A DNA stretch of 64,000 bases, from assembly GCA_902386555.1 (NCBI GenBank), contig CABMJJ010000009.1, positions 151,680 to 215,679 on the forward strand, written 5' to 3'. This stretch comes from Candidatus Bilamarchaeum dharawalense. GTDB lineage: Archaea > Micrarchaeota > Micrarchaeia > Anstonellales > Bilamarchaeaceae. The notes beneath the pieces are model-generated. The model worked only from the letters and a program-made list of their open reading frames with translations, did not search any database and was not told where the DNA came from. The position numbers were made by a program, and so were the translations under genes. Position 1 is the first letter of the stretch. The number at the start of each line of letters is the position of its first letter. Shown here one piece after another: positions 1 to 64,000 of the stretch.

Positions 1-1677
1 CAGTTCTTTTCGAGCTCGGTAAATAATTTTATTGTACCATTCATTTCTGCTGTTGATGGTACCAAGCAAATCTCTGAATGCTTCTTTTTCACCAGGACCC
101 ATTTTACTGTCAGTAACTTTTTTGTGTTCCTTGCCATCCACCATGGTAATTTCCTCCTGCTTGCCAATTTGTTTTTTGGCCTGTTCATACCAGGGTGGAA
201 GTGAGGAACGTTTCTTGATAATTGCTTGAACAAAATCTCCCATGGTAACGGGTCTCTGTTGAACCTGTTTTCTTGCAAGCTCTTCTGCCTGCTCCTTTGG
301 CATGCCACCTTTTACAAGTTCTTCGATCTTTTTCTCAATACCCAGAAATGCTTCTCTCCATGGAATGGTTGCGGCATCATCCACAATGGACTTGAGATCT
401 GCAGATGCATACCCAAGAGTTGAAGCACCAAGAAGATTGAATGGAACAAATGCCCCAAGTGGCCTTTTTTTAGCATGCATTTTCAGTATGGAAACACCGG
501 AAGTGTAATCAGGCTCGGGAAGGTAAATTGTTTTGCTAAAACGACCAGAACGTCTTAATGCAGGGTCAACATCCCAGGGTGCGTTTGTAGCTGCAATAAT
601 AAGCACATTTTGGTTGTTGGCTTCAACACCATCCATCTCATAAAGCATCTGGTTAACTGCCATCTTCATGTACTGCTGGCCTTCCTGCTGGTCTCTTCTG
701 CCACCTATGGCTTCAACTTCATCAAAGAACAAAAGACATGGTGAGTTTTTTCTTGCAAGTTCAAATACCTTGTGGATATTTTTTTCAGTATTACCAACAT
801 ACATGTCCAGTAAATCAGATAATTTAGCATTAATGAAACCAGCTTGGCATTCGCCTGCAGCTGCCTTAACAATAAATGTTTTTCCACAACCAGGCGGACC
901 ATACATCAAAATTCCGCCACCACCCAATTTACCATATTTTCTGGCAAGCTCGGGATTTCTCATTGGATAGACGACTGCTTCACGGATTTCTTCTTTCATT
1001 TTTGCCATGCCAGCTACGTCATTAAATGTCATGTTTGGTTTGGAAAGCATTTTTATGTCTGCCGTGCCCCCCTCCCCACCTTTTCCTTCCTGATCTTTCT
1101 TGGAACGGGCACTGTCCAAATGGGTTTTTGCTTCAGTGAGTTCTGGATTTAGTTCGAGAGCCTTTTCATAATCAGTAATGGCACTGGACATGGAACCTGC
1201 ATATTCAAATGCAAGACCTCGAAGATGGTAGGCTTCAGCAAAATCTGCCTTAAGAGAAATAACTTTGGTGAAATCCTCAACTGCCTTTTCGTATTCTTCA
1301 ATGGAAGCATAGGACAAACCACGGTTGTAGAAGGCCTTTAGATAATTTGGATTGAGGGTTATGGCCTTGTCATAGTCTTTTATTGCACTTTGAAAATCCT
1401 GCTTTCTATAGAAGGCATCACCACGATTATTGTAGATAATCGGGTTCTGGGGATCAAGTTCCATGGATTTTGTGTAATCGGCAATGGATTTATCGAAATT
1501 TTTAAGTTGGTAATAGGATAGGGCACGGTTGAAATAGGCTTCTGAAAAAACAGGATTGAGAAGAATGGCCATGTTATAATTTTCTATGGCTTTGTCAAAG
1601 TCGCCTTTCTCATAATAGTCATTACCCATTTGATAGTAGGTTTTTGCGTCTGTTGGATTGGGTTTTCTTTCCACCAT
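1..1677 (-). CDS. TPR-repeat AAA+ ATPase, C-terminus cut by window edge
   Basis: An open frame of 559 codons runs from ATG at 1677 off the left edge. Residues about 10-180 hold five TPR repeats (each with an A-x-x-D/N-Y-x-K-A-I type core ending in L-x-P), followed by a Gly/Glu linker and a classic AAA+ module: Walker A GPPGCGKT at residues 260-267, Walker B LLFFDEVEA, and a sensor/arginine-finger stretch AATNAPWDVDPALRRSGRF. The family remodels or unfolds proteins with ATP; TPRs usually bind partner proteins, so a cytosolic chaperone or assembly role is inferred. The specific substrate is unknown. It points the same way as enolase and is separated from it by 59 bp. Confidence 0.9.
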   Translation of the reverse strand, partial: MVERKPNPTDAKTYYQMGNDYYEKGDFDKAIENYNMAILLNPVFSEAYFNRALSYYQLKNFDKSIADYTKSMELDPQNPIIYNNRGDAFYRKQDFQSAIKDYDKAITLNPNYLKAFYNRGLSYASIEEYEKAVEDFTKVISLKADFAEAYHLRGLAFEYAGSMSSAITDYEKALELNPELTEAKTHLDSARSKKDQEGKGGEGGTADIKMLSKPNMTFNDVAGMAKMKEEIREAVVYPMRNPELARKYGKLGGGGILMYGPPGCGKTFIVKAAAGECQAGFINAKLSDLLDMYVGNTEKNIHKVFELARKNSPCLLFFDEVEAIGGRRDQQEGQQYMKMAVNQMLYEMDGVEANNQNVLIIAATNAPWDVDPALRRSGRFSKTIYLPEPDYTSGVSILKMHAKKRPLGAFVPFNLLGASTLGYASADLKSIVDDAATIPWREAFLGIEKKIEELVKGGMPKEQAEELARKQVQQRPVTMGDFVQAIIKKRSSLPPWYEQAKKQIGKQEEITMVDGKEHKKVTDSKMGPGEKEAFRDLLGTINSRNEWYNKIIYRARKEL

Positions 1678-1736
1678 AGTTTCACTTGAGTACGCACTTT
1701 AGTTTATGTTGTAGGACATCTTTTTTAATCCTTCAT

Positions 1737-2960
1737 CTAACCAGAAAGTCCCAATCGCTCTTCAATCCTTAATAGCTGATTATATTTGGCAGTTCTTTCA
1801 CCGCGAGCTGGCGCACCGGTTTTGATTTGGTTGGCGTTTATCCCAACGCAAAAGTCTGAGATAAAACAATCCTCAGTTTCGCCTGAACGGTGGCTAACCA
1901 CGATGTTAAGCCCAAGCTGCTTGCACAAACCAACAGCATTCATTGCTTCGCTAACAGTCCCAACTTGATTTAGTTTTAGTAACAGTGCATTGATTGAATT
2001 GTGTGATATGGCCTCCTTCAGACGGGGAACACTGGTAACAGTGAGATCATCACCGACTATTTGAATATTGGGTAGATCAGAACGAAGAGCAGCAAATGCT
2101 TCAAAGCTTTCCTCATCAAATGGATCTTCGATGCTTTTTATGGGGTATGCCTTTACAAGATCAATGTAATAGTCAACCAATTCTGGTTCCTTTAGATCTT
2201 TGGTATCAATGGAATAACTGCCTTTTCTGCTGTCGTAAAAAGAAGAGGCTGCACAATCCAAAGCAAGCGAACATACATCTTTGTAGCCGGCTTCTTCAAT
2301 GGCGGCAACTATTGCATCCAGAACTTTGTAGGTGTTATCTATTTGAGGAGCGTAACCACCCTCATCACCGACATTTCTTGCCACTGGACCATAGCTATTC
2401 ACCAAACGTTTTCCTAGAATGTGATAAATTTCACTGGCCATCTGCAGTCGTTCGGAAAAAATATCTGCTTCTGGAATTATCATAAATTCCTGAATAGCAA
2501 GACTATTACCAGCATGTTTGCCTCCATTGACAATATTGAACATGGCAAAGGGAAGGGTAGTTCCTCCAAGATATTCATGAAGCATTTTTCCATCAGAAGC
2601 TGCAGCTGCACGAAGCACTGCCATGGAAGTTGCAACAATGGCATTTGCGCCAAGCTTGCTTTTGAACGGAGTTCCATCAAGTTCTCTTAATTTTGCATCG
2701 ATCTTTTCCTGGTCACTGGCATTCATGCCAATAAGATTGTGTGCAATTATGTTGTTTACATTGTCAACTGCATTGAGAACCCCTTTACCTAGATAGCGGC
2801 TGCCCCCATCACGAAGTTCAACTGCTTCGTGCGTACCAGTGGATGCACCACTTGGAGCAGCTGCGCTGGCAAAGGCATTTTCAGTTGCCACATCAACTTC
2901 AATGGTAGGATTTCCTCGTGAGTCTAGTATTTCTCGCGCCCATACGGATGTAATCTTCAT
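1737..2960 (-). CDS. eno: Enolase (phosphopyruvate hydratase)
   Basis: This 407-residue protein interconverts 2-phosphoglycerate and phosphoenolpyruvate in glycolysis/gluconeogenesis. The N-terminus carries the enolase signature ARExLDSRGNPTIEVD. Further hallmarks are SGASTGTHEAVELRDG, the metal-binding region around SIEDPFDEES, GDDLTVT and LLLKLNQVGTV with the catalytic lysine, and SHRSGETED near the C-terminus. The length is slightly short for the family (about 410-430) but no motif is missing. Together with PEP carboxylase, malic enzyme and TPI elsewhere in the window it supports an active lower-glycolytic/gluconeogenic route. Confidence 0.97.
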   Translation of the reverse strand: MKITSVWAREILDSRGNPTIEVDVATENAFASAAAPSGASTGTHEAVELRDGGSRYLGKGVLNAVDNVNNIIAHNLIGMNASDQEKIDAKLRELDGTPFKSKLGANAIVATSMAVLRAAAASDGKMLHEYLGGTTLPFAMFNIVNGGKHAGNSLAIQEFMIIPEADIFSERLQMASEIYHILGKRLVNSYGPVARNVGDEGGYAPQIDNTYKVLDAIVAAIEEAGYKDVCSLALDCAASSFYDSRKGSYSIDTKDLKEPELVDYYIDLVKAYPIKSIEDPFDEESFEAFAALRSDLPNIQIVGDDLTVTSVPRLKEAISHNSINALLLKLNQVGTVSEAMNAVGLCKQLGLNIVVSHRSGETEDCFISDFCVGINANQIKTGAPARGERTAKYNQLLRIEERLGLSG

Positions 2961-3111
2961 AATTTGATTAATTGGCCAAGCCTTATTTAGCTTTTTGTTT
3001 GATTGGGGGGCTAACTCCGGTTCAAAGAAATGGAATGAATAAATAATGAAAGCATCAAGTAGACTTTAAGGTGAGAGAATAGAAATTAAAGTCGATAATC
3101 AAAAAAAGAAA

Positions 3112-3267
3112 ATGGTTTTCAATGGAACACCTATTGAGTTGTTAAAAAAACTCAAAATTATGCGTGAAGAAGTGGTGGTAAAGGTAAATGGGAAACTTGT
3201 TCCGGAGACCACCAGACTTAAAAAAACAGATAAGGTCGAAGTGATAAAAGTAGTTTTCGGTGGATGA
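3112..3267 (+). CDS. Ubiquitin-like sulfur-carrier protein (TtuB/ThiS/MoaD/SAMP type) ending in Gly-Gly
   Basis: A short frame (51 codons from ATG 3112) ends in ...VIKVVFGG and a stop at 3265. The terminal di-glycine, the alternating strands (EEVVVKVNGKLVPE, DKVEVIKVVF) and the helix PIELLKKLK match the beta-grasp sulfur carriers used for tRNA thiolation or cofactor sulfur. The frame is open back to 3070, and a good ribosome binding site (AAGGTGA, 3068-3074) lies before an in-frame ATA at 3079. Translation from there would add the missing first strand IEIKV, so the true start may be non-AUG. It lies 3 bp before the TtuA-like gene, which fits it being that enzyme's sulfur donor. The fold and role are inferred from sequence pattern and context. 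Confidence 0.75.
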   Translation: MVFNGTPIELLKKLKIMREEVVVKVNGKLVPETTRLKKTDKVEVIKVVFGG

Positions 3268-3270
3268 AAA

Positions 3271-4173
3271 ATGAAATGTTCTCAGTGCAAAAACAATGCA
3301 ATTGTTTTTCTTCCATATTCCAGCAAGCATCTTTGCGAGCAACACTTCATCAGAATGTTTGATAAACGATTTAGGAAAACAATTCGCCTATTCTCCATGC
3401 TGCGCAAAGGGGATAGAATTGCAGTTGGCCTGTCTGGTGGAAAAGACAGTTGCGTTCTACTTCATTCACTCCATCAATTGCAAAAAGACCTACCGTTTGA
3501 AATGATAGCAATTACCATTGATGAAGGAATCAAGGGATATCGAGCGAAAACATTGGACATTGCAAAAAAACAATGCGAGATTTTAGGTATCGAACACCGG
3601 GTTTTTACATTCAAAGAGGTTGCTGGAAAAACCCTTGATCAAATAGAAAAAGATGATGAAGATAAACTACCCTGTAGTTTTTGCGGTGTGATAAGAAGAT
3701 ATATGCTCAACAAGGGTGCTAGGGAAGTCGGTGCAAATAAACTGGCAATTGGCCATAACCTGGATGATGTTGCCCAGACTGTTTTGATGAATATCATGAG
3801 AAATGAACCAGCCCGCCTTGCCAGATTCAATGAGCCCATTGTCAGTGATAAGAAGTTCATTCCAAGGATAAAACCCCTTATGCTTACACCAGAAAAAGAA
3901 AATGCAATCTATGCCATGATGAAAGGGATTGAACTGGAAAGAGTGGAATGCCCCTATGCTCATTTTGCATTTAGAAGCCATGTTAGGAAGATGTTGAATG
4001 AAAGCGAAGAAAGATATCCTGGAACCAAATTCAAAATAGTAAATTCATTTTTGGAAATTGAAGATGCGTTACGAAATAAATATGGGAAAACTGCTTCTGA
4101 ATTGGGTGTGTGCCCAACCTGTGGCGAAGCTTCCTCCAAAGGAATTTGTATGTTCTGCAAGATGATTTCTTAA
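3271..4173 (+). CDS. ttuA: TtuA/Ncs6-family tRNA 2-thiolation protein
   Basis: This 300-residue PP-loop ATPase has the SGGKDS adenylation loop at residues 55-60. Zinc-finger cysteines sit at both ends (CSQC...CEQH and CPTCGEAS...CMFC). PCSFCG and ECPYAH supply the three cysteines that hold an iron-sulfur cluster in TtuA enzymes. The family replaces the 2-oxygen of a tRNA uridine by sulfur (position 54 for TtuA, wobble position for Ncs6). Which uridine is modified here cannot be decided from sequence. The upstream ubiquitin-like gene would provide the thiocarboxylate sulfur. Confidence 0.92.
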   Translation: MKCSQCKNNAIVFLPYSSKHLCEQHFIRMFDKRFRKTIRLFSMLRKGDRIAVGLSGGKDSCVLLHSLHQLQKDLPFEMIAITIDEGIKGYRAKTLDIAKKQCEILGIEHRVFTFKEVAGKTLDQIEKDDEDKLPCSFCGVIRRYMLNKGAREVGANKLAIGHNLDDVAQTVLMNIMRNEPARLARFNEPIVSDKKFIPRIKPLMLTPEKENAIYAMMKGIELERVECPYAHFAFRSHVRKMLNESEERYPGTKFKIVNSFLEIEDALRNKYGKTASELGVCPTCGEASSKGICMFCKMIS

Positions 4174-4195
4174 ATTTTTACCATGGAAACTAATC

Positions 4196-4969
4196 ATGGA
4201 ACTAATTTTCCTTGGGACTGGCGGTGGACGGGTGAATTTGATAAAACAGGTCCGTGGCACCGGTGGTTTCAGAATAAACTCCAGATCAGCAAATATTCAT
4301 GTTGACCCCGGACCTGGTGCGTTATTACATTCGATAAAAAACAGGCAGGATCCTTTGGAATTGGATTGTGTTATCGTCACTCATAATCACACTGACCATG
4401 TCAATGATGCTGGTGTGATGATAGAGGGAATGACAAGGTATTCACTTAAAAAAAGAGGGATTGTAATTGGAAGCGCGATTACCATCAATGGGAGTGAAGA
4501 TCGGGATCGTGGCTTAACAAGATGGCACCAATCCAAAGCATCTGAAGTCTATGCTGCAAAATTTGGTGAAAAGAAAAAATTCGCAACAGAAAAAGGAAGT
4601 TTTGACATCGAGATATTTGGTTTGAAACACGATGAACCAAGCACCTTTGGATTCAAATTAACCATAGACAATGTGGTGGTTGGATATATCACTGACACTG
4701 AATTGATGGAAGATTTGGGGAAAAATTTTTCTGGCTGTGATGTTTTGATCATTAATTGTATAAAACCAGAACATGATGAATACGAAGGTCATTTGAAAAC
4801 TGAGGATGTGATTGAAATTGTCAAAGAAGCCAAACCTAAAACCTGCGTGATCAGCCACATGGGGATAAAAATGCTTAGAGCAGGACCTAATCTTGAAGCT
4901 GAGAGAATAGAAAAAGGAAGTGGGATTAGAACAGTGGCAGCCAAAGATGGGATGAAACTGGTTTTCTAG
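4196..4969 (+). CDS. Metallo-beta-lactamase-fold hydrolase
   Basis: This 257-residue protein begins with the strand MELIFLGTGGGR and carries the metal-binding HxHxDH motif as HNHTDH at residues 63-68. Further conserved ligands appear around GYITDTE and a late SHMG, as in RNase Z/phosphodiesterase-like members. It is probably a cytosolic zinc hydrolase acting on a phosphoester or nucleic acid. The substrate is not recognisable. It follows the TtuA-like gene by 22 bp in the same direction, so a tRNA-related job is possible but unproven. Confidence 0.85.
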   Translation: MELIFLGTGGGRVNLIKQVRGTGGFRINSRSANIHVDPGPGALLHSIKNRQDPLELDCVIVTHNHTDHVNDAGVMIEGMTRYSLKKRGIVIGSAITINGSEDRDRGLTRWHQSKASEVYAAKFGEKKKFATEKGSFDIEIFGLKHDEPSTFGFKLTIDNVVVGYITDTELMEDLGKNFSGCDVLIINCIKPEHDEYEGHLKTEDVIEIVKEAKPKTCVISHMGIKMLRAGPNLEAERIEKGSGIRTVAAKDGMKLVF

Positions 4970-5089
4970 TTTTTTTATGTAAAATTATACAAAATAAGAG
5001 CTGGAAATATATAAAATTTACATAAAAAATGGTGGAACTCAGAGAAAAGTTATATGTTTATAAAATGTTGTGGTAATAAATAAACTATT

Positions 5090-5506
5090 ATGGAAAAGAA
5101 ACTGATCTCCCGCCTTCATAAATATTTTTACACCATTGCCAGAAGAGAGGGAGTGGAACGCATGGCAGTTGGCCTGTTTTTGATTTCAGAGGATAAACTA
5201 CTGGTAATGCAGAATAGTATACCAAAAGCGAAAATCGGGAATGAAGAGACCATTGATCAGGTTATAGAGGCATTGGCAAAGGAACATGGAATTGAAGATT
5301 TGCGGGTTATAGCATTGATTGACAGAGTAAACGAGATAATAGATGGAGAACAAGTTCACAGATTAAATTTTGCAGTTTCAGGAAAATTACAAAATCAAGA
5401 AAAATATGTTTGGCTTTCTGAAGAGGAATTACCTAAACAGTTGCAAAAAACATTGGAAAATTATTGGAAGAAGAAGAATAACATGGTCAAATGGCAATTT
5501 TTGTAG
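5090..5506 (+). CDS. Degenerate Nudix-like small protein
   Basis: A 138-residue protein with a short helical N-terminus followed by a beta-rich core (MAVGLFLISEDKLLVMQN) and a helix region GNEETIDQVIEALAKEHGIEDL placed where a Nudix box would be. Only part of the box signature survives: two of the metal-binding glutamates are A and K, so hydrolase activity is doubtful. The start at 5090 fits a leaderless transcript, with a TTTATAAAA box at 5057-5065, about 29 bp upstream, and no Shine-Dalgarno. The Nudix assignment is an inference from spacing and predicted fold. Confidence 0.6.
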   Translation: MEKKLISRLHKYFYTIARREGVERMAVGLFLISEDKLLVMQNSIPKAKIGNEETIDQVIEALAKEHGIEDLRVIALIDRVNEIIDGEQVHRLNFAVSGKLQNQEKYVWLSEEELPKQLQKTLENYWKKKNNMVKWQFL

Positions 5507-5559
5507 TTTTTACCAAAACCGATAGGTTTTTTAAGTAGTTTTGTAGCGGTATTTATGGG

Positions 5560-6264
5560 ATGGCTATGACTCGAATATATCGTGATGCCAATGTTGACCG
5601 CCAGCTCGGCAAACCTCCAGAGGTATCCAAACGTCCCTATTTTCAAGCTACTACTAGATTTGTGTCTTCTGTTGTATTAGGAACTGCTTTGGCTTTTGGT
5701 GTTGTTGGAACTACAGGATTAATGCTAACACCAAGGGCGGCTATGGCACAGGGAAGCGAAATTACACTAGGTAGTATGGTTATTGATAAGATAGACATGG
5801 CAGAGAGTTTACAAAATCTAAAAACACAAAGTTTGAGATATGTAAGGAGTGAGGGAGTTGACCCAACAACTCGAAATTATAGCAATCTGATACTTGTTCC
5901 GGGGCAGTTTGGAACTGTATTTGTTTTATCTGCAGATGGAACAAGCGGAACAGCAGTAAAATTCCCAAAAGAAGGGCAAGAAAAACAATGGTATGGAGAT
6001 TTTACAAAGTTTAGAAAAGCTGTAGAAGAGTATACAGGCAGAACTTTAGAAAAAATGACTACTGTTATAGAGGTATATACAGATCCGAGAACAAAAGAAG
6101 TAGCATTAACTGCTTATGGATTCCCGCTTGACCAAAATGGTAACCCGATAAGATACAAAAATGGATATTTAGGTGTTGCAGTATCATTATATACAAAAAC
6201 CGGGGAAGTAGTTGCAGCAGCAGGAGTTATGCTTGAACCAGGAATGGAACTAGCCAAACGATAA
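5560..6264 (+). CDS. Unknown protein with N-terminal membrane anchor or signal
   Basis: This 234-residue protein was not recognised. Residues about 36-65 form a hydrophobic stretch ending in AMAQG, like a long signal peptide or single membrane anchor after a charged N-terminus. The rest is a soluble mixed alpha/beta region. It would be exported or held outside the membrane. A TTTTTTAAG box at 5527-5535 lies 28 bp before the ATG, indicating a leaderless start. The gene is followed by another unknown gene with its own TATA-like box. Confidence 0.65.
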   Translation: MAMTRIYRDANVDRQLGKPPEVSKRPYFQATTRFVSSVVLGTALAFGVVGTTGLMLTPRAAMAQGSEITLGSMVIDKIDMAESLQNLKTQSLRYVRSEGVDPTTRNYSNLILVPGQFGTVFVLSADGTSGTAVKFPKEGQEKQWYGDFTKFRKAVEEYTGRTLEKMTTVIEVYTDPRTKEVALTAYGFPLDQNGNPIRYKNGYLGVAVSLYTKTGEVVAAAGVMLEPGMELAKR

Positions 6265-6295
6265 TATTTAAACTACTTTTTTTATAATTAATACT

Positions 6296-7360
6296 ATGGT
6301 AGTACCAAGAAGTATAGAAGAACATCAAGATGGAAAACCGCCAGCTGAAGCACCACCGGTACCAACTGGTGAAAAACCACACCAAAGAACTTTCGTAGAA
6401 GCGAAGGTAGTAGTGTTAGAAGCTGCATATAAGGCAAGGATGGATAGTAAAGCCGACGAGATTATACAGGAAAGCAAGGAATTTCGAAGATATGGAAAGG
6501 ACGGTGTGTCACTTGCAAGTAACATCAGAACATCACAGGATCCAACTGTTACAGAACAAGAACGGCAAACAGCTGAAGATGCAGCAAAACGAATAATAGC
6601 CCAGCACGCCCCACCAGAAATAGCAGGAGATATTAGCAAGTTACAGAGTTATATAGAAGAGGAATATCAAAGATTATTAACAATATTGATTACTGCTACA
6701 ACCGGAGTGACTATTGACTACGGTGGAACCCATTTCGGGATATCTGCTACTGTGCCTGGAGACAGGGTAGCTTCACTTGAAGAAGGATACCAAGCAGAAG
6801 CATATTTACATGTCTTAGGCCAAACACAGGAAACGGTTTTAGGAATACCAGATGCTCAAAAACAGACGATTAAAGCATTGCGAAAAAAGGCCCATCAAGA
6901 AGCAGATGCTAGGGGAGCCACACCAGCAGCAAAAAAACAGATGGATGAGGATATTCTAGCAGGAGCAATAATGTGCGGATTTAGCCCAGCATCAGTTGCA
7001 GGAGCACTTAGGGAATTTGGATACGAATCAAATATGGAAATGAACATGATGAGAAACCTAGCTATTACGAGCAGCCAGGTCATGCAAGATGGAATAGATA
7101 GAATGAAAAAATTGCAACCAGGAATAGAGATGGACCCATTACAAAAAGAAGAATATGAGAGAACTAGCGTAAGAATGGCTAATTTGATGGTGCCAGATAA
7201 AGAAACCCCAGACCAATTACTGGCTGCGTTGAGAAAGGGTGACAATTTTGATGAGTATTTAGAGTTGGCAAAACAACAAACAGAGCTTAACATATTCTTA
7301 CATGGTGGTCATCCTGAGCTAGTAGTACCTAGGAGAGCATCGCCCAGGATGGTCGCTTAA
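6296..7360 (+). CDS. Unknown cytosolic protein, mostly helical
   Basis: A 354-residue protein with no family I recognise. The N-terminus is proline-rich (APPVPTGEKP), and the remainder alternates charged helices with few hydrophobic segments. No signal peptide or membrane span is visible. A TATTTAAAC box (6265-6273) is 26 bp before the ATG, so it probably has its own leaderless promoter. It and the preceding unknown gene may be lineage-specific. Confidence 0.65.
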   Translation: MVVPRSIEEHQDGKPPAEAPPVPTGEKPHQRTFVEAKVVVLEAAYKARMDSKADEIIQESKEFRRYGKDGVSLASNIRTSQDPTVTEQERQTAEDAAKRIIAQHAPPEIAGDISKLQSYIEEEYQRLLTILITATTGVTIDYGGTHFGISATVPGDRVASLEEGYQAEAYLHVLGQTQETVLGIPDAQKQTIKALRKKAHQEADARGATPAAKKQMDEDILAGAIMCGFSPASVAGALREFGYESNMEMNMMRNLAITSSQVMQDGIDRMKKLQPGIEMDPLQKEEYERTSVRMANLMVPDKETPDQLLAALRKGDNFDEYLELAKQQTELNIFLHGGHPELVVPRRASPRMVA

Positions 7361-7475
7361 TTACTCTTTAATTATAATTTTATTCTTTCTACTGACGCAG
7401 CACAATTTTATAAGTTACTTTTGAAAAGATTAAGAATACTACTTAGACATATTAATGAAATAATAAGGAAGTTGG

Positions 7476-7532
7476 AAAAGGAACCTTGGTCAAATAAAGA
7501 GGGAGATTAAAAAAGAACCGCAGGTTCTTTTT
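7476..7532 (+). promoter_or_regulatory. valS leader with competing hairpins
   Basis: The 182 bp between 7361 and 7542 contain no convincing gene. Positions 7511-7519 (AAAAGAACC) and 7523-7532 (GGTTCTTTTT) form a perfect hairpin ending in a T-run, 10 nt before the valS ATG. An upstream segment 7476-7485 (AAAAGGAACC) can pair with the same GGTTCTTTTT arm with one G-U pair. The two pairings are mutually exclusive, which is the layout of an attenuator. A TTTTATAAG box near 7409 would start the leader around 7440. The regulatory role is inferred. Confidence 0.45.
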
Positions 7533-7542
7533 AAGTGATTTT

Positions 7543-9861
7543 ATGCTTCAACAAAGATATGATCAGACCATCGAACAAAAATGGCAGAAATACTGGGAAG
7601 AGAACAAAACCTACAAGTTCGATGAGAATGACAATAAAAAAGAAATCTATTCGATCGACACCCCACCACCATTTACGTCTGGCGAACTTCACATGGGTCA
7701 CGTTCTATCCTACAGCTTCTTTGATTTCGCAGCAAGATACAAGAGAATGCAGGGTTTCAACGTCTACTACCCTCAGGGTTGGGACACCCAGGGATTCCCA
7801 ACTGAAGTGAAAGTGGAAAAGAAATACGGCAGACTTCCTCCAGTCCAGTTCCGTGAAAAATGCGTAGAATGGACAAAGGAAATGATTGCCAGAATGAAAA
7901 TGCAAATGAACCAGATGGGTTTCAGCCCAGACTGGCAGTATGAATACAGAACCATGGACCAGGAGTATCATAGAAAGGTCCAATTATCTTTAATAAAAAT
8001 GTACAACGACAAGCTAGTTTACCGAGATAAATATCCTGTTTATTGGTGCCCGAAATGTGTTTCTGCAATTGCAAAAGCAGAATTGGATGATGAAGAAAAA
8101 GATGGAAATTTACACCACATAAAATTCACTGGTCCAAATAATGAAGAGTTAATCATCGCAACCACACGACCAGAACTACTATCTGCTTGCGAGGCAGTTC
8201 TCTACCATCCAGAAGATGAGAGATACAAAGGACTGAAAGGAAAAATAACCACACCGTTGGGCAAAACCGTTCCCATTCTGGCAGATAAGGATGTTGACAA
8301 GGAATTTGGTTCTGGTTTGGTGATGGTTTGTACCTTCGGCGACAAAATGGATGTTGTCTGGATGCACAGGCATAAACTGCCATTGTACCAGGCCATAGAC
8401 CAATACGGTAAAATGATCAATTCCGCTTCATTAAACGGATTGAAAGTAAATGATGCTAAAACAAAAATCCTGGAAGAATTAAAAGAAAAGATAGTCAAAA
8501 AAACCTCAGTAAAACAAACAGTAAAAGTTCATGATAGATGTAAAACACCAGTGGAATTGATACCATCTGTGCAGTGGTTTGCAGATATCAGAACAACAGC
8601 AAAAAAAATCAAAGACATGGCACATAAAATAGAATGGGTGCCTGATTTTGGTATTTCCTACCTAATTGACTGGGTGGAAGGAGCAGAATGGGATTGGGTA
8701 ATTTCACGACAGCGAGTTTTCGGAACCCCATTGCCATTCTATGGTTGTGAATGTGGAAAAACAGCACCAGCAGATGAGTTGCCATTCTATCCAGAAAAGG
8801 CCAAAGAGAAAAAATGTGAATGTGGAAAAATAATGAAAGCAGAAACAAGTACCTGCGATTGCTGGGTGGATTCAAGCATTAGTCCGCTAATTATTTCTGG
8901 ATGGCCAGACGAAAATAGGATGAAAAAATTCTATCCAATTTCACTACGACCGCAGGGTGTGGAAATAGTCAGAACCTGGGCATTTTACACAATCTATAGA
9001 AGCGGAGTTGCATTGACAGGGATTCCGCCATTCAAAACCATTCTACTGAATGGTAATGTTCTTGCACCAGATGGCAAAAAAATGAGCAAATCATTGGGGA
9101 ACATTATCTCTCCCAGTGACTTGCTAAAAGATTATCCAACCGATGCCATACGACAGTGGTCAGCACTAAGCGGAGCAATGGCAAAGGATAGACCATTTAG
9201 TTTTGAAGATATAAAATATGCAAAAAGCTTCCTAAGTAAAATTTGGAACGCAGCAAGATTTTTCGAAACTGTGGTAAAAGAACAGATAACCGAACAGCCA
9301 AAACTTACAAAAGTAGACAAATGGATTTTAGGAAAATTGAACACACTCATCAAAGAATGCACAGAAAATATGGAAAAATTCGAGTATCATTATGCAATGA
9401 GCAAGATACAAAGATTTTTCTGGCAGGATTTCTGTGACAATTATGTCGAATACGTGAAGCACCGTGTTTACCTAGAAGGACCAACAAAAAATGCTGCATT
9501 TTACACATTAAGAAAAGTCTTGATTGAATCGCTAAAACTTATGGCGCCATTCACACCACATATTAGTGAAGAAGTTTACAACAATTTGTTCAGCAAAGAA
9601 ACCATCCACAAACAAAAATGGCCAGAAGCAGGAGAGGAATACAAGGAAGAAGTAGCGATGGTAAATGTTTTGAGCGAAGTTGTCTCCCAACTAAGGCAGT
9701 ATAAATCAAAGAATAAGTTTGCACAGAATACTGAATTAAATTTAGTGAGAATTAGCCTACCTGAGGAGATGGATGGTGAATTGGTAGACGAACTAGCTAA
9801 GATTAGCAAAATAAAAAAAGTAGAAGTAATCAAAGGCGAGTTTTCAGTTACTGTGGAATAA
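7543..9861 (+). CDS. valS: Valyl-tRNA synthetase
   Basis: This 772-residue class I synthetase charges tRNA-Val. The ATP-binding HMGH is at residues 50-53 and KMSKS at 513-517. The editing (CP1) insertion contains the TTRPELLSACEAV signature typical of ValRS. Zinc-type cysteine pairs (CPKC, CECG, CDCW) lie in the middle. It lacks a long C-terminal coiled coil, consistent with archaeal forms. The structured leader just upstream suggests control in cis. Confidence 0.96.
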   Translation: MLQQRYDQTIEQKWQKYWEENKTYKFDENDNKKEIYSIDTPPPFTSGELHMGHVLSYSFFDFAARYKRMQGFNVYYPQGWDTQGFPTEVKVEKKYGRLPPVQFREKCVEWTKEMIARMKMQMNQMGFSPDWQYEYRTMDQEYHRKVQLSLIKMYNDKLVYRDKYPVYWCPKCVSAIAKAELDDEEKDGNLHHIKFTGPNNEELIIATTRPELLSACEAVLYHPEDERYKGLKGKITTPLGKTVPILADKDVDKEFGSGLVMVCTFGDKMDVVWMHRHKLPLYQAIDQYGKMINSASLNGLKVNDAKTKILEELKEKIVKKTSVKQTVKVHDRCKTPVELIPSVQWFADIRTTAKKIKDMAHKIEWVPDFGISYLIDWVEGAEWDWVISRQRVFGTPLPFYGCECGKTAPADELPFYPEKAKEKKCECGKIMKAETSTCDCWVDSSISPLIISGWPDENRMKKFYPISLRPQGVEIVRTWAFYTIYRSGVALTGIPPFKTILLNGNVLAPDGKKMSKSLGNIISPSDLLKDYPTDAIRQWSALSGAMAKDRPFSFEDIKYAKSFLSKIWNAARFFETVVKEQITEQPKLTKVDKWILGKLNTLIKECTENMEKFEYHYAMSKIQRFFWQDFCDNYVEYVKHRVYLEGPTKNAAFYTLRKVLIESLKLMAPFTPHISEEVYNNLFSKETIHKQKWPEAGEEYKEEVAMVNVLSEVVSQLRQYKSKNKFAQNTELNLVRISLPEEMDGELVDELAKISKIKKVEVIKGEFSVTVE

Positions 9862-10336
9862 CTTTTGCGATAATTCTACCAGTTATGGAATGGGTGACAT
9901 TGCTGCAAGCTGGACCAAGTTCAGGTGCACAGGAATAGTAGGTAATATTTCCCCTGAATCTTTTTGTTGCACCCTCAGGCACAGGAGGACCGCTAAGACT
10001 CCCATTATAGGTTTGAATGGCACCACTGGAGACGTTTATTGGTGCAGTAATAGGGAAGATAAATCTTTGTGTGCCATCTTCGGTTTGAATATCAATTGAC
10101 TTCACTGAAATCTTATAGGGAAACCCGTTAAACAATTCAAGGGTAAGTTTGCTTTGGCCACCAGTATTTACTAGAGCAAGATTGCACTTGAGATTATTAC
10201 CAAATGCGCATTCTTCTGAAATAAGATAATTTGGGGTTAGTACACCACTGGAAACAATGACTGCTATGATTATCAGTAAAACGAATATGGCCCACCCGTA
10301 GGTAGTTAGATATTCAACACCAGACTGCCCTTTCAT
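9848..10336 (-). CDS. Class III signal peptide (archaeal pilin-like) protein
   Basis: A 162-residue protein starting MKGQSGVEYLTTYGWAIFVLL. This is the class III prepilin signal: a short basic leader, the Q-x-S-x-EYL processing site, then one hydrophobic helix. The rest is a beta-rich extracellular domain with several cysteines and potential N-glycosylation sites. It is expected to be processed by a prepilin peptidase and to sit at the cell surface as a pseudopilin or small pilin. It converges on valS and overlaps its end by 14 bp. Confidence 0.85.
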   Translation of the reverse strand: MKGQSGVEYLTTYGWAIFVLLIIIAVIVSSGVLTPNYLISEECAFGNNLKCNLALVNTGGQSKLTLELFNGFPYKISVKSIDIQTEDGTQRFIFPITAPINVSSGAIQTYNGSLSGPPVPEGATKRFRGNITYYSCAPELGPACSNVTHSITGRIIAKVIPQ

Positions 10337-10415
10337 AGAAAAACATTGCCTAAATAGCTATTAAATAGGTTTCCATATTAATTTCCCTTACAAATTTTTC
10401 AAGAGAGTGAAATTA

Positions 10416-10604
10416 ATGGCTATCGAAACATGTGGAAGATGCGGCTCACAGACAGCCAAACTTCAGAAATGCGACTACTGCAACAGAACCATCTGCAATG
10501 ATTGTACCAAATCACAGAAGAGAAAAAAAATAGGTCATAGGTACATCTGCAAAGGATGCTGGGGCAGCATAAACAAAAGAAGCAGATTCAAGAGTGAAGC
10601 CTAA
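10416..10604 (+). CDS. Small zinc-ribbon protein
   Basis: From ATG 10416 the product is 62 residues with four C-x-x-C pairs (CGRC, CDYC, CNDC, CKGC), a compact two-zinc ribbon/RING-like arrangement, and a strongly basic tail. An in-frame GTG at 10407 is possible, but ATG has the better spacing from GAGAGTGA. Such proteins bind nucleic acid or ribosomes, but the partner is unknown. The C-terminus overlaps the opposite-strand gene by 17 bp. Confidence 0.75.
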   Translation: MAIETCGRCGSQTAKLQKCDYCNRTICNDCTKSQKRKKIGHRYICKGCWGSINKRSRFKSEA

Positions 10605-11682
10605 CTGCTTCATCCCATCTTGCGGATATCTCTTCACCAATTCTAGGTAGATCAGCGCATTGTTGTGATAGTGCTTTTCTTAGAGAATTCAGGAAATGTA
10701 GAACTTCCATGGGGACAACTCTAACATCTCCTACTTTTTGAGTCATGTCAGCTAGAACTCTGAGTGGATCACGCAAAGCATAATGATGATTAACCGGTGC
10801 AAATGCATAATCAATTTCCTGGTAATAATCAGTAAATGGTTCAATCATCGGACCAACAAATTTGGGCATTGGACGCAGACCATAGCGGTTGAATGCTATT
10901 CTTTTCTCTGCCGATGACATACCAAAACCATAGGGAGAAACAACAAAATGATATCTGAGTTCACGGTCTAGAGAATCAAAACTCGCCCTTCTTATACATC
11001 CCTGGGTTGGCCACTCAAGCATATCCCCAAAAACTCCCCTTCTAATGTCAATTGCTGCACCAGGAGAGATTTCAGTCACCACTGGATCTTGACGGACTCC
11101 AAGAAGAACAGTTTGACACATTTCATCGTAGAAAGGATAGAGAGCAGGTTGAAGAAGAAGATAGTTGAACAAAGTTGGATGGATCAATTCTGCTGGTCTG
11201 GCTTTGCCATCAATGGCATGGCTGTCTAAAAGTCGTTGGAATGTGTATGGCAGATTGAGTTGGTTCTGATCATCGGTTTTACCAAACCAACCGTGAGTAC
11301 CAGAAGGTGCAACTCTCCACATGCAGTGACTCTGACTTTGATAGATCAAAAATATTCTGGTGCTATCTTCTCTCAGGAGGTACATAAGAACGCCAAGTCT
11401 GCCCTGTTCAGAAGAACGAAAGAGCTTGGACACCAGAAGATGAACCGAATCACCTTCCACAGTGGTTATTTTTGCATTTCTATCAGAAAGAGGAAGCATG
11501 CTTTGGTAAATGGATTCGCCATCTGGTCTTTGCTCGATTTCATCAAAAGCACTGGTAAAACGGCGCCTGAATTTCTCCAAACCTTCATGAATAGGAGTTC
11601 TTAAACTAAGCCCTGACCTCGTTGCATGGTCAGTTAAAGCGCGGCTGGCACTAACAATAAAATCTGTTCGCTGAACTGCCAT
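10588..11682 (-). CDS. Unknown protein, about 364 residues
   Basis: No family recognised. The protein is soluble, with mixed helix and strand and a histidine/tyrosine-rich central part (PFYDEMCQTVLL, YRYHFVVSPYGFGMS-like stretches). No signal or membrane span is visible. The start is placed at 11682 (MAVQRTDF) because a TTTTTAAATA box at 11706-11715 is 29 bp upstream, giving a leaderless mRNA; an earlier in-frame ATG at 11700 would fall before the predicted transcript start. Confidence 0.7.
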   Translation of the reverse strand: MAVQRTDFIVSASRALTDHATRSGLSLRTPIHEGLEKFRRRFTSAFDEIEQRPDGESIYQSMLPLSDRNAKITTVEGDSVHLLVSKLFRSSEQGRLGVLMYLLREDSTRIFLIYQSQSHCMWRVAPSGTHGWFGKTDDQNQLNLPYTFQRLLDSHAIDGKARPAELIHPTLFNYLLLQPALYPFYDEMCQTVLLGVRQDPVVTEISPGAAIDIRRGVFGDMLEWPTQGCIRRASFDSLDRELRYHFVVSPYGFGMSSAEKRIAFNRYGLRPMPKFVGPMIEPFTDYYQEIDYAFAPVNHHYALRDPLRVLADMTQKVGDVRVVPMEVLHFLNSLRKALSQQCADLPRIGEEISARWDEAVRLHS

Positions 11683-11724
11683 AGATATACATATATTCAC
11701 ACAAGTATTTAAAAACAGATGGAA

Positions 11725-14550
11725 TTAGTCTTTTTTGATAGCTAATTTCACCAATCTGCCATCTATGGTGTATTCATTCATTTTTGCTTCAACCTTGTAT
11801 TCAACAGCTGAAGCATTAACAGCTTCGGAAATCTCTTTTTTGTATTTCTTAACTATGGCTTCAATTTCCTTATCCGTATCCACAGTAAGTGTTATTTTGT
11901 CGCTTTCAACAAGCTTGGCTTCTTTACGCATCATCTGAACCCGTCTTTTTACTTCGTTCAGTAACCCTTCTTCGTAGAGTGCTTCATCCAACTTTTTATC
12001 GATATGGACAGTACCCTTGGAAAAGTCCTGACTTGCCAAATCGCCAGTTGGTTTTGACTCCACGGCTTTGAGCTCCTTAACATTGATCAAACTAGAGATG
12101 ATATCTCCAAAAGCAGTCACCGTATCGTTTACTTCATGGGATTTGGTTTCAATATAGAGTGTTCCGATTGGCCAGCGCACTTTGATAGCTGCAGTCTGCC
12201 TGGCTAGAAGAGCATTGGAAATGATTTCTTTTACTGTTTCCATCTGTTTTTCGTAGAGAGGGTTTATTTTGCCAGTATCCTCGGCTGAAAGAGTGAGTAG
12301 ATAGAGTGATTCTTCATTCTCAAATTTTTTGTAAAATGTTTGATAGAGATGTTCACTTATCATTGGGCTGAAACACCCAAGCATCTTCAGTGATTCCAAC
12401 ATAACATGATAAAGAGTCCATAGGGCCCCTTCAGCATTTTCTTCGTTGGAGATTCGATCCTTGGCTATCTTCATGTAAAATCTACTGATGTCATCAACGA
12501 TAAACGAACGAAGAGTTTTGGAAGCTCGGTTAAGTTCATAGCATTCAAAGGACGAACGGAATTCTTTTATGGTGGAATTCAATCTGCTGATCATCCATTC
12601 ATCAAGCTTTGTCAATTCAGCCTTGGCAATTTTCTTTTTTGGATAAAATCTTTCCAGGAAAACGATCATGTTGAGAACAATGTTAAGATCGCTGGTTGCT
12701 TTTTTCATCTCATCCCAGCTGAACTTAAGTTCATCCCAAATGGTGTTGCTTATTCCCCAAAGTCTGAAGCTATCTGCACCATATTTGTCCAGGATATCTT
12801 CAAGAGGAACAAAATTACCAAGAGACTTACTCATTTTTTCTCCTTTTTCATCAACGAAAAAACCATGCATAAGGAGTTTTTTGTAGGGACAGGCACCATA
12901 GCGAACAACTCCTGAACCCAGCAAGGAATAGAACCAGCCTCTAATCTGATCCTGGCCTTCGATAATAAGGTCAGCACGCTCAGAATAGGTTTTGGCTTCT
13001 TCTGGGGTCAGGGATGCCCAGATTGCATTTCCTGAATCAAACCAGACATCAAGAACATCTGGGATTCTTTCCATTTTTTTACCGCATTCGCACTCGAGCG
13101 TAATTTCGTCGATGTAGGGCCGGTGGAGTTCTTTTATCTTTGGAATCTCCTTCATGGAACCTATAACACGAATTTTGCCGCATTCGCATTTCCATATGGG
13201 CAGGGGAATTCCCCAATAACGCTGACGAGAGATACACCAGTCAGGAGCATTGGAGACAAACTCTCGGAATCTGTCTTTAGCAAATGCAGGATACCATTCG
13301 GTTTTGTCAACTTCATTGAGCATCTGATCCTTTATTTTGGATATGGTAATGAACCATTGATTGGTTGTAAGGAAAATAAGTGGGGTTTTACATCTCCAAC
13401 AATGGGGATATCTGTGTTTTATTTTTGTTTCGTAAACAAGCACATTTTTGTCCTTCAAAATTTCAATAACAAGCGGATTGGCTTCTCTGACATTTTTCCC
13501 ATGAAGATCGCCGGCATCATCAGTGAACTTTCCCTTTTCATCAACTGGAGAAAATGCTTCGATTCCAAATCGTTTACCAATGATAAAGTCAGCAGGACCG
13601 TGGCCTGGAGCAGTATGGACCAGCCCCGTACCTTCTTCAAGAGTAACATATTCATCGCTCAAAACCACAATGCGATCAGCATGCTTGTGTATTTTATCTT
13701 GGAATGGATGAATGTATTCCAAATCCTTGAGTTTTCTACCTGGAAGTTCTTCGATTACAGTTGCACTTTCATTAATAAGACCCATCACATGTTCAAGACG
13801 ATCTTTGGCAATAACCCAGATTTCATCGCCAACCTTGGCGCGGACATATTGGTAGGTTGGATGAACCATGACTGCCATGTTTGATACTAAAGTCCAGGGT
13901 GTTGTTGTCCAAACAATGAGATGTTCGTTTTCCTTGTCTTTTAGCTTGAATTTTACATAAATACTTGGGTCGGTTTGATCATCATATTCTAATTCATAAT
14001 TGGCCATGGTTGTTTCGCATCTATAGCAATAGGGCAGTACGTATACTCCTTCGTGCAAAAGCCCCCGTTCGTGGGCCAATTGAAGATTTTTCCAAGAAGA
14101 ATCAATGAAACTATCCTTATAGGTGATATAGGGTGTGTCAAAATCCATCCAAACTCCCAATGATTTGAATTGATTCCCCATAACTCCAATGTATCTTGTG
14201 GCAAATTCTTTGCAATGGTCCACAAACTTACCAATGCCGTACTTTTCAATATCGCCTTTATGTTTGAACTTAAGCTCCTGTTCAACCTTAACCTCAATTG
14301 GAAGGCCGTGAGTATCATAACCTGCCTGCACTCTGACATCCTTACCAGAAACACGGTGATAGCGGCAGACGGCATCCTTTAGTGTCTTATTCCATCCAGT
14401 ACCTGGATGAATCTGACCGGTTGCATAGGGCGGCCCGTCGCAAAAATAGAACGTCTCCTTTCCTGCGTTTTTAGCCTTTGATTTCTTATATATTTCGTTC
14501 TTTTCCCAAAATTCCAATACTTCCTTCTCTACTTTCCTGTGATCGTACAT
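11725..14550 (-). CDS. ileS: Isoleucyl-tRNA synthetase
   Basis: This class I synthetase (about 941 residues from ATG 14550) charges tRNA-Ile. The HIGH-equivalent is HPGTGWNK from residue 48, the form usual in archaeal and eukaryotic IleRS, and KMSKS is at 572-576. The editing domain has the WTTTPWTLVSNMAV signature, and cysteine pairs CECGKI and CECGKK bind zinc. The start at 14550 follows TGAGGG by 5 nt; a GTG at 14568 would add six residues. It is somewhat shorter than many archaeal IleRS. Confidence 0.95.
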   Translation of the reverse strand: MYDHRKVEKEVLEFWEKNEIYKKSKAKNAGKETFYFCDGPPYATGQIHPGTGWNKTLKDAVCRYHRVSGKDVRVQAGYDTHGLPIEVKVEQELKFKHKGDIEKYGIGKFVDHCKEFATRYIGVMGNQFKSLGVWMDFDTPYITYKDSFIDSSWKNLQLAHERGLLHEGVYVLPYCYRCETTMANYELEYDDQTDPSIYVKFKLKDKENEHLIVWTTTPWTLVSNMAVMVHPTYQYVRAKVGDEIWVIAKDRLEHVMGLINESATVIEELPGRKLKDLEYIHPFQDKIHKHADRIVVLSDEYVTLEEGTGLVHTAPGHGPADFIIGKRFGIEAFSPVDEKGKFTDDAGDLHGKNVREANPLVIEILKDKNVLVYETKIKHRYPHCWRCKTPLIFLTTNQWFITISKIKDQMLNEVDKTEWYPAFAKDRFREFVSNAPDWCISRQRYWGIPLPIWKCECGKIRVIGSMKEIPKIKELHRPYIDEITLECECGKKMERIPDVLDVWFDSGNAIWASLTPEEAKTYSERADLIIEGQDQIRGWFYSLLGSGVVRYGACPYKKLLMHGFFVDEKGEKMSKSLGNFVPLEDILDKYGADSFRLWGISNTIWDELKFSWDEMKKATSDLNIVLNMIVFLERFYPKKKIAKAELTKLDEWMISRLNSTIKEFRSSFECYELNRASKTLRSFIVDDISRFYMKIAKDRISNEENAEGALWTLYHVMLESLKMLGCFSPMISEHLYQTFYKKFENEESLYLLTLSAEDTGKINPLYEKQMETVKEIISNALLARQTAAIKVRWPIGTLYIETKSHEVNDTVTAFGDIISSLINVKELKAVESKPTGDLASQDFSKGTVHIDKKLDEALYEEGLLNEVKRRVQMMRKEAKLVESDKITLTVDTDKEIEAIVKKYKKEISEAVNASAVEYKVEAKMNEYTIDGRLVKLAIKKD

Positions 14551-14714
14551 AAAAACCCTCAAGCCCACTAGATAGTTTTTCGTCCTATTAGGGGTGAATT
14601 AGTAGGTATAAGTTAAAGCGAAAAGCATTTATAAGAAGATGTCCCAGAACAAAATCCTGTTAAACCATAAAACATGACAATGATTTAAAAGATATATCAC
14701 CATAGAAGGAGATT

Positions 14715-15185
14715 ATGGATAACAGTAAACCAGATCAGACCAGATCAGGACATAGCTCGGTTTTTGTAGGAATGCTAAACAAAATTGCCAACAGCGGTTT
14801 AGAACTAGACAAACTAACTGAAATAGTTGAAACCGCAGCATCACGAGAACAAATTACAGCCACAGAAAGAAGCGAACTACTTGGTAAGTTGGGAGTGAAT
14901 GACAAATCAGTACCAAAAGTTCATGATGAAGGAGAAGCTCCTTGCAATGATATAAGTGAAAGGAGAAGAAGAGCGAAACAGGATCATTTTAATGGCACTG
15001 AAGGTAGGATCAGACCACGAGTGATGGCAAGCAGACCAGTATCAAACATTAGAGAAACAGGTCCGCTTGGAGTAAGAGACTTCCATCATAAAATGGGTAG
15101 TATTCATGTGGAAGCAGTGATTCCAAACACAGGAACTATTTTTGGATCAAGACCAAGAATTTCAGGGCCTGGAAGAAGGTACTAG
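14715..15185 (+). CDS. Unknown basic protein
   Basis: A 156-residue protein of unknown function. The N-terminal half is helical and acidic, and the C-terminal half is Arg/Gly-rich and probably disordered (RRRRAKQ, GRIRPRV, RPRISGPGRRY), which suggests nucleic-acid binding. It has a strong ribosome binding site (GAAGGAGATT) directly before the ATG, unlike the many leaderless genes here. It overlaps the convergent asparaginase-like gene by 4 bp. Confidence 0.6.
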   Translation: MDNSKPDQTRSGHSSVFVGMLNKIANSGLELDKLTEIVETAASREQITATERSELLGKLGVNDKSVPKVHDEGEAPCNDISERRRRAKQDHFNGTEGRIRPRVMASRPVSNIRETGPLGVRDFHHKMGSIHVEAVIPNTGTIFGSRPRISGPGRRY

Positions 15186-16330
15186 GCTTCCTCAAATCTT
15201 CCTTTACCTCTATTCTTTTCCACATCTTCTGCATGGAATAACCTGGCATTCATGGCCAGGTAAACTCCCTCTTTTGATACCAATGCAGTTGCAACTGCAT
15301 AGCCCAGATTAAATGGTGCATCTGAAGGCAGGAAACCATTCAGTGGAATCATGGAACCAAACAGAACAATGGTTTTTCCATGGCCAGCCTCCAAGCTTTC
15401 GTTGAGGAACTGAGCAGTATCAGGCATTGTATAGGTTCCGTGCGGGATGATAATAGCACGATGCGGTGACTCGGTAACCTGAGCAACAAGTTGCTTTCTA
15501 TCTCTATAGGTTATTTCCCTGCTATCTTTGAGAGAAACAACAGTGAATGCGAATTGAAGTTGTAACCTTATTCTTTCCAAGTAGGATTGAAGCAACGGAC
15601 TTGGATCGATTACAGCAGTATCCTTGGTTGGTTCCCATTTTGACTCAATGGTTCCGCCCATTCTAAGCAAGTGTACTGTCTCTGGTTGATTTAGTTGTGA
15701 GAATATGCGTTCCAGTCTTGATTGGGCAGTGGCCGTATCATCTCTTTCTGAAAATCGTTTGGCTGCATCAACCTGCACATCCCTGGCATCAAAAAGTCTG
15801 CCGTCCATGGCAACATATACACCTGATTCCAATGCCAGTGAAGAAGCAGTTGCAAATCCAAGATTAAACGGTCCATCTGAAAGTACAAACTCTTTCATCG
15901 GGGCTTTGGAACCAAAAATAACAACAGTTTTACCATGACCTGCTGGAAGACTGTCTAGAAGGTATTCTGCAGTGTCAGGAGCTGTAAAGCATCCATGAGA
16001 TATGAGAACATTGGTTTCTGGGGAATCCATCACTGCTTCAACAATCCTGCGCCTGTCTTTTTGCCGCAATTCTCTGCTATCCTTAAGACAGATAGGGGTA
16101 TGATTAAATGGAACATGAGCTTGCAGACCTGAGATATATCCAGGAAGGACAGATTCTTTTTCCATTGCCAACCCGTCCTTTGCCCAATCCCAGACGAATT
16201 CCAGAGTACCACCAGTGGTTAACAAACGTACTGGGTTGGGTTTGTCAAATTTGCTAAAAAGAGCATCCAATTGAGCCTGGGCCTGTCCTGCTGAAGCAAC
16301 AGTTTTAGTAGGAACTGTAGATCGTTTCAT
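15182..16330 (-). CDS. Tandem asparaginase-fold protein (two N-domain copies)
   Basis: The 382-residue protein contains two copies of the same domain (about residues 30-200 and 215-375). Each repeats the asparaginase nucleophile motif (TTGGTLE / RMGGTIE), a KDSRE segment, an HG motif (HGCFTAPDTA / HGTYTMPDTA) and GKTxVxFGS. In true L-asparaginases the second motif is HGTDT; the catalytic Asp is Phe or Tyr here, and the Thr is Cys in copy one. The usual C-terminal asparaginase domain is absent. A hydrolase with another substrate, or a binding protein, seems more likely than an asparaginase. A TTTATAAAC box lies at 16363-16371. Confidence 0.8.
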   Translation of the reverse strand: MKRSTVPTKTVASAGQAQAQLDALFSKFDKPNPVRLLTTGGTLEFVWDWAKDGLAMEKESVLPGYISGLQAHVPFNHTPICLKDSRELRQKDRRRIVEAVMDSPETNVLISHGCFTAPDTAEYLLDSLPAGHGKTVVIFGSKAPMKEFVLSDGPFNLGFATASSLALESGVYVAMDGRLFDARDVQVDAAKRFSERDDTATAQSRLERIFSQLNQPETVHLLRMGGTIESKWEPTKDTAVIDPSPLLQSYLERIRLQLQFAFTVVSLKDSREITYRDRKQLVAQVTESPHRAIIIPHGTYTMPDTAQFLNESLEAGHGKTIVLFGSMIPLNGFLPSDAPFNLGYAVATALVSKEGVYLAMNARLFHAEDVEKNRGKGRFEEA

Positions 16331-16423
16331 GATAAATCACACATAAGTATTTGTGGTAAATAGTTTATAAATGAGTGTGTTGTATCAATCAAAGAGCCTT
16401 GGTAAGAAAATTAAAGAAAAAAA

Positions 16424-17110
16424 TTAGAATACCTTCTCTCCAACATAAACCTTTATTCCAGAGGGGGTAACTTTGAATGGAACCATTTCACGAGAGTGAT
16501 CGGTTCCTCGCATTTTCATAATTTCCAATGCTCTGACTCTACGATCTTCACGATCCAAATTGTATAGATTGATGATACCATCCATGACAAAATGCTCTAT
16601 ATCAAATTTCATCTCATCTCTTTTTGCCGTACTGGCCTCTAGAGTAGTTAAACTGGTCACATCCAGATTTCTCAGAAGAGACAAAAATTCGAATAAGGTC
16701 TGGCGGTATTCGGTATCGCTCTTGAATGTTAATCGGATCATTGTGGCAGAGTCAATGACTGCTCTTTTGATATTATTAGAAGCGATTCGATCTTCAAGGA
16801 GATTGGCAACGTTTTCAAGATCAATTTGATTTGGCTTCACCACTTCCAGCTTTTTTTCAGCAGCAAGCTGTGCAGTATCTGTGAATAGGGGAAAGGTGGT
16901 TTTCATGTTCTCAAAAATATCATCCGGGGTTTCTTCTAAAGAGATGTAGAGACCATTTTCGCCCATCTTTGCCCCTCGGTAAAGGTATTCAAAACAGAAT
17001 GAGGTTTTTCCAGTACCTGGACCTCCATAAAGTGCTACGTGTCTTCCAGCTGGAATACCTCCGTTGAGCATTTCATCCAATCCTGAGATTCCGGTTTTAA
17101 CGCGATCCAT
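16424..17110 (-). CDS. KaiC-like RecA-superfamily ATPase (1)
   Basis: This 228-residue single-domain ATPase has the KaiC/GvpD opening TGISGLDEMLNGGIP, Walker A GGPGTGKT at residues 29-36, and Walker B around RAVIDSATMIR. The pair of glutamates after Walker A (SLEETPDD) is typical of KaiC domains. The family acts in archaeal signal transduction, often with sensor proteins. It is divergent from rfcS across 48 bp that contain a single TATA box. One of four such genes in the window. Confidence 0.88.
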   Translation of the reverse strand: MDRVKTGISGLDEMLNGGIPAGRHVALYGGPGTGKTSFCFEYLYRGAKMGENGLYISLEETPDDIFENMKTTFPLFTDTAQLAAEKKLEVVKPNQIDLENVANLLEDRIASNNIKRAVIDSATMIRLTFKSDTEYRQTLFEFLSLLRNLDVTSLTTLEASTAKRDEMKFDIEHFVMDGIINLYNLDREDRRVRALEIMKMRGTDHSREMVPFKVTPSGIKVYVGEKVF

Positions 17111-17131
17111 ACAAACATCTTACTGCGAAAA

Positions 17132-17139
17132 TTTATATA
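17132..17139. promoter_or_regulatory. Shared palindromic TATA box between KaiC-like gene and rfcS
   Basis: TTTATATA reads as a TATA box on either strand. Its centre is about 26 bp from the minus-strand ATG at 17110 and 23-26 bp from the two candidate plus-strand ATGs (17159, 17162), the distances expected for leaderless start sites in both directions. No other TATA-like sequence occurs in the 48-bp gap. Confidence 0.6.
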
Positions 17140-17158
17140 GATTGACGATGGAATTAGG

Positions 17159-18121
17159 ATGATGGAAACTGATATTCTACCTTGGACAGAAAAATACAGG
17201 CCAAAAAAACTTGACGAAGTGGCTGGGCAAAAAGAAATTGTCGAAAGCCTCAGGGCTTTTGTTAAGGCAAAAAACATGCCGAGTATGCTCTTTGCTGGAC
17301 CCCCGGGAGTTGGAAAAACAACCTGCTCATTGGCACTTGCCCGTGAACTTTACGGTGAAGAGATTGCAGGGAATTTTTTGGAATTGAATGCAAGCGACGA
17401 ACGTGGAATTGACGTTGTACGTGGCAGGATAAAGGATTTTGCACGATCCGTATCTTTGGGCGAAGCTCCATTCAAACTTATTTTCCTTGACGAGGGAGAC
17501 GCATTAACTGCAGACGCTCAACAGGCGCTGAGAAGAACAATGGAATCTAACTCATCGGTGACACGATTCATAATATCTGCAAACTATTCATCACGAATTA
17601 TTGAACCCATACAGAGCAGGTGCGCGGTATTCAGATTCATGCCATTGAATGACAAGGACATGCGAAAAACATTGGAACATGTTGCCAAGATGGAGAAACT
17701 TAAGATAGACGATAAGGCTCTTGACGCCATATTCTATGTTTCAGAAGGAGATATGAGAAGAGCGCTCAATGTTATGCAAGGTTGTGCAATGCATGCTAGC
17801 CATATAACTGAAGAATTGGTTCATAAAATAAGCAGCAGGGCAATGCCAAAGGAAGTTAAGGATATGCTCCACCTTGCCATTGATGGTAAATTCCAATCTG
17901 CCCGGGAAAATTTAGACAAATTGATAATCACCTATGGCCTGAGTGGAGAGGATATAATATACCAGGTTTACCGGGAGATAGGAAAGATGGAGATTCCGGA
18001 AAAACAAAGAATGAGACTAATCGAAATAGTCGGCGAATATAATTTTAGATTGATACAAGGCGCCAATGAAAGAATACAATTGGAAGCTCTTCTTGCCCAA
18101 TTTGCTACTGCAAAGGGGTAG
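17159..18121 (+). CDS. rfcS: Replication factor C small subunit (clamp loader)
   Basis: This 320-residue AAA+ protein loads the PCNA clamp at replication forks. It shows RFC boxes in order: PWTEKYRPKKLDEVAGQ, Walker A GPPGVGKTT, Walker B LFLDEGDAL, sensor 1 SANYSS and the arginine-finger SRC motif in QSRCAVFRF. The length is normal for the small subunit, and no intein is present. ATG 17162, two residues short of the start given, is equally possible from the TATA spacing. The large subunit is not in this window. Confidence 0.96.
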   Translation: MMETDILPWTEKYRPKKLDEVAGQKEIVESLRAFVKAKNMPSMLFAGPPGVGKTTCSLALARELYGEEIAGNFLELNASDERGIDVVRGRIKDFARSVSLGEAPFKLIFLDEGDALTADAQQALRRTMESNSSVTRFIISANYSSRIIEPIQSRCAVFRFMPLNDKDMRKTLEHVAKMEKLKIDDKALDAIFYVSEGDMRRALNVMQGCAMHASHITEELVHKISSRAMPKEVKDMLHLAIDGKFQSARENLDKLIITYGLSGEDIIYQVYREIGKMEIPEKQRMRLIEIVGEYNFRLIQGANERIQLEALLAQFATAKG

Positions 18122-18122
18122 A

Positions 18123-18818
18123 ATGAGAAAGGCTGAGTTTTTTTTAATTATTTTACTTACCCTGGCCAGCTCTGCTTTTGTCCCGCCCAGGGTATTTGAC
18201 CAGGACGATCTAGGGGATATCATATTCAAAGAATTTACCTATTCCATTGCAATTGATTGTAATGAATCCATATTGAAGGTAATGGTGATGAATGAAAGCA
18301 ACATGCCGGTGGAAGGTGCAACCACCTACCTTCAATATTTAGAAAATTCAAATCCCATAATATCCAGGATCTCCACTCCAAAAAATGGAACCACTCTGCA
18401 CCAATTACCTGGTAACACCAAATATATGAGAAGCCGCTGGACCCTTTTAATTGAAAAGGAGGGTTATAGAAGCAAGGCAGTTCAGTTTGATCTTGCTCCC
18501 TGTTATTCTAACTGGACCATGCCGCCCTATATCCCACCAGTCATTAAACCAAAGAATAATACGGGGAATGAAACGCATATACCAGCAGAAAATAAAACCA
18601 CAGATAATCAAAGTGGATGGAATCCCGCAAATCAAACACAGGATAACAGTGATGATGGAATTAACGTGGATGGAATACAGTGGATACCAGTAATCGTACT
18701 AATTGTGATTTTGCTTATAATTTTTAAATACGTCAAACGAACTAATAAGCATGCGAAGAATACTAATCGTATTGACTTTTCTTCTTCTAGGCTGTACTGG
18801 CGTAAGCGAAAAAAATGA
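18123..18818 (+). CDS. Surface protein with signal peptide and C-terminal membrane anchor (paralog A)
   Basis: From ATG 18123 (1 bp after the rfcS stop) the protein has a signal peptide (FFLIILLTLASSAFV), a beta-rich domain (SIAIDCNESILKV ... LLIEKEGYRSKAVQFDLAPCY) resembling carboxypeptidase-regulatory/Ig-like folds, an Asn/Thr-rich linker with many N-glycosylation sites, and a membrane helix (WIPVIVLIVILLIIF) with a basic tail. It is probably displayed on the cell surface. The central domain resembles the gene at 19494, so the two are probably paralogs. It overlaps the next gene by 68 bp. Confidence 0.75.
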   Translation: MRKAEFFLIILLTLASSAFVPPRVFDQDDLGDIIFKEFTYSIAIDCNESILKVMVMNESNMPVEGATTYLQYLENSNPIISRISTPKNGTTLHQLPGNTKYMRSRWTLLIEKEGYRSKAVQFDLAPCYSNWTMPPYIPPVIKPKNNTGNETHIPAENKTTDNQSGWNPANQTQDNSDDGINVDGIQWIPVIVLIVILLIIFKYVKRTNKHAKNTNRIDFSSSRLYWRKRKK

Positions 18819-19497
18819 TACTGCCAATGGAACGAATATTACTTTCCATGAAAATGAAACACCAGATGGATTCCTACCACCAGACATAGAACCGGTAACG
18901 CAGATATGGTGCAATGATAGTGATGGAAACGACGTAACAACAGCAGGGGTCGTGGTCTCCAATAACAGAAGCTACGAAGATTTTTGTGTTAATAACGTTC
19001 AGATCAAAGAATACTACTGCCAGGGAAATTTATCAAAATCAGATATAATCAACTGTCCAACGGATTATCTTTGTAAAAATGGAAAGTGTGAGAAGAAAGC
19101 AAAACAATGTGAGGACAGTGATGGTGGAAAAAATATTTACCAGGAGGGTATGGTTACCCTTGGGTCATTGGGAATGAGTGGCACTTATATAGACAAATGT
19201 GTGGAAGAAAGTTGGGTCAAGGAATATTGGTGCGAAAATGACGAGATGAAGGTGGAGGACATGAAATGTCCTGAGCCAACCCATTGTGTTAATGGATTCT
19301 GTAGGGAAGATGCCTGCTTTGATAGCGATGATGGTTCGATTTACAAAAAAGGTGCAGCAAATAAGGGTAGTGAGAAAAAAACAGACTATTGTACTGGAAC
19401 CAAAAGCGGCATAGAATATTATTGTGATGGAAATCAGATTGCGAGTACCCTATTCACCTGTTCAGACGGAATATGTGTTAATGGAGCGTGTGAGTGA
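18751..19497 (+). CDS. Cysteine-rich lipoprotein
   Basis: This 248-residue protein begins with a lipoprotein signal (LTFLLLGC, Cys15 as the lipid-modified residue). The mature part contains three repeats of a disulfide-rich unit of about 70 residues, each with a CxDSD(G)G start, a YYC/YWC core and a final C-x-x-G-x-C. It is expected on the outer face of the membrane. It lies between two paralogous surface proteins and overlaps both, so all three are probably translated together. Function unknown. Confidence 0.75.
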   Translation: MRRILIVLTFLLLGCTGVSEKNDTANGTNITFHENETPDGFLPPDIEPVTQIWCNDSDGNDVTTAGVVVSNNRSYEDFCVNNVQIKEYYCQGNLSKSDIINCPTDYLCKNGKCEKKAKQCEDSDGGKNIYQEGMVTLGSLGMSGTYIDKCVEESWVKEYWCENDEMKVEDMKCPEPTHCVNGFCREDACFDSDDGSIYKKGAANKGSEKKTDYCTGTKSGIEYYCDGNQIASTLFTCSDGICVNGACE

Positions 19498-20114
19498 TGA
19501 GATTATTGATCATGTTTCTGATTATTGCGAGTCTGTGTATGGCATTTACTGTTAAACCAACATACATTGCAGTGAAAAATACAGGCAATGAAAGTCTGGA
19601 ACCACCGAAAGTTGAGCTTTTGATTGATTGTGCCACCAAACAGCTTAAGGCCACCATATCATCAGAAGACGATCAGGTAATCCAGAATGCAAAAACCTAT
19701 ATTTTTTATACAAACTATGGATACCAGCTTATTGGAACCGGAACATCGAATTCAGAAGGAGTTAGCACCATAAACGTGATTGGAACCATGAACTACCTCA
19801 CAGCGCTATTTATTTTCAGGGTGGACGCTCCAGGTTATAGAAGCCAGGAAATTGAATTTACCTACAAGAAATGCTTTGATGCACCACCAGTGGTGGAACC
19901 AGATGAACCGCCACTTCCGCCATCAGAAAATTACACTGCACCGCCTCCAGAAAACGAAAGCCAACCACCTCCTGAAGAGCATGTTACCCCACCTCCCTAC
20001 AACAACCCTCCAGAACAGCAACCAGTTCAAAATCCAGAACCACAGACAGCTAATTGCCCATTCGGTGCGTTACTTTTCTTAGCATTATTTTACAAAATAA
20101 TGGTGAAACAATGA
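19494..20114 (+). CDS. Surface protein with proline-rich stalk (paralog B)
   Basis: A 206-residue protein with a signal peptide (LLIMFLIIASLCMA) and a beta-rich domain (LLIDCATKQLKATIS ... DAPGYRSQEIEFTYKKCF) similar to the gene at 18123. A long Pro/Glu-rich stalk (PPPENESQPPPEE) is followed by a short hydrophobic C-terminus (CPFGALLFLALFYKI). It starts with an ATGA overlap on the lipoprotein gene and ends with an ATGA overlap on the lyase gene. Probably surface-anchored; function unknown. Confidence 0.7.
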   Translation: MMRLLIMFLIIASLCMAFTVKPTYIAVKNTGNESLEPPKVELLIDCATKQLKATISSEDDQVIQNAKTYIFYTNYGYQLIGTGTSNSEGVSTINVIGTMNYLTALFIFRVDAPGYRSQEIEFTYKKCFDAPPVVEPDEPPLPPSENYTAPPPENESQPPPEEHVTPPPYNNPPEQQPVQNPEPQTANCPFGALLFLALFYKIMVKQ

Positions 20115-21511
20115 GAACAGAAGAAGATTTTTTAGGTAAGGTAGGTATTCCAGATGATGCCTACTATGGATCCTTTACCGCAAGAGCAAGTAAGAACTTT
20201 CAATTAAGTGGAATTTTGGTTCACAAAGAACTTATCAAAGCAGTTGCCTTGATAAAAAAGTCTGCGGCCCTCGCCAATGTGGAGATAGGCCAGATGGATA
20301 GAAAAGTGGGAGAAGCGATTGTGAAAGCATCCGAAGAAGTTATTGCTGGAAAATTTGATAAGGAATTTATTCTTGATGCTTTCCAAGCAGGTGCTGGAAC
20401 TCCCTTGCACATGAATGTTAATGAGGTTATTGCAAACAGAGCTGAAGAATTGCTTGGCGGTAAAAAAGGCAGCTATGCTTTGGTTCACCCTAACAACCAT
20501 GTAAACATGTCACAAAGTTCAAACAACGTTGTACCTTCTGCCATAAAGATCGCTGCCATGAGACTTACAAAAAAAACAATTCAAGAAGCAGAGCTATTAA
20601 AAAAATCATTTGAAAACAAAGCAGCAAAATACAAAAAAACACTTAAGATAGGAAGAACCCATTTGCAGGATGCGGTTCCAATGACCTACGGCCAAGTTTT
20701 TGGAGCCTATGCACGAGCAATTGAGAAGGACATTGAACAGATGAAAACTGGCCTTGAGAACATAGAGGAAATAGGAGTGGGAGGAACTGCCATAGGAAGT
20801 GGCATTACAGCCCATCCGAAATTCAGGGAAACAGTAACAAAATACATAAGAAAAGAAATTCAGGTGAAGATCGCTAGGGATGGGATTGAGATAACACAAA
20901 ATATGAATGATTTTGTAACTCTATCCGGTTCCTACAGAAGATATGCGATAACATTGACAAGAATAGCAAATGATCTGAGATTACTTGTTTCTGGACCAAA
21001 GGCGGGCATTGCAGAAATAATTCTGCCAGAAGTTGAGCCAGGTTCATCGATAATGCCAGGAAAGATTAATCCATCAATTCCAGAAGCAGTGAATATGCTT
21101 GCATTTCAAGTCATTGGGAACGACCAGGCAATTATGCTTGCTGCCCAGTCTGGCCAGCTGGAACTTAATTTCGCCACACCGCTCATTGCCCACAATGTTT
21201 TCCAAAGTGCAGAACTTTTAGCAAATGGTTCTGCCATGTTTAGGATATTTTGCATAGATGGACTTGAAGTTGACGAAGAAACAACAAAAAACAATTTCGA
21301 AAAAAGCTTTGGCTACGCAACTGCCCTTAATCCCTATTTAGGTTACAAAGAGGTTTCTCTTCTGGTTAAGGAAGCCTATCAAAAGAAAACAAGCTTGAAG
21401 GAACTAATTCTAGCTAAGGGGATAATGAACCGAAATGATTTGGAAAAAATTATCGCAACAGCAACTGGACCGTGTGAAGTAGATAGGGAAATAAAAAAAA
21501 GATTACACTAG
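20111..21511 (+). CDS. aspA: Aspartate ammonia-lyase (aspartase/fumarase superfamily)
   Basis: From ATG 20111 the protein has 466 residues. It carries the superfamily signature GSSIMPGKINP with IPEAVNM after it, a context seen in aspartases rather than fumarases (which usually read Q-C-E-A). The upstream TPLHMNVNEVIANRAEE and NNHVNMSQSSNN segments complete the active site. It would reversibly convert aspartate to fumarate and ammonia. Fumarase activity cannot be excluded. With malic enzyme and PEP carboxylase next door it ties amino-acid nitrogen to C4 metabolism. Confidence 0.85.
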   Translation: MRTEEDFLGKVGIPDDAYYGSFTARASKNFQLSGILVHKELIKAVALIKKSAALANVEIGQMDRKVGEAIVKASEEVIAGKFDKEFILDAFQAGAGTPLHMNVNEVIANRAEELLGGKKGSYALVHPNNHVNMSQSSNNVVPSAIKIAAMRLTKKTIQEAELLKKSFENKAAKYKKTLKIGRTHLQDAVPMTYGQVFGAYARAIEKDIEQMKTGLENIEEIGVGGTAIGSGITAHPKFRETVTKYIRKEIQVKIARDGIEITQNMNDFVTLSGSYRRYAITLTRIANDLRLLVSGPKAGIAEIILPEVEPGSSIMPGKINPSIPEAVNMLAFQVIGNDQAIMLAAQSGQLELNFATPLIAHNVFQSAELLANGSAMFRIFCIDGLEVDEETTKNNFEKSFGYATALNPYLGYKEVSLLVKEAYQKKTSLKELILAKGIMNRNDLEKIIATATGPCEVDREIKKRLH

Positions 21512-22180
21512 GAATGGTGCCAAAAGAGCAGTGAGAACAAGAAGAAGGACCATACTTACCAGGAACAATAATGCAACCGCGCAGCCAGCTCTGAGTTTAG
21601 AGAAATTATTAGTATGGCGAACAACCTGGAATATTGGATAGAATGAATAGGCAGACATTACCAGTAGAACTATCTGTATTAGGGGGCTGATTAAAGGAAC
21701 GAAAGCAAATAGCATCAGCGGAGAGGTTATCACTACGATACACAAATTCAAGACGCTGAGCAGATAGGTTTGGAATCCGAAATTACTCTTCCCACCTAAT
21801 AACTTGGTGATAAGATAAAGAACACCTGACATGAAATAGAAGATGGCAGTACTTGCGATGGCCGCAACAAGTGCTTGTAGAAGAGCCAACGCGATATTGT
21901 AGGCAAGAGGGTAGTCGGTAAATGTTTGAGGTGCAGCAAACAAAGCACCAATAAAAAATGCAATAACCAGTGCAACCTGGTTAAGTAATTGTGAAAAAAG
22001 AATAATTGATAGACTCTGTTTGAGAGTGCCGTTTTCTTCTCTGACCAGTGCTGAAACTTCCCAGGGATTGGCATATTTTTTAACCCAACCGAGAATACGA
22101 TTAATATCAATATTTACTTTTGGTTTTTCAACCACTGACGGAGTGTCGATTACTTTCTTGGTTCTTTTTTTGTTACTCAT
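21503..22180 (-). CDS. YIP1-family-like multispan membrane protein (1)
   Basis: This 225-residue protein has a basic cytosolic N-terminus of about 45 residues and then five predicted membrane helices, with the WEVSALVREENGTL segment before the first, as in Yip1-type domains. Its start overlaps the malic enzyme stop region in an ATGA arrangement, so it is co-transcribed with that gene. The role is unknown. Similar proteins are at 24921 and 38016. Confidence 0.65.
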   Translation of the reverse strand: MSNKKRTKKVIDTPSVVEKPKVNIDINRILGWVKKYANPWEVSALVREENGTLKQSLSIILFSQLLNQVALVIAFFIGALFAAPQTFTDYPLAYNIALALLQALVAAIASTAIFYFMSGVLYLITKLLGGKSNFGFQTYLLSVLNLCIVVITSPLMLFAFVPLISPLIQIVLLVMSAYSFYPIFQVVRHTNNFSKLRAGCAVALLFLVSMVLLLVLTALLAPFLV

Positions 22181-23322
22181 TTTTTCGCCTCAATAGCAGA
22201 TCTTACGCGTTTGAATATATTTTTCACAACTTTTTTATCAAAAACATCAGGAACTATTTTTTCTCGTGTTTGATTTTTAACTGATTCTGCAATGCCCTTT
22301 GCAGCGGCAATTTTCATCTCGTAGGTTATTCTGGTTACTCTTAGATCCAAAAGTGCTCTCAGGAAACCTGGAAAGCAAAGGGAGTTATTAATTTGATTTG
22401 GATAGTCGCTTCTACCAGTGCCAAATATATCTATCCTAAGGTCACGCGCCTGCTCAATTGAGATTTCTGAAATGGGGTTGGAAAGGGCAAAGACGATATT
22501 GGGTTTTTTCATATTCATTATGGTTTCCATGGGAATGGATCCTGGAGAGGATGCAGCGATTAACACATCAGCACCATGGAAATCCTTGAGCTGCCCGGTG
22601 AAATTGGATCTATTGAACTGGGTGAGTTCCAACTTATAGTCTTCAAGCCCACTTCGTGCCTGGGAGATTGCGCCCTTGCTGTCAAAAACAACAATATCAA
22701 CAAAACCTGCCGCATTGAGAAGCTTGGCAATGGCATAGCCTGCACTTCCTGCACCAACAATTCCAATTTTAACATCTCGGGCATTTGGTTTTCCCAAAAC
22801 CTTGAGAGCATTGTAAAGACCAGCAAGGGTCACCATTGCAGTCCCATGCTGATCATCGTGGAAAACCGGAATATCGAGAAGTTCGGTTAGACGCTTTTCT
22901 ATATAGAAAACTTTAGGAGTTGAAATATCTTCAAGATTAATTGCGCCAAATCCAGGTGCAAGTGCCCGAACCATATTCACAAACTGATCAGGATCCTTGC
23001 AGTCAAGACAGATTGGGATGGCATCTATTTTGCCAAATTGCTGCATGATTAGTGCTTTCCCTTCCATCACTGGGAGCGCTGCTTCGGGTCCGATATCTCC
23101 AAGGCCAAGCACTCTTGTACCGTCGGTCACAATGGCAACAGTATTGCCTTTCATTGTGTAATCATAAACTGTTTTTTTGTTCTTGGCAATTTCCATGCAG
23201 GGTTTGGCAACTCCAGGTGTATAGAGTGTAGCAAGATCTTCTATGGTCCTGATTTTGGTTTTTGGACCAATGAAAATTTTACCTCGTAAATTTTTGTGAA
23301 GTTCTAGAGGGTCAGTAGTCAT
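22177..23322 (-). CDS. Malic enzyme (malate dehydrogenase, decarboxylating)
   Basis: This 381-residue enzyme converts malate to pyruvate and CO2 with NAD(P)+. Family hallmarks: [12 protein letters not shown] at the N-terminus, the catalytic region [25 protein letters not shown] (written in part), [13 protein letters not shown], the nucleotide-binding [14 protein letters not shown], and SNPISEIS. It is the short prokaryotic form without a phosphotransacetylase tail. It follows the PEP carboxylase gene by 4 bp in the same direction. The cofactor preference is not obvious. Confidence 0.94.
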
Positions 23323-23326
23323 TGGA

Positions 23327-24793
23327 TCAACCTAGGAAGCTCCTTTTCCAGGCCAACGCCTTTATGTCTTCTCCAATGTGGGTATGTCTGCCTGCCAGGT
23401 AATTTTCCAAAACGCGAGTGCTTATGGTACAATAATCTTCATCTGGTTCAAAATCAATCCACTCCAGCACCTTGGAAACACCTTTCTTCACCCAGGTTGG
23501 CATTTTGTCAAGATTAGATGGATTTAGATATTTCACACCATCCTTCAGATCCTCGTCTATCTTAGTATAATGCTCATGAAGTTCATCAAATTCCTTATCG
23601 TTCAGAGCTGAGAGACCTAGAAGTTCAGGAGGGATACCAAGGGAATAGAAAGAAGCACAGAATTTGATTGCCCTGGGCATTTTGATTCCTTTCATGGAAC
23701 GGGAGTAGCCAAAAAGACCAACATGCAATTTTCTTGCCCTTCGGCCTGGGACAAATACGGAAATCCCATTGATAAGATCAGCCATTTCTTTGAGTTGTGA
23801 TTCGTAGGTTTTGACCATCTTCTTCATGAGCTCCAGTGCTCGTTTTTCGTCAATTGGCAGAGGTGGACGCCTGTGGGCATGGTTGATCATGTCAACTGCA
23901 TTAACCACTTCCCTGAATGGATGATCGTATTTGAATGATGACTGAGCAGTGAATGTTTGAACACTCGGGTATTCGTCACCACAGTTATTCACATTATGGG
24001 GATTGAAATTTCCTCTAAATGGTGCACCACCAACTCCGATTATTGGCATGATGGGAGTGCTTGTTTCCTCTTCGACTTTTTGAAGTTTTTGAAGAGCGAT
24101 CTTTGAAAGCAAAACAGCAGATGCAGAACCATAGTTAAGAGCAGGATCGCTCCTGGCCAGGAATACACGTTGATACTCGTAATCTTTGCCTTCAAGATAT
24201 TTTGAAACAATGGAATCGCAATTTAGGAGGGAATCAAAATTTTCCATCAACGGTATGACATTGATGGTTTCAGGCTGGAAGTCGCCCACCCAATCTTTTA
24301 CAGATATTTTTTCGCTTCCGAGTTTGGTTTCCTTCTGCCCAATAATAATTTGTTCGTAATAATTCTTCACTCTTTTTACTTCCAGATGAGAGGTGGTCAT
24401 TGGCAAAATGACCTCGAATATGGGTGAGATGTCAAGCCCAGCGGCCTTGGCAACATCAAAAGCCCGGGGAATACTGTGTAATGTTTCGAGCAGGATTTTG
24501 CCCTGATTTTTTTCAATTGATGGATTGGGTACACGATAGGTGAGGAAAAAATCCTTTCCAAGTTTCTGTTTGGTGAAAAAATCCAAATAGCGGGATAGAA
24601 GTTTTTCCACCACCTGATTGTCTGCTTCCTTACCTTCACTATCCCACATTTGTTCCTGGCAGCCAAGCTGGGAAAACACGAAAAATGCTTCCTTCACCTC
24701 GGCCTCACCGGCAAGAACATCGGAATCAGAAAAGAACGGAGTGGTGACATTATCAGGATGTTGAGTACTCATGCAACGTGGTATAGTTCTCAT
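23327..24793 (-). CDS. ppcA: Archaeal-type phosphoenolpyruvate carboxylase
   Basis: The 488-residue product from ATG 24793 starts MRTIPRCMSTQHPDNV, the signature of the short archaeal PEPC, and shows GVGGAPFRGNFNP and CRSMKG-like elements of that family. It carboxylates PEP to oxaloacetate. The chosen start has a strong GGGAGG site about 8 nt upstream; the frame is open further (to 24874) but through a palindrome. It heads a PEPC-malic enzyme-membrane protein unit. A TATTTAAAC box lies at 24848-24856. Confidence 0.94.
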   Translation of the reverse strand: MRTIPRCMSTQHPDNVTTPFFSDSDVLAGEAEVKEAFFVFSQLGCQEQMWDSEGKEADNQVVEKLLSRYLDFFTKQKLGKDFFLTYRVPNPSIEKNQGKILLETLHSIPRAFDVAKAAGLDISPIFEVILPMTTSHLEVKRVKNYYEQIIIGQKETKLGSEKISVKDWVGDFQPETINVIPLMENFDSLLNCDSIVSKYLEGKDYEYQRVFLARSDPALNYGSASAVLLSKIALQKLQKVEEETSTPIMPIIGVGGAPFRGNFNPHNVNNCGDEYPSVQTFTAQSSFKYDHPFREVVNAVDMINHAHRRPPLPIDEKRALELMKKMVKTYESQLKEMADLINGISVFVPGRRARKLHVGLFGYSRSMKGIKMPRAIKFCASFYSLGIPPELLGLSALNDKEFDELHEHYTKIDEDLKDGVKYLNPSNLDKMPTWVKKGVSKVLEWIDFEPDEDYCTISTRVLENYLAGRHTHIGEDIKALAWKRSFLG

Positions 24794-24808
24794 AATAAGC
24801 CTCCCAAT

Positions 24809-24836
24809 AAAAAGAACCAAGGTTCTTTTAATCTCC
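24809..24836 (-). repeat. Palindrome with GGAGAT tag in ppcA leader/promoter
   Basis: AAAAAGAACC (24809-24818) and GGTTCTTTT (24821-24829) form a near-perfect inverted repeat between the TATA-like box and the ppcA start. On the ppcA strand it is preceded by GGAGATTAAAA. The same arrangement occurs before valS and, expanded, before the L10e gene. It may be an operator overlapping the transcription start or an RNA hairpin. Confidence 0.55.
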
Positions 24837-24920
24837 TTTAATTTCAAGTTTAAATAGAAGATGGAAGGTGTCATTTAAATAATTTGCTTTGTTAGAGATA
24901 AACGTAGAGAGGTGGAGAAA

Positions 24921-25685
24921 TTGATAGAAAGTATGAAAAAATCATTTAGTGCGTATACGAAGAACCCGTTTCTGTTTGTTTGGGGTTCGCTGATGTATGT
25001 TTTCATGTTAGTGATATTCTTTTTCGCAGCACTTGGCCTCCTGTTGGTCTATTTCATATTTCTATCACTAATAGGTCAGGAGTTTGACCTTCAGTCCATA
25101 CCAACCATAGTGTTCCTGGTATTAATTGGCCTGGTTTTCATGTATTTCACAAATGGATTAAACGCAGCATTGGCACGTACCTATCATGCAGCACTATGGA
25201 GAGAAAAAACAACCATCACCGCATTCTATAGCTATGCACTTGAGAGGGCACCATTAAATTTTGCCATCCAGCTGTTGAGAGACCTGATATGGGTTCTTCT
25301 TGCAGGACCAGTAATAGCAATATATGTGTTGTTCCTGACCGGAGTTCCCTATATGGACGCGATAGTCGGACTGGTCATTCTTACCATAACATTTGTAATC
25401 CACATGGTGTTTACACCAGCACTGATTACCGCAGGGGCATTCGAAGCAGGATTGTACAGCGCCCTTAGACACGGATTTAACACTCTCAGAAGAAAACATA
25501 TAATGTTTATAGGATTGTATTTCCTGTTTGCAATTGTCTGGCTGTTGAACTTCATTCCGTTTATTCAACTGGTAACCATATTCTTCTTATACCCAATAAT
25601 ATACAGTTCCATGGTAATGATAGTAGAAAATGCAGGCAGACCGCCAAGCAAGTCAAAAAAACATAAAAGAGAGGAGGAAGACTAA
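24921..25685 (+). CDS. Multispan membrane protein
   Basis: About 254 residues with five to six strongly hydrophobic helices, a conserved-looking YHAALWREKTT loop and a basic-acidic cytosolic tail (SKSKKHKREEED). The start is placed at TTG 24921 because GAGAGGTGG is correctly spaced before it; GTG 24912 overlaps that site. Resembles other integral membrane proteins of the window in size and topology but no function can be named. It is translationally coupled to the next gene. Confidence 0.65.
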   Translation: MIESMKKSFSAYTKNPFLFVWGSLMYVFMLVIFFFAALGLLLVYFIFLSLIGQEFDLQSIPTIVFLVLIGLVFMYFTNGLNAALARTYHAALWREKTTITAFYSYALERAPLNFAIQLLRDLIWVLLAGPVIAIYVLFLTGVPYMDAIVGLVILTITFVIHMVFTPALITAGAFEAGLYSALRHGFNTLRRKHIMFIGLYFLFAIVWLLNFIPFIQLVTIFFLYPIIYSSMVMIVENAGRPPSKSKKHKREEED

Positions 25686-25993
25686 TGTACCGAGTATATG
25701 AATGCGATCCGGCCAAGAAAGCAGAATTAACCAAGATACTTGAAGCAGACCCGTATGCAGAAGGAAGCTTTGCAAGAAATGGTTATAAGGTCAAGGATGG
25801 TGGGGTCTTGGGTGAGGATAAGACCAAGATGTATGTTTATTTTTCAGCATCAGATGAATTCATCAAGAAAGCAGATGGAATTTTGAAGGATGTTGCCAAA
25901 CCTGCTCCAGGTGATGTGGAAAAGCGAATTATTGAAAAGATCCACAAGGAAGAGGAAGAAGCAGAATCTGGTTTTGGAAGTATGTTTGGTTAA
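25685..25993 (+). CDS. Small acidic archaeal protein of unknown function
   Basis: A 102-residue protein that starts on the stop codon of the preceding gene (TAATG). It has an alpha/beta core (MYRVYECDPAKKAELTKIL, KTKMYVYFSAS) followed by a charged helix with a run of glutamates and a short GFGSMFG tail. No motif suggests an activity. The overlap implies joint expression with the membrane protein. Confidence 0.65.
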   Translation: MYRVYECDPAKKAELTKILEADPYAEGSFARNGYKVKDGGVLGEDKTKMYVYFSASDEFIKKADGILKDVAKPAPGDVEKRIIEKIHKEEEEAESGFGSMFG

Positions 25994-25994
25994 A

Positions 25995-26029
25995 AGGACC
26001 AAAAGATCCTCTAAAATCTCCTTTTTTAA
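25995..26029. terminator. Imperfect hairpin with T-run after the small acidic gene
   Basis: AGGACC (25995-26000) and GATCCT (26005-26010) pair with one mismatch, followed by CTAAAATCTCC and a six-T run. It lies just after the stop codon at 25993 and fits a terminator. The ATCTCC tag is the complement of the GGAGAT tag near the ppcA, valS and L10e palindromes, so it may belong to the same repeat family. Confidence 0.5.
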
Positions 26030-26078
26030 TAAAAAACAGACCTCCCGTATTATATTCTGGTTTTGAGTTATCTTAATT

Positions 26079-26957
26079 ATGCGAATGAAGAGACTCACCA
26101 GGGAAGAGGAGGACGTGATAGTCCGAAAGGGCACAGAACACCCATTTACTGGGGAGTATGACAAATTTTTCAAAGACGGGATGTTTGTTTGCAGGCGGTG
26201 TAATGCTCCATTATACCTTTCAAGAGATAAGTTTGATGCCCATTGCGGCTGGCCGAGCTTTGATCAGGAGATACACGGCCGGGTAAAAAGACTTCCGGAT
26301 GGGATGAGAACAGAAATCCAGTGTGCCAAGTGCGGAGCACACCTTGGACATGTATTTGAAGGAGAGAATTGGACTAGAAAAAACACTAGACATTGCATAA
26401 ATTCTATTTCGATGAGATTCATACCAAAAGAAAAACTCAAACTTGAAACTGTGGTTCTTGGTGCTGGGTGTTTTTGGTGCAGTGAGGCAGTATTTCTTAT
26501 GGTACCTGGGATTTTTTCAGTAATCCCCGGGTATGCAGGGGGGACAGTTGAAAATCCAAACTATAAACAGGTTAGCGAAGGAACTACGGGACATTCTGAG
26601 GTGGTAAAGCTAGAGTATGATTCAAAGGAGATAGCATTTCGTGGTATACTTGAACTCTTCTTTGCCATGCATGACCCCACCACACCAAACAAGCAGGGTC
26701 ATGATGAAGGTAGCCAATACCGTTCGATTATTCTTTATTCTTCCATGAAACAGAAAAAAGAAGCAGAAAAATTCTTAGAAAAGATCCAGGATGAATTCGC
26801 AGCACCAATAGTGACAGAGATAAAAAAACTAGAAAAGTTCTATCCTGCAGAAAAATACCATCAGCATTACTACGAGAACAATCAGAACCAGCCCTATTGC
26901 AGAATGATCATATCACCTAAGTTGGATAAGATAAAAAAATTATTTAAATTTTTTTAA
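26079..26957 (+). CDS. msrBA: Methionine sulfoxide reductase, MsrB-MsrA fusion
   Basis: This 292-residue protein repairs oxidised methionine in both sulfoxide configurations. The N-terminal MsrB domain (residues 1-118) has zinc-binding CRRC and CAKC pairs, CGWPSF, and the catalytic cysteine in RHCINSISM. The C-terminal MsrA domain has GAGCFWC with catalytic Cys131, GYAGGT, and YHQHYY. The B-then-A order differs from the more familiar A-then-B fusions. The product is cytosolic, with no signal peptide. Confidence 0.95.
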   Translation: MRMKRLTREEEDVIVRKGTEHPFTGEYDKFFKDGMFVCRRCNAPLYLSRDKFDAHCGWPSFDQEIHGRVKRLPDGMRTEIQCAKCGAHLGHVFEGENWTRKNTRHCINSISMRFIPKEKLKLETVVLGAGCFWCSEAVFLMVPGIFSVIPGYAGGTVENPNYKQVSEGTTGHSEVVKLEYDSKEIAFRGILELFFAMHDPTTPNKQGHDEGSQYRSIILYSSMKQKKEAEKFLEKIQDEFAAPIVTEIKKLEKFYPAEKYHQHYYENNQNQPYCRMIISPKLDKIKKLFKFF

Positions 26958-26958
26958 A

Positions 26959-26981
26959 AGCGAAATCCTCCCAATTTCGCT
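26959..26981. terminator. Hairpin after msrBA
   Basis: AGCGAAAT (26959-26966) and ATTTCGCT (26974-26981) are perfect inverted arms around CCTCCCA, two bases after the msrBA stop codon. It is probably a transcription terminator or mRNA 3-prime end structure. Confidence 0.5.
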
Positions 26982-27052
26982 AAGATAAAAAAGAAATTTG
27001 GCCTTTGATCAAACTACCTTAAGTTTATATTTTTTCCCTGAATTTGTTGTAC

Positions 27053-27610
27053 ATGGAAGAAAACGAGGACCAGACAGATGACTACCCCCCGAGCGCTAGC
27101 GAGGGCAACAAAACAAAACAAATCGCTTCACGAGGAGTTCCCTCATCCGAATCCATATATCTGCCAAGGCACGATAGTCATGAACTTAGATCATTCCAGG
27201 ATAAAAATGAGAACCTAACCCGAAATGCGTGGAATATTGAGGAGCTAACTAATTTTATTTTCTCAAAACAATATCAGCCAAAATACTACGAAATTGCTCT
27301 TGGTTTTCTAAAGGTACTCTATGAAAAAACCCAGATGACTGGTGAGGAAACTGCTGCATTTGTCAAAACCAGCGGCATTTCAAAGGCCACTTTTTACAAC
27401 CGGGTATTGCCAAGGCTGAAGAGAGTTGGGATGATTAAAGTCGAAAGGGATACCATTGTGGCCATAGAAAGCAGGAGAAAATTCCGACCAATGCGCATTT
27501 CCCTATCCAAGACATTTGGAAACTATTTCATGAAGATAGGAGACTCCTGGCTGGCACTGGTAGACGATGCAAGAAGTAAAATAGAAAAAAAAGAGCAATC
27601 GAAATTGTAA
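27053..27610 (+). CDS. Helix-turn-helix protein of unknown target
   Basis: About 185 residues from ATG 27053. The N-terminal 60 residues are polar and probably disordered. The centre (about 85-140) is a winged-helix-like unit: EETAAFVKTSGISKATFYNRVLPRLKRVGMI followed by a short strand pair. The tail is a charged helix ending in EKKEQSK. It probably binds DNA. A TTTATAT box at 27024-27030 gives a leaderless start. It converges end to end with the coiled-coil protein gene, with no bases between. Confidence 0.7.
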   Translation: MEENEDQTDDYPPSASEGNKTKQIASRGVPSSESIYLPRHDSHELRSFQDKNENLTRNAWNIEELTNFIFSKQYQPKYYEIALGFLKVLYEKTQMTGEETAAFVKTSGISKATFYNRVLPRLKRVGMIKVERDTIVAIESRRKFRPMRISLSKTFGNYFMKIGDSWLALVDDARSKIEKKEQSKL

Positions 27611-29446
27611 CTACTTTCTCTTTTTCTTAACAGTCTTTGATGGTTTAGAGGTTGTTTTAGACATTGGAGGGGTTCTTCGTGTGTTCTTTGAATCTTCGCT
27701 AAGCTTTGCCCTCTCAGATTGTTTTTCAACAATAACGCTCTTCACCTTACCGGTTTTCTCTTTTACACGAGCTAGCAATCGATCATAACCGCTTGAGCCT
27801 GGAACTTCGCTTTTCACTTTCTTGATAAGATCCTGGCTTTCTTTTACCAGTTCGGTTATTCTTGATTTCGAATCGGTAATCTTTTTATCAATGTCCTGCT
27901 CCTTGGAAACTGTATCGTAGAGAGCATTTTGGTAGTCCTCGGTCATGGATTCAAGCTGACCAAGATATTCTCGCATGTATACTGATTCTGCGGCACTCTT
28001 AAGATCAGCAAGCTCATCATCGCTTCTGGAAACATAGTCTTCTATTTCATCGACTTTTTCCTCGTAATCGCGTACGTATTCCTGAACCCAATGTTCCATC
28101 TTTGCAATGCCCTCGAGTTCAGCTTCAAGTGCCTTTAATTCTTCACCGCGATCGGCAACACTTGATTTGACCATATCAGTCATGCTGTTTATTTCGCTTT
28201 TCATCTGTTCCACTTGCTGGAGATCAGTTAATAGTGTGGACATGGTTGCAGATAGTTCATCCACCTGTGCTTTGGCATTATCCAAAGAGGTTCGGAGCTT
28301 TTCAGATTTGGAGTCAAGAGAAGAACTGAGTGTTTCGAATTCTTTTAATTTATCTGACTGGGCAGATAGAACACTGTCAACTTCCCTAACCTTATCTTCA
28401 ACTTCTATCCTAGAATCATTTATGGTAGAGACGAATTCGTCTGCTTTTCTTTTGGTTCGATCAAGAGCCATCCTACCTTCTTTTTTGAGTCTATCCATCT
28501 CACGCTGGAGTCGGTTGAGTTCATCCACCTTATCGGGAAGCTCAAGAACGCGCTCTTTCAACTCGGCAATCCTGCTTTGTTTTTCAATAACCTTTTCACT
28601 GAGAACTGCAATATCTGCCTGCATTTTGCCTTCAATGGTTGCAAATTTATCCCTATAGAGTGCTTCCTTCTCTTTTTTCAGAGCATCTATCTCTGCTTTT
28701 TCTTTGTTTATTTCGGCTAGATATGCACTCATGAGTTCTCGAACATCAATTTGTTCGCGAATGGATTTGATTGGTTCTGGCTGGGCAACTGGAGGTTCTG
28801 GTTCTTCTACAGATTCAACTTCCTTTGGTTCTTCCTTCTGAGTTGATCCACTGAAAATGAGATCTTCAGGAGAATCTTCGCCGTCATCCAGTTTTGTTAA
28901 AATGGTTGCACGAAGATCATTCACATCAAGGGAGCCCTTCTCTTTTTTCCTGGCCAGATATTCACTTAAGAGTTCTTCTGGTTCTGGTCCGCCTTCGCTA
29001 GAATCATCGACTGTTTCCTCATAGGAACTGACGTCACTTTCAGAATCACTGTCAACTGATTCGCTAGCTTCAGGAGTATCTTCGGTAATGGTTGAAACTT
29101 CTTCTTGGACTGGTTGGTCTACAGTTGGAGGAACATTGGTTGGTGATGGTTCTTCAGGAGTTGGTTGTGGGGTGGTTGGTGGTGCGGAATCAACGACGTA
29201 ATTAGTAGTGGTCTCCATGCCAAGGCCTACCCAATTGACAAAGGTGCCACGGATACCATACTCCACGTTAATGTATCCTTCATCTTCAAGAACTGCAAGC
29301 CATTTTTCCATGGTTTTCTTATCAATCTTGCAGAGTTGTCTTAGGTCATTGAGAGAAACTCGTTTTCTCTCTGAAAGTGTACGAATTAAACTATCCACAT
29401 CTGTACTAATGAGCGGTTCATCTACAGTTATTTTATCCTGGGTCAA
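27611..29446 (-). CDS. Winged-helix protein with long coiled coil
   Basis: The roughly 611-residue protein has an N-terminal winged helix (VSLNDLRQLCKIDKKTMEKWLAVLEDEGYI), an acidic Ser/Glu/Pro linker (about residues 85-220), a long coiled coil (about 230-560, heptad-rich with few prolines), and a lysine-rich C-terminus. This layout suggests DNA bridging or chromosome organisation, or a scaffold; it is not SMC, as there are no ATPase motifs. The start is set at TTG 29446 after GGAGGGTGA; GTG 29455 overlaps that site. A CTTTATAAACC box lies upstream. Confidence 0.7.
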   Translation of the reverse strand: MTQDKITVDEPLISTDVDSLIRTLSERKRVSLNDLRQLCKIDKKTMEKWLAVLEDEGYINVEYGIRGTFVNWVGLGMETTTNYVVDSAPPTTPQPTPEEPSPTNVPPTVDQPVQEEVSTITEDTPEASESVDSDSESDVSSYEETVDDSSEGGPEPEELLSEYLARKKEKGSLDVNDLRATILTKLDDGEDSPEDLIFSGSTQKEEPKEVESVEEPEPPVAQPEPIKSIREQIDVRELMSAYLAEINKEKAEIDALKKEKEALYRDKFATIEGKMQADIAVLSEKVIEKQSRIAELKERVLELPDKVDELNRLQREMDRLKKEGRMALDRTKRKADEFVSTINDSRIEVEDKVREVDSVLSAQSDKLKEFETLSSSLDSKSEKLRTSLDNAKAQVDELSATMSTLLTDLQQVEQMKSEINSMTDMVKSSVADRGEELKALEAELEGIAKMEHWVQEYVRDYEEKVDEIEDYVSRSDDELADLKSAAESVYMREYLGQLESMTEDYQNALYDTVSKEQDIDKKITDSKSRITELVKESQDLIKKVKSEVPGSSGYDRLLARVKEKTGKVKSVIVEKQSERAKLSEDSKNTRRTPPMSKTTSKPSKTVKKKRK

Positions 29447-29631
29447 AATACTCACCCTCCCAAACTATATTATGAATAATCAGGTTTATAAAGCTATAAC
29501 CACAAGCAAACACAAATACCCAATAATGACTTATCACCATGGGAAGGGAATTTCGTGACAAACTGTACTAAAATGTGACAAACATTTATAAATGGCCCAA
29601 GATGAACAGTAGTCCAACCTCATCAGCAGTA

Positions 29632-29846
29632 ATGGTGAGTGACAGGGTGAAAAAGTATGAAAGGGTGTTTAGAAACCGAATAAAAAAGGAAGAAAACCAG
29701 CATTTGATGCTGAAAATAGAAAAACCGTTCGACAGCTTTATCGAACCGGAGATTTTACGGTCAGGGAATTGGCAGCGATGTTGAAAGTATCTCGTATGAC
29801 CATCTGGAGATATATCCAGGAAAAGCCGTGGGGTGGTCTACTATGA
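29632..29846 (+). CDS. Small HTH protein requiring a -1 frameshift at A AAA AAG
   Basis: Frame one (ATG 29632, or ATG 29602) reads MVSDRVKKYERVFRNRIKK. The continuation that makes a recognisable helix-turn-helix (GRKPAFDAENRKTVRQLY then FTVRELAAMLKVSRMTIWRYI) lies in the -1 frame and has no start codon of its own before the HTH. The switch falls exactly on the slippery heptamer A AAA AAG at 29682-29688. Programmed frameshifting, a disabling indel or a sequencing error are all possible. A TTTATAAAT box at 29585-29593 favours ATG 29632. It ends in an ATGA overlap with the next gene. Confidence 0.55.
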
Positions 29847-30022
29847 TACCCCAAAAACTTCACCAGGAATTCCTGCCTTCCAATATGGCAAAACGGAGTA
29901 AAGCAATTGATAGACTCGTAGCAAAAAATGATATTGTTGGATTGCTACGAGTACTGGAGAGCAAATATGCAGATGCAGTGGAAAAAGCAGAAATTGCTCT
30001 GTGTAAATATCAGTTCAAATGA
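29843..30022 (+). CDS. Small helical protein coupled to the HTH gene
   Basis: A 59-residue protein (MIPQKLHQEFLP...) whose ATG overlaps the stop of the frameshifted HTH gene. It is helical and basic in the middle (MAKRSKAIDRLVAKND). The tight coupling suggests a two-gene unit such as a regulator plus partner, but neither toxin nor antitoxin families are recognised. Confidence 0.5.
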   Translation: MIPQKLHQEFLPSNMAKRSKAIDRLVAKNDIVGLLRVLESKYADAVEKAEIALCKYQFK

Positions 30023-30043
30023 AAGGAAACGACGTTTCCTTTC
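30021..30043. terminator. Perfect hairpin between convergent genes
   Basis: GAAAGGAAAC (30021-30030) and GTTTCCTTTC (30034-30043) are perfect 10-bp arms around GAC, starting on the stop codon of the small helical gene and lying before the end of the opposite-strand gene. It probably acts as a bidirectional terminator. Confidence 0.55.
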
Positions 30044-30072
30044 GAACCTTCCTTTTATTTGAACTTCTTTTA

Positions 30073-31500
30073 TTACTCAGAAATTTTTCTTACAACGCCT
30101 AGCTCACAATCAACTTCGAGAAGGTCGCCTGTCTTGAATACTTTTGTGGCCAATTTGGTACCAACCATGCAGGGGATACCAAATTCTCTAGAAACCACTG
30201 CCGCATGGCATAGGATTCCACCTTCATTGGTAACAATTGCAGCTGCTCGTTTTATGGCAGTGACAAAATCAGGAGTGGTCATGGAAGTTATAAGGATTTC
30301 CCCTGGTTGTATGTGCTTGGCCTCTGAGATACTCATGGTTACTCTGGCTCTGCCTCTAACAAACCCCTTGTTTGCAACCATGCCAGTGAGTTCAAGGACC
30401 TCGTCTCTATGACCAGTGGATTTGAATATTCTTTCCTCTTCTTCTTTGCTCCAATCACCAACCCCATCAATGACGTTGGATTGGTCGAAATGGAAAAGAT
30501 ATCGTTTTTTTCTCTCTTTAAGTATCCTGCCATCAAGTCTTCCAGCCAGAACTTCAGATGGAAAGGAATACTTCATGTCATTTAGACTTAGCCCATTCCT
30601 TTTCCCGATTTCAGCAAGAATAAGGTCAAGATAGTGAAGCATCTGCATGGTATACTCTTTACGATAGTCCTGGTACCAGGCAAACAGATCAAGAAGTTTT
30701 ATTAGATTTTGATTTTTTTGGTTTAGTTGAAGTTTTTTGACAAGTTCGGCTTTCTTACCTGCCACGGATCTTAACTCCGCATCCATTTTTTCAATTTGAC
30801 CTGCAGGGTCTGGATAGGTTGACAGGGCATTCTCAAGCTCTTTTTCAAAAAATTTTTCATCCAGAACCTCAGTTGAAAAATAATTGTTATGCAACCAGAA
30901 ATATTTTTTTGCGTGCTTGGTTAGAAGAGATGGTGTGAAATTGCCATGCTTTTTTGCAATCGCAATTTCAAGAAGATCATGAAGCTCTCTTTTACTGAAA
31001 GACTCGTGGGTGGTGGTTGTTATGAGAGAGAATAATTCGTTTTTTTCAGATTCTGGCAAAGAGGATAGTAGTTCACGAACTAACCGTTCGCCCCTATGGC
31101 CAATTGGTTCGACCAGACCGCCAGGAACAAACCAACCAACGTATTTTTTGTTAAGTTCTTCATAGGTAGAAAGAAGCTCATTATCAGTAACTTTGTGAAG
31201 ATCGATGCTGTCGAATTTGGAAAACATTTTCCTTAGTTCAGTAGCCTGAGCCTCCACATTGTTGAGTAATTTTTTTTGTTCACTTTCTTCAACGAAAATA
31301 TTGATTAGATATTGACCGTAATCCAAAAGATCGGCCCAGAGATTATACCAGGAAACTATTTCGCCGTTGTATATTATCACTGTTCTGGGCCATGGTCTGC
31401 CGTAGGCTTTCTCCATTGGCTCCATCCAGGCATTCATGCACATACGTATTGGATGGACAGTTGCCTGCCTCTCCCATTCAAACCAGATTTCGGATTTCAT
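30073..31500 (-). CDS. Protein with C-terminal PEP-utilising mobile (swivelling) domain
   Basis: This 475-residue protein ends in a PEP synthase/PPDK-type phosphohistidine domain: GRARVTMSISEAKHIQPGEIL, then TNEGGILCHAAVVSREFGIPCMVGT with the catalytic histidine. The N-terminal 370 residues are helical and unrelated to the ATP-grasp or PEP-binding domains, so it is not a full PEP synthase. The histidine suggests phosphotransfer to or from an unknown partner. It overlaps the HD-domain gene by 4 bp (ATGA) and is probably co-transcribed with it. Confidence 0.8.
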   Translation of the reverse strand: MKSEIWFEWERQATVHPIRMCMNAWMEPMEKAYGRPWPRTVIIYNGEIVSWYNLWADLLDYGQYLINIFVEESEQKKLLNNVEAQATELRKMFSKFDSIDLHKVTDNELLSTYEELNKKYVGWFVPGGLVEPIGHRGERLVRELLSSLPESEKNELFSLITTTTHESFSKRELHDLLEIAIAKKHGNFTPSLLTKHAKKYFWLHNNYFSTEVLDEKFFEKELENALSTYPDPAGQIEKMDAELRSVAGKKAELVKKLQLNQKNQNLIKLLDLFAWYQDYRKEYTMQMLHYLDLILAEIGKRNGLSLNDMKYSFPSEVLAGRLDGRILKERKKRYLFHFDQSNVIDGVGDWSKEEEERIFKSTGHRDEVLELTGMVANKGFVRGRARVTMSISEAKHIQPGEILITSMTTPDFVTAIKRAAAIVTNEGGILCHAAVVSREFGIPCMVGTKLATKVFKTGDLLEVDCELGVVRKISE

Positions 31501-32063
31501 TTCATCCCTCCATTTAATGCGTTAGTAAAATAATGTTTTGCTGGCAAGCCAATTTCCTTTCTGATGGAAATAATTCGCCCATAATAGTGTTTTGTGATTT
31601 CCTTTGGCTTGGAATTGTAGATTCCATCTCCATAAAAAAAACAATCCACACAGTCAGCATCCTTGATCAGCTCAACCAGTGGTTTTTCAGAATAGACATG
31701 CTTATCGCTATGACTGGCAATGGCCTCACATATTTGCGCAATTTCCCTTGAATTGAATTTGTATCTTTTAAGGATTTTTTTAGCAATAGTTGCACCCTTT
31801 TTTGCATGCTGATTATAGCTTCCATCAAGGACAACAAAAATATCATGCAGGGCCGCTGCCACAACTGCCAATTCCTCATTGATCCCCCTTTTTTGTGCAA
31901 GCAATCTGGCAAACTGAATGACGCCGGAGCTGTGCTTCAGTTCCCAGATAACTGAACTTTCACGCTTAATTTGTGGGATCTTGGAATTTACCAAACAAGA
32001 AACTACCCAGGCTTGGATTTTCTCAGAGCGACTTAGTTTTTGTCCGATGAAATGGTGAAACAT
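31497..32063 (-). CDS. HD-domain phosphohydrolase
   Basis: This 188-residue protein has the HD-superfamily metal ligands in order: an early H (ELKHSSG), AALHDI, a later ASHSDKH and KDADCVD. Such enzymes hydrolyse phosphate esters of nucleotides or small phosphorylated compounds. It is paired with the PEP mobile-domain protein and divergent from the TrmB regulator across a 57-bp promoter region, suggesting that the regulator controls both sides. Confidence 0.8.
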   Translation of the reverse strand: MFHHFIGQKLSRSEKIQAWVVSCLVNSKIPQIKRESSVIWELKHSSGVIQFARLLAQKRGINEELAVVAAALHDIFVVLDGSYNQHAKKGATIAKKILKRYKFNSREIAQICEAIASHSDKHVYSEKPLVELIKDADCVDCFFYGDGIYNSKPKEITKHYYGRIISIRKEIGLPAKHYFTNALNGGMK

Positions 32064-32097
32064 GATTACTATGCGGTGACTGTGGAATATATTAACT

Positions 32098-32121
32098 TAC
32101 TACTACAAAAAGGTAGTAGTA
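32098..32121. promoter_or_regulatory. Perfect 9-bp inverted repeat at the TrmB-gene start (putative operator)
   Basis: TACTACTAC (32098-32106) and GTAGTAGTA (32113-32121) are perfect arms six bases apart. The second arm includes the A of the ATG. A TATA-like stretch (ATATATTAA, about 32088-32096) precedes it, so the repeat covers the expected transcription start. This is a typical place for an archaeal repressor site, probably autoregulation by the adjacent TrmB protein. Confidence 0.6.
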
Positions 32122-32879
32122 TGATTGTAGAAATTTTAAGGAAACTTGGTCTAAATAGACATGAGATAGACGTCTATTTGGCGCTCCTTGAAATAGGTCA
32201 GACCACCAGCGGCCCTCTGGTAAAAAAAACAAGAATACCCTCATCAAAGATATATCACATTCTTGGTGGCCTTATTGAAAAAGGACTGGTTGGCTATTTA
32301 CATTATGGTGGCGTAAAACATTTCAGGGTCAATAAACCATTGGCTTTGCGTCATCTACTTGATTTGAAGGAGCAGGAATTGAGTGGTTTAAAATCCGAAT
32401 TGGAAACTGCCCTACCTTCCCTGGAAAGCGAATACGAAGCTGAAAAAACAGAGTATCGGGTAGAGTTATTTGAGGGATTAAGAGGGATCAAAAGCGTGTA
32501 TGATATTTCATTTGATCAGCTCAAAAAAGGAGAGGAAATGTATACCATAGGTTACCCTGTTCTGGCAAGTCAGCTACTCAATGCCTATTTCAAAGAATTC
32601 CATAAAAAACTTGCAAAAAAAGGAATTGTGGCCAAGATACTTTATGATTATGATACGTGGTTTAGTAAAAAAAGAGAACCAAGACCCCATGCAGAACAAA
32701 GATATCTGCCGAAAGGAATCAAAACCCCGGCCTTTATTCATATTTTCAAAGATCACATCGGCATTATGGTTGTTACTGAAAAGCAGAAGCTGAGTATTTT
32801 CATTAAAAATAAGGAAGTGGCGGATAGTTATATCCACTATTTTAATTTACTGTGGAGAGTGGGAAGGGAACCGGAATAA
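32121..32879 (+). CDS. TrmB-family transcriptional regulator
   Basis: A 252-residue protein with an N-terminal winged helix (LGLNRHEIDVYLALLEIGQTTSG, then TRIPSSKIYHILGGLIEKGLV), a coiled linker and a C-terminal sensor region of the TrmB type. TrmB proteins respond to sugars or other metabolites; the effector here is not deducible. ATG 32121 is chosen over upstream codons because translation of the preceding 81 bases would run through the operator and TATA region. Confidence 0.85.
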   Translation: MIVEILRKLGLNRHEIDVYLALLEIGQTTSGPLVKKTRIPSSKIYHILGGLIEKGLVGYLHYGGVKHFRVNKPLALRHLLDLKEQELSGLKSELETALPSLESEYEAEKTEYRVELFEGLRGIKSVYDISFDQLKKGEEMYTIGYPVLASQLLNAYFKEFHKKLAKKGIVAKILYDYDTWFSKKREPRPHAEQRYLPKGIKTPAFIHIFKDHIGIMVVTEKQKLSIFIKNKEVADSYIHYFNLLWRVGREPE

Positions 32880-32890
32880 ATAGGACAACA

Positions 32891-33679
32891 TTAATTGGAC
32901 TTGAAAAAGTAGCTACCTATAACCTCTCCTGAAAATAGGCTTTTTAGAAGGCTTTTCCGATGGGAACATATTACGGTTTTAGCACCGATTTTTGACATTT
33001 TTTCTGCAGCATCGATTTTGGATAAAAATCCTCCGCTACCAAGAAATGATTTACCAGAAACCATTTCCCTTGCTTTTTTCAGATCAGTGATTTCAGAAAG
33101 TTTTTGCGCATTTGAATTGGTCTGAGGATTATCAGTGTATAATCCATCGACATTGGTAATAATAATCAACAGATCAGCATTGAAATTCTCTGCCACCATT
33201 GCAGCAAGTTCATCATTATCAGAAAAGCCTTTTTCAGTTTCCAGCTCTTCAACTGCAATGGAATCATTTTCATTAATTATAGGAACGACATTCAGTTCCA
33301 TGAGTTTGTTCAGTGTATTTTTGAAAGTAGTAAGCTGAATTCGATCAAGAAAAACATCATGGGTTAGAAGAATCTGTGCAACAACCTGATTGTACCTGTC
33401 AAATGCTTTGGAATATTCACGCATCAGAATACTTTGGCCTACTGAGGCAGTTGCCTGTTGGAATGGTAGGGCATCGGTTTTGTTCAGTCCTAGTTTTTCC
33501 AATCCCAACCCAATTGCACCTGAGCTTACAATGACGAATTGTTTACCCTGTCGCCTATGGGATGAAATCTCCTCAGCCAATTGTTTCATGAGATTTCGAT
33601 TAAGCTTGTTGTTTTTCATCAGTGCATTTGTTCCTATTTTCACAACAATTCGTTTTGCATTGGAAAGATCAGATCGCAT
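32891..33679 (-). CDS. proB: Glutamate 5-kinase
   Basis: This 262-residue amino-acid kinase phosphorylates glutamate for proline synthesis. Motifs: VVKIGTNAL at the N-terminus, VSSGAIGLG, PIINENDSIAVEE, FSDNDELAAMVA, NVDGLYT and GSGGFLSKIDAA. It lacks the C-terminal PUA domain found in many bacterial ProB proteins. The next enzymes (proA, proC) are not in this window. It ends 12 bp from the convergent TrmB gene. Confidence 0.93.
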   Translation of the reverse strand: MRSDLSNAKRIVVKIGTNALMKNNKLNRNLMKQLAEEISSHRRQGKQFVIVSSGAIGLGLEKLGLNKTDALPFQQATASVGQSILMREYSKAFDRYNQVVAQILLTHDVFLDRIQLTTFKNTLNKLMELNVVPIINENDSIAVEELETEKGFSDNDELAAMVAENFNADLLIIITNVDGLYTDNPQTNSNAQKLSEITDLKKAREMVSGKSFLGSGGFLSKIDAAEKMSKIGAKTVICSHRKSLLKSLFSGEVIGSYFFKSN

Positions 33680-33715
33680 AGGATCATCTTGGAAAAATAG
33701 AAATTAAAATAAAAA

Positions 33716-34231
33716 TTATTTAACTCTGATTCGGTACTTACCAGAAAGTTTCATTTTGGCTCTGATTAAAGCCTTCTTCAAGTGTGCTTCGTTTGCCTTG
33801 TATGAGTAGACGGTAAATAGAGCACTTCCTGCCTTCAATCTGGCTGCCCTGTCCGTTGGTCTTCCGAATGCCTGTCTCATACCTTTCTGAAGACGGTCTG
33901 CACCGGCACCGGCAATCATCTTGTTCTCTCTAACCACATGGTGTGGGTAGACTCTAACAACAAAGTAGTAGTTTCCTGGAGCATCTTTTTCCAATGCCTT
34001 GTTGGAGCTCTGCCTTGCGCTTTCAATGGCATTGTCTCTAATGATTACTGCATGTTCGCTAACCAGGCTCATTTCAAGATCAAAGTCATCCTTCATCGCA
34101 CCCATCCTGTATTGGTGGAGGTCTGCGTGAGGCATGGCCTTGATAAATGATTTTCTTGGCTTGCTTTTTGAATATCTTGTCCATGCAACCTTATCAGCAT
34201 CTCTAATTGCTCTTCCAGGTCTAATTCCCAT
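33716..34231 (-). CDS. rpl10e: 50S ribosomal protein L10e
   Basis: The 171-residue protein (universal family uL16) begins MGIRPGRAIRDADKVAWTRYS and carries AGADRLQKGMRQAFGRP, the conserved segment near the peptidyl-transferase centre. It binds 23S rRNA at the A-site region. A good site AAGGTGA lies 10 nt before the ATG, and a long structured leader lies upstream. Confidence 0.97.
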   Translation of the reverse strand: MGIRPGRAIRDADKVAWTRYSKSKPRKSFIKAMPHADLHQYRMGAMKDDFDLEMSLVSEHAVIIRDNAIESARQSSNKALEKDAPGNYYFVVRVYPHHVVRENKMIAGAGADRLQKGMRQAFGRPTDRAARLKAGSALFTVYSYKANEAHLKKALIRAKMKLSGKYRIRVK

Positions 34232-34426
34232 AAGTATTCACCTTAAAAAGGACCAAAGTCCTTTTTCAATGTCATGAACGACGGTTCGTTCATGATCATG
34301 CTCGCGAAATTTTTTCGCAATATCTCCTCTTCTAATTCTATACTAAGAAGAATAATAGCTCTAATTTGTTGGTTCGTTAAGATTTTAAATGAATGGGTGG
34401 GGGAGTAACACCATGAGCGAAGCGAG
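34232..34426 (-). promoter_or_regulatory. Structured leader of the L10e gene (three hairpins)
   Basis: No gene in this 195-bp gap. Three perfect hairpins lie in a row: arms AAAAAGGAC/GTCCTTTTT (34245-34266), TCATGAACG/CGTTCATGA (34272-34295) and GCGAAA/TTTCGC (34304-34318). On the gene strand they are preceded by GGAGAT (34322-34327), and the first one abuts the ribosome binding site. A CATTTAAAATC box near 34390 would give a leader of about 130 nt. This suggests mRNA-level control, perhaps autogenous, as for other ribosomal proteins. Confidence 0.5.
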
Positions 34427-35005
34427 TCATCGCAAAAAATTCAAAAAGTATTCGTGAAATTTAGATGTTGAAAGTTCAGGATGGAAACAGGTAACCAGAT
34501 AGAAGTTTTTGCCGACATGTTCTTCACAAGCAACAATTTCATTTTTATTCTTGGCGATTATTTTAACTCCAGAACCAATTGATTTTATCCTTGGAGCCCG
34601 GATGAAAATCGCATGTATTTTACCCAATGTGGTGTCAAGATCCTGTTCGAATGACTCGTTCTGCCTGCCATAGCCATTGCGATCTACCTCAATGTCCATT
34701 AGCTCTAAAGTTTTCTGTTCTGATTCTCTATTGTTGATTTTTTTAGCTATAAAAATTGCACCGGCACATGTTCCAAAAATAGCTGGGACTTTCTTTATTT
34801 CTTCAAAGATGCCCTCCCTTTGGCAAAGCTTTTGAAGAACCGTGCTTTCGCCTCCTGGAATGATAAGTCCATCTAGGCCTTCGAGATGTTTTTTTGTTCG
34901 TACTTCAATTATTTCACAACCAATGTCCAGGTTTCTTGCTGCTTCTCTAGCTGCATGGATATGTTCAATCACACCACCCTGAAGAGCAAGAATTCCTATT
35001 TTCAT
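34427..35005 (-). CDS. pdxT: Pyridoxal 5-phosphate synthase glutaminase subunit
   Basis: This 192-residue class I glutaminase supplies ammonia to PdxS. It has GILALQGGV at the start, the oxyanion region PGGEST, the catalytic cysteine in FGTCAGAI, and the His-Glu pair in CFHPEL. The length is normal. The partner pdxS is on the same strand at 35758 but separated by two unrelated small genes. Confidence 0.95.
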   Translation of the reverse strand: MKIGILALQGGVIEHIHAAREAARNLDIGCEIIEVRTKKHLEGLDGLIIPGGESTVLQKLCQREGIFEEIKKVPAIFGTCAGAIFIAKKINNRESEQKTLELMDIEVDRNGYGRQNESFEQDLDTTLGKIHAIFIRAPRIKSIGSGVKIIAKNKNEIVACEEHVGKNFYLVTCFHPELSTSKFHEYFLNFLR

Positions 35006-35008
35006 GAT

Positions 35009-35338
35009 TCATACCTTACAATTGCATTTTTTTCTTTTCAGAATTTTTTTCTGTTCAGTTGGTCTATCCACATATACCAACTGACTCGAACGGCCAGTAG
35101 CAAGTTTTTTGTCCAAAGGACTTTTATGGCTATAGTTCCTTCTGCCAAATTCCTCCACCAGCAACTCATGGCGTAGATATAAAGCCTTGAGTTTGTCTTT
35201 CCATCTTAGAGTTTCAGGATGGTGGGAATAACCTTTTTTGTTTTTTGTTAGGATGGTCCAGATGGCATGAAGTTCCCGATGCTCTGCCAGCAGATGTGGC
35301 CTACACAACTTTGTTGGTGGCAAATCCCAGATTCTCAT
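35009..35338 (-). CDS. Pyrimidine-dimer DNA glycosylase-like protein (T4 endonuclease V family)
   Basis: This 109-residue protein contains LCRPHLLAEHRELHAIWTIL, matching the N-terminal signature of the T4 endonuclease V family (helix with H-x2-AE-x-REL, catalytic Glu in the helix). That enzyme excises UV pyrimidine dimers. Family members in archaea are little studied, so function is inferred. It overlaps the membrane protein gene upstream by 4 bp and sits 3 bp before pdxT. Confidence 0.7.
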   Translation of the reverse strand: MRIWDLPPTKLCRPHLLAEHRELHAIWTILTKNKKGYSHHPETLRWKDKLKALYLRHELLVEEFGRRNYSHKSPLDKKLATGRSSQLVYVDRPTEQKKILKRKKCNCKV

Positions 35339-35757
35339 AAGGATCGTGGTCTGCCGAAAATCATTTGCTTTAGTTTCAGAATGATGTAGCTGGCTATTGC
35401 AGTAACCGCAAATGCAGCCAGGAAAAATGGGAGATTGCTGGTTATGAGTTCAATAGGATAGTAGCCAAGCAACGCACCATAGAGTACAAGTAGTAAACAG
35501 AATAGGAAGATTACTGCGATAGTGTTTATCGGACCTTCAGGAATCTTGATTGGGGTGTGGGTAGAGATAAGGGAAACAAGAACAGCAGAGATTCCAAGAA
35601 GAATAACCGGACCGATGAAGTAGGTTATCAATAGAATAATTGCACCGAAAAAATCAGTTCCAAAATCTCCGGCAATGAAAAATGCGGCAATTAACAGTAT
35701 GACAAGGACAGTTCCGCCTATGATAAGGCCGATTGTTTTATCGTCCATATCTGCCAT
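35335..35757 (-). CDS. Four-helix integral membrane protein
   Basis: 140 residues with four predicted membrane helices and almost no soluble part (TIGLIIGGTVLVILLIAAFF, FFGAIILLITYFIGPVILL and two more). Function not recognised. It starts on the base after pdxS ends and overlaps the glycosylase-like gene, so it is locked into the pdx unit. Confidence 0.65.
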   Translation of the reverse strand: MADMDDKTIGLIIGGTVLVILLIAAFFIAGDFGTDFFGAIILLITYFIGPVILLGISAVLVSLISTHTPIKIPEGPINTIAVIFLFCLLLVLYGALLGYYPIELITSNLPFFLAAFAVTAIASYIILKLKQMIFGRPRSL

Positions 35758-36639
35758 TTACACTCCCCGCTTAGCCATTCGCTGGTCTTCTGGCATTGAA
35801 CTTATTTCAAGACCTTTCATCGCATCGCCAAGACCTTCGCTTGCCTTGGCAATTTTACTTGCGTCATTGAAATGTGCAGTAGCATCAACAATTGCTTTTG
35901 CTCGTTTAGCCGGATCGGCACTTTTGAAAATCCCAGAACCAACAAAAACACCATCCACACCTAGCTGCATACACAATGCTGCATCTGCTGGCGTGGCAAT
36001 TCCCCCTGCTGCAAAATTTACAACAGGCAATCGACCAAGTTTGGCAACCTGTTTGATCAAATCAACTGGAACGCGATATTCCTTGGCTTTAACTGAAACA
36101 TCAGTGGATTTCAAAGCGTCGATTTCAGAGTTTATTGCTCTGATGTGACGAATGGCTTCAACGATATTACCCGTACCAGGTTCGCCCTTGGTTCTCACCA
36201 TGGCAGCGCCTTCGTTTATTCTTCGCAATGCTTCGCCAAGATTCCTTGCACCACACACAAACGGAGTGGTGAATTTTGATTTATCTACATGGAATTGCTC
36301 ATCTGCAGGAGTAAGAACTTCGCTTTCATCAATGTAATCTATTTCCAAAGCCTGGAGGACTTGTGCTTCAACAAAATGTCCGATTCTGCATTTAGCCATT
36401 ACTGGGATAGTTACTGTTTTTTGAATTTCTTTTATCATGAGTGGATCGCTCATTCTGGCAACACCACCCTGGGCTCTAATGTCTGCGGGCACTCGTTCCA
36501 ATGCCATCACTGCAACTGCACCAGCTTTTTCGGCTATTCTGGCCTGGTCTGCATTGGTAACGTCCATTATTACTCCGCCCTTAAGCATTTGGGCGAGCCC
36601 GGATTTTACTGTAAATGTTCCTGTTTGAGGAGTAGGCAA
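35758..36639 (-). CDS. pdxS: Pyridoxal 5-phosphate synthase lyase subunit
   Basis: This 293-residue TIM-barrel enzyme builds PLP from ribose 5-phosphate, glyceraldehyde 3-phosphate and ammonia. Near-invariant stretches include [14 protein letters not shown] (catalytic lysine), [21 protein letters not shown] (written in part), [14 protein letters not shown] and [21 protein letters not shown] (written in part). It provides the cofactor needed, for example, by HisC. TPI in this window makes one of its substrates. Confidence 0.97.
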
Positions 36640-36697
36640 TAAATCACCAAAGTGATATTTATTAGAAAGATATTAAATGGTTGTAACAGAGGTTTGA

Positions 36698-37762
36698 TTG
36701 GTGGCTCCTATCAAAATGCTTGCCAAAAAGTTTGGTGGCAAACTAAAATGCCTAGCCTGCAATCGCTATTGCCAGATTGCTTCGGATCAAGTTGGATTTT
36801 GTGGTGTACGGGCAAACGACAATGGCAAACTAAATCTTCTTGTAAATAACAAACCGTGTGCCATCTGGAATGACCCTATAGAAAAAAAACCATTATTTCA
36901 TTTTCTCCCAGGAAGCAAATCTTTTTCCTTGGGAACTTTCGGATGTAATTTTGCCTGCGAATTTTGTCAAAATTTTGACATAAGCCAGGCCCCACAGGAA
37001 GCAAGAACCAAAGATCCGAAAAACTGGCGGAACTATTTCCAAGCTTTGGTGAACCGATGCGACTCCTGGCCACCTGAAAGAGTGGTGGATGCTGCTTTGG
37101 AACGCGGTGCCAAATCAATCTCTTTTACTTATAATGAACCAACCATTTTCACAGAATATGCACTAGAGGTTATGAAATTAGCCAAAAAGAAGAAACTGAA
37201 AGGAGTTTTCGTTACCAATGGCTATGAATCCAAAGAATGCTGGAAGGCTTTGAAAGGAAAAATTGATGCTGTGAATATTGATCTGAAAGCTTATAACAAA
37301 AAATTTTATCAAAAATTGTGCAAAGTTCCTGATTTTGAACCAATAAAAGAATCCATAAAAATAGCAAAAAAACTTGGAATCTGGGTGGAGGTTACCACGC
37401 TGATAATTCCTGGATGGAATGATAATGAAACTGAGTTGAAGGAAGAGGCAGAGTTCCTTGCAAGCGTTGACAAGGAAATGCCATGGCATGTTACTGCATT
37501 TCATCCAATGTACAAATTGCTTGATAAAAATCCAACTCCACCGGAAATTTTGGTTAGAGCAAGAGAGATTGGAAAACTAGCAGGATTGAAACACGTTTAT
37601 TGTGGGAACGTTGGTCTTTCTTATTCTGATTTTGAAACAACCTACTGCCCAAAATGTCAGAAAGAGCTGATAAAGAGAGTGGGATTTTCAGTGGCTGATA
37701 ACAATATCATTGATGGAAAATGCAGGTTTTGTAAGGAGAAAATAAAAGGAGTTTGGAGATAA
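36698..37762 (+). CDS. amrS: AmmeMemoRadiSam system radical SAM enzyme
   Basis: This protein of about 354 residues has a zinc/iron-type N-terminus (CLACNRYCQI...GFCGVR) followed by the radical SAM cluster motif C-x3-C-x2-C as CNFACEFCQN, plus SFTYNEPT and LKAYNKKFY, all typical of the AmrS/PflA-like family. A C-terminal zinc ribbon (CPKC...CRFC) is present. The reaction of the system is unknown. GTG 36698 follows GAGGTTTGAT; ATG 36716 is the alternative. It heads the Amr cluster. Confidence 0.9.
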   Translation: MVAPIKMLAKKFGGKLKCLACNRYCQIASDQVGFCGVRANDNGKLNLLVNNKPCAIWNDPIEKKPLFHFLPGSKSFSLGTFGCNFACEFCQNFDISQAPQEARTKDPKNWRNYFQALVNRCDSWPPERVVDAALERGAKSISFTYNEPTIFTEYALEVMKLAKKKKLKGVFVTNGYESKECWKALKGKIDAVNIDLKAYNKKFYQKLCKVPDFEPIKESIKIAKKLGIWVEVTTLIIPGWNDNETELKEEAEFLASVDKEMPWHVTAFHPMYKLLDKNPTPPEILVRAREIGKLAGLKHVYCGNVGLSYSDFETTYCPKCQKELIKRVGFSVADNNIIDGKCRFCKEKIKGVWR

Positions 37763-37764
37763 AT

Positions 37765-38019
37765 ATGGAAAAAACAATTGTTGGGGTTTATAGTGAACGA
37801 TACAAAGGTGGACCGGTTTTAGAGACAGATATGGGAATAATTTACTTGATAAATTTGGAAAAAAGTGAATTTGAAGGGAAAACCTTGTTGGTAACTGGCA
37901 CCATTACTCAGGACAAGGATAACGTGGTTGGCCCATACAAACCAGGAGAGCCAATTTCTCAAGGTTGGGAAGCACCAAGATTGGTAATGGTTGTGACGAA
38001 ATTCGAATTGGTGAAATGA
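37765..38019 (+). CDS. Small protein of unknown function in the Amr cluster
   Basis: An 84-residue beta-rich protein starting 2 bp after the radical SAM gene. It reads like a small barrel (TIVGVYSERYKGGPVLETDMG, LLVTGTITQDKDNVVGPYKP), perhaps OB-like. No catalytic motif is visible. Its last bases overlap the next gene in an ATGA arrangement, so it belongs to the same operon. Confidence 0.65.
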   Translation: MEKTIVGVYSERYKGGPVLETDMGIIYLINLEKSEFEGKTLLVTGTITQDKDNVVGPYKPGEPISQGWEAPRLVMVVTKFELVK

Positions 38020-38672
38020 TGAATCTGGAAGTACCGATGAAATGGGTTAGATCATTGATACCCGCAGAGTTAGATCAGATAGTGGAAAAGGACAAAGGAA
38101 GTTTGATTGATGGTTTGAAAAATATTGTTATTTCTTCCATCCTACCTGCCGCCTGTGTATTTGTTGTTTTTTTAATTATGGGACTTTTGGTGTTGGCAGT
38201 AATGGGAACCGTGGGCAGTCTGGCAAAGAACGGTGCAAGTGCATTGGAAAAGAGCGGATTATACGGAGGGGGGTATGCACTTGCCGGAATTGTTATGGCA
38301 ATTGCCATCATGATACTTCAGCCCATTATGTTTATTCTAGGTACCGGGGTTCATTGGCTTTTGGCTACGGTTTTTGGGGGTAAGGGAAGCTACTCGGACC
38401 ATGCATTTTACGCATCACATATTCAAGCTGGTTTGAACATATTAGCTCCAATCATAGTCTTTGGGTTTTTCATACCTTGTATTGGCTATTTGATTATGTT
38501 CCTGGCATTGGCATATCCGATTTACCCATATTATAGATTAATAAAAAAAGTTCATGACCTTGATAGAGTAAAAGCAGCAATCGTGGTGGTTGCACCAATT
38601 GTAATAATGATTATAGCTGCTGTTTTGCTTTGCATACCGTATATAGCAGCAGTATTTGCAGTGAAATGGTGA
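38016..38672 (+). CDS. YIP1-family-like membrane protein (2)
   Basis: About 218 residues from ATG 38016. A short cytosolic segment (WVRSLIPAELDQIVEKD) is followed by five membrane helices; HWLLATVFGGKGSYSDHAFYAS resembles the GGKGSF/FxTY loop of Yip1 domains. It overlaps the previous gene by 4 bp and is 5 bp from the Memo gene, so it is co-expressed with the Amr proteins. Confidence 0.65.
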   Translation: MMNLEVPMKWVRSLIPAELDQIVEKDKGSLIDGLKNIVISSILPAACVFVVFLIMGLLVLAVMGTVGSLAKNGASALEKSGLYGGGYALAGIVMAIAIMILQPIMFILGTGVHWLLATVFGGKGSYSDHAFYASHIQAGLNILAPIIVFGFFIPCIGYLIMFLALAYPIYPYYRLIKKVHDLDRVKAAIVVVAPIVIMIIAAVLLCIPYIAAVFAVKW

Positions 38673-38677
38673 AATAA

Positions 38678-39469
38678 ATGGGATTTGGAGTGAGGCAGGC
38701 AGCTGTTGCAGGTGCATTCTACCCGGATGACCCAGAACAACTGAAAAAGATGATCGGTAAATTCCTAAATGATGCAAAAGAGACAAAATTACCAGGTAAT
38801 TTGAAAGCCTTGGTGGTACCCCATGCAGGATATATCTATTCTGGTCCAGTGGCTGGCTATGGCTACAAACTTCTTTCAAAGTACAAAGGAAAGATAAAAC
38901 GAATAATTCTATTGGGGCCGTCTCACTATGCTGGATTTTACGGTGCATGCGAAGCTGGTTTTGACCTGTGGCAAACGCCATTGGGCGAAGTAAAAACACT
39001 CACCATCACAAAACCAACAGTAGGAACTTATCCTGAAGCCCACCAGCCAGAACATTGTTTAGAGGTTCAGATTCCATTCATACAAACTGTACTTGGCGAG
39101 GTTGAAGTCTGGCCGATTCTGTGCGGACAGATTGATCCTGTAAAATTAGCAAAAGATATTGTGCAGGAGATGGATGAAAAAACAATTGTAATTGCCAGTT
39201 CAGACCTGAGCCATTACAAAACCTATGATGATGCAAAAAAAACAGACGCCACGGCAAATGAATTTGTACCAAAGCTTAATATCGAAAAATTCCAAGCAGT
39301 TGGTGACGCTTGCGGTAAAATTCCCATCCTTACTCTGATGCACATTGCAAAAGAAAAGAAATGGAAAGGAAAATTATTGGACTATAGAAATTCTGGCGAT
39401 ACTGCCGGCCCTAAATCAAGAGTAGTTGGTTACGGGTGTTATGCTTTTTACGAACGGAATACGAGATGA
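38678..39469 (+). CDS. amrB: Memo-family protein (AmmeMemoRadiSam system protein B)
   Basis: This 263-residue protein starts VRQAAVAGAFYPDDP and has VVPHAGYIYSGPVAGYGY, LLGPSHYAGFYG, the histidine in PEAHQPEHCLEVQIPF and SSDLSHY, all hallmarks of the Memo family (dioxygenase-like fold with an iron or similar metal site). The function is unresolved in prokaryotes but the family co-occurs with AmrS and AmrA. It ends in an ATGA overlap. Confidence 0.92.
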   Translation: MGFGVRQAAVAGAFYPDDPEQLKKMIGKFLNDAKETKLPGNLKALVVPHAGYIYSGPVAGYGYKLLSKYKGKIKRIILLGPSHYAGFYGACEAGFDLWQTPLGEVKTLTITKPTVGTYPEAHQPEHCLEVQIPFIQTVLGEVEVWPILCGQIDPVKLAKDIVQEMDEKTIVIASSDLSHYKTYDDAKKTDATANEFVPKLNIEKFQAVGDACGKIPILTLMHIAKEKKWKGKLLDYRNSGDTAGPKSRVVGYGCYAFYERNTR

Positions 39470-39735
39470 CAGCGATGGCAAAGATAGATGAAGAAATCGA
39501 AAAAATAAAGGAGAGAAATGAGCGGGTAGAGGCAGATAAGGCCTGGGAACTGAGCAACACAAGAAGAGTAGTAATAGGAGCATCAATATATCTACTTGCC
39601 GCAGTTGTTTTTCTTGGGATAAAGGCACCGGATCCTTTTGTAAATGCATTAATTCCCGCAATTGGATTTGTTTTATCCACAGCCACTTTCCCAATTTTCA
39701 AAAAACATTGGATAGCAAATTATCGAAAGAGGTGA
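39466..39735 (+). CDS. Small two-helix membrane protein in the Amr cluster
   Basis: An 89-residue protein with a charged coiled-coil N-terminus (MAKIDEEIEKIKERNERVEA) and two membrane helices (VVIGASIYLLAAVVFLGI, ALIPAIGFVLSTATF). It starts on the stop of amrB and lies 4 bp before amrA. Function unknown; it may anchor the system at the membrane. Confidence 0.65.
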   Translation: MTAMAKIDEEIEKIKERNERVEADKAWELSNTRRVVIGASIYLLAAVVFLGIKAPDPFVNALIPAIGFVLSTATFPIFKKHWIANYRKR

Positions 39736-39739
39736 ATCT

Positions 39740-40312
39740 TTGTTGGACAGGAAGGAGCAAACATTTCTGCTGGAGCTGGCACGCAAAACACTTGTTCGTT
39801 ATTTTAGCACTGGTAAATCACTCCAACTTCAACCATCCGAAGTGCCGTTTAAAAAATTAGTAGACAATGGCGCTTGTTTTGTCACACTTCATAAAAACGG
39901 AAATTTACGAGGCTGCATTGGAACTTTGGAAGCACACCGACCACTTGTTTTTGATGTGATTGATAATGCATTAAATGCTGCATTTGGAGATCCGCGATTC
40001 CCTCCGCTCACTGTAGCTGAATTGGAAAAGGTGAAAATTTCCATCTCCGTATTATCAAATCCAGAACCCTTCCCAGTCAAAGATTCCAAAGATTTATTGA
40101 AAAAATTAAAACCAAAAAAACATGGGTTGATAATCAAAAGTGGCTGGGCAAGGGCAACTTTCCTTCCGATTGTTTGGGAGGAATTGAAAACAAAAGAAGA
40201 GTTTCTAAGCCATCTTTGCATGAAAGCAGGATTGGAACCAAATGCCTGGCAGAATACAGAAAAAATGGAATTCTTTGTTTATGAGGCCCAAGAATTCGAG
40301 GAATCTAGTTAA
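39740..40312 (+). CDS. amrA: AMMECR1-family protein (AmmeMemoRadiSam system protein A)
   Basis: This 190-residue protein carries the AMMECR1 core: PSEVPFKKLVDNGACFVTL, the hallmark LRGCIGTLEAHRP, and GDPRFPPLTVAELEKVKISISVL (written in part), with HGLIIKSG and FLPIVWEE after it. A TTG start (39740 or 39743) follows AGGTGA. The three Amr genes lie within 3.7 kb, giving a complete system. Confidence 0.92.
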   Translation: MLDRKEQTFLLELARKTLVRYFSTGKSLQLQPSEVPFKKLVDNGACFVTLHKNGNLRGCIGTLEAHRPLVFDVIDNALNAAFGDPRFPPLTVAELEKVKISISVLSNPEPFPVKDSKDLLKKLKPKKHGLIIKSGWARATFLPIVWEELKTKEEFLSHLCMKAGLEPNAWQNTEKMEFFVYEAQEFEESS

Positions 40313-40373
40313 AAACTTTAGGCATAACCAAATAGTTAGGATGCCGAGGTCGCATAACCCGGTAGTGCGTCGG

Positions 40374-40390
40374 AAGCATATGCTGGCGAA
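40374..40390 (+). other. Putative 17-nt intron of tRNA-Ser at position 30/31
   Basis: Seventeen bases containing the self-complementary AGCATATGCT interrupt the anticodon stem. Removal restores a T31-A39 pair and a normal serine anticodon loop. Archaeal introns at non-canonical stem positions are known, but the boundaries are deduced only from tRNA folding. Confidence 0.5.
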
Positions 40391-40397
40391 TCTCGAA

Positions 40398-40438
40398 CCG
40401 GTTTAGCCGGGTCTTTTTCCAAAAAGACTCGGAGAGAC
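40398..40438 (+). other. Putative 41-nt intron of tRNA-Ser at canonical position 37/38
   Basis: It contains a 12-bp hairpin (CCGGGTCTTTTT with AAAAAGACTCGG, 40407-40432, loop CC). Bases C32-T33-C34 can pair with the intron GAG at 40434-40436, and three-base bulges then fall at both cut sites, matching a bulge-helix-bulge splice substrate with one mismatch at position 35. Confidence 0.6.
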
Positions 40439-40507
40439 AACCGATCCCTTGTGGATTACAGGTTCAAATCCTGTCCTCGGCGTTTTTTTAAATTTAATAG
40501 GAGCATG

Positions 40508-41161
40508 ATGTTTATGATAGTTCTAAACCTGAAGACATATCCTGAAACCATAGAAAAAACATTGTTATTTGCTGAAATTGCCAAAGAAGTAGTTGAAGAA
40601 AGCGGGGTACGAATAGTCACTTGCCCTCCAGCAGCCTATCTTCAAGATGCGGCGCAAAAGACAGAGGTATTTGCACAACATGCTGATCCCCAACAACCAG
40701 GAGCTTTTACTGGTTCTGTTCCAGTTGAACTTCTAAAATATTTCAAAGTCAAAGGCTCTCTGGTAAACCATTCAGAAAAAAAACTTCCACTTGAAGTAGT
40801 TAGAGCAACCAGCGAAAGGCTTCACATGGTAGGTCTGGAAAGTTTGGTCTGTGCAGCAAGCACGAAAGAAGCAGTTGACATTGCACAATTTTGTCCAACA
40901 ATCATAGCAGTTGAACCACCGGAATTGATTGGAAGTGGAGTAAGTGTTTCCAAGGCAAACCCAGAAATCGTGATAAATTCGGTAAAGGCAGTGAAAGAGG
41001 TAAATCACAAAATTACAGTGCTTTGTGGAGCAGGTGTGAGCAACAAAGAAGATGTACAAAAGGCATTGGAACTTGGTTCAGAAGGAGTTCTTCTGGCAAG
41101 TGCTTTTGTGAAAGCCAAGGATCCAAAAGTATTTTTGAAAGATCTGGTTGCTGCATTCTGA
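40508..41161 (+). CDS. tpiA: Triosephosphate isomerase
   Basis: The short archaeal TPI (about 218 residues) interconverts dihydroxyacetone phosphate and glyceraldehyde 3-phosphate. Motifs: MIVLNLKTY with the active-site lysine, LVNHSEKKLP with the catalytic His, and VAVEPPELIGSG-like sequence IIAVEPPELIGSG with the catalytic Glu, then LCGAGVSNKEDVQKA. Three close ATGs (40505, 40508, 40514) are possible after AGGAG at 40499-40503. Confidence 0.95.
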   Translation: MFMIVLNLKTYPETIEKTLLFAEIAKEVVEESGVRIVTCPPAAYLQDAAQKTEVFAQHADPQQPGAFTGSVPVELLKYFKVKGSLVNHSEKKLPLEVVRATSERLHMVGLESLVCAASTKEAVDIAQFCPTIIAVEPPELIGSGVSVSKANPEIVINSVKAVKEVNHKITVLCGAGVSNKEDVQKALELGSEGVLLASAFVKAKDPKVFLKDLVAAF

Positions 41162-41246
41162 GTAATTAAAATTCTTTCTGATTATTTACTTGTGATAACT
41201 TAGCGGTTGTATGATTGAACAAGTTTAATATACATCACATAGGAAT

Positions 41247-41320
41247 GCGGTTGTAGTCTAGCCTGGTTAGGACTTGGGGTTTCCAACCCCATAACCCGGG
41301 TTCAAATCCCGGCGACCGCA
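41247..41320 (+). tRNA. tRNA-Gly(TCC)
   Basis: A full intronless cloverleaf: acceptor GCGGTTG with CGACCGC, D-arm GTC...GAC, anticodon stem TGGGG/CCCCA with loop TTTCCAA (anticodon TCC at 34-36), T-arm with TTCAAAT loop, discriminator A. No CCA is encoded. A TTTAATATAC box lies about 20 bp upstream. Confidence 0.93.
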
Positions 41321-41391
41321 TCCGCCTTTTACTAAAAGGCGGCCCAAAAGTTGGTTGCTATTTTGTGGGCCATCGAACTCTGTTCGATTGG
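41321..41391 (+). repeat. Three-hairpin element directly after tRNA-Gly
   Basis: The gap 41321-41584 has no gene. Stem I: CCGCCTTTT/AAAAGGCGG (41322-41342). Stem II: GGCCCAAAA with TTTTGTGGGCC (41341-41371) around an 11-nt loop ending TTGCTA. Stem III: CCATCGAAC with GTTCGATTGG (41370-41391). The order and the core TTGCTATTTTG match the insertion inside tRNA-Thr at 42923. The rest of the gap to 41551 shows nothing clear. Confidence 0.6.
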
Positions 41392-41584
41392 ACCGTAAAT
41401 TTTCCATAGTTATCAAAAATCCTTGTTTTTTTCAAATTTTAAGTAAAAAAATAAATGAAAACCAAAAAATAGCTAAAACCACACAAACCTACCTTCCAAA
41501 AGTGGGTTTTTTGTGCATTAACACAAAATTTACCTCTGCCACATAAGAACATTTTTAAACTCCTTTATCCATAAGAAAAGTAGT

Positions 41585-42877
41585 ATGGCGCCCAGACAGA
41601 TTGCTGTTTCAGATGTATTAGTTGAACGCGACCGACCTAGGCGGGCCCTTGTTGAATTAGCTCAAAAATTAGCCGAACCGGATCGAGACTCACAGTCAAC
41701 TTTTAGGCTAAAAAAAACTCTTGCTTCGGATTGTGGAGCAACTATGGCAATGTTCAAAATAGGAAGATTGATGAATGAAGATTTTCCAAAACTCGGGGAT
41801 TATATTGCAGCATTGATGTCTGTTTTTGAATATGCACGTTATTGTGGAGTGTATTTGTTGCCAAGAGTAGCCGAGGGATCGGTTGGACGATTGGAACACC
41901 GGGTTTCGGTACTACGCAACGATCCTTTTTTTACAGTCTATGGATCGAACGAAACGGATTTGATAGATCCAGATTCACCAGTAGTAAGATTACGAAATCT
42001 GGCTTTTGCTGGAAAGCATCCAACGTTCTTTGATTACGATGCCGGACTCAAGCTTGTTTTTGATGATCTTGATATGAATAATATTGGTTGCACTGTCCAC
42101 TCGTTCCCAGAAACTGTGGATGTCTTAAAAATGGGTTCCCTGGCCCTCATGCCATTCCATTATAGAGACCCAAGCTATCCTTCGGGTATTGTTTTATTTG
42201 AAGGTGATCTTAGATGCAAGGACTCCAGACTTGGCGGGGTGGAAAGAGCATTTTGGGGAGCTCACGCAGCAGTGGAAGCAGCCTCACAGATAGCATTTAT
42301 GATCACCCAAAAATTTGATGCCATCACCACTTTGACTAAATTAGTTGACTTTAACGCAGACCTTGTCAATGCCATAAGACTTGTAAGTGCGGGAGCAAGT
42401 AGGGATGCCTGGGTGCTGCTCATAGATTTGGATGATCTTAAAAAATTGAACAACATCAGCTACCAGGAAGGGAATATACAGTTGAGAAGATTGGCAGATA
42501 CTGCAAAGGCTTCCATTAGACCGAGTGATATGGTTGCAAGATGGGGCGGGGATGAGTTTGCCGCATTGCTTAGAGGGGTGGGAAGGGAAGAAGCCCTGGC
42601 CATAGCTGACAGGATAAGACAAAATTATGCAAATCACATCAGACAGGGGCATGGAGTAACCTGTAGCATTGGAGTTGCAAGTGTTGATGAAGTTATACGC
42701 ACCAGACTAGGAGGACTTGTTGGTCTGTCTGGTATGCCCTATGATTTAATGGAAGGAGTTTTCAACGAGATTTTTAGTAATGCAAACACAGCAGTACAAG
42801 AATCAAAACATCAAGGTAAAAACAGAGTATACTATTTTGAAAATGGAGTTGTCACGCCCTACGTACCAAGCTTATAA
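41585..42877 (+). CDS. GGDEF-domain protein (putative diguanylate cyclase) with N-terminal sensor-like region
   Basis: This 430-residue protein has a C-terminal GGDEF domain: LLIDLDDLKKLN (metal/guanine-binding strand), the RxxD inhibitory site at 312-315 and RWGGDEFAALL with GGDEF at 321-325, then TCSIGVASV. The N-terminal 240 residues are globular, perhaps GAF-like, with no membrane helix. GGDEF proteins make cyclic di-GMP in bacteria and are rare in archaea. A TTTTTAAAC box (41552-41560) gives a leaderless start. No EAL or PilZ protein is visible in the window. Confidence 0.88.
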   Translation: MAPRQIAVSDVLVERDRPRRALVELAQKLAEPDRDSQSTFRLKKTLASDCGATMAMFKIGRLMNEDFPKLGDYIAALMSVFEYARYCGVYLLPRVAEGSVGRLEHRVSVLRNDPFFTVYGSNETDLIDPDSPVVRLRNLAFAGKHPTFFDYDAGLKLVFDDLDMNNIGCTVHSFPETVDVLKMGSLALMPFHYRDPSYPSGIVLFEGDLRCKDSRLGGVERAFWGAHAAVEAASQIAFMITQKFDAITTLTKLVDFNADLVNAIRLVSAGASRDAWVLLIDLDDLKKLNNISYQEGNIQLRRLADTAKASIRPSDMVARWGGDEFAALLRGVGREEALAIADRIRQNYANHIRQGHGVTCSIGVASVDEVIRTRLGGLVGLSGMPYDLMEGVFNEIFSNANTAVQESKHQGKNRVYYFENGVVTPYVPSL

Positions 42878-42922
42878 ATTGAATTAAACTATTTTTTGTA
42901 ATAGAGTGCCTCAGTAGCTCAG

Positions 42923-43002
42923 CGCGCTTTTTTAGGAAAAAAGCGCGGCAAAAAACGTGTTTGCTATTTTGCCGTGTTATAAAACTAAAAAAGTACGGGA
43001 AA
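42923..43002 (+). other. 80-nt insertion in the D-loop of tRNA-Thr
   Basis: It separates AG from TGGTA of the D-loop. It contains stem I CGCGCTTTTTT/AAAAAAGCGCG (42923-42947), stem II GGCAAAA/TTTTGCC (42947-42973) with a loop ending TTGCTA, and a weaker stem III CCGT/ACGG (42972-42998). No protein is encoded. A canonical bulge-helix-bulge is not obvious because stem I abuts the exon. Confidence 0.7.
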
Positions 43003-43023
43003 TGGTAGAGCGCCTCTCTCGTA

Positions 43024-43161
43024 AACTTTTTGGAAAAAAGTTTAACAAAAACCATTTGGTTGCAAAACCCTTTCGGGTTTTGAATGTTTAACCTATTTTG
43101 CGGCCCACGGGAAGCAAAATTAGCATCCCAGTTTTGGGGTGCCTTTTTCCAAAAAGGCACA
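43024..43161 (+). other. 138-nt insertion at position 37/38 of tRNA-Thr
   Basis: Non-coding and rich in hairpins: AAACTTTTT/AAAAAAGTTT at the 5-prime end, GCAAAACCC/GGGTTTTG near 43062-43082, ATTTTGC/GCAAAAT, and GTGCCTTTTT/AAAAAGGCAC (43139-43160) touching the 3-prime exon. It includes CTATTTTG, part of the core shared by the other elements. The position is canonical for an archaeal intron but the length without an endonuclease gene is unusual. Confidence 0.7.
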
Positions 43162-43218
43162 AGGAGGAAGTCGGGAGTTCAACTCTCTCCTGAGGCTTTT
43201 GTTTATGGAGTAGGATTT

Positions 43219-43785
43219 ATGAAGATCGGAAAAACATTTTATGCAGCCAACAGGAGAACCTGGCGTTCATGGCTGGTCGCACACTATAAAAAGGAAAATG
43301 AAGTGTGGCTAATTTATTACAAAAAATCGACAGGTAAGCCTCGGATACCCTACAACGACGCCGTAGAGGAAGCACTCTGCTTTGGGTGGATAGATAGTAC
43401 TGCCAAGGCCATTGATGACGAGAGATTTGCTCAGCGTTTTACTCCACGAAGGCGTGGAAGCAGACTTTCGCAGATGAACAAAGAAAGAATACGGAAACTG
43501 ATTTTAGAGAAGAGGATGACTGCCGCAGGTCTTGCTGCAGTTTCGCATGTTTTCAACGCAGATTCGCCAGATGATTTTAGTATCGCTACAGATATTTTAG
43601 ATGCGATTAGAACTGATGAGAATGTTTGGAAAAATTTTCAGCTTTTTCCTGAGAGGTATAAACGCATCCGCATTGGCTACATCGAAAGCCAAAGAAGCCA
43701 CTCCCACGAAGCCTTTCAAAAAAGTTTGACTAATTTCATCAAAAAAACAGCTAAAAACAAGAAATTTGGACTTATAAGAGACTAG
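43219..43785 (+). CDS. YdeI/OmpD-associated family protein
   Basis: A 188-residue protein from ATG 43219. It shows the family core: NRRTWRSWLVAHY, EVWLIYYKKSTGKP, the near-invariant EEALCFGWIDS and RFTPRRRGSRLSQMNKERI. The biochemical role is unknown; some relatives are linked to stress tolerance. An upstream extension of the frame runs into the tRNA-Thr gene and is not real. The gene starts 22 bp after the tRNA and may share its transcript. Confidence 0.85.
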   Translation: MKIGKTFYAANRRTWRSWLVAHYKKENEVWLIYYKKSTGKPRIPYNDAVEEALCFGWIDSTAKAIDDERFAQRFTPRRRGSRLSQMNKERIRKLILEKRMTAAGLAAVSHVFNADSPDDFSIATDILDAIRTDENVWKNFQLFPERYKRIRIGYIESQRSHSHEAFQKSLTNFIKKTAKNKKFGLIRD

Positions 43786-43805
43786 CTGGATTAATTGCCT
43801 GGGGC

Positions 43806-44699
43806 TCAAAGAAGCTTAAAGATGTGCGTAAAAAATAGCACCAGAATCAGAATTCTGAAAATAATGTGCATGCCAAAAGACATGTGATAGAACCGCATGA
43901 AATTTTTATTTTGGGATAGATCAAAGAACATTACAAATACAAAAACTATCGTGATAACACTGAATGCGATGATATAGGAGGGTAGGAAACCGAGAAGGGC
44001 TAGAAGAATAAATGTGAGTTGAATGAGGAAATGAGCATGTCTATCGATTTTCATGGCGGCATCAACACCCAGTAGAGAGACTAGAGTTTTAACCCCGAAT
44101 TTTTTATCGCCAGCAAGATCAAAATAATCCTTTGAATTAATGGCAATGAAATCATAGGTAAACAATAGAAGCAGAAGAGGGAATGGGGCCTGGAGTATTG
44201 GTTGGAAAATCACCCAACCGATCAGAAAATTAAGGAAATTGTATCCTATGGCAGTTGCAAGATTATTGAACAAGAATCTTTCTTTGAGTCGGATTGGCTC
44301 TGCGCTGTAGACAATGCCTAGAAAGATATAGAATATTGTAAGGTAAAAAACCTGTAAAGAGGCCAGAACCGCAAAAGTACATGCACCAAGAAACAGAATA
44401 GCAGACAGTATGGTTGCAGTATTTTCGCTCATCTTACCGCTTGGTAACGGACGGTGGGGTTTGTTTATTTTGTCAATTTTTATATCAGTAATTTGATTTA
44501 GCAGATTTATACCTAAAAGCGAACCAGAAACAGCTAGAAAACCGTAGAGGAGGTTCATGGAAAGAGGTGGGATGCCACCAAAGGCAAGGATTATTCCGAC
44601 AAAAAAGCTAAGGCCATTGGCAAGCTGATCTTCTAATTTGAACAGATGATGGAGAAAGGTAATTTTGTGTTTAAGCCAGCCTAACATGGAATCCATCAC
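43806..44699 (-). CDS. UbiA-family prenyltransferase
   Basis: This 297-residue integral membrane protein has eight to nine helices and both Asp-rich motifs of UbiA enzymes: NQITDIKIDKINKPHRPLPSG and SKDYFDLAGDKKFG. It would transfer a polyprenyl chain to an acceptor; archaeal members make ether lipids (DGGGP synthase) or quinones, and the acceptor cannot be told here. Start codons at 44699 or 44687 both overlap the end of the V4R-like gene (stop at 44671). Confidence 0.88.
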   Translation of the reverse strand: MMDSMLGWLKHKITFLHHLFKLEDQLANGLSFFVGIILAFGGIPPLSMNLLYGFLAVSGSLLGINLLNQITDIKIDKINKPHRPLPSGKMSENTATILSAILFLGACTFAVLASLQVFYLTIFYIFLGIVYSAEPIRLKERFLFNNLATAIGYNFLNFLIGWVIFQPILQAPFPLLLLLFTYDFIAINSKDYFDLAGDKKFGVKTLVSLLGVDAAMKIDRHAHFLIQLTFILLALLGFLPSYIIAFSVITIVFVFVMFFDLSQNKNFMRFYHMSFGMHIIFRILILVLFFTHIFKLL

Positions 44700-45798
44700 C
44701 TCCTACTATCTTTGATACTTTAGATAGGATTATTTTTTTATTGGAACACCCACTAAGCATACCAGAGGTAAAGCCAGATAAAAGGGTAAAATCACAATCT
44801 TGTGAAAACACTGTCCAGGGAAAATGATTGAAAGCAACTTCGTAATTTTTTCCAGCACTAACCACCTGCACATCACCAAAACCAATTCCTGCCAAAAATC
44901 TTTGGACAAATAATATATCCTTACCAGCGGAGATAGCTTTTCCACTGTCAAAGGCACTTTCAAAGAGAATGACCTTGGTTATTTTATTTTTAGAAAATCC
45001 GTTGTCCACCATATAGTACATGCTAGCTTCAATTCCGACCATTCTCTCCTTATTATAAAATAATTTTCCGCTTTGATAATCAAAAATTTTGTTCTCTATA
45101 AGTTCTCGGAGTGAGTAGTTGTTATTTACAGTTGGATAAACCTGATTCAGGATGGAGTAGGTTTTGTAATCTTCCTGAAGATCATCAAGACTAGATTCGC
45201 ACAAAACACTGAGACCAGATTTTTTTAGGTTGCTTTCAGGAGCGCAGATAAGCTTGCATTCTTTATCTCCTCGGCCTTGACACTTGGTCTGGACACCTTC
45301 CACGTGGGGATCGTCCATGAGAAAGGACCACCCCCCGGTCCAGGCACCGATAAGGAGAAGATAACCGAGCCCGTTCTTTTCACAACCAACGTAGGAATCC
45401 GCAGTAAGTTCGATTAATTTTTTTTCATGGATTATTTTATGACTTAATTTTTTAGCATATATAACTTCTATATAACGGGTAAACATATACATGAAATCTT
45501 CGAAGTGTTTCCTATCCAACTGATTAGATTTTTTAAAATATGAAAGTTTGGCATAACGATGACCAAATTTTTTACCTACAGAATATAGACTTTGCTCTCC
45601 TTTTTTCCCTAACTTCTTTGCGATTTTGGTTTCAAAAATAGTGTAGAAGCTTTCTGGAAAAAAGAATTCCCTGAGAGAGATTGTTTGGCCGCCTTCGCTA
45701 AACTTGCTTAGAACAAAACCAGCAGATCGTATATCTTCGGCATTGGGCAACAGGATATTTCGTATAAACCAACCAGTGATACTATCGCTTACTGGCAT
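44671..45798 (-). CDS. V4R-domain-like sensor protein
   Basis: In this 375-residue protein, residues about 60-195 resemble the V4R/heme-NO-binding-like fold: a helical start, KKLIELTADSYVGCEK, and the closing EGVQTKCQGRGDKECKLIC pattern (C-x-G-x3-C). The C-terminal half (about 200-375) is a second alpha/beta region of unknown type with FSQDCDFTLLSGFTSGML. Such proteins bind small hydrophobic molecules or metal. Overlap with the UbiA gene suggests a link to lipid or quinone sensing; KaiC-like genes follow upstream. Confidence 0.65.
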   Translation of the reverse strand: MPVSDSITGWFIRNILLPNAEDIRSAGFVLSKFSEGGQTISLREFFFPESFYTIFETKIAKKLGKKGEQSLYSVGKKFGHRYAKLSYFKKSNQLDRKHFEDFMYMFTRYIEVIYAKKLSHKIIHEKKLIELTADSYVGCEKNGLGYLLLIGAWTGGWSFLMDDPHVEGVQTKCQGRGDKECKLICAPESNLKKSGLSVLCESSLDDLQEDYKTYSILNQVYPTVNNNYSLRELIENKIFDYQSGKLFYNKERMVGIEASMYYMVDNGFSKNKITKVILFESAFDSGKAISAGKDILFVQRFLAGIGFGDVQVVSAGKNYEVAFNHFPWTVFSQDCDFTLLSGFTSGMLSGCSNKKIILSKVSKIVGGDGFHVRLA

Positions 45799-45897
45799 AT
45801 AGCCACCAACAGGACGGCCTGGTTCTACTCAATGAGATCATGGGGATAACTATAATACATCATACATTTATAATTATTACGTCGTAAGATTAGGGAA

Positions 45898-46644
45898 CTA
45901 GATATTTACTTTGATACCGTTTTTTTGGAAATCAAAGCCATAGACTCCGCCCTTCATTTTAGTATTTCTCATTTTAACAATTTCAATGGCACGGTGCAGA
46001 TCAGTTCCCATGGCAACAGATTTGAGAAGTAGTACACCATCGCAGGCATATTCTGAGAAAGTATCTCTGCTAAGCCATACGCTCTCCCGTGGTATTTCGG
46101 AAGTCAGCAGGGTATTGATCTTTCTCTTTTGTAATATTTTTACAAAATCTATGAGTAGTTTTCTTACTATTAATCCATCAAATTCAGAAGAAACAGAATT
46201 TTCTCTACTGGCTTCATAGAGTTCCACCATAGTTGTTCTATCCAAGTCAATGAGTCTTTTGGCAGAATAGGCTGAAAGGGACATGAAGGTTATTGAATCA
46301 ACAACCATCCTCTGGGGTTTAAACTCCTCGATATTGCTTTTCATCTGGGTGAGGATATTGGCTATTCCTATGTCCTCCATGGTAACGATTCTGAATAGGT
46401 TTTGTTTTTCGTATTTTTCAAAATCCCAGCCAAAACGAGCACATTGATCTATAATCTTGTCCTTGCTCTGCTCAAAGGTAATGAACATACCTCGCTCTTT
46501 TTGGAGAAATCCTTGTAACAGAAATTGAAGTGAAAGAATGGTTTTTCCAGTTCCAGTACCACCGGAAATTAGAATTATGGAATTGTCTGGATACCCACCA
46601 TCCAATAGCTTATCTAAACCAACAACACCAGTTTTCACAACCAT
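45898..46644 (-). CDS. KaiC-like RecA-superfamily ATPase (2)
   Basis: This 248-residue single-domain protein has KTGVVGLDKLLDGGYP, Walker A GGTGTGKT at residues 28-35, and Walker B around RMVVDSITFM. Compared with the other copies it has a longer insertion near ENSVSSEFDG. A TTTAAAATC box lies about 30 bp upstream of the ATG. It is in a same-strand row with copy 3 and the V4R-like gene, suggesting a signalling module. Confidence 0.87.
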   Translation of the reverse strand: MVVKTGVVGLDKLLDGGYPDNSIILISGGTGTGKTILSLQFLLQGFLQKERGMFITFEQSKDKIIDQCARFGWDFEKYEKQNLFRIVTMEDIGIANILTQMKSNIEEFKPQRMVVDSITFMSLSAYSAKRLIDLDRTTMVELYEASRENSVSSEFDGLIVRKLLIDFVKILQKRKINTLLTSEIPRESVWLSRDTFSEYACDGVLLLKSVAMGTDLHRAIEIVKMRNTKMKGGVYGFDFQKNGIKVNI

Positions 46645-46702
46645 CTTATCGATTAGATAATTAGGTTAAAGATTTTAAAGTCATGCTCGACAGAAAAATA
46701 AA

Positions 46703-47455
46703 TTATAAAGAATGAGAAACTGAAAGTTCGAAAAGGCCAGAGTGGGGTCGTACCACGACACCTTTTTCCCCGATATCAAATAGATGTAATCTGTCGGAGT
46801 GATCCGTGTGTCTCATCTTCACAATCTCGATGGCACGGTATTTCCCATAGTCTTTCCTAAGATGATAGAGCTTGACCAGTCCATCGCTCATGAACCCCAG
46901 TCTGCCGGTTTCGGTTCCGTGGGGGGTAACATCACATTCTTCGGTAACAATGGTGGTACAGTTGCAAGCTTTTAATAAATTTATAAAATTTAGCACACCC
47001 TCGCTGGTCTCGTAATCGGTTTTGAAAACCAGAGAGTAGGCAGTTAGAGAATCAACAACCACTCTTTTGGCACCAATCGATTCGATGGTGTCTCTGAGGG
47101 TACCACCTGCATCTTTCACGATTTTCTGGATTTCATAGGGAGAATATTTGATGAATGCAAAGGATTTGTCTTTTTCCAGTTTTTCAAGATCCCAGCCAAA
47201 ACGTCTTGCAGTAGTAAAAATGGAGTCTTTTGATTCAAGGAAGCTCAGGAACACTCCGGGTTCATCGTGTTTCGTACACCCACCGTATAGAAATTGAAGT
47301 GATAGAATGGTTTTGCCACTTCCAGCTCCTCCTCTCAGAACAGTGATACTATTTTTTTCCAAGCCACCTGCAACCAGATTGTCAAATCCGGGTATGGATG
47401 TTGGTATTCTCTCGGTTATAGGAGGAGACGCCCTATCGCCAGGTGTTTTAGCCAT
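46703..47455 (-). CDS. KaiC-like RecA-superfamily ATPase (3)
   Basis: 250 residues with a short polar N-terminal extension before TSIPGFDNLVAGGLE, Walker A GGAGSGKT at residues 42-49, and Walker B RVVVDSLTAYS. The C-terminal IVKMRHTDHSDRLHLFDI segment is typical of archaeal KaiC-like proteins. Its partner is unknown. It is separated from copy 2 by 58 bp. Confidence 0.87.
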   Translation of the reverse strand: MAKTPGDRASPPITERIPTSIPGFDNLVAGGLEKNSITVLRGGAGSGKTILSLQFLYGGCTKHDEPGVFLSFLESKDSIFTTARRFGWDLEKLEKDKSFAFIKYSPYEIQKIVKDAGGTLRDTIESIGAKRVVVDSLTAYSLVFKTDYETSEGVLNFINLLKACNCTTIVTEECDVTPHGTETGRLGFMSDGLVKLYHLRKDYGKYRAIEIVKMRHTDHSDRLHLFDIGEKGVVVRPHSGLFELSVSHSL

Positions 47456-47487
47456 GGGGTGATTTCCTGGATGAAATTTATATTACT

Positions 47488-48495
47488 TCAGGTTAGGCAA
47501 AATAGCTGTGCGGCTTTGTTTTGTTCTGCAACCCAATATTTGCAGCCATAGGGATAGTCAAAACATTTTGTTGGAGTACCAAATTCACCCATGCTTGTCC
47601 TAACGCAGGCACCGCGAATACAGGAACTGCTACTGGAACAGGGCATACCATTGGTTGAACTAGGTGGGTAGCAAAATTTCATTTTTGTACCGGTTGCAAT
47701 AAGCTGGCCAGGTGGACATTTTGGATTGGGAAGTTGGGTGATGATCTGGGAGTAGTCGGCATTTGGATCTAGATAGATCTCGACCCAATATCTTTGTAGA
47801 TTGGAATTTGGAAAGTAGGGAACATAATTGTCAACCAAAACCCTGGTCATGTCTGTGTATTGACCATCAGAACTTGTGGGGACATAAACCGTAACCTCGT
47901 AGAGGGTATTGGATATTTTATTTACACTATAGTTTGAAGTTCTGGGCTCGGTGCCAGCTGATGCGGTTTTTTTGAAATAGTCAGAATGTTTCACGAAATC
48001 CAGGGCGATTTGTTTAACAGTTTCAATATCCGAAGGAGTATTGTCAAATTTTTTGGCAACATCAATCCAATCATCATTAAGCTCATCATAGACTCCATCC
48101 AAAACTGCATAGGTTACTTGGGTTCCTTTTACATTGATCACAAGACTATGGGTGGACAGTGCCTGTTCCAGAAAATAAATTGAACGATTACCGAATCCAG
48201 AGTATTGGGAATTATAAAGATAAACAAAAGTAAAACTGTCATTCTGCTGTGAATAATTATAGAGAGTTAAACCAAAGCCATCATAGGAATAGGTTGAAGA
48301 AGAAAGCGCAAAATCCAGAGCAGATTGATTGGCAAGCTCCAATGCGGTTGGTTGCGGTGGCTGTTCCACCACAGGCGGAGGTGTATAGGGCGGTGGTTGT
48401 GGTTCCTGAGTGGATAGGTTCTCAGGTGGTTGCTCTGTTTGAAAACATCCAAAAGCTAGCACCAGTGCAAATAGCAGAACTAGTATCTTATTCAT
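47488..48495 (-). CDS. Lipoprotein of unknown function
   Basis: A 335-residue protein with a lipoprotein signal (VLLFALVLAFGC, Cys17) and a Pro/Gln-rich spacer (QPPPYTPPPVVEQPP), then a large beta-rich extracellular domain, ending in a cysteine-rich segment (CPPGQLIATG, CSSSSSCIRGAC). It is expected at the outer membrane face. No family recognised. Confidence 0.75.
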   Translation of the reverse strand: MNKILVLLFALVLAFGCFQTEQPPENLSTQEPQPPPYTPPPVVEQPPQPTALELANQSALDFALSSSTYSYDGFGLTLYNYSQQNDSFTFVYLYNSQYSGFGNRSIYFLEQALSTHSLVINVKGTQVTYAVLDGVYDELNDDWIDVAKKFDNTPSDIETVKQIALDFVKHSDYFKKTASAGTEPRTSNYSVNKISNTLYEVTVYVPTSSDGQYTDMTRVLVDNYVPYFPNSNLQRYWVEIYLDPNADYSQIITQLPNPKCPPGQLIATGTKMKFCYPPSSTNGMPCSSSSSCIRGACVRTSMGEFGTPTKCFDYPYGCKYWVAEQNKAAQLFCLT

Positions 48496-48585
48496 GACTA
48501 AACATGTACTGACACCAATTTATAATAGTTACCACGTGTTTGGACTAGGGCGGGTTTTTGAAAGAAAAAGATATAGATAAAAAAA

Positions 48586-49743
48586 CTAACCCAAAATTTT
48601 GGTAAGTTCAGAGGCAAATACTTCTGGATGGGAAACCAACTTGTGGGCTTTTTTCCTTGTGTCGCTGTATTTTGAAAGTCTTGAAACACTTTTCAAAGCA
48701 CTAACATCGCCCTTGAGTTTATCAACTGCAAGATCTCGCGAATCTTTGAATTTACCCTTGTTAGCTACGTCAAGCAACGCGGCACTGTGACCAACCAACT
48801 TGTCAACTGCAGCGGCTCTGCAGTCCTGGTATGGTGAAAGGATGGCAACATCTGCCAGTACGCCAGAATCATCCACATTGGCAACCATATCGGAAAGTAA
48901 CATGAGGGCAGTAGATTTGGCATCAGAATATTCTGAATCTGAAATCACAGTACGCAAAGAGATTGGATCGTTGGAGATTCTACCAACTGCAATGTATCTG
49001 GCATCTTCATTGGAAGAATGTTTAGCAATCTCAACCAACGCATCCATGTCATCTATCTCATCCACGTAATTGGATAGTTTTGAAACTGCGGCTTTTTTCA
49101 CTTCTTCATTTTTAGAAATTGCCAGAGCACAAAGGGTGCGAACATCTGTTGCCAAATTTTTGAATGCCTCCATTCTTACTGGGCGGTAGGCAGATTCTTC
49201 TGCAACTCTCTTTAATGCAGCCTTGTTATCAGATATTTTTCTCAAGGCAAGATCGCGTGAATCTTTATTTGGAGATTTCGATGCGATGGTAGCCAGAGAA
49301 TGTGGATCCACAATCATATTTGCTGCATCGACTCTAGTATTACCGAATAAAGAAGAACAGGCAACTTCAACAAGTGCAGCTAGGTTTGCAGAAAGTTCAT
49401 CAAGTGCGGATGCACGCGTATCTTCGTAGTGACAGTATTTTGCAATATCTTCCAATGCTTCCACATCATTAGAAAGATTGGTAACTGCTGCCAATCGTAC
49501 AAATGGAAAATTTGAAAACAATGCCAGTTCCACTAAAATTCTTGATCTGCCCCTAAGGCGATCAACGGCATTGAGCATGGATAAACGTTCTCCACTGGTC
49601 AGAATCTTTGCTAAATCTGAAAAGCTTAAACGATCCGGTCCTTTCTTGAATGACACTAACTTTTTCTTATCTTTTTTATCACTTTTTACGGCGATAGGTT
49701 TGTGCTCGAGGCTGGGGTACCTCGTCTTTCGGATACTGGTCAT
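48586..49743 (-). CDS. HEAT/leucine-rich-variant repeat protein
   Basis: About 385 residues. A basic N-terminus is followed by around twelve helical repeats of 25-32 residues with the pattern L-x-x-V/I-A-x-x-S...D-x-R-x-x-A-V-x-K-L (for example NKDSRDLALRKIS, YQDCRAAAVDKLV, FKDSRDLAVDKLK). It should form a solenoid that binds proteins or nucleic acid. The start is put at 49743, because a TTTATATA box near 49769 is 26 bp upstream; ATG 49758 is less likely. Confidence 0.75.
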   Translation of the reverse strand: MTSIRKTRYPSLEHKPIAVKSDKKDKKKLVSFKKGPDRLSFSDLAKILTSGERLSMLNAVDRLRGRSRILVELALFSNFPFVRLAAVTNLSNDVEALEDIAKYCHYEDTRASALDELSANLAALVEVACSSLFGNTRVDAANMIVDPHSLATIASKSPNKDSRDLALRKISDNKAALKRVAEESAYRPVRMEAFKNLATDVRTLCALAISKNEEVKKAAVSKLSNYVDEIDDMDALVEIAKHSSNEDARYIAVGRISNDPISLRTVISDSEYSDAKSTALMLLSDMVANVDDSGVLADVAILSPYQDCRAAAVDKLVGHSAALLDVANKGKFKDSRDLAVDKLKGDVSALKSVSRLSKYSDTRKKAHKLVSHPEVFASELTKILG

Positions 49744-49876
49744 GAGATGAATTTTCAAGATAAGTATATAAATGTTGCTTCCAAAAAACCCCGAAAAAAC
49801 ATTAAATGGACATTAATTAAGAATTAAATATCCTTTCATATCATTTTGGTGAGTTTGGTCTCATTAGTCACTAGAA

Positions 49877-49949
49877 GGGGAAATGAGCTAACCTGGCATG
49901 CTGTCAGCTTTGGGAGCTGGTTGTCTGTGTTCAAATCACAGTTTCCCCA
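49877..49949 (+). tRNA. tRNA-Pro(TGG)
   Basis: An intronless cloverleaf: acceptor GGGGAAA with TTTCCCC, D-arm AGCTAACCTGGCATGCT, anticodon stem TCAGC/GCTGG with loop TTTGGGA (anticodon TGG), T-loop TTCAAAT, discriminator A. No CCA is encoded. Unlike the tRNA genes at 40-43 kb it has no adjacent hairpin element. Confidence 0.93.
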
Positions 49950-49957
49950 TTTTGAAA

Positions 49958-50347
49958 TTAGCTATTTGTCTTCTTAACCAAAACATGACTGTCGCCGAAT
50001 TTTTTCAGAAAAAAACCATAGCGGGAGTATAGATCAATTGCTGGATTCATAACTTTCACTTTGAGATAGATGGGTCGGTCCCCCTCAGCAAACATGTCCA
50101 GTATATGTTCCAGGAGAATGGTACCTATGCCCTGGCCTCGCATGGAATTGTCAACACCAATTCCCTGGAGTATGATTCGATCGCTTTCTTCTACGATATG
50201 AGCAAAACCAATTGGTCGGTTATCATATTCGGCAATTAGTATGGTGTCATCATCTGTGATTTGAACCATGGCATTTGGAAAAACCTGCCTGATAAAGTTT
50301 TTTGCAGTTTCCATTTCAGAATGCTTAACTGTTCTAACGGTGATCAT
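49958..50347 (-). CDS. GNAT-family N-acetyltransferase
   Basis: 129 residues with the GNAT core: a beta strand IGFAHIVEESDRIILQGIGV followed by the acetyl-CoA loop RGQGIGTILLEHIL, and the late NPAIDLYSRYGF. The substrate is unknown (small molecule or protein amine). It overlaps the phosphoesterase gene by 4 bp and is co-transcribed with it and Nop5. Confidence 0.88.
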   Translation of the reverse strand: MITVRTVKHSEMETAKNFIRQVFPNAMVQITDDDTILIAEYDNRPIGFAHIVEESDRIILQGIGVDNSMRGQGIGTILLEHILDMFAEGDRPIYLKVKVMNPAIDLYSRYGFFLKKFGDSHVLVKKTNS

Positions 50348-50967
50348 AGATTAATAAACTCCGAGGTAATTTTTTTATTTTTTATTGTAAGAGAGCATGC
50401 GCGCATGCTATTGGCCGGGGGCAATTTGATCAGCCTGGTCGGACCAAGCATTGCAGTTCCAATCTGTTCATGGGCATGGCCAAAAAAAGCAGCAAGTGGT
50501 TTTTTTTCTTCGATAATTTTTAGTATGGATGCACTCCCAATGTGTCGAAATAATGCCTCATCAAAATAGCCCTTTGGCGGAGTGTGGAGTAAGAGCAACG
50601 TATTACCATCGATTTTCAATTTTGACATTCTTGAAAATATTTCCTGTTCGCTGATCTCGCCAAAAGTTCCGAATGGAGTTGGAGGTGAGAAACCAAAACC
50701 AACAACATTCAACCCACTGCCTATTTCTGCTCTTTTTTCATGGACCCAGTTTGGTGTTGATGAGAAAATTGTATTTACGTGTTCACTATCCCAATTGCCT
50801 GGGATGATAAAGGAATTGGGAAATGCATGTAAAACAGAATCTGCAAATATTTCGGTTCTGGATATATCACCACAGATGAAAACAAAATCATGTTTTTTTG
50901 CAAGCTGAGTAAGAGACTCGAGAGCTAGCTCATCGTGATGAAGATCAGAAAATGCTAGGATTTTCAT
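50344..50967 (-). CDS. Metallophosphoesterase
   Basis: From ATG 50967 the product has 207 residues. It starts MKILAFSDLHHD and shows the calcineurin-like order of metal motifs: DLHH, GDIS, PGNWD, LLHTPP and FGHAHE. The compact size fits the MJ0936-like phosphodiesterase group. An upstream extension of the frame into the Nop5 gene is rejected because the family begins at MKILAFSD. Substrate unknown. Confidence 0.87.
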   Translation of the reverse strand: MKILAFSDLHHDELALESLTQLAKKHDFVFICGDISRTEIFADSVLHAFPNSFIIPGNWDSEHVNTIFSSTPNWVHEKRAEIGSGLNVVGFGFSPPTPFGTFGEISEQEIFSRMSKLKIDGNTLLLLHTPPKGYFDEALFRHIGSASILKIIEEKKPLAAFFGHAHEQIGTAMLGPTRLIKLPPANSMRACSLTIKNKKITSEFINL

Positions 50968-50974
50968 CTTAAAT

Positions 50975-51916
50975 TCACTTTCTTCTGTGCTCGAATTTTT
51001 GTTGTTGCACTGGTTTAGAAGGGGGAATATTTTGTTGGATTGGGTCTGGTTTGGGCTTTGCTTTCTCCAACTCATAATCTTTCATGATTTGTGCAACTCG
51101 TTCATCAAAATCTTTTCTTAGTTCTGCAGAGATCCTTCTCTTGGTAAATGCATCGGCTTTTGCTGCCAGACAAAGTTTATTGGCAAGAGTCCGAGCGATT
51201 TTACCACGTACTGCCTTGGGAGCTGAAGATATCTTAGCATGTTGGAAAATGATACCGTGTTTTGGCGGCGGAACTTTCCGATTTTTAAGATGCTTGAACA
51301 ATGCTTTTTCTGCACCAATAACTTGGATTGCACTGGCAGGAAGCATGGCAAGCCGTGATAGAGTTCCCATGTGGGATACCAGCTTTGCTGCGATGTCAGC
51401 TCCACCCACTTCAGAGAGATTTGGACACAACTCTTCGGCAAGTTCTTTTTGGTAAATTTCGTATTCCTTGCGTAGTTTTTCAAGAGAGACTATCATTCTC
51501 GAAAGTGAGATACATTCGGAAAGATCACGTGGAGAAAGTTGCACACCGAGGCTAGTTTTGGATGCGGCAATAACTTCGCTTGCTTTCTTTTGCCCGAAAA
51601 TTGTGGCAACTTCTTTTTCATCAATATTTTCCCGATCTATAACTAGAGTTGCTTTTGCATATTGAAGTTTATCTTCAGCTTTAAGTTCTGGAAAATAAAT
51701 TGCATACCAGTCTTCGAGTTTTTCACCGAGAAGGTTTATTGTTTTGTCAAGATCTTCAATGGAACGAGTTACTGTTCCAAGCAGCATATCTCTGCTTTTC
51801 AAAGCTTCCATAACTGCCTGTCTTGTTCGTTTCAAGAACCTTTCTCTTTTATCAGCAAATTCCTTATCGCTTGGTCCGCGAGATGGACCGCGGAAATTTC
51901 TTTGTGGTTTACCCAT
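50975..51916 (-). CDS. nop5: Nop5 (C/D box sRNP core protein)
   Basis: This 313-residue protein has a coiled-coil centre and the Nop domain GGADIAAKLVSHMGTLSRLA (written in part), then ASAIQVIGAEKALF and PPPKHGIIFQH, which bind the C/D guide RNA and L7Ae. It works with fibrillarin in rRNA 2-prime-O-methylation. The N-terminus is basic and Gly/Pro-rich. Fibrillarin is not adjacent in this window. The ATG follows AAGGTGA and a duplicated leader. Confidence 0.93.
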   Translation of the reverse strand: MGKPQRNFRGPSRGPSDKEFADKRERFLKRTRQAVMEALKSRDMLLGTVTRSIEDLDKTINLLGEKLEDWYAIYFPELKAEDKLQYAKATLVIDRENIDEKEVATIFGQKKASEVIAASKTSLGVQLSPRDLSECISLSRMIVSLEKLRKEYEIYQKELAEELCPNLSEVGGADIAAKLVSHMGTLSRLAMLPASAIQVIGAEKALFKHLKNRKVPPPKHGIIFQHAKISSAPKAVRGKIARTLANKLCLAAKADAFTKRRISAELRKDFDERVAQIMKDYELEKAKPKPDPIQQNIPPSKPVQQQKFEHRRK

Positions 51917-52080
51917 AAAAATTTCACCTTTTTTCTTTCATTATGGAAATTTTTATTATTGATCGTTTGGACGATCAACCCCATAAAAATTTCACCTTTT
52001 TTCTTTCATTATGGAAATTTTTATATTTGACCAGTACGCTGGTCAACCCTATAAAAATCACGTGGTGATCTGTATAATTG
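51912..52080 (-). repeat. Tandem 68-bp repeat in the nop5 leader with hairpins
   Basis: A 45-bp block holding the nop5 start context (AAGGTGAAATTTTTATGG) is present exactly twice, 68 bp apart (start ATGs at 51916 and 51984). Each is bordered by a hairpin: TTGATCGT/ACGATCAA in the first and TTGACCAG/CTGGTCAA in the second, different sequence but the same shape. A third, degenerate unit follows to about 52080. The upstream ATG is out of frame with nop5. The gap 51917-52210 contains no other gene; the rest to 52179 has nothing clear. Confidence 0.75.
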
Positions 52081-52210
52081 ACCCATGTGGAGGCCAACTA
52101 ATAAATAGCACCCGATAAGACATACCCGAATGGTATTTTAAAGATAGGTAACTGGACAGATGGTAGGCGTTAGGAACGGTTTATAAAAGCTTAAGGAACT
52201 AAAGCATACC

Positions 52211-52702
52211 ATGAGCGATGTTGAAAAGCTTACAAGAGATACTGTAGCCAATGGTGGCATTCTGGCTATGCTCTATTTTGATATTCATGCAAAAACAAAA
52301 GAACTAGTCCAGGAACTCGGAACCGGATTTATTAACGAGGTTATCCAAAAACAAGGAGTGGTATTTGCCCTGGGGGAGATCGATGAACCTACAGGTGGAG
52401 ATGAAAAAACCAATTGGTCAAGTTCGATCCAGTTGAAGGTATTAACAAAAGATTTCGCAACCTTGGCTGCAATTTGTATGGCCAATAGTCCCTATAGCAT
52501 TGAAATATTACGACCGGATGCAGTAAAACTTAGTCTTGCAGATGCACACAGTTTATTGGGGACCATGTCGGCCACAACTGCCGAGTATAAAAAATACATA
52601 CTGACTAAACTATCCAAGCCAGACGAACTGGCACGCCTTCAGGAAAACTTAAAGAAGAGAGCAGAGATGGGTAAGAATATTTTGAAAAAAGGTGAAAAAT
52701 AA
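52211..52702 (+). CDS. Unknown protein coupled to a KaiC-like ATPase
   Basis: 163 residues, alpha/beta, no membrane span: MSDVEKLTRDTVANGGILAML, a beta-rich centre (SSSIQLKVLTKDFATLA), and a helical basic C-terminus. A TTTATAAAAG box at 52180-52189, about 27 bp before ATG, and no ribosome site indicate a leaderless mRNA. The stop and the next start share TAATG, so this is probably the dedicated partner of KaiC-like ATPase (4). Confidence 0.68.
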   Translation: MSDVEKLTRDTVANGGILAMLYFDIHAKTKELVQELGTGFINEVIQKQGVVFALGEIDEPTGGDEKTNWSSSIQLKVLTKDFATLAAICMANSPYSIEILRPDAVKLSLADAHSLLGTMSATTAEYKKYILTKLSKPDELARLQENLKKRAEMGKNILKKGEK

Positions 52703-53544
52703 TGGAACGCGTATTCACCAAAAGCGGGATCAGTGGATTGGATGAGGTTCTTGGAGGCGGCTTTTTAGAAAATTCATTAATTACCGTCAGTGGGCCAACT
52801 GGTTGTGGGAAAAGCACATTGGCTGCACAATTCATACACAACGGTGCCCTGATCCATAACGAACCAGGGTTATATATTTCAATTGAAGAAAGCCGAGCAG
52901 ATTTTCTTTTTCACAATAGCGCCTACAAATGGGACTTTCCTGCTCTGGAAAGAGATCGCAAATTTATACTGTTGGATTACCCCATACATGAGGTTGATCA
53001 GATAATAAACCAGGCAAGCGCGATTCAGGAAATTATCGCAACCACTGGAGTCAAAAGAGTGGTGATAGATTCCATAATGCCAATTGCATTATTTTTCAAA
53101 GAGGATGATGAACGCAAAAGAGGATTCCTTAAATTTATTGAAAATTTAAGAAAATGGAAGTCCACAATACTTATTGTATCTGAGGATATAACTGCAACGG
53201 ATTCGGAACATGTTCCGAACACCGGATATGGGATAGAAAGTTTCACCGATGGATGGCTGAACTTGTTTTACAGATATGATGATAGGGCGATGGAACGAAA
53301 TAGATATATTGAAGTATTGAAATTGAAGGGCATGAGCCATTCGACAAAATCCTACCCAATAGATATTGATGAGAATGGACTCCGAGTTGTTTTACCAGCC
53401 GGGATAAAGATACCTTTGGAAGAAGCCAAGGTGGGCACAGTTCCAACAGTTCAAAAACCAGTTAAAACACCTGCAAAAACAAGTGATGCGGCAGCTAAAA
53501 TCGCCGCAGTAAAAAAGAGACTGGTTAGAAGTGAGAGAGTATAA
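52702..53544 (+). CDS. KaiC-like RecA-superfamily ATPase (4)
   Basis: 280 residues: TKSGISGLDEVLGGGFLE, Walker A GPTGCGKS at residues 31-38, Walker B RVVIDSIMPIALF, then LKLKGMSHSTKSYPIDI. Residues after 235 are an Ala/Lys/Pro-rich flexible tail absent from the other copies. It overlaps the convergent HisA-like gene by 20 bp. Confidence 0.87.
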   Translation: MERVFTKSGISGLDEVLGGGFLENSLITVSGPTGCGKSTLAAQFIHNGALIHNEPGLYISIEESRADFLFHNSAYKWDFPALERDRKFILLDYPIHEVDQIINQASAIQEIIATTGVKRVVIDSIMPIALFFKEDDERKRGFLKFIENLRKWKSTILIVSEDITATDSEHVPNTGYGIESFTDGWLNLFYRYDDRAMERNRYIEVLKLKGMSHSTKSYPIDIDENGLRVVLPAGIKIPLEEAKVGTVPTVQKPVKTPAKTSDAAAKIAAVKKRLVRSERV

Positions 53545-54031
53545 CGCCCCAAACTTTTAGTTTTTTTGACATCTGAGCTTCATGAATAATTATTCGTTTA
53601 CCCAATTTGGTAAATCGCTTTGCCTCTGCTTCGGAAAAACTTTCCAGTATGACATCGCGAAATAGATCCGCATTTCCGCCATAACCTTTTGGTACCTTAC
53701 ACACCATCAGATTAGAGTTGATAAGACCCCCAATATCAAATTCGGCTGGAGGTAGCACCACACGGCATTTCAGAACCATTAGTTTTGAGATTATTTCTAT
53801 CTTTGGTGCACACTCAACTTGAACATTTATGAAATAGGTTAGACCATCGTAGACATCAAGATTTGTGTTACGGCCGGTGATGGCATTCAGATCAACAATA
53901 TGAAGAAGTTTGTAACCTTTTTTCTTAAGTTCCTTGGCAACATCCAATGGTTTGCCAACAAGGCGCAATATTCCACCCTCTTTAGTAAAAACCTGTTTAT
54001 CCTTGATATACAAAAGAGGGATTTTCAGCAA
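53525..54031 (-). CDS. HisA-like half-barrel protein
   Basis: 168 residues that read like the first half of HisA: a short opening, then GGILRLVGKPLDVAKELKKKG and LLHIVDLNAITGRNTNLDVYDGL, where HisA has its VRL...VAxxLxxxG and VDLDGA segments. The catalytic second half (IDRDGT) is missing. It may be a remnant or a repurposed binding protein. It follows hisS by 1 bp and ends the histidine unit. Confidence 0.65.
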   Translation of the reverse strand: MLKIPLLYIKDKQVFTKEGGILRLVGKPLDVAKELKKKGYKLLHIVDLNAITGRNTNLDVYDGLTYFINVQVECAPKIEIISKLMVLKCRVVLPPAEFDIGGLINSNLMVCKVPKGYGGNADLFRDVILESFSEAEAKRFTKLGKRIIIHEAQMSKKLKVWGVILSHF

Positions 54032-54032
54032 A

Positions 54033-55265
54033 TCAACGACCTCGGATTTTTTTTATTGCATCATCAAGGGAAAGGACTTCTTCCTTTCCAGATGCCATGT
54101 CGCGAAGAGTGATCTTGTTCTCTTTAATTTCGCGCTCACCAAGAATTGCAACAAATGGGATGGAAAGAGCATTGGCATAGTCAAATTGCTTGCGCAGATT
54201 ACGCTCATTAAGATCAGTTTCACAGGGAATTCCAGCCTTGCGGAATTGAACTGCCGTCTTTAGTGAGTTAGAATAGAATTCTGGTTTGACTGCAGCAACC
54301 ACAACAAGACTATCGGTTTTTTTCGTGGATTTCTTCTTTTCCTCGATCAGAGTGATTAATCGCTCTATACCGAAGGAGATACCAATCGCTGGTGCCGGTT
54401 GACCATAGACACCAAGGAGGTTGTCATATCTTCCACCACCGGCAACTGAACCCATATCATCACTAAGTTTGACTTCAAAAACAGGACCGGTATAATAGCC
54501 AAGACCGCGAACCAGGAACAGATCCACTTCAATATCAAAATCGCAGAGCAGAATAATATCTTCCAGTTCTTTTGCACCCTCAGGACTGTATTTGGCAGCA
54601 ATGGCAAGTTTTTTTCTATTGTCACCTTTGGCTTTGATAACCTCAAGCAGCGAATCGACTTTTTTGCCAAGAACTTCTCGCAGGAGTTTTTCCACTTCCT
54701 TCTCTCCAATCTTATCGAGTTTATCCAAAATTCTAAATACCTCACCCTTTTGTTCCGGGAAGCCAACTTTTTCTGCAATGCCGTCAAGTATTTTGCGGTT
54801 GTTGATCATGATTTTTGGTTTGTTAAAACCAAATGCGGCACAAACGTCCTTGGATAGGGAAAGAACTTCGGCTTCGCAACGCATGGATGCACTACCTACG
54901 ATATCGATGTCAGCCTGGTAGAACTCACGGAACCGTCCTCGCTGTGGTTCCTCCTTTCTCCAAACAACATCGATGGCATATCTCTTGAATGGTTTTGGAT
55001 TATCCGTAGACGAAGCAAATCTGGCAAGAGGGACAGTAAGGTCGAACCTCAGACCATACTCATCTCCATTAATAACAAATATTTGTTTATCCACTTCCGG
55101 ACCTGCTTTTGCCCTTAGAGTTTTAAGGTATTCCATTGCAGGGGTCTCCAATGGTCTGTAGCCATAGCCTCGGAATAGCTGGCGTAGAATTTCGATTACC
55201 TCTTCCCGAACCAGCATATTCTCTGGAGCAATATCTCGCATTCCTTTTGGGGTTAGCTTCATCAA
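54033..55265 (-). CDS. hisS: Histidyl-tRNA synthetase
   Basis: This 410-residue class II synthetase has KGMRDIAPEN, motif 2 in PFKRYAIDVVWRKEEPQRGRFREF (written in part), the histidine loops RGLGYYTGPVFE and motif 3 AIGISFGIERL, and a C-terminal anticodon-binding domain. It charges tRNA-His. It lies 51 bp after hisIE in the same direction, so histidine synthesis and use are probably co-regulated. Confidence 0.95.
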   Translation of the reverse strand: MMKLTPKGMRDIAPENMLVREEVIEILRQLFRGYGYRPLETPAMEYLKTLRAKAGPEVDKQIFVINGDEYGLRFDLTVPLARFASSTDNPKPFKRYAIDVVWRKEEPQRGRFREFYQADIDIVGSASMRCEAEVLSLSKDVCAAFGFNKPKIMINNRKILDGIAEKVGFPEQKGEVFRILDKLDKIGEKEVEKLLREVLGKKVDSLLEVIKAKGDNRKKLAIAAKYSPEGAKELEDIILLCDFDIEVDLFLVRGLGYYTGPVFEVKLSDDMGSVAGGGRYDNLLGVYGQPAPAIGISFGIERLITLIEEKKKSTKKTDSLVVVAAVKPEFYSNSLKTAVQFRKAGIPCETDLNERNLRKQFDYANALSIPFVAILGEREIKENKITLRDMASGKEEVLSLDDAIKKIRGR

Positions 55266-55316
55266 AACCAGCTCCTTTCTTCCTGTGGTATCTCCCCAGT
55301 ATATATAATCATAGAG

Positions 55317-55877
55317 TCACTTCCATCTTCGTTCCAATTCATCCAATACTTTAGAAAATTTAATGCTTCTGTTCTCCAAATAAACCAGCATAAAAAACAA
55401 TAAATCAGCTGCTTCCCATATTATTTCGCTATTTTTTTCTGCTTCTATTAATTCAGCAAGCTCTTCATTAAGCTTATTGATTATTTTTTGTCTGCTGGCA
55501 ATTATGCTTGAAACATAGGATTTCTTGCTGGGTTTTTGCTTTCGCTCGGCTATTTTTTTTGTTAGCCTTAATAGGATTGGACCATCATCACAGAAGCAGG
55601 AAAACTTTTTTTTGTGACAGGCAGGACCGGATGGTTCGACTTTAACCAGAAGAGCATCTGAATCGCAATCCTGAGAGATGGACACCACCTTTTGCCTGTT
55701 GCCGCTTTGGTCGCCTTTTCGCATAATCTGTTTTTTACTTCTACTATAGCGCCAGACATAGCCATCTTTTTTCATCTTTTTCATGGATTCTTTATTTCCA
55801 TAAAAAAGCGATAGCACCGTACCACTTTCAGAATCTTGAATGATCATAGGGATCAGACCAGTTTTATCAAATTTCAT
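55317..55877 (-). CDS. hisIE: Phosphoribosyl-AMP cyclohydrolase / phosphoribosyl-ATP pyrophosphatase
   Basis: A 186-residue bifunctional protein. The N-terminal HisI part has FDKTGLIPMIIQD, QDCDSDALLVKVE and GPACHKKKFSCF with the zinc cysteines. The C-terminal HisE part has KLNEELAELIEAEK and EAADLLFFMLVYL. It performs the second and third steps of histidine synthesis. ATG 55877 is preferred to 55901, which overlaps hisF. Confidence 0.93.
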   Translation of the reverse strand: MKFDKTGLIPMIIQDSESGTVLSLFYGNKESMKKMKKDGYVWRYSRSKKQIMRKGDQSGNRQKVVSISQDCDSDALLVKVEPSGPACHKKKFSCFCDDGPILLRLTKKIAERKQKPSKKSYVSSIIASRQKIINKLNEELAELIEAEKNSEIIWEAADLLFFMLVYLENRSIKFSKVLDELERRWK

Positions 55878-55878
55878 C

Positions 55879-56634
55879 TTAGACACGGATATCAACTCCA
55901 TTTTCTTGTAAATATTTTTTCAATTCTGGAATTCCCAGAGTACCGTAGTGAAAAAGATTTGCAGCCAGGGCTGCGGAAGCCTTTGTTTGCTGGAAAACAT
56001 CATAGAAATCTCTCATTTTCCCAGCACCACCCGATGCGATCACAGGAACAGAAACTAATTTGGATAGGGCAGCGGTGAGTTCAAGATCAAAGCCTGATTT
56101 CGTACCATCACGATCAATGCTTGTGACCAGGAGTTCACCTGCACCCAAGGAAACTGCTTTTTCTGCCCATTCCATTGCATCCAGACCTGTTGCGAGGGAA
56201 CCACCTTTGGAATAAACTGTCCAACCCTTTTCAGTTCTTTTTGCATCCATGGCGATTACAACTGCCTGGGAACCAAATTCGCGGGCAGCATTTTCAATTA
56301 ATTTAGGATTGGCAATGGCAGCGCTGTTCAGCGAGACCTTGTCTGCACCGGCCCTTAGCAACGCTTCAATATCAGCCAAAGAAGATATGCCACCACCGAT
56401 AGTAAATGGAATAAAAACTTCCTGGGCAACTGCACTGACCATATCAACCATTGTTTTCCTATTTTCCAAAGATGCAGAAATATCAAGAAAAACAATCTCG
56501 TCTGCTCTTTCCTGATAGTATAACTTTGCAAGTTCCACCGGATCCCCTGCGTCTTTCAATGAAAGAAAATTTGTACCTTTGACCACTCGATTGTATTTCA
56601 CATCAAGGCAGGGAATGATTCGTTTACACCACAT
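55879..56634 (-). CDS. hisF: Imidazole glycerol phosphate synthase, cyclase subunit
   Basis: A 251-residue TIM barrel. [12 protein letters not shown] holds the first catalytic Asp and [16 protein letters not shown] the second; [13 protein letters not shown] binds phosphate. It uses ammonia from HisH. ATG 56634 (or 56640) gives the normal N-terminus; further upstream codons lie inside hisA. It overlaps hisA by about 11 bp. Confidence 0.95.
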
Positions 56635-57334
56635 CAGCATCCTCTCCTTCCATAAGATAACCGTCTCGCAATCGTATTTTTCCTTCAAGAAATGCTCTGC
56701 CAACTATGGCACCGTAGACATTGATTTTTCTGAGTTCAAAAAGATCAGGAATATCTAAAACACCTCCGGCAGCTATGAGTTTGGAATTTGTTTTTTGCAT
56801 AATTGATTTTAGCAAATCAAGGTTTGGGCCGCGATAGGTTCCATCGCGAGAGATATCGGTAACTACGATTTCTGAAAGCCCAGATACCAGATCGGAAAAT
56901 TTCAGTCTGCTTGTTTTTGTCCAACCAGCATAGGACAATTTTCCATCCTTGAAATCAAAGGAACCTATCAGTTTGCCGAAATATTTCTTCTTTAATTGGG
57001 CTGCTTCATCCTGATTCTTGAAAAGCAGGGTGCCAAGGATCACCTTTTCCACACCATTTTCAAGTAACTGTTTTATGGCCGACTCGGAACGCACGCCCCC
57101 GCCCACTTGAATTGGAAATTTTTTTGCCAGGCTACGGATGATGTCTAGATTTTTCATTTTCCCAGTGAACGCCCCATCCATATCCACCACGTGGATCAAA
57201 CGAACGCCCATGCTTTCGTATTCTTCCGCAACTTCCATTGCAGTTTTTTTATAGGTGATTTTCTTGTCCTGTTCGCCACGGATAAGTCGCACGCATTTTC
57301 CATTCATCAAATCTATTGCAGGTATAATTATCAT
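56624..57334 (-). CDS. hisA: ProFAR isomerase
   Basis: 236 residues with [21 protein letters not shown] (written in part; first catalytic Asp), [22 protein letters not shown] and [14 protein letters not shown] (second Asp), and [14 protein letters not shown]. Isomerises the ribose moiety in the fourth step. It overlaps hisH by 4 bp (ATGA). Confidence 0.95.
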
Positions 57335-57924
57335 TTTCTTACCTCCTTAATAAAATTTTTTAGCAACAATAAACCAGATTCTCCGCTCTTTTCAGGGTGA
57401 AACTGGGTGAGAAGAATATTTTTCCTAGCAATTATTGATGGAAATTTTTTTCCGTAGTTGGTGGTTGCCATGGTAAGCCTTTTGTCTGCTGGCTCACAGT
57501 AATAGGAGTGAACGAAGTAGGCATAGAAATCACTGATGCCGTCCAAAAGTGTGGCATCGGAAATGGAAACAAGATTCCAACCGGTGTGGGGAACCGGTAG
57601 ATCTCCATTGAATTTTTTTACTGAACCGTTGATAATACCAAGTCCGGAAACACCCTGGCTTTCTTCACTTTTTTCAAACATAAGCTGCATACCAAGGCAG
57701 ATACCAAGAAATGGCTTTTGTTTAATAAGTGACGCTAATTCGCTAGAATTTTGTTCAATGCGTTGCATTGCAGCACCAAATGAACCAACCCCGGGCAGAA
57801 TCAAACCATCGGCTTTTTCCCATAGTTTTGGGTTTGAACTAACCATTGTCTCTGCTCCCAGTCTAGTGAACGCGTTTTTTACATTGGCAGTATTGCCTGC
57901 CCCATAATCAATGATGGCAATCAT
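57331..57924 (-). CDS. hisH: Imidazole glycerol phosphate synthase, glutaminase subunit
   Basis: 197 residues with AIIDYGAGNTANV, LPGVGSFGAAM, the nucleophile in LGICLGMQLMFE, HTGWN, and the His-Glu pair in TQFHPEKSG. Delivers ammonia to HisF. Overlaps hisG by 4 bp. Confidence 0.95.
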   Translation of the reverse strand: MIAIIDYGAGNTANVKNAFTRLGAETMVSSNPKLWEKADGLILPGVGSFGAAMQRIEQNSSELASLIKQKPFLGICLGMQLMFEKSEESQGVSGLGIINGSVKKFNGDLPVPHTGWNLVSISDATLLDGISDFYAYFVHSYYCEPADKRLTMATTNYGKKFPSIIARKNILLTQFHPEKSGESGLLLLKNFIKEVRK

Positions 57925-58775
57925 TCTACCACCCGGGATACGTTCATAACCAGAATGTCTTTGGCACCTGCTTTCTTGATTTTTCCTATGGCAGAAATTA
58001 GGTCAGCACTATCAACAACACTGTGGATGGAATAGGCACCATTGGCCAGGCTAAGAATGGTTGGACTGTCCATTGCCGGCATTACCTTGACAACACTGTC
58101 CAGTGTCCGTTTGTTTGGAACATTGGCCATGATGTAACGTTTTGCCTCGGCTGTCAGAACACTCTCGATGGAGATGGTGAGATTGGCAATTTCGTCTTCT
58201 TTTTCAATTAGGCTTTTTTTGTTTGCCATAAGACAGGGCCGGGATTCCAACAAATTATCAATAACCACAAGATTGTTTTGTGCAAGGGTAGTGCCAGTAC
58301 TGACCTGGTCGATTATGATGTCTGCTATGCCAAGATAGGGCGCAAGTTCAGTTGCGCCTGAAACTGGAACAATCTTGCAACTAATTTTTCTTGTGTTGAA
58401 GTATTTTCTGGAAATGTTGACAAGCCGGGTGGCCACCCTAATTCCGTTGGTATAATTTTCAGGAGATTTGATTTTGGAAGTGGATGGTGCTGCAACTACA
58501 ATTCTGCACTGGCCAAAATTTAATTTTAACAGTATTTTCACATCGGCTTCGCTTTCGCTAATCATATCCTCACCACTTATACCAAGATCAGCGGCACCGG
58601 ATTGAACGTAGAGAGGTATATCCGCAGCTCTTGCATAGAGGATCTGGATATTCGGATTGCTGCTATTGGCATACAACTTACGTCCGTTTTCAGGTATGGT
58701 AAGCCCTATCTTTTCCAATAGTTTGATAATTTCTGGATTCAGTCTTCCCTTATTTGGAATTGCTAATTTTATCAT
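57921..58775 (-). CDS. hisG: ATP phosphoribosyltransferase (long form)
   Basis: 284 residues: catalyses the first committed step. LAIPNKGRL, SGAADLGISGEDM, and the PRPP loop ISGATELAPYLGIADIIID (written in part). The length indicates the long form with a C-terminal regulatory domain for histidine feedback, so no HisZ is needed. One bp lies between it and hisB. Confidence 0.95.
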   Translation of the reverse strand: MIKLAIPNKGRLNPEIIKLLEKIGLTIPENGRKLYANSSNPNIQILYARAADIPLYVQSGAADLGISGEDMISESEADVKILLKLNFGQCRIVVAAPSTSKIKSPENYTNGIRVATRLVNISRKYFNTRKISCKIVPVSGATELAPYLGIADIIIDQVSTGTTLAQNNLVVIDNLLESRPCLMANKKSLIEKEDEIANLTISIESVLTAEAKRYIMANVPNKRTLDSVVKVMPAMDSPTILSLANGAYSIHSVVDSADLISAIGKIKKAGAKDILVMNVSRVVE

Positions 58776-59387
58776 CTAAATCACTCCTTTTGTACTTGGT
58801 ATTTGCCCTCTTGAACGAGGGTCATTTTCAACTGCCATTCTAAGCGCCTTGCCAAATGCTTTGAAAACAGCTTCGACTTCGTGGTGACTATTTCCAGAAC
58901 GGGTTAGGCGAATGGCAATATTTGCTTTCATATTTTCTGCGAGCGCAAGAAAAAATTCACGGATTTCTTCGCTTGGGATGCTACCCACTGACTCGTTACT
59001 AAATTGGAGATTATTGTTGTTTTTCCCCTCAAAAACCAACCTACCCCTGCCCGATAGATCAATAATGGATTCGGCAATTGCATCGTCCATCATATAGCGA
59101 AACTCAAACCATCCTGCGCGGTTGATAGCTTTTTTTTCTCCAAGTGCTTTGGCTAGGGCCAGGCCAAGAACAATCCCCACATCTTCAATGGTGTGGTGGG
59201 TGCCAGTTTCAAGATCACCCTTTGCCAGAATCTTAATGTCGATTAATGAGTATTTGGAAAGAGCTGTGAGTATGTGATCGAAAAAACCAATTCCCGTAGT
59301 TATTTCAGATTGACCAGTTCCATCCAGGTTGAGTTCAACGGTCACACTGGTCTCCTTTGTTTTCCTATTTTCAATGGCAGTTCTCAT
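58776..59387 (-). CDS. hisB: Imidazoleglycerol-phosphate dehydratase
   Basis: 203 residues, monofunctional (no HAD phosphatase domain attached). Metal-binding motifs HHTIEDVGI and NSHHEVEAVFKAFGKAL, plus GIGFFDHIL. It performs the sixth step. Overlaps the hisC fusion by 4 bp. Confidence 0.95.
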   Translation of the reverse strand: MRTAIENRKTKETSVTVELNLDGTGQSEITTGIGFFDHILTALSKYSLIDIKILAKGDLETGTHHTIEDVGIVLGLALAKALGEKKAINRAGWFEFRYMMDDAIAESIIDLSGRGRLVFEGKNNNNLQFSNESVGSIPSEEIREFFLALAENMKANIAIRLTRSGNSHHEVEAVFKAFGKALRMAVENDPRSRGQIPSTKGVI

Positions 59388-61075
59388 TCTAACACCTTTT
59401 TTATTTCGTTAATGTTACTGATCTGAAAGTCACCTGAGAGTCCAGGAGTTACTGAAGCAAATTTCATTTTTGCTGCCCTGGCAGCAAGCTTGTCATTGAT
59501 GGTATCTCCCACATAGAGAACAGATTTGCAATTCATTCTACCCCTGGCCAGACGCAAAGGATCGGGGTTTGGTTTTTCCACTGGGCAGTCTTCCAGAGCC
59601 ACGATATTGCTCGGGTCAAATATTCCGAACAAAAATTTATTCAAGACATGGAGAGCTTCAGCACGTGGACGACTGGTGACAATTCCCAATTTGTAACCAG
59701 ACGAAAGCAATTTTTTGAGAGTTTTAGATTGGACTAGAGGAACTTCAAGGTCACGAAGTTTTTTGAGATAGATTTCTTGAAAATAGCCTTTAACTTTTTG
59801 ATAGTCTGGACTGGAACGATCAATGGATTTCAGATCAGTTAGATTGTAAATAAGCGCATAGGAAACATCCCAATCATTATTGGAATTTGGTTTTTGTTTG
59901 ATTTTTCCTATTTCCCTAGCACTAACCAGTCTTCCACTCATCCGGGTTACGGTCTGTTTAATTGCTTCACGGTAGGATTGGGAAACGTTGATTAGTACTC
60001 CATCAATGTCAAAGAGTATGCCATCAAATTTAGATTCCAGACCAAGACAATTTTTTAGAGAATCTAGAAAGAGTTTATTTTCTGTTTTTGTTCCAACACT
60101 AACGCGCAGAAAGTTCCCAAGCATTTCATATTTACTGACATCACGAACCAGAATTCCTTTTTCCATTAGTTTTTCAAATATCAATTTTGGATTTTCAACC
60201 TGAAATGTGATAAAATTACAGTCAGATGGCAAAACGAGAACGTATTTTTTCATTTCAGAAATAAGCAAATCACGATTGTCTTTGATTTGTTTGATATTTG
60301 AGCTGATACAGCCATCATTTTCAAGGACAGTTTCACCTATGAGTTGGGATAAAACTCCAACATTCCATGGCAGTTTAACACGATTAAGGCGATCGATCAC
60401 TCTGGAATTTGAGATGGCATAGCCAAGGCGAACAGCTGCACAGGAATATGCTTTGGAAAAAGTTCTCAGAATTATAACGTTGTCATATTTTAGGAAATCG
60501 AGGCAATTATCATTGGCAAATTCTGCATAGGCTTCGTCAATGCAAACCAGACCGGTCGTATTTTTTATCACTTTTTCAATGATAGCTTTATCGAATGAAT
60601 TTGAGGTTGGGTTGTTTGGCCTGCAGATAAAAACTATTTTTGCATCTTTAGATTCGTTTACAAAATCTTCACTGAGTTCAAAATTTTCATCAAGTTTCAC
60701 TGGTCGATCCACAGCACCAGAAATTTTAGAACATATTTCATACATGGCAAAACTTGGAATCGGTCGAACTAATTTATCTCCTCTATTCAGAAAGGTAAGC
60801 ACGATATAGTAGAGAATCTCGTCAATTCCAACACCAACCAGTATTTGATCAGATGAAACATTGAATTTTTTTCCTAGAAGTTCCCTTAGTTTCTTTGATG
60901 AACCTTCGTTGTAGCGATTTAGAGGTATTTTTCCAATGCTGGTCTGAATTTTTTTTATTAGCTCTGGTGGAAGTGAGAATGGTGATTCGTTCTGGTTAAG
61001 TTTTATTTTTGTATCAATTATTCTGGGCGATAGGTATGGAGACAACTCCTCAATTTCTTTTTTTGCTTTTATCAT
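59384..61075 (-). CDS. hisC: Histidinol-phosphate aminotransferase fused to HAD-family phosphatase
   Basis: 563 residues. Residues 1-348 are a PLP aminotransferase of the HisC type: KLNQNESPF, CRPNNPTS, ILRTFSKAYSCAAVRLGYA (with the PLP lysine). Residues from about 352 are a HAD domain: FDGILFDIDGVLINVS (nucleophile Asp and D+2), IVTSRPRAE, KPNPDPLRLA and VGDTINDKLAA. The HAD part probably supplies the histidinol-phosphate phosphatase missing from the rest of the operon. That role is inferred from fusion and context. Confidence 0.92.
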   Translation of the reverse strand: MIKAKKEIEELSPYLSPRIIDTKIKLNQNESPFSLPPELIKKIQTSIGKIPLNRYNEGSSKKLRELLGKKFNVSSDQILVGVGIDEILYYIVLTFLNRGDKLVRPIPSFAMYEICSKISGAVDRPVKLDENFELSEDFVNESKDAKIVFICRPNNPTSNSFDKAIIEKVIKNTTGLVCIDEAYAEFANDNCLDFLKYDNVIILRTFSKAYSCAAVRLGYAISNSRVIDRLNRVKLPWNVGVLSQLIGETVLENDGCISSNIKQIKDNRDLLISEMKKYVLVLPSDCNFITFQVENPKLIFEKLMEKGILVRDVSKYEMLGNFLRVSVGTKTENKLFLDSLKNCLGLESKFDGILFDIDGVLINVSQSYREAIKQTVTRMSGRLVSAREIGKIKQKPNSNNDWDVSYALIYNLTDLKSIDRSSPDYQKVKGYFQEIYLKKLRDLEVPLVQSKTLKKLLSSGYKLGIVTSRPRAEALHVLNKFLFGIFDPSNIVALEDCPVEKPNPDPLRLARGRMNCKSVLYVGDTINDKLAARAAKMKFASVTPGLSGDFQISNINEIKKVLE

Positions 61076-61079
61076 GATT

Positions 61080-62396
61080 TCACCTTTTCCTCAGTTTTGC
61101 TGCATTGGAGTGGGCTTCCAGGGATTCCAGATCAGCAAATTTTGTTGTAAAGTCAGAAAGATTGCTTTGAGCTTGATCACTAAGTTCTTCGACGTATTGC
61201 CAGATAAAAAAATCCTTGGCTGAAAGACCTGATGAAAACCTTGCGGTTCTGTTGGTCGGTAGTATGTGATTTCCACCGGTCATTCCATAATCTGCGAATG
61301 CCTCGCAGGTGTTGATGAATATGGCGCCGGCTTTCGGGTTGCAACTAAGAATGGAATCGCAGAGACTTTTCTTGCAGTAAATCTCAAGGTGTTCTGGAAC
61401 AAACTGATTGGCCATGGCAACCCCCTGGGAAATAGGATCATCAATGACGAAGATGCCACCGCAGGTTTCAAGTGCTTGTTTTATCTCCTTTTTCCGTTTC
61501 ATTTTAGATAACTGAAAATCGATTTCATTCTGCACAGCAATTGCCAGTTCTTTTGAATCGGTTAACAGGACAGAGGAGGAATTAATTCCGTGTTCTGCCT
61601 GGGCAAGTAGATCAGCAGCGATATATGCTGGATTGGCACTGCCATCAGCAATAATAAGAACTTCGCTGGGCCCTGCTATCATGTCTATTCCAATTTTCCC
61701 GGATTGTGAAAGCTGACTTTTTGCCTCGGTAACAAAAGAATTGCCGGGTCCACATATTTTATCAACTGCCTTGAATGGGGAAATGCCATTGGCCATGAAC
61801 CAAATGGCTGCCACTCCACCAAGCCAAAATGCATCTTTGATGCCAAGCTTGAGCATAAGATAGGCAATTGCCGGTGACAAACCATCGGATCGCGGGGGAG
61901 TGCACAGGATAATATCTTTAACTCCAGCGGCTTTGGCACTTACCGCAGCCATGAGTAGAGAGGAGGGTAGCGGAGCAAGACCACCTGGAACATAGATACC
62001 GACTCGATCAATTGGTTTTGGAATGAATTTGGTCACACCGAATTTTGACTGGATGGAAATGGGAGTAATGAACTGGGCAATTTTTTCTTGAAGTGTTTTG
62101 GTCTGAGCATAGGCAAAATCAATTGCCCGTATCTGCTGTTTTGTTAATTCGGAAGCTTGTTTTTCGATTTCTTCTTTTGGAATTTTTATATTTTCCATGT
62201 TGAGACGGAATTTATCAAATTTAAGTGAATAGTCTGCCAATGCAGAAAATTGCCTTTGGTCCATATCTGCAAGTAAAAGTTTGACAGAATCAGAAACAGA
62301 AGCAGAGGATCTATTTTTCAATTTAGAAATTTCATTATCATTAGAACGTCTGACTAACCAGCATGTGAAGTAAATCCCTTTCCAATTCCACCTCAT
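61080..62396 (-). CDS. hisD: Histidinol dehydrogenase
   Basis: A protein of about 438 residues for the last two oxidation steps to histidine. It has VPGGLAPLPSSLLMAA, the GPGNSFVTEAK region, DMIAGPSEVLIIAD, AQAEHG, and MTGGNHILPTNRTARFSSGLS (written in part) with the catalytic histidine. The only upstream ATG is 62396, but its first 16 residues (RWNWKGIYFTCWLV) look unlike protein, whereas an overlapping frame reads ELERDLLHMLVSQTF and has a better ribosome site, so a frameshift or wrong start near 62350 is possible. Confidence 0.92.
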   Translation of the reverse strand: MRWNWKGIYFTCWLVRRSNDNEISKLKNRSSASVSDSVKLLLADMDQRQFSALADYSLKFDKFRLNMENIKIPKEEIEKQASELTKQQIRAIDFAYAQTKTLQEKIAQFITPISIQSKFGVTKFIPKPIDRVGIYVPGGLAPLPSSLLMAAVSAKAAGVKDIILCTPPRSDGLSPAIAYLMLKLGIKDAFWLGGVAAIWFMANGISPFKAVDKICGPGNSFVTEAKSQLSQSGKIGIDMIAGPSEVLIIADGSANPAYIAADLLAQAEHGINSSSVLLTDSKELAIAVQNEIDFQLSKMKRKKEIKQALETCGGIFVIDDPISQGVAMANQFVPEHLEIYCKKSLCDSILSCNPKAGAIFINTCEAFADYGMTGGNHILPTNRTARFSSGLSAKDFFIWQYVEELSDQAQSNLSDFTTKFADLESLEAHSNAAKLRKR

Positions 62397-62429
62397 TCAC
62401 CATTTCATTCACCTTTTCATCAATTAAAG

Positions 62430-62496
62430 ATTCCCACAAAATTCCCACTTGATTCCTGTGGCAAACAATTTATAAAGGTTTGTTTTCTGTGGTAAA
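62430..62496 (-). promoter_or_regulatory. Repeat-rich promoter/operator region of the histidine operon
   Basis: On the gene strand a TTTATAAATT box lies at 62477-62468. It is flanked by inverted CAAAC (62462-62466) and GTTTG (62478-62482) and by direct repeats CTGTGGCAAA (62456-62465) and CTGTGGTAAA (62487-62496). Three ATTCC units follow with an exact 11-bp period (starting 62430, 62441, 62452). This density of repeats around a TATA box indicates binding sites for one or more regulators. Confidence 0.6.
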
Positions 62497-62505
62497 AGAT
62501 GTAAG

Positions 62506-62895
62506 TTAAAGTTTTTTTATAGATACGACAGTGGCTCCCTTGGACAGGAGTTTTTTCCTCAATTTGACAACATCGTATTTTTCCTTGAAGGCCCCGATGA
62601 CACGCCAGACCGCACCCTTGGTCCTCAATACGGAATGAGATTCGGTAACAATCAGGTCAAAACTATTCTCGTAAAGCACAGTGGCCAACCAGGCCAAAGT
62701 TCCTGGTTTGTCATTCATGGTTATGGTTATTTGAAAAAGATTTTTCTCGGAATATTGACTTAGGATCAGGGCATTGTTGGCATCATCCAGTGAAACAAAA
62801 ACAGGATCATTTTCTCTAAGTCCGATGGCTTCGCGAAACGATTTGGGGATAAGTGCCCGACCTTTTGAATCAAGGTTTGTTTTTTCAATCTTCAT
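62506..62895 (-). CDS. AbrB-ACT domain protein (1)
   Basis: 129 residues. An N-terminal SpoVT/AbrB-like swapped-hairpin DNA-binding domain (NLDSKGRALIPKSFREAIGLRENDPV) is followed by an ACT-type ligand domain (ITITMNDKPGTLAWLATVLYENSFDLI). ACT domains commonly bind amino acids. It is close in sequence to the next gene and sits 110 bp before hisD on the same strand, so a histidine-responsive regulator is the natural guess. Confidence 0.8.
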   Translation of the reverse strand: MKIEKTNLDSKGRALIPKSFREAIGLRENDPVFVSLDDANNALILSQYSEKNLFQITITMNDKPGTLAWLATVLYENSFDLIVTESHSVLRTKGAVWRVIGAFKEKYDVVKLRKKLLSKGATVVSIKKL

Positions 62896-62907
62896 ATTTA
62901 ACCCTCT

Positions 62908-63297
62908 TTAGAGATGGATGATGGTAACCGAAGTGGCACCATTTTTCAAAAGATCTTTTTTTAAGTCAGCAGTGGTTGGTTTACCTTTAAAAGTACCAAT
63001 TACCCGCCACCAGGCACCCTTGGTACGAACAATGGAATGGGCTTCAGTAAAAACAAGATCGAAGTGGTGTTCATATAAAACCGTGGCCAACCAGGCTAGA
63101 GTTCCGGGTTTGTCATTCATGGTGATTAGCATCTCATACAAATCCGTAGCGTCAAACTGACTGACCCTAAGCGATTTGTTTTGTTCATCGAGTAAAAGAA
63201 AAACAAAATCATTAACTTTGAGATTTAATGATTCCAAATAGTCGTGTGGAATTTGCAATCTTCCATTCGGACCTATTCTGGTTTTTACTATTTTCAT
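62908..63297 (-). CDS. AbrB-ACT domain protein (2)
   Basis: 129 residues, a tandem paralog of the gene at 62506: GPNGRLQIPHDYLESLNLKVNDFV (AbrB-like) and MLITMNDKPGTLAWLATVLYEHHFDLV (ACT). It is nearly identical in the ACT core and more divergent in the DNA-binding half, so the two may form heteromers or bind different sites. A TTTAAAC box at 63318-63328 gives a leaderless start. The 12 bp between the two genes carry a GAGGG ribosome site for copy 1. Confidence 0.8.
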   Translation of the reverse strand: MKIVKTRIGPNGRLQIPHDYLESLNLKVNDFVFLLLDEQNKSLRVSQFDATDLYEMLITMNDKPGTLAWLATVLYEHHFDLVFTEAHSIVRTKGAWWRVIGTFKGKPTTADLKKDLLKNGATSVTIIHL

Positions 63298-63327
63298 AGA
63301 TATTTATCTCAATCCTAGTTTAAATTT

Positions 63328-64000
63328 TTATGTTACCTGGATTTTCTTTAATTTGATTAGTTCGAATAAAGCTGCATAGATAAGCATGGAAAAACCAACA
63401 AGCATAAGTGGGATCAGCAGACTACCTGTAATCAGATACAGAATAAGTGAGAATACACTCCCCACGCTCCTGCCAAGATTAAGCATTATTTCCCGCGAGT
63501 ACATTATTTCTGGCGGGCATTTTTTGAAATCAAGCATGAGTGCCAGGGGAAATGGAAAAAAGACAACACGGAAAAAGTTCACAAGAGAAACTGCAATGAA
63601 CCACCAAACAAGATCATTTACCGATGCGGCAAAGATGGTGGATAGGGCTACACCAATGGCAGAGATGATGATGAATTCTCTTCTTTGTTTTGACTTGTCA
63701 GATATTTTTGACAGGATAAAAGAGGATGCAATGGAAAGAATTGCCGCAAGTGAAATGAACAAACCAAAGTCAGCGGGCTTTGGAAAGTATTGTATTGAAA
63801 TTATGGTTATTAGAAATACCGGTGCAACTTGATAGAACCCTTCTAAAAAGATGAGAGTTCTGAACCCGGATAAAAGATTTAGGCTTTCACCAAGATGAAG
63901 TGAAACTTTTTTATGGGGAGCGAGTTTCCAAGCAACAATGGCGGCAATTGTAAGTAGAATTGCAGTACCAAGGAAAACATAGTTAAAACCGAATTGCTGT
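63328..64000 (-). CDS. MFS-type membrane transporter, N-terminus cut by window edge
   Basis: The frame is open from 63999 (right edge) to a stop at 63328, giving the last 224 residues. At least six hydrophobic helices are visible, with the loop ILSKISDKSKQRREF typical of the middle loops of major facilitator proteins (G/S-x-x-x-D-K-x-x-R-R). Transport substrate unknown. The first part of the protein lies beyond the window. The promoter of the AbrB-ACT pair overlaps its end. Confidence 0.75.
   Translation of the reverse strand, partial: QQFGFNYVFLGTAILLTIAAIVAWKLAPHKKVSLHLGESLNLLSGFRTLIFLEGFYQVAPVFLITIISIQYFPKPADFGLFISLAAILSIASSFILSKISDKSKQRREFIIISAIGVALSTIFAASVNDLVWWFIAVSLVNFFRVVFFPFPLALMLDFKKCPPEIMYSREIMLNLGRSVGSVFSLILYLITGSLLIPLMLVGFSMLIYAALFELIKLKKIQVT

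Follow-up and report, generated by a model that had tools for sequence, protein, structure and literature searches.

The window, a stretch of 64,000 nucleotides from Candidatus Bilamarchaeum dharawalense, carries an intact, intron-less tRNA-Gly(TCC) gene (41247-41320; called by ARAGORN and scored at 66.1 bits by the Rfam tRNA model) on the forward strand, as are all features below unless stated otherwise, with its discriminator base at A41320. The very next base, 41321, opens an element of three consecutive hairpins, exactly as the preliminary description had placed it, and all three are held in the minimum-energy fold (z -3.7 and -3.5). Hairpin I (TCCGCCTTTT-act-AAAAGGCGG, 41321-41342) has T4/A4 arms around an ACT apex and is flush with the tRNA 3' end; it matches (G000:C9:192998-193044, E 7.9e-8) model R1 of the recurrent module discussed below, a model built from 88 module sequences and hence partly trained on the genomes searched. 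It is followed by a CCCAAAA/TTTTGTGGG stem (41343-41369) that contains the motif TTGCTA and is recognized by motif statistics as well as in the folds, and then by hairpin III (ATCGAAC/GTTCGAT, 41372-41388), a perfect 7-bp stem. At 41390-41397 the end of the tRNA may be repeated in degenerate form (GGACCGTA compared with CGACCGCA), a likeness that is weak by itself; clear copies of a tRNA 3' end stand after such trailers in relatives. T-rich stretches occupy 41396-41434. No described RNA family in Rfam 15 matches the element, and across the window that database returns two tRNAs at gathering score and otherwise weak matches below threshold.

Beyond a GGDEF (diguanylate cyclase) domain protein encoded between the two tRNA genes (41585-42877, E 9e-20), of a kind unusual in archaea, lies a tRNA-Thr(CGT) gene in three exons (42908-42922, 43003-43023 and 43162-43197). 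The exons were delimited by joining: removal of both introns, 42923-43002 and 43024-43161, yields a standard tRNA-Thr(CGT) that ARAGORN accepts, and if either intron is left in no tRNA is called. Joining fixes the region rather than the exact base, since tRNA-Thr is still called when both cuts are moved by 3 or 6 bases. The second element of the preliminary description, which had been located inside a D-loop, is there only in the sense of an intron, as exon joining and the pairing of its ends indicate: it is an 80-nt D-loop intron with a sense module, in which hairpin I spans 42923-42947. Past the 5' bulge, AG^C, the first intron bases, GCGCTTTTTTAG, form 11 of 12 pairs with CTAAAAAAGTAC before the 3' side, an inner-stem pairing matched by only 9 of 20000 shuffled interiors, and because the central helix H has just 3 of its 4 pairs the bulge-helix-bulge is a relaxed, imperfect one. 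In a relative's gene (L100; the same gene occurs in L063) the bulge-helix-bulge at the corresponding D-loop position is perfect, with H=GCTC (GCTC/GAGC) and an inner stem of 9. When the tRNA-Thr insertion is folded to minimum energy, a long-range stem between CTAAAAAAGTAC and the 5' arm of hairpin I takes that hairpin's place, so that hairpin I and the splicing fold are mutually exclusive.

The second tRNA-Thr intron occupies the canonical anticodon-loop place. A sense hairpin (43022-43044) stands at its 5' end, and its 3' end has an antisense module on the reverse strand (43116-43163; R1 match G000:C9:194795-194842, E 2.8e-7) whose hairpin at 43139-43160 faces exon 3. In two-module introns of this sort, namely this canonical one and that of tRNA-Asp, inspection by hand found no convincing pairing between anticodon loop and intron and no convincing splicing motif. 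The splicing endonuclease itself is represented in the genome by two PF01974 proteins, one of 391 aa with N-terminal and catalytic domains, whose size we take to be similar to that of the epsilon2 type, and a second of 166 aa. The tRNA-Gly copy, by contrast, is a 3' trailer beginning right after the discriminator base and not an intron, because the tRNA is complete before it, so that it does not lie between exons of an RNA, and because its ends do not pair: the best partner strand for its 5' arm gives 8 of 13 pairs, which 1992 of 2000 shuffles equal. A further intron-bearing tRNA-like gene was noticed at about 40342-40483 and contains a T5/A5 hairpin (40407-40432); when introns are permitted, ARAGORN labels it Val(GAC), a doubtful label.

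The two elements have in common an 11-mer, TTGCTATTTTG, at 41355-41365 and 42961-42971, and two copies per 64 kb were reached in none of 100 shuffles. The common architecture proposed for them holds in part: the tRNA-Thr insertion has a T6/A6 hairpin and a GGCAAAA/TTTTGCC stem, and nothing in it corresponds to stem III. The 11-mer occurs six times in the genome, compared with once for the reversed pattern. It is nevertheless unspecific, since four of the six copies have no upstream hairpin when their contexts are read by eye; to that extent the 11-mer is found outside such structures, the very circumstance that the preliminary description had set against its own proposal. The conserved unit is a module longer than the 11-mer, consisting of a hairpin with T(4-6)/A(4-6) arms and a short apex, mostly AGG, followed by a few bases, C-A(n)-C, some 5-6 further bases and TG[CT]TA.

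Several counts against shuffled sequences bear on this consensus. TG[CT]TA keeps its distance from the A-run of C-A(n)-C, 5 or 6 bases with few exceptions, in 39 of the 183 hairpins collected (shuffle mean 5.9, maximum 14). In the exact matches to the search pattern, which left the outer three stem positions free, 164 of the 168 cells at those positions are paired, as against a mean of 133 and a maximum of 146 in shuffles; this is the less biased test, covariation counts on alignment A1 being circular because at least 8 hairpin pairs were required for entry. That alignment omitted 34 of the 122 collected references for thinning, and the bacterial loci L102, L119 and L130 were dropped before the counts. 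Moreover, the T-run equals the A-run of C-A(n)-C in length in 77 of 124 hairpins that had not been selected by the pattern (shuffle mean 32.1, maximum 48). Three lengths were seen to vary together (n = 4, 5, 6), even for one stem within one genome, namely those of the two runs in hairpin I, T and A, and of the A-run in C-A(n)-C. A triple helix is one conceivable cause of this length rule.

At E<=0.01, R1 has 53 matches at 38 places in this Micrarchaeota genome of 1.27 Mb in 11 contigs. At 26 of the 38 places the module lies inside a tRNA gene or flush with one and at 12 it does not, a count made by reading the contexts by eye because both automatic approaches were too weak: labelling with a 45-sequence tRNA library failed, and a splice search of 59 pattern loci, whose criteria miss genes that need two removals, returned 8 introns, 19 loci with a tRNA nearby and 32 with none, some of these matches being dubious. 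The Rfam tRNA model likewise saw only two tRNAs at 15 disrupted-tRNA loci and was unusable for labelling copies. Flush trailers also follow tRNA-His, a tRNA-Ser and a second tRNA near C7:88.7k, the last two judged by eye and the last with a match of only E 0.028. In a scripted scan of 94 ARAGORN tRNAs (in which the tRNA of L150, called Ser, is one that we read as Leu) the three flush trailers are all sense and the two flush leaders both antisense; in flush copies, that is, the module hairpin faces the tRNA. Intron-less tRNAs with no adjoining module also exist, for example at L009 and L015. Separately, we saw by eye that tRNA 3' ends recur downstream, with as many as about 18 bases exact, around short inserts at L011 (tRNA-Gly(GCC)), L018 (tRNA-Ser), L052 (tRNA-Gly(TCC)) and L133 (tRNA-Gly), with or without a module.

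The places outside tRNA genes are varied. The SRP RNA, the only RNA that Rfam found at the non-tRNA places (E 5.5e-15, under the gathering score), has a copy starting at its 3' end (L175, C3:14461). Another copy lies inside a probable C/D guide RNA (C4:51114), judged from its box motifs. Two copies begin at stop codons, those of the ribosomal S3Ae gene (L178, C11:38216) and of an oxidoreductase gene (L177, C1:75236), one stands just before the gene of a GTPase with a TGS domain, and the remainder have no clear neighbour gene, one of them being cut by a contig end. Ahead of each of two intergenic copies (L181 and L182, at C7:99167 and C9:390452) stand CCTCATTTCCGC and a TATA-like stretch, and the two perhaps belong to an intron-bearing small RNA that is still undescribed.

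Triosephosphate isomerase, used as a bait, recovered no named relatives. With the DNA pattern, in a collection of species genomes, 56 of 59 exact matches fall in Micrarchaeota or in archaeal records taken for Micrarchaeota, that is, in records titled Micrarchaeota or 'ainarchaeum' and in DeMMO3 isolates titled 'archaeon' that we took as the same group. The three bacterial matches (L102, L119 and L130), two of them with a paired stem, have no tRNA detected beside them and are probably due to chance. A viral source of the module was rejected, as a pattern scan of viral contigs gave no match. With R1, 57 of 196 genomes drawn from the phylum have a match. The density is greatest within the genus, where 13 of the 14 genomes drawn have between 6 and at least 31 module copies each; beyond it most genomes have no or few copies, the exceptions being G017 (29), G149 (20) and G057 (14).

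The intron of tRNA-Asp(GTC), a gene identified from its joined exons, and the intron of another tRNA gene (C7:88527) have 115 nt at 90% in common, with an 80-nt core that is almost identical between end hairpins that differ; near-identical insertions in different genes, by which transposed introns are recognized, are thus present here. The 3' end of tRNA-Gly(TCC) was found in 10 of 12 same-genus genomes and none of those trailers has the hairpin, and in 5 of the 10 (G002, G005, G006, G010 and G016) a near full-length isomerase match lies upstream, as in the present genome. A related T3/A3 hairpin follows tRNA-Gly(TCC) in G005, and a genome of another family, G057, has a sister copy at the same base after tRNA-Gly (L031). 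Taken together, the near-identical intron core, the genus-limited abundance and the empty sites point to recent copying of the module.

The reading that we prefer, with a probability of roughly 0.7, is that the tRNA-Gly and tRNA-Thr elements are copies of a mobile, intron-forming insertion family of Micrarchaeota that has its own conserved end module. Each copy would start, or in mirror image end, with a T(n)-NNN-A(n) hairpin that directly abuts the retained RNA; C-A(n)-C and then TG[CT]TA would come next. The introns would be cut by the tRNA splicing endonuclease that the genome encodes and sealed by an RNA ligase, and the tRNA-Gly copy would be removed as a 3' trailer, presumably by RNase Z, during formation of the tRNA 3' end. 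The family may spread by transposition into RNA genes, where their removal from the transcript would allow copies to survive, and the common 11-mer would have been inherited from the family consensus. We identified no mobility enzyme, and no target duplication is common to all copies.

A bolder form of this idea, which we hold to be unlikely, is that the element spreads as RNA: the excised, structured RNA would be joined to cut RNA ends by the endonuclease and ligase and then copied back into the genome. Copies do stand at intron junctions, at the 5' and 3' ends of tRNAs, at the SRP RNA 3' end and in the probable C/D guide RNA, and wherever the side could be told the hairpin is set against the retained RNA. 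On this view the copies would mark sites at which RNA is cut and sealed. If true, archaea would have in this element an equivalent of the eukaryotic introners, one independent of any transposase gene.

Among explanations that dispense with mobility, we consider the most serious, though still with little confidence in it, to be that the module is a portable signal for processing or protecting RNA ends, with a nuclease or binding protein recognizing the hairpin and C-A(n)-C and cutting at its base, so that the module recurs at RNA boundaries by function and not by jumping. The orientation of the flush leaders and trailers suits such a signal, as do the copies beginning at the SRP RNA 3' end and at the two stop codons, and the T(n)/A(n) length rule suggests a defined fold. 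Many introns, however, have one module only, which leaves one junction without a signal; some intron-less tRNAs do without the module, some intergenic copies are at no visible RNA end, and the near-identical core of two introns points to copying.

The preliminary description was right that the two elements are related and that their shared sequence is no accident; its further argument, that an identical loop on differing stems speaks for selection on the loop, is unsupported. Descent from a spreading family accounts for the identity of the 11-mer, since dozens of module copies per genome lie in many tRNA genes, and the loop in particular may be identical by descent, since the tRNA-Asp and C7:88527 introns keep their core while their end hairpins differ. 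Selection on the loop is possible, and TG[CT]TA is conserved at fixed spacing. A protein or RNA contact conserving the loop TTGCTATTTTG nevertheless seems improbable to us: TG[CT]TA is confined to the minority of collected hairpins counted above and varies in the others, recent common descent also yields identity, and in the fold the TTTT of the supposed loop is paired with CAAAA.

We think it very improbable that the trailer is simply a transcription terminator or stability hairpin of tRNA-Gly whose likeness to the tRNA-Thr insertion is a convergence on simple T-run/A-run hairpins. Its position directly after the tRNA and the T-rich stretches beyond it would fit a terminator, but the conserved C-A(n)-C and TG[CT]TA are no terminator features, the same module lies inside tRNA genes, where a terminator would do harm, and it is missing behind this tRNA in the same-genus relatives examined. 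Finally, the copies might be palindromes of REP/IS200-IS605 type moved by a Y1 transposase: they are short palindromes, numerous, present in both orientations and with fixed flanking bases, and some copy-rich relatives (G010, G011, G012 and G014) have a Y1 gene. We nevertheless reject this mover as hardly credible, since the present genome has no Y1 transposase, the gene occurs in no more than 15 of 59 relatives, and it is absent from the copy-rich G004, G009, G013, G017 and G057.

Known systems resemble the preferred insertion family in part. Transposing tRNA introns are known from Thermoproteales (Fujishima et al. 2010, as cited in PMC4033280), where, in the available text, similar introns occur in different tRNA genes, at many non-canonical positions and several per tRNA, as they do here (PMC4033280). 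The Micrarchaeota family belongs to another phylum, has a conserved end module, and has copies flush outside tRNAs, at the SRP RNA and beside protein genes; the comparison with Thermoproteales is by description only. The tRNA introns of ARMAN/Micrarchaeota, cut by an epsilon2-type endonuclease, come from the same phylum and share the relaxed bulge-helix-bulge and the variety of tRNA positions, and the accessible portions of these accounts describe neither a repeated family of related introns nor copies outside tRNAs (PMC4033280, PMC12397907). In Caldiarchaeum, a tRNA-Thr gene is disrupted by a mobile element (PMC3293823), and there, to judge from the excerpted account, intron gain and scattered tRNA fragments are tied to insertion, as here; that element measures 1.8 kb and encodes a recombinase, whereas the Micrarchaeota elements are about 45-140 nt long and contain no gene. 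Bacterial REP/REPIN and tagged palindromic repeats, as far as the consulted extracts go, are likewise short, palindromic and present in many copies (PMC3116915, PMC3733652), but there is no Y1 in the Micrarchaeota genome and its copies concentrate in tRNA genes, not between protein genes. Asgard genomes are described, in the part of the source available, as having intron-rich tRNAs (PMC11291895). Our literature search found no account of the present module.

These observations bear on how archaeal tRNA genes gain introns, which is an open question. They also have a practical side, in that tRNA genes here can escape standard finders: ARAGORN called two in the window, and the tRNA-Thr gene was not among them. 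A genus with one recognizable module in the introns, leaders and trailers of tRNAs and beside other RNAs, and in whose relatives empty sites are found, offers a recent and testable case of such gain.

Follow-up and report, generated by a model that had tools for sequence, protein, structure and literature searches.

The window analysed here, a 64,000-nt (64-kb) stretch of a 1.27-Mb archaeal assembly that is 88% complete, carries a tRNA-Thr(CGT) gene interrupted by two insertions. Taken together, the evidence makes it probable that both insertions are introns of the bulge-helix-bulge (BHB) class derived from a hairpin-ended repeat family that targets tRNA genes, that the family is mobile across the genus, and that its copies are spliced by an epsilon2 tRNA-splicing endonuclease (EndA) together with the RtcB ligase.

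The interrupted tRNA-Thr(CGT) gene

The gene consists of three exons:

42908-42922, + strand: exon 1, with the acceptor 5′ strand, the D-stem 5′ strand, A14 and G15
43003-43023, + strand: exon 2, with the rest of the D-loop, the D-stem 3′ strand, the anticodon stem 5′ strand, the anticodon CGT and A37
43162-43197, + strand: exon 3, with A38, the anticodon stem 3′ strand, variable loop, T-arm, acceptor 3′ strand and discriminator

A preliminary description of this DNA had proposed that these segments join into a complete 72-nt threonine tRNA, and two analyses agree with it: ARAGORN calls the joined sequence (GCCTCAGTAGCTCAGTGGTAGAGCGCCTCTCTCGTAAGGAGGAAGTCGGGAGTTCAACTCTCTCCTGAGGCT) tRNA-Thr(cgt), and a full cloverleaf is predicted when it is folded. 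All stems are paired and the exons show no decay. In place, the gene is detected by neither ARAGORN nor Rfam because of the 80- and 138-nt insertions. These are not an assembly artefact, since several independent MAGs show similar insertions at matching positions of the orthologous gene, which lies near triosephosphate isomerase. The interrupted gene is real.

The preliminary description had also named an intact tRNA-Thr(CGT) elsewhere, together with a lack of joined RNA, as a sign that this gene is a broken copy. A search of the 88% complete assembly gave no second, intact tRNA-Thr(CGT); the sole other full-length match to the joined exons in the genome is an intact tRNA-Thr(TGT), 86% identical.

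Anatomy of the two introns

The following features are found in the two introns:

42923-43002, + strand: D-loop intron, 80 nt, between tRNA nt 15 and 16
42923-42947, + strand: left terminal hairpin of the D-loop intron, CGCGCTTTTTTAGGAAAAAAGCGCG, 11 bp and perfect, followed by GCAAAAAACG, the CAAAA motif of the family
42927-42935, + strand: 5′ arm of helix H′ of the D-loop intron, CTTTTTTAG, partner 42985-42993
42985-42993, + strand: 3′ arm of helix H′ of the D-loop intron, CTAAAAAAG
42997-43000, + strand: 3′ strand of the BHB central helix of the D-loop intron, GGGA, partner D-stem GCTC at 42917-42920 (three of four pairs, one G-U)
43024-43161, + strand: anticodon-loop intron, 138 nt; the best motif register is 43025-43162 (38^39), with an identical joined product
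43022-43044, + strand: left terminal hairpin of the anticodon intron, TAAACTTTTTGGAAAAAAGTTTA, 10 bp, its 5′ arm beginning within exon 2
43026-43038, + strand: 5′ arm of the 13-bp helix H′ of the anticodon intron, CTTTTTGGAAAAA, partner 43144-43156
43139-43160, + strand: right terminal hairpin of the anticodon intron, GTGCCTTTTTCCAAAAAGGCAC, 9-10 bp, a family end as an inverted copy

The insertions had been described as built of hairpins, and perfect hairpins of 9-11 bp are indeed located in them. Such structures are rare in the window, which contains no more than 12 perfect hairpins with stems of 9 bp or longer and loops of 3-8 nt. Four of these 12 have the cap formed by a C-T-run and an A-run-G; three lie in tRNA-Thr(CGT) and one abuts a tRNA-Gly gene.

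In a BHB, the 3′ end of the intron pairs with the exon sequence that precedes the 5′ cut. The D-loop intron displays a BHB-like motif of this kind, GCTC AG^C GCGCTTTTTTAG ... CTAAAAAAGTAC GGGA AA^T, with three of the four central pairs and a long H′. No BHB had been evident in the preliminary description; the motif appears once the left hairpin is opened. At the anticodon loop the junction is ambiguous by 1-2 nt owing to a repeated A. The best register, 38^39, combines the 13-bp H′ with two of four central pairs, and the orthologous intron of congener G011, read by eye, shows four of four in the same register. Other D-loop introns of the same genome contain perfect BHBs (GCTC AG^T..GAGC AA^C in two tRNAs, and GTCG AG^T..CGAC AA^T). 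Of the 42 introns that spliced alignment could place, 13 show a good central helix and H′ together, against about 1.4 expected (3.3% of shuffled introns). Group I or group II intron structures gave no Rfam match at gathering score within the 64-kb window.

The folding energy of the precursor is 6.6 SD below that of shuffled sequences (z = −6.6). Its minimum-energy fold is the form with both H′ helices, at −107.2 kcal/mol versus −101.4 kcal/mol with all end hairpins; forcing the latter costs about 6 kcal/mol, mostly from the anticodon intron. End hairpins and H′ thus compete, and in the D-loop intron the two forms are only about 1 kcal/mol apart.

These structures suggest a route to the mature tRNA. 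The gene, the only copy detected, would be transcribed in the cell as a single precursor. In the productive fold the 5′ end of each intron would pair with its own 3′ end as helix H′, and the 3′ end of the D-loop intron would pair additionally with the D-stem. The epsilon2 endonuclease, of relaxed specificity, would then excise both introns and RtcB would join the exons.

Splicing enzymes

The tRNA-splicing endonuclease of the genome, 391 aa long, shows a whole-length match to ARMAN-2 EndA (PDB 4fz2, E-value = 3e-131) and conserves the lysine of the ARMAN-specific loop (ASL), K161 of ARMAN-2. By sequence it is assigned to the epsilon2 (ARMAN-type) class. Its nearest relatives among named records are 72-87% identical and nearly all come from Candidatus Micrarchaeota MAGs, and the placement of the genome among the micrarchaea is based on this protein. 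An RtcB ligase is encoded as well (E-value = 4.9e-168). The epsilon2 EndA of ARMAN-2 accepts relaxed BHB and bulge-helix-loop motifs (PMC12397907, PMC6379350), and an unusually tolerant splicing enzyme is probably why the repeat family has spread through most tRNA genes. A second EndA-like protein of 166 aa is found at L159:576-1076 (− strand); similar ones occur beside the epsilon2 enzyme in most of the genus.

Interrupted tRNA genes in the genome and genus

The Rfam model finds only 18 tRNAs in the genome at an E-value of 0.001. When less stringent searches, searches for the hairpins and spliced alignment against intact tRNAs of congeners are added, with some curation by eye, the total is about 43 tRNA loci, of which about 34 are interrupted and nine are uninterrupted. 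Genome-wide counts here are based on pattern and family searches and on retrieved stretches. The introns occupy the D-loop, position 37/38, the variable region and the T-loop, and some genes hold at least three. Since the interrupted loci include isoacceptors for which no intact copy was seen, the cell would have to splice. D-loop introns had been taken to occur mainly in some Crenarchaeota; the host here is a micrarchaeon, and ARMAN and Asgard archaea likewise possess multiple or non-canonical tRNA introns (PMC4033280, PMC11291895).

Within the genus the number of Rfam-recognisable tRNAs per genome ranges from 3 to 36 and drops as the number of family ends climbs (Spearman −0.52, p = 0.03).

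Several other loci show unusual insertions. L285 (G000:C2), a probable tRNA-Trp(CCA), has a long anticodon intron and, in the T-loop, an insertion bearing the family hairpin. L026 and L027 (G000:C3) are two tRNA genes with a near-identical stretch of more than 60 nt (CTATGAAAAGATGTTTCTTTCCATGGGCACAGGAAACGTTGTTTCCTGC...) in their introns, which is another repeat type.

The D-loop intron of tRNA-Thr(CGT) is patchily distributed among orthologues. It is present in G000, G004, G006, G007, G009, G014 and G015, those of G004 and G007 being without the family hairpin, and absent from G002, G011, G013 and G016; the intact tRNA-Thr(CGT) of the G002/G003 set, one of the intact tRNAs used for alignment, is scored as G003. 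This pattern requires at least two changes, either gains or losses, on a genus tree most of whose branches are open. Unrelated stems (GAAAC and CCGCC) are seen in the D-loop introns of the sister species G009 and G015; either stem finds a match in the arm of its own hairpin and, less exactly in G009, in the 3′ end of its intron. Introns in the triosephosphate isomerase genes of relatives were considered and rejected, as the stop codons in the matches arise where match ends run past the gene.

The hairpin-ended repeat family

Across the genus, family ends share one plan: a lower stem of 3-6 bp, a C, four to six T, a three-base cap (most commonly AGG), an A-run, a G and the complementary stem. 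CAAAA follows within a few bases of the hairpin, and right ends are the inverted copy. The cap, C-T(4-6)-NNN-A(4-6)-G, is conserved, while the lower stem varies and is almost purely Watson-Crick. The total length of the stem hardly varies (9-11 bp); ends with fewer T have more lower-stem pairs. In 70 ends chosen solely by cap and CAAAA, lower-stem positions 1-3 give 200 Watson-Crick pairs, 1 G-U pair and 9 mismatches, with 29 different tetramers. End stems contain fewer G-U pairs than the tRNA stems of this genus do (0.5% vs 3.7%), a mildly significant difference (Fisher p = 0.02) which hints that the end palindromes arise, or are maintained, in DNA.

A search for cap plus CAAAA gives 43 occurrences in this genome and one for a reversed control pattern. 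Corresponding counts are 101 vs 3 in congener G014, 25-27 vs 1-3 in a sister genus and 28 vs 0 in G057, of another family; in most other relatives and genera they are at background level. Among congeners, G014 is rich in ends and G003 poor. The family has a narrow range that takes in this genus, a sister genus and a single genus from another family.

About 36 of the 43 ends of this genome, assigned partly by eye, lie in or flush with tRNA genes. The sites are D-, anticodon- and T-loops and positions abutting tRNA 3′ ends; several ends are about 1-2 nt from the tRNA 3′ end (Gly-TCC, His, Gly-CCC and others). One of these is in the window:

41322-41371, + strand: family end behind tRNA-Gly(TCC), CCGCCTTTTACTAAAAGGCGGCCCAAAAGTTGGTTGCT..., starting 1-2 nt past the tRNA 3′ end

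In other genomes, broken tRNAs make a simple-pattern test for association with tRNA boxes a weak one (10/30, 3/15 and 3/15 vs 4/50, 0/28 and 0/14). In G057 many ends directly adjoin intact tRNAs at their 3′ ends, and the interiors are near-identical. G057 belongs to a distant genus of the same order, and its 28 family ends, at loci L361-L376, are mostly repeats; at L363 the element is preceded by the tRNA 3′ end for a second time (caaatcccaccccctgcat), as if duplicated on insertion.

Outside tRNA genes the ends are few; they are found within or adjacent to SRP RNA, inside a possible C/D sRNA and in spacers separating protein genes. At L164:1008-1283 (G000:C3) an SRP RNA match below the gathering cut-off stops right where the family hairpin starts, so that the element is either an intron in the SRP RNA or flush with it. 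At L046/L161 (G000:C4:51121-51181) a two-hairpin element lies between a D′-like CTGA and a C′-like TGATGA and resembles an intron of a box C/D sRNA, a possible one. A protein-gene intron near L161 was rejected: an apparent split of a reading frame was seen, and the surroundings are not coding.

At least one case of copying between tRNA genes is present. The 37/38 intron of tRNA-Asp and the T-loop intron of tRNA-Pro in this genome are 96.5% identical over 85 nt, with end hairpins that differ on both sides. This is the only clear recent pair in the genome, and gene conversion could be an alternative to copying here. The preliminary description had raised a mobile element living in tRNA genes, and the spread of the family over the genome and the genus supports this.

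Origin of the introns and alternative explanations

We infer that the tRNA-Thr(CGT) gene is transcribed and spliced and that the family transposes actively. Under this explanation small non-coding hairpin-ended repeats would have copied themselves into tRNA genes throughout the genus, and copies inside tRNAs would persist because the endonuclease removes them.

Eukaryotic introner elements are short, non-autonomous repeats which insert and are then removed by splicing as introns. They are spliceosomal and found in mRNA, whereas the present family is in tRNA and presumably spliced by protein enzymes. A more speculative version, possible but not one we would favour, sees the family as archaeal tRNA 'introners' that target folded RNA genes, chiefly tRNAs, and remake their end hairpins and exon-complementary ends at each site. 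A copy would then be ready for splicing as an intron as soon as it has inserted. Fold-back (template-switch) DNA synthesis could make Watson-Crick end hairpins with site-specific stems, and also the inverted exon copy (GCTC..GAGC) that forms the BHB; alternatively, RNA-level reverse splicing might be followed by copying into DNA.

An improbable though not negligible alternative is that drift let ordinary BHB introns build up in the presence of a tolerant endonuclease, and that selection for strong intron helices made the hairpin ends converge. Consistent with drift, the orthologous anticodon introns of G002 and G011 are simpler BHB-like introns with no end hairpin; further, introns are described as building up in Thermoproteales, whose endonuclease is tolerant, and multiple introns are known from ARMAN (PMC4033280). 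However, the cap and CAAAA recur at dozens of unrelated sites, some of them outside introns and directly against tRNA 3′ ends, where an intron helix would serve no purpose. Most other genera of the family have end counts close to background, and two different tRNAs share near-identical interiors, which also argues against drift.

It is very unlikely that the insertions killed the gene and that tRNA-Thr(TGT) wobble-reads ACG codons. The intact tRNA-Thr(TGT) and the weak motif of the anticodon intron would fit such a pseudogene, but the fully paired exons, the retention of the gene with similar insertions in many species, and the interruption of some 34 of 43 tRNA loci, including isoacceptors with no intact copy seen, speak against it.

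The ends of known Y1 elements have stem sequences which, unlike those of this family, do not vary freely. Least plausible of all is a palindrome-type DNA element moved by a hairpin-recognising Y1 (IS200/IS605-like) transposase, with splicing only making insertion survivable: the perfect, almost G-U-free hairpin ends would suit it, but the conserved end hairpin sequence of IS200/IS605 is not found in the family (only the cap is constant), and the Y1 transposase, the sole mobility-enzyme class tested, was rejected as the mover, being absent from this genome and from 12 of 17 genomes of the genus, with no evident link to copy number. With Y1 as the class searched for, no transposase, integrase or reverse transcriptase was tied to the family.

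Comparison with known systems

The transposed introns of Thermoproteales (Fujishima et al., 2010, via PMC4033280) are similar in that one tRNA may hold several introns, similar introns occur in different tRNAs and the endonuclease is tolerant. Phylum and endonuclease type differ. The present family apparently differs further in its conserved caps with freely varying complementary stems, and in ends that also abut tRNA 3′ ends and lie at a few non-tRNA sites. Of the Thermoproteales-type features, near-identical introns in different tRNAs are represented here by one clear pair (Asp 37/38 and Pro T-loop), and patchily occupied orthologous sites by the Thr(CGT) D-loop intron.

ARMAN-1 and ARMAN-2 (Micrarchaeum; PMC4033280, PMC6379350, PMC12397907) belong to the same phylum, share the epsilon2 EndA with the ASL lysine, and have introns at various positions with relaxed motifs; unlike those described, the introns here form a definable repeat family and a very heavy load. 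In Atabeyarchaeia and Freyarchaeia most tRNA genes contain introns, frequently more than one and at non-canonical sites, but these are Asgard archaea, and a hairpin-ended repeat family does not figure in the available part of their description (PMC11291895). The tRNA-targeting element proposed in Caldiarchaeum likewise makes a mobile element the cause of tRNA intron gain, but is 1.8 kb long with a predicted recombinase gene (PMC3293823), whereas members of the present family are about 50-170 nt and non-coding. No description of the hairpin-ended family was found in the open literature, most subscription papers being outside the search, and its novelty is provisional.

The origin and spread of tRNA introns is an old open question, and a genus with 3 to 36 recognisable tRNAs per genome and definable intron ends is a natural series in which intron gain may be read directly. 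Because standard tRNA finders miss many tRNAs here, tRNAs that seem to be lost from such micrarchaea may simply have escaped annotation.

Other features of the window

Another interrupted tRNA is found at window positions 40343-40482, just upstream of triosephosphate isomerase, and its insertion contains the GTCTTTTTCCAAAAAGAC hairpin. ARAGORN labels it, probably wrongly, as tRNA Val-gac with an intron. Positions 41585-42877 encode a GGDEF-domain protein in this micrarchaeon; GGDEF domains are uncommon in archaea.
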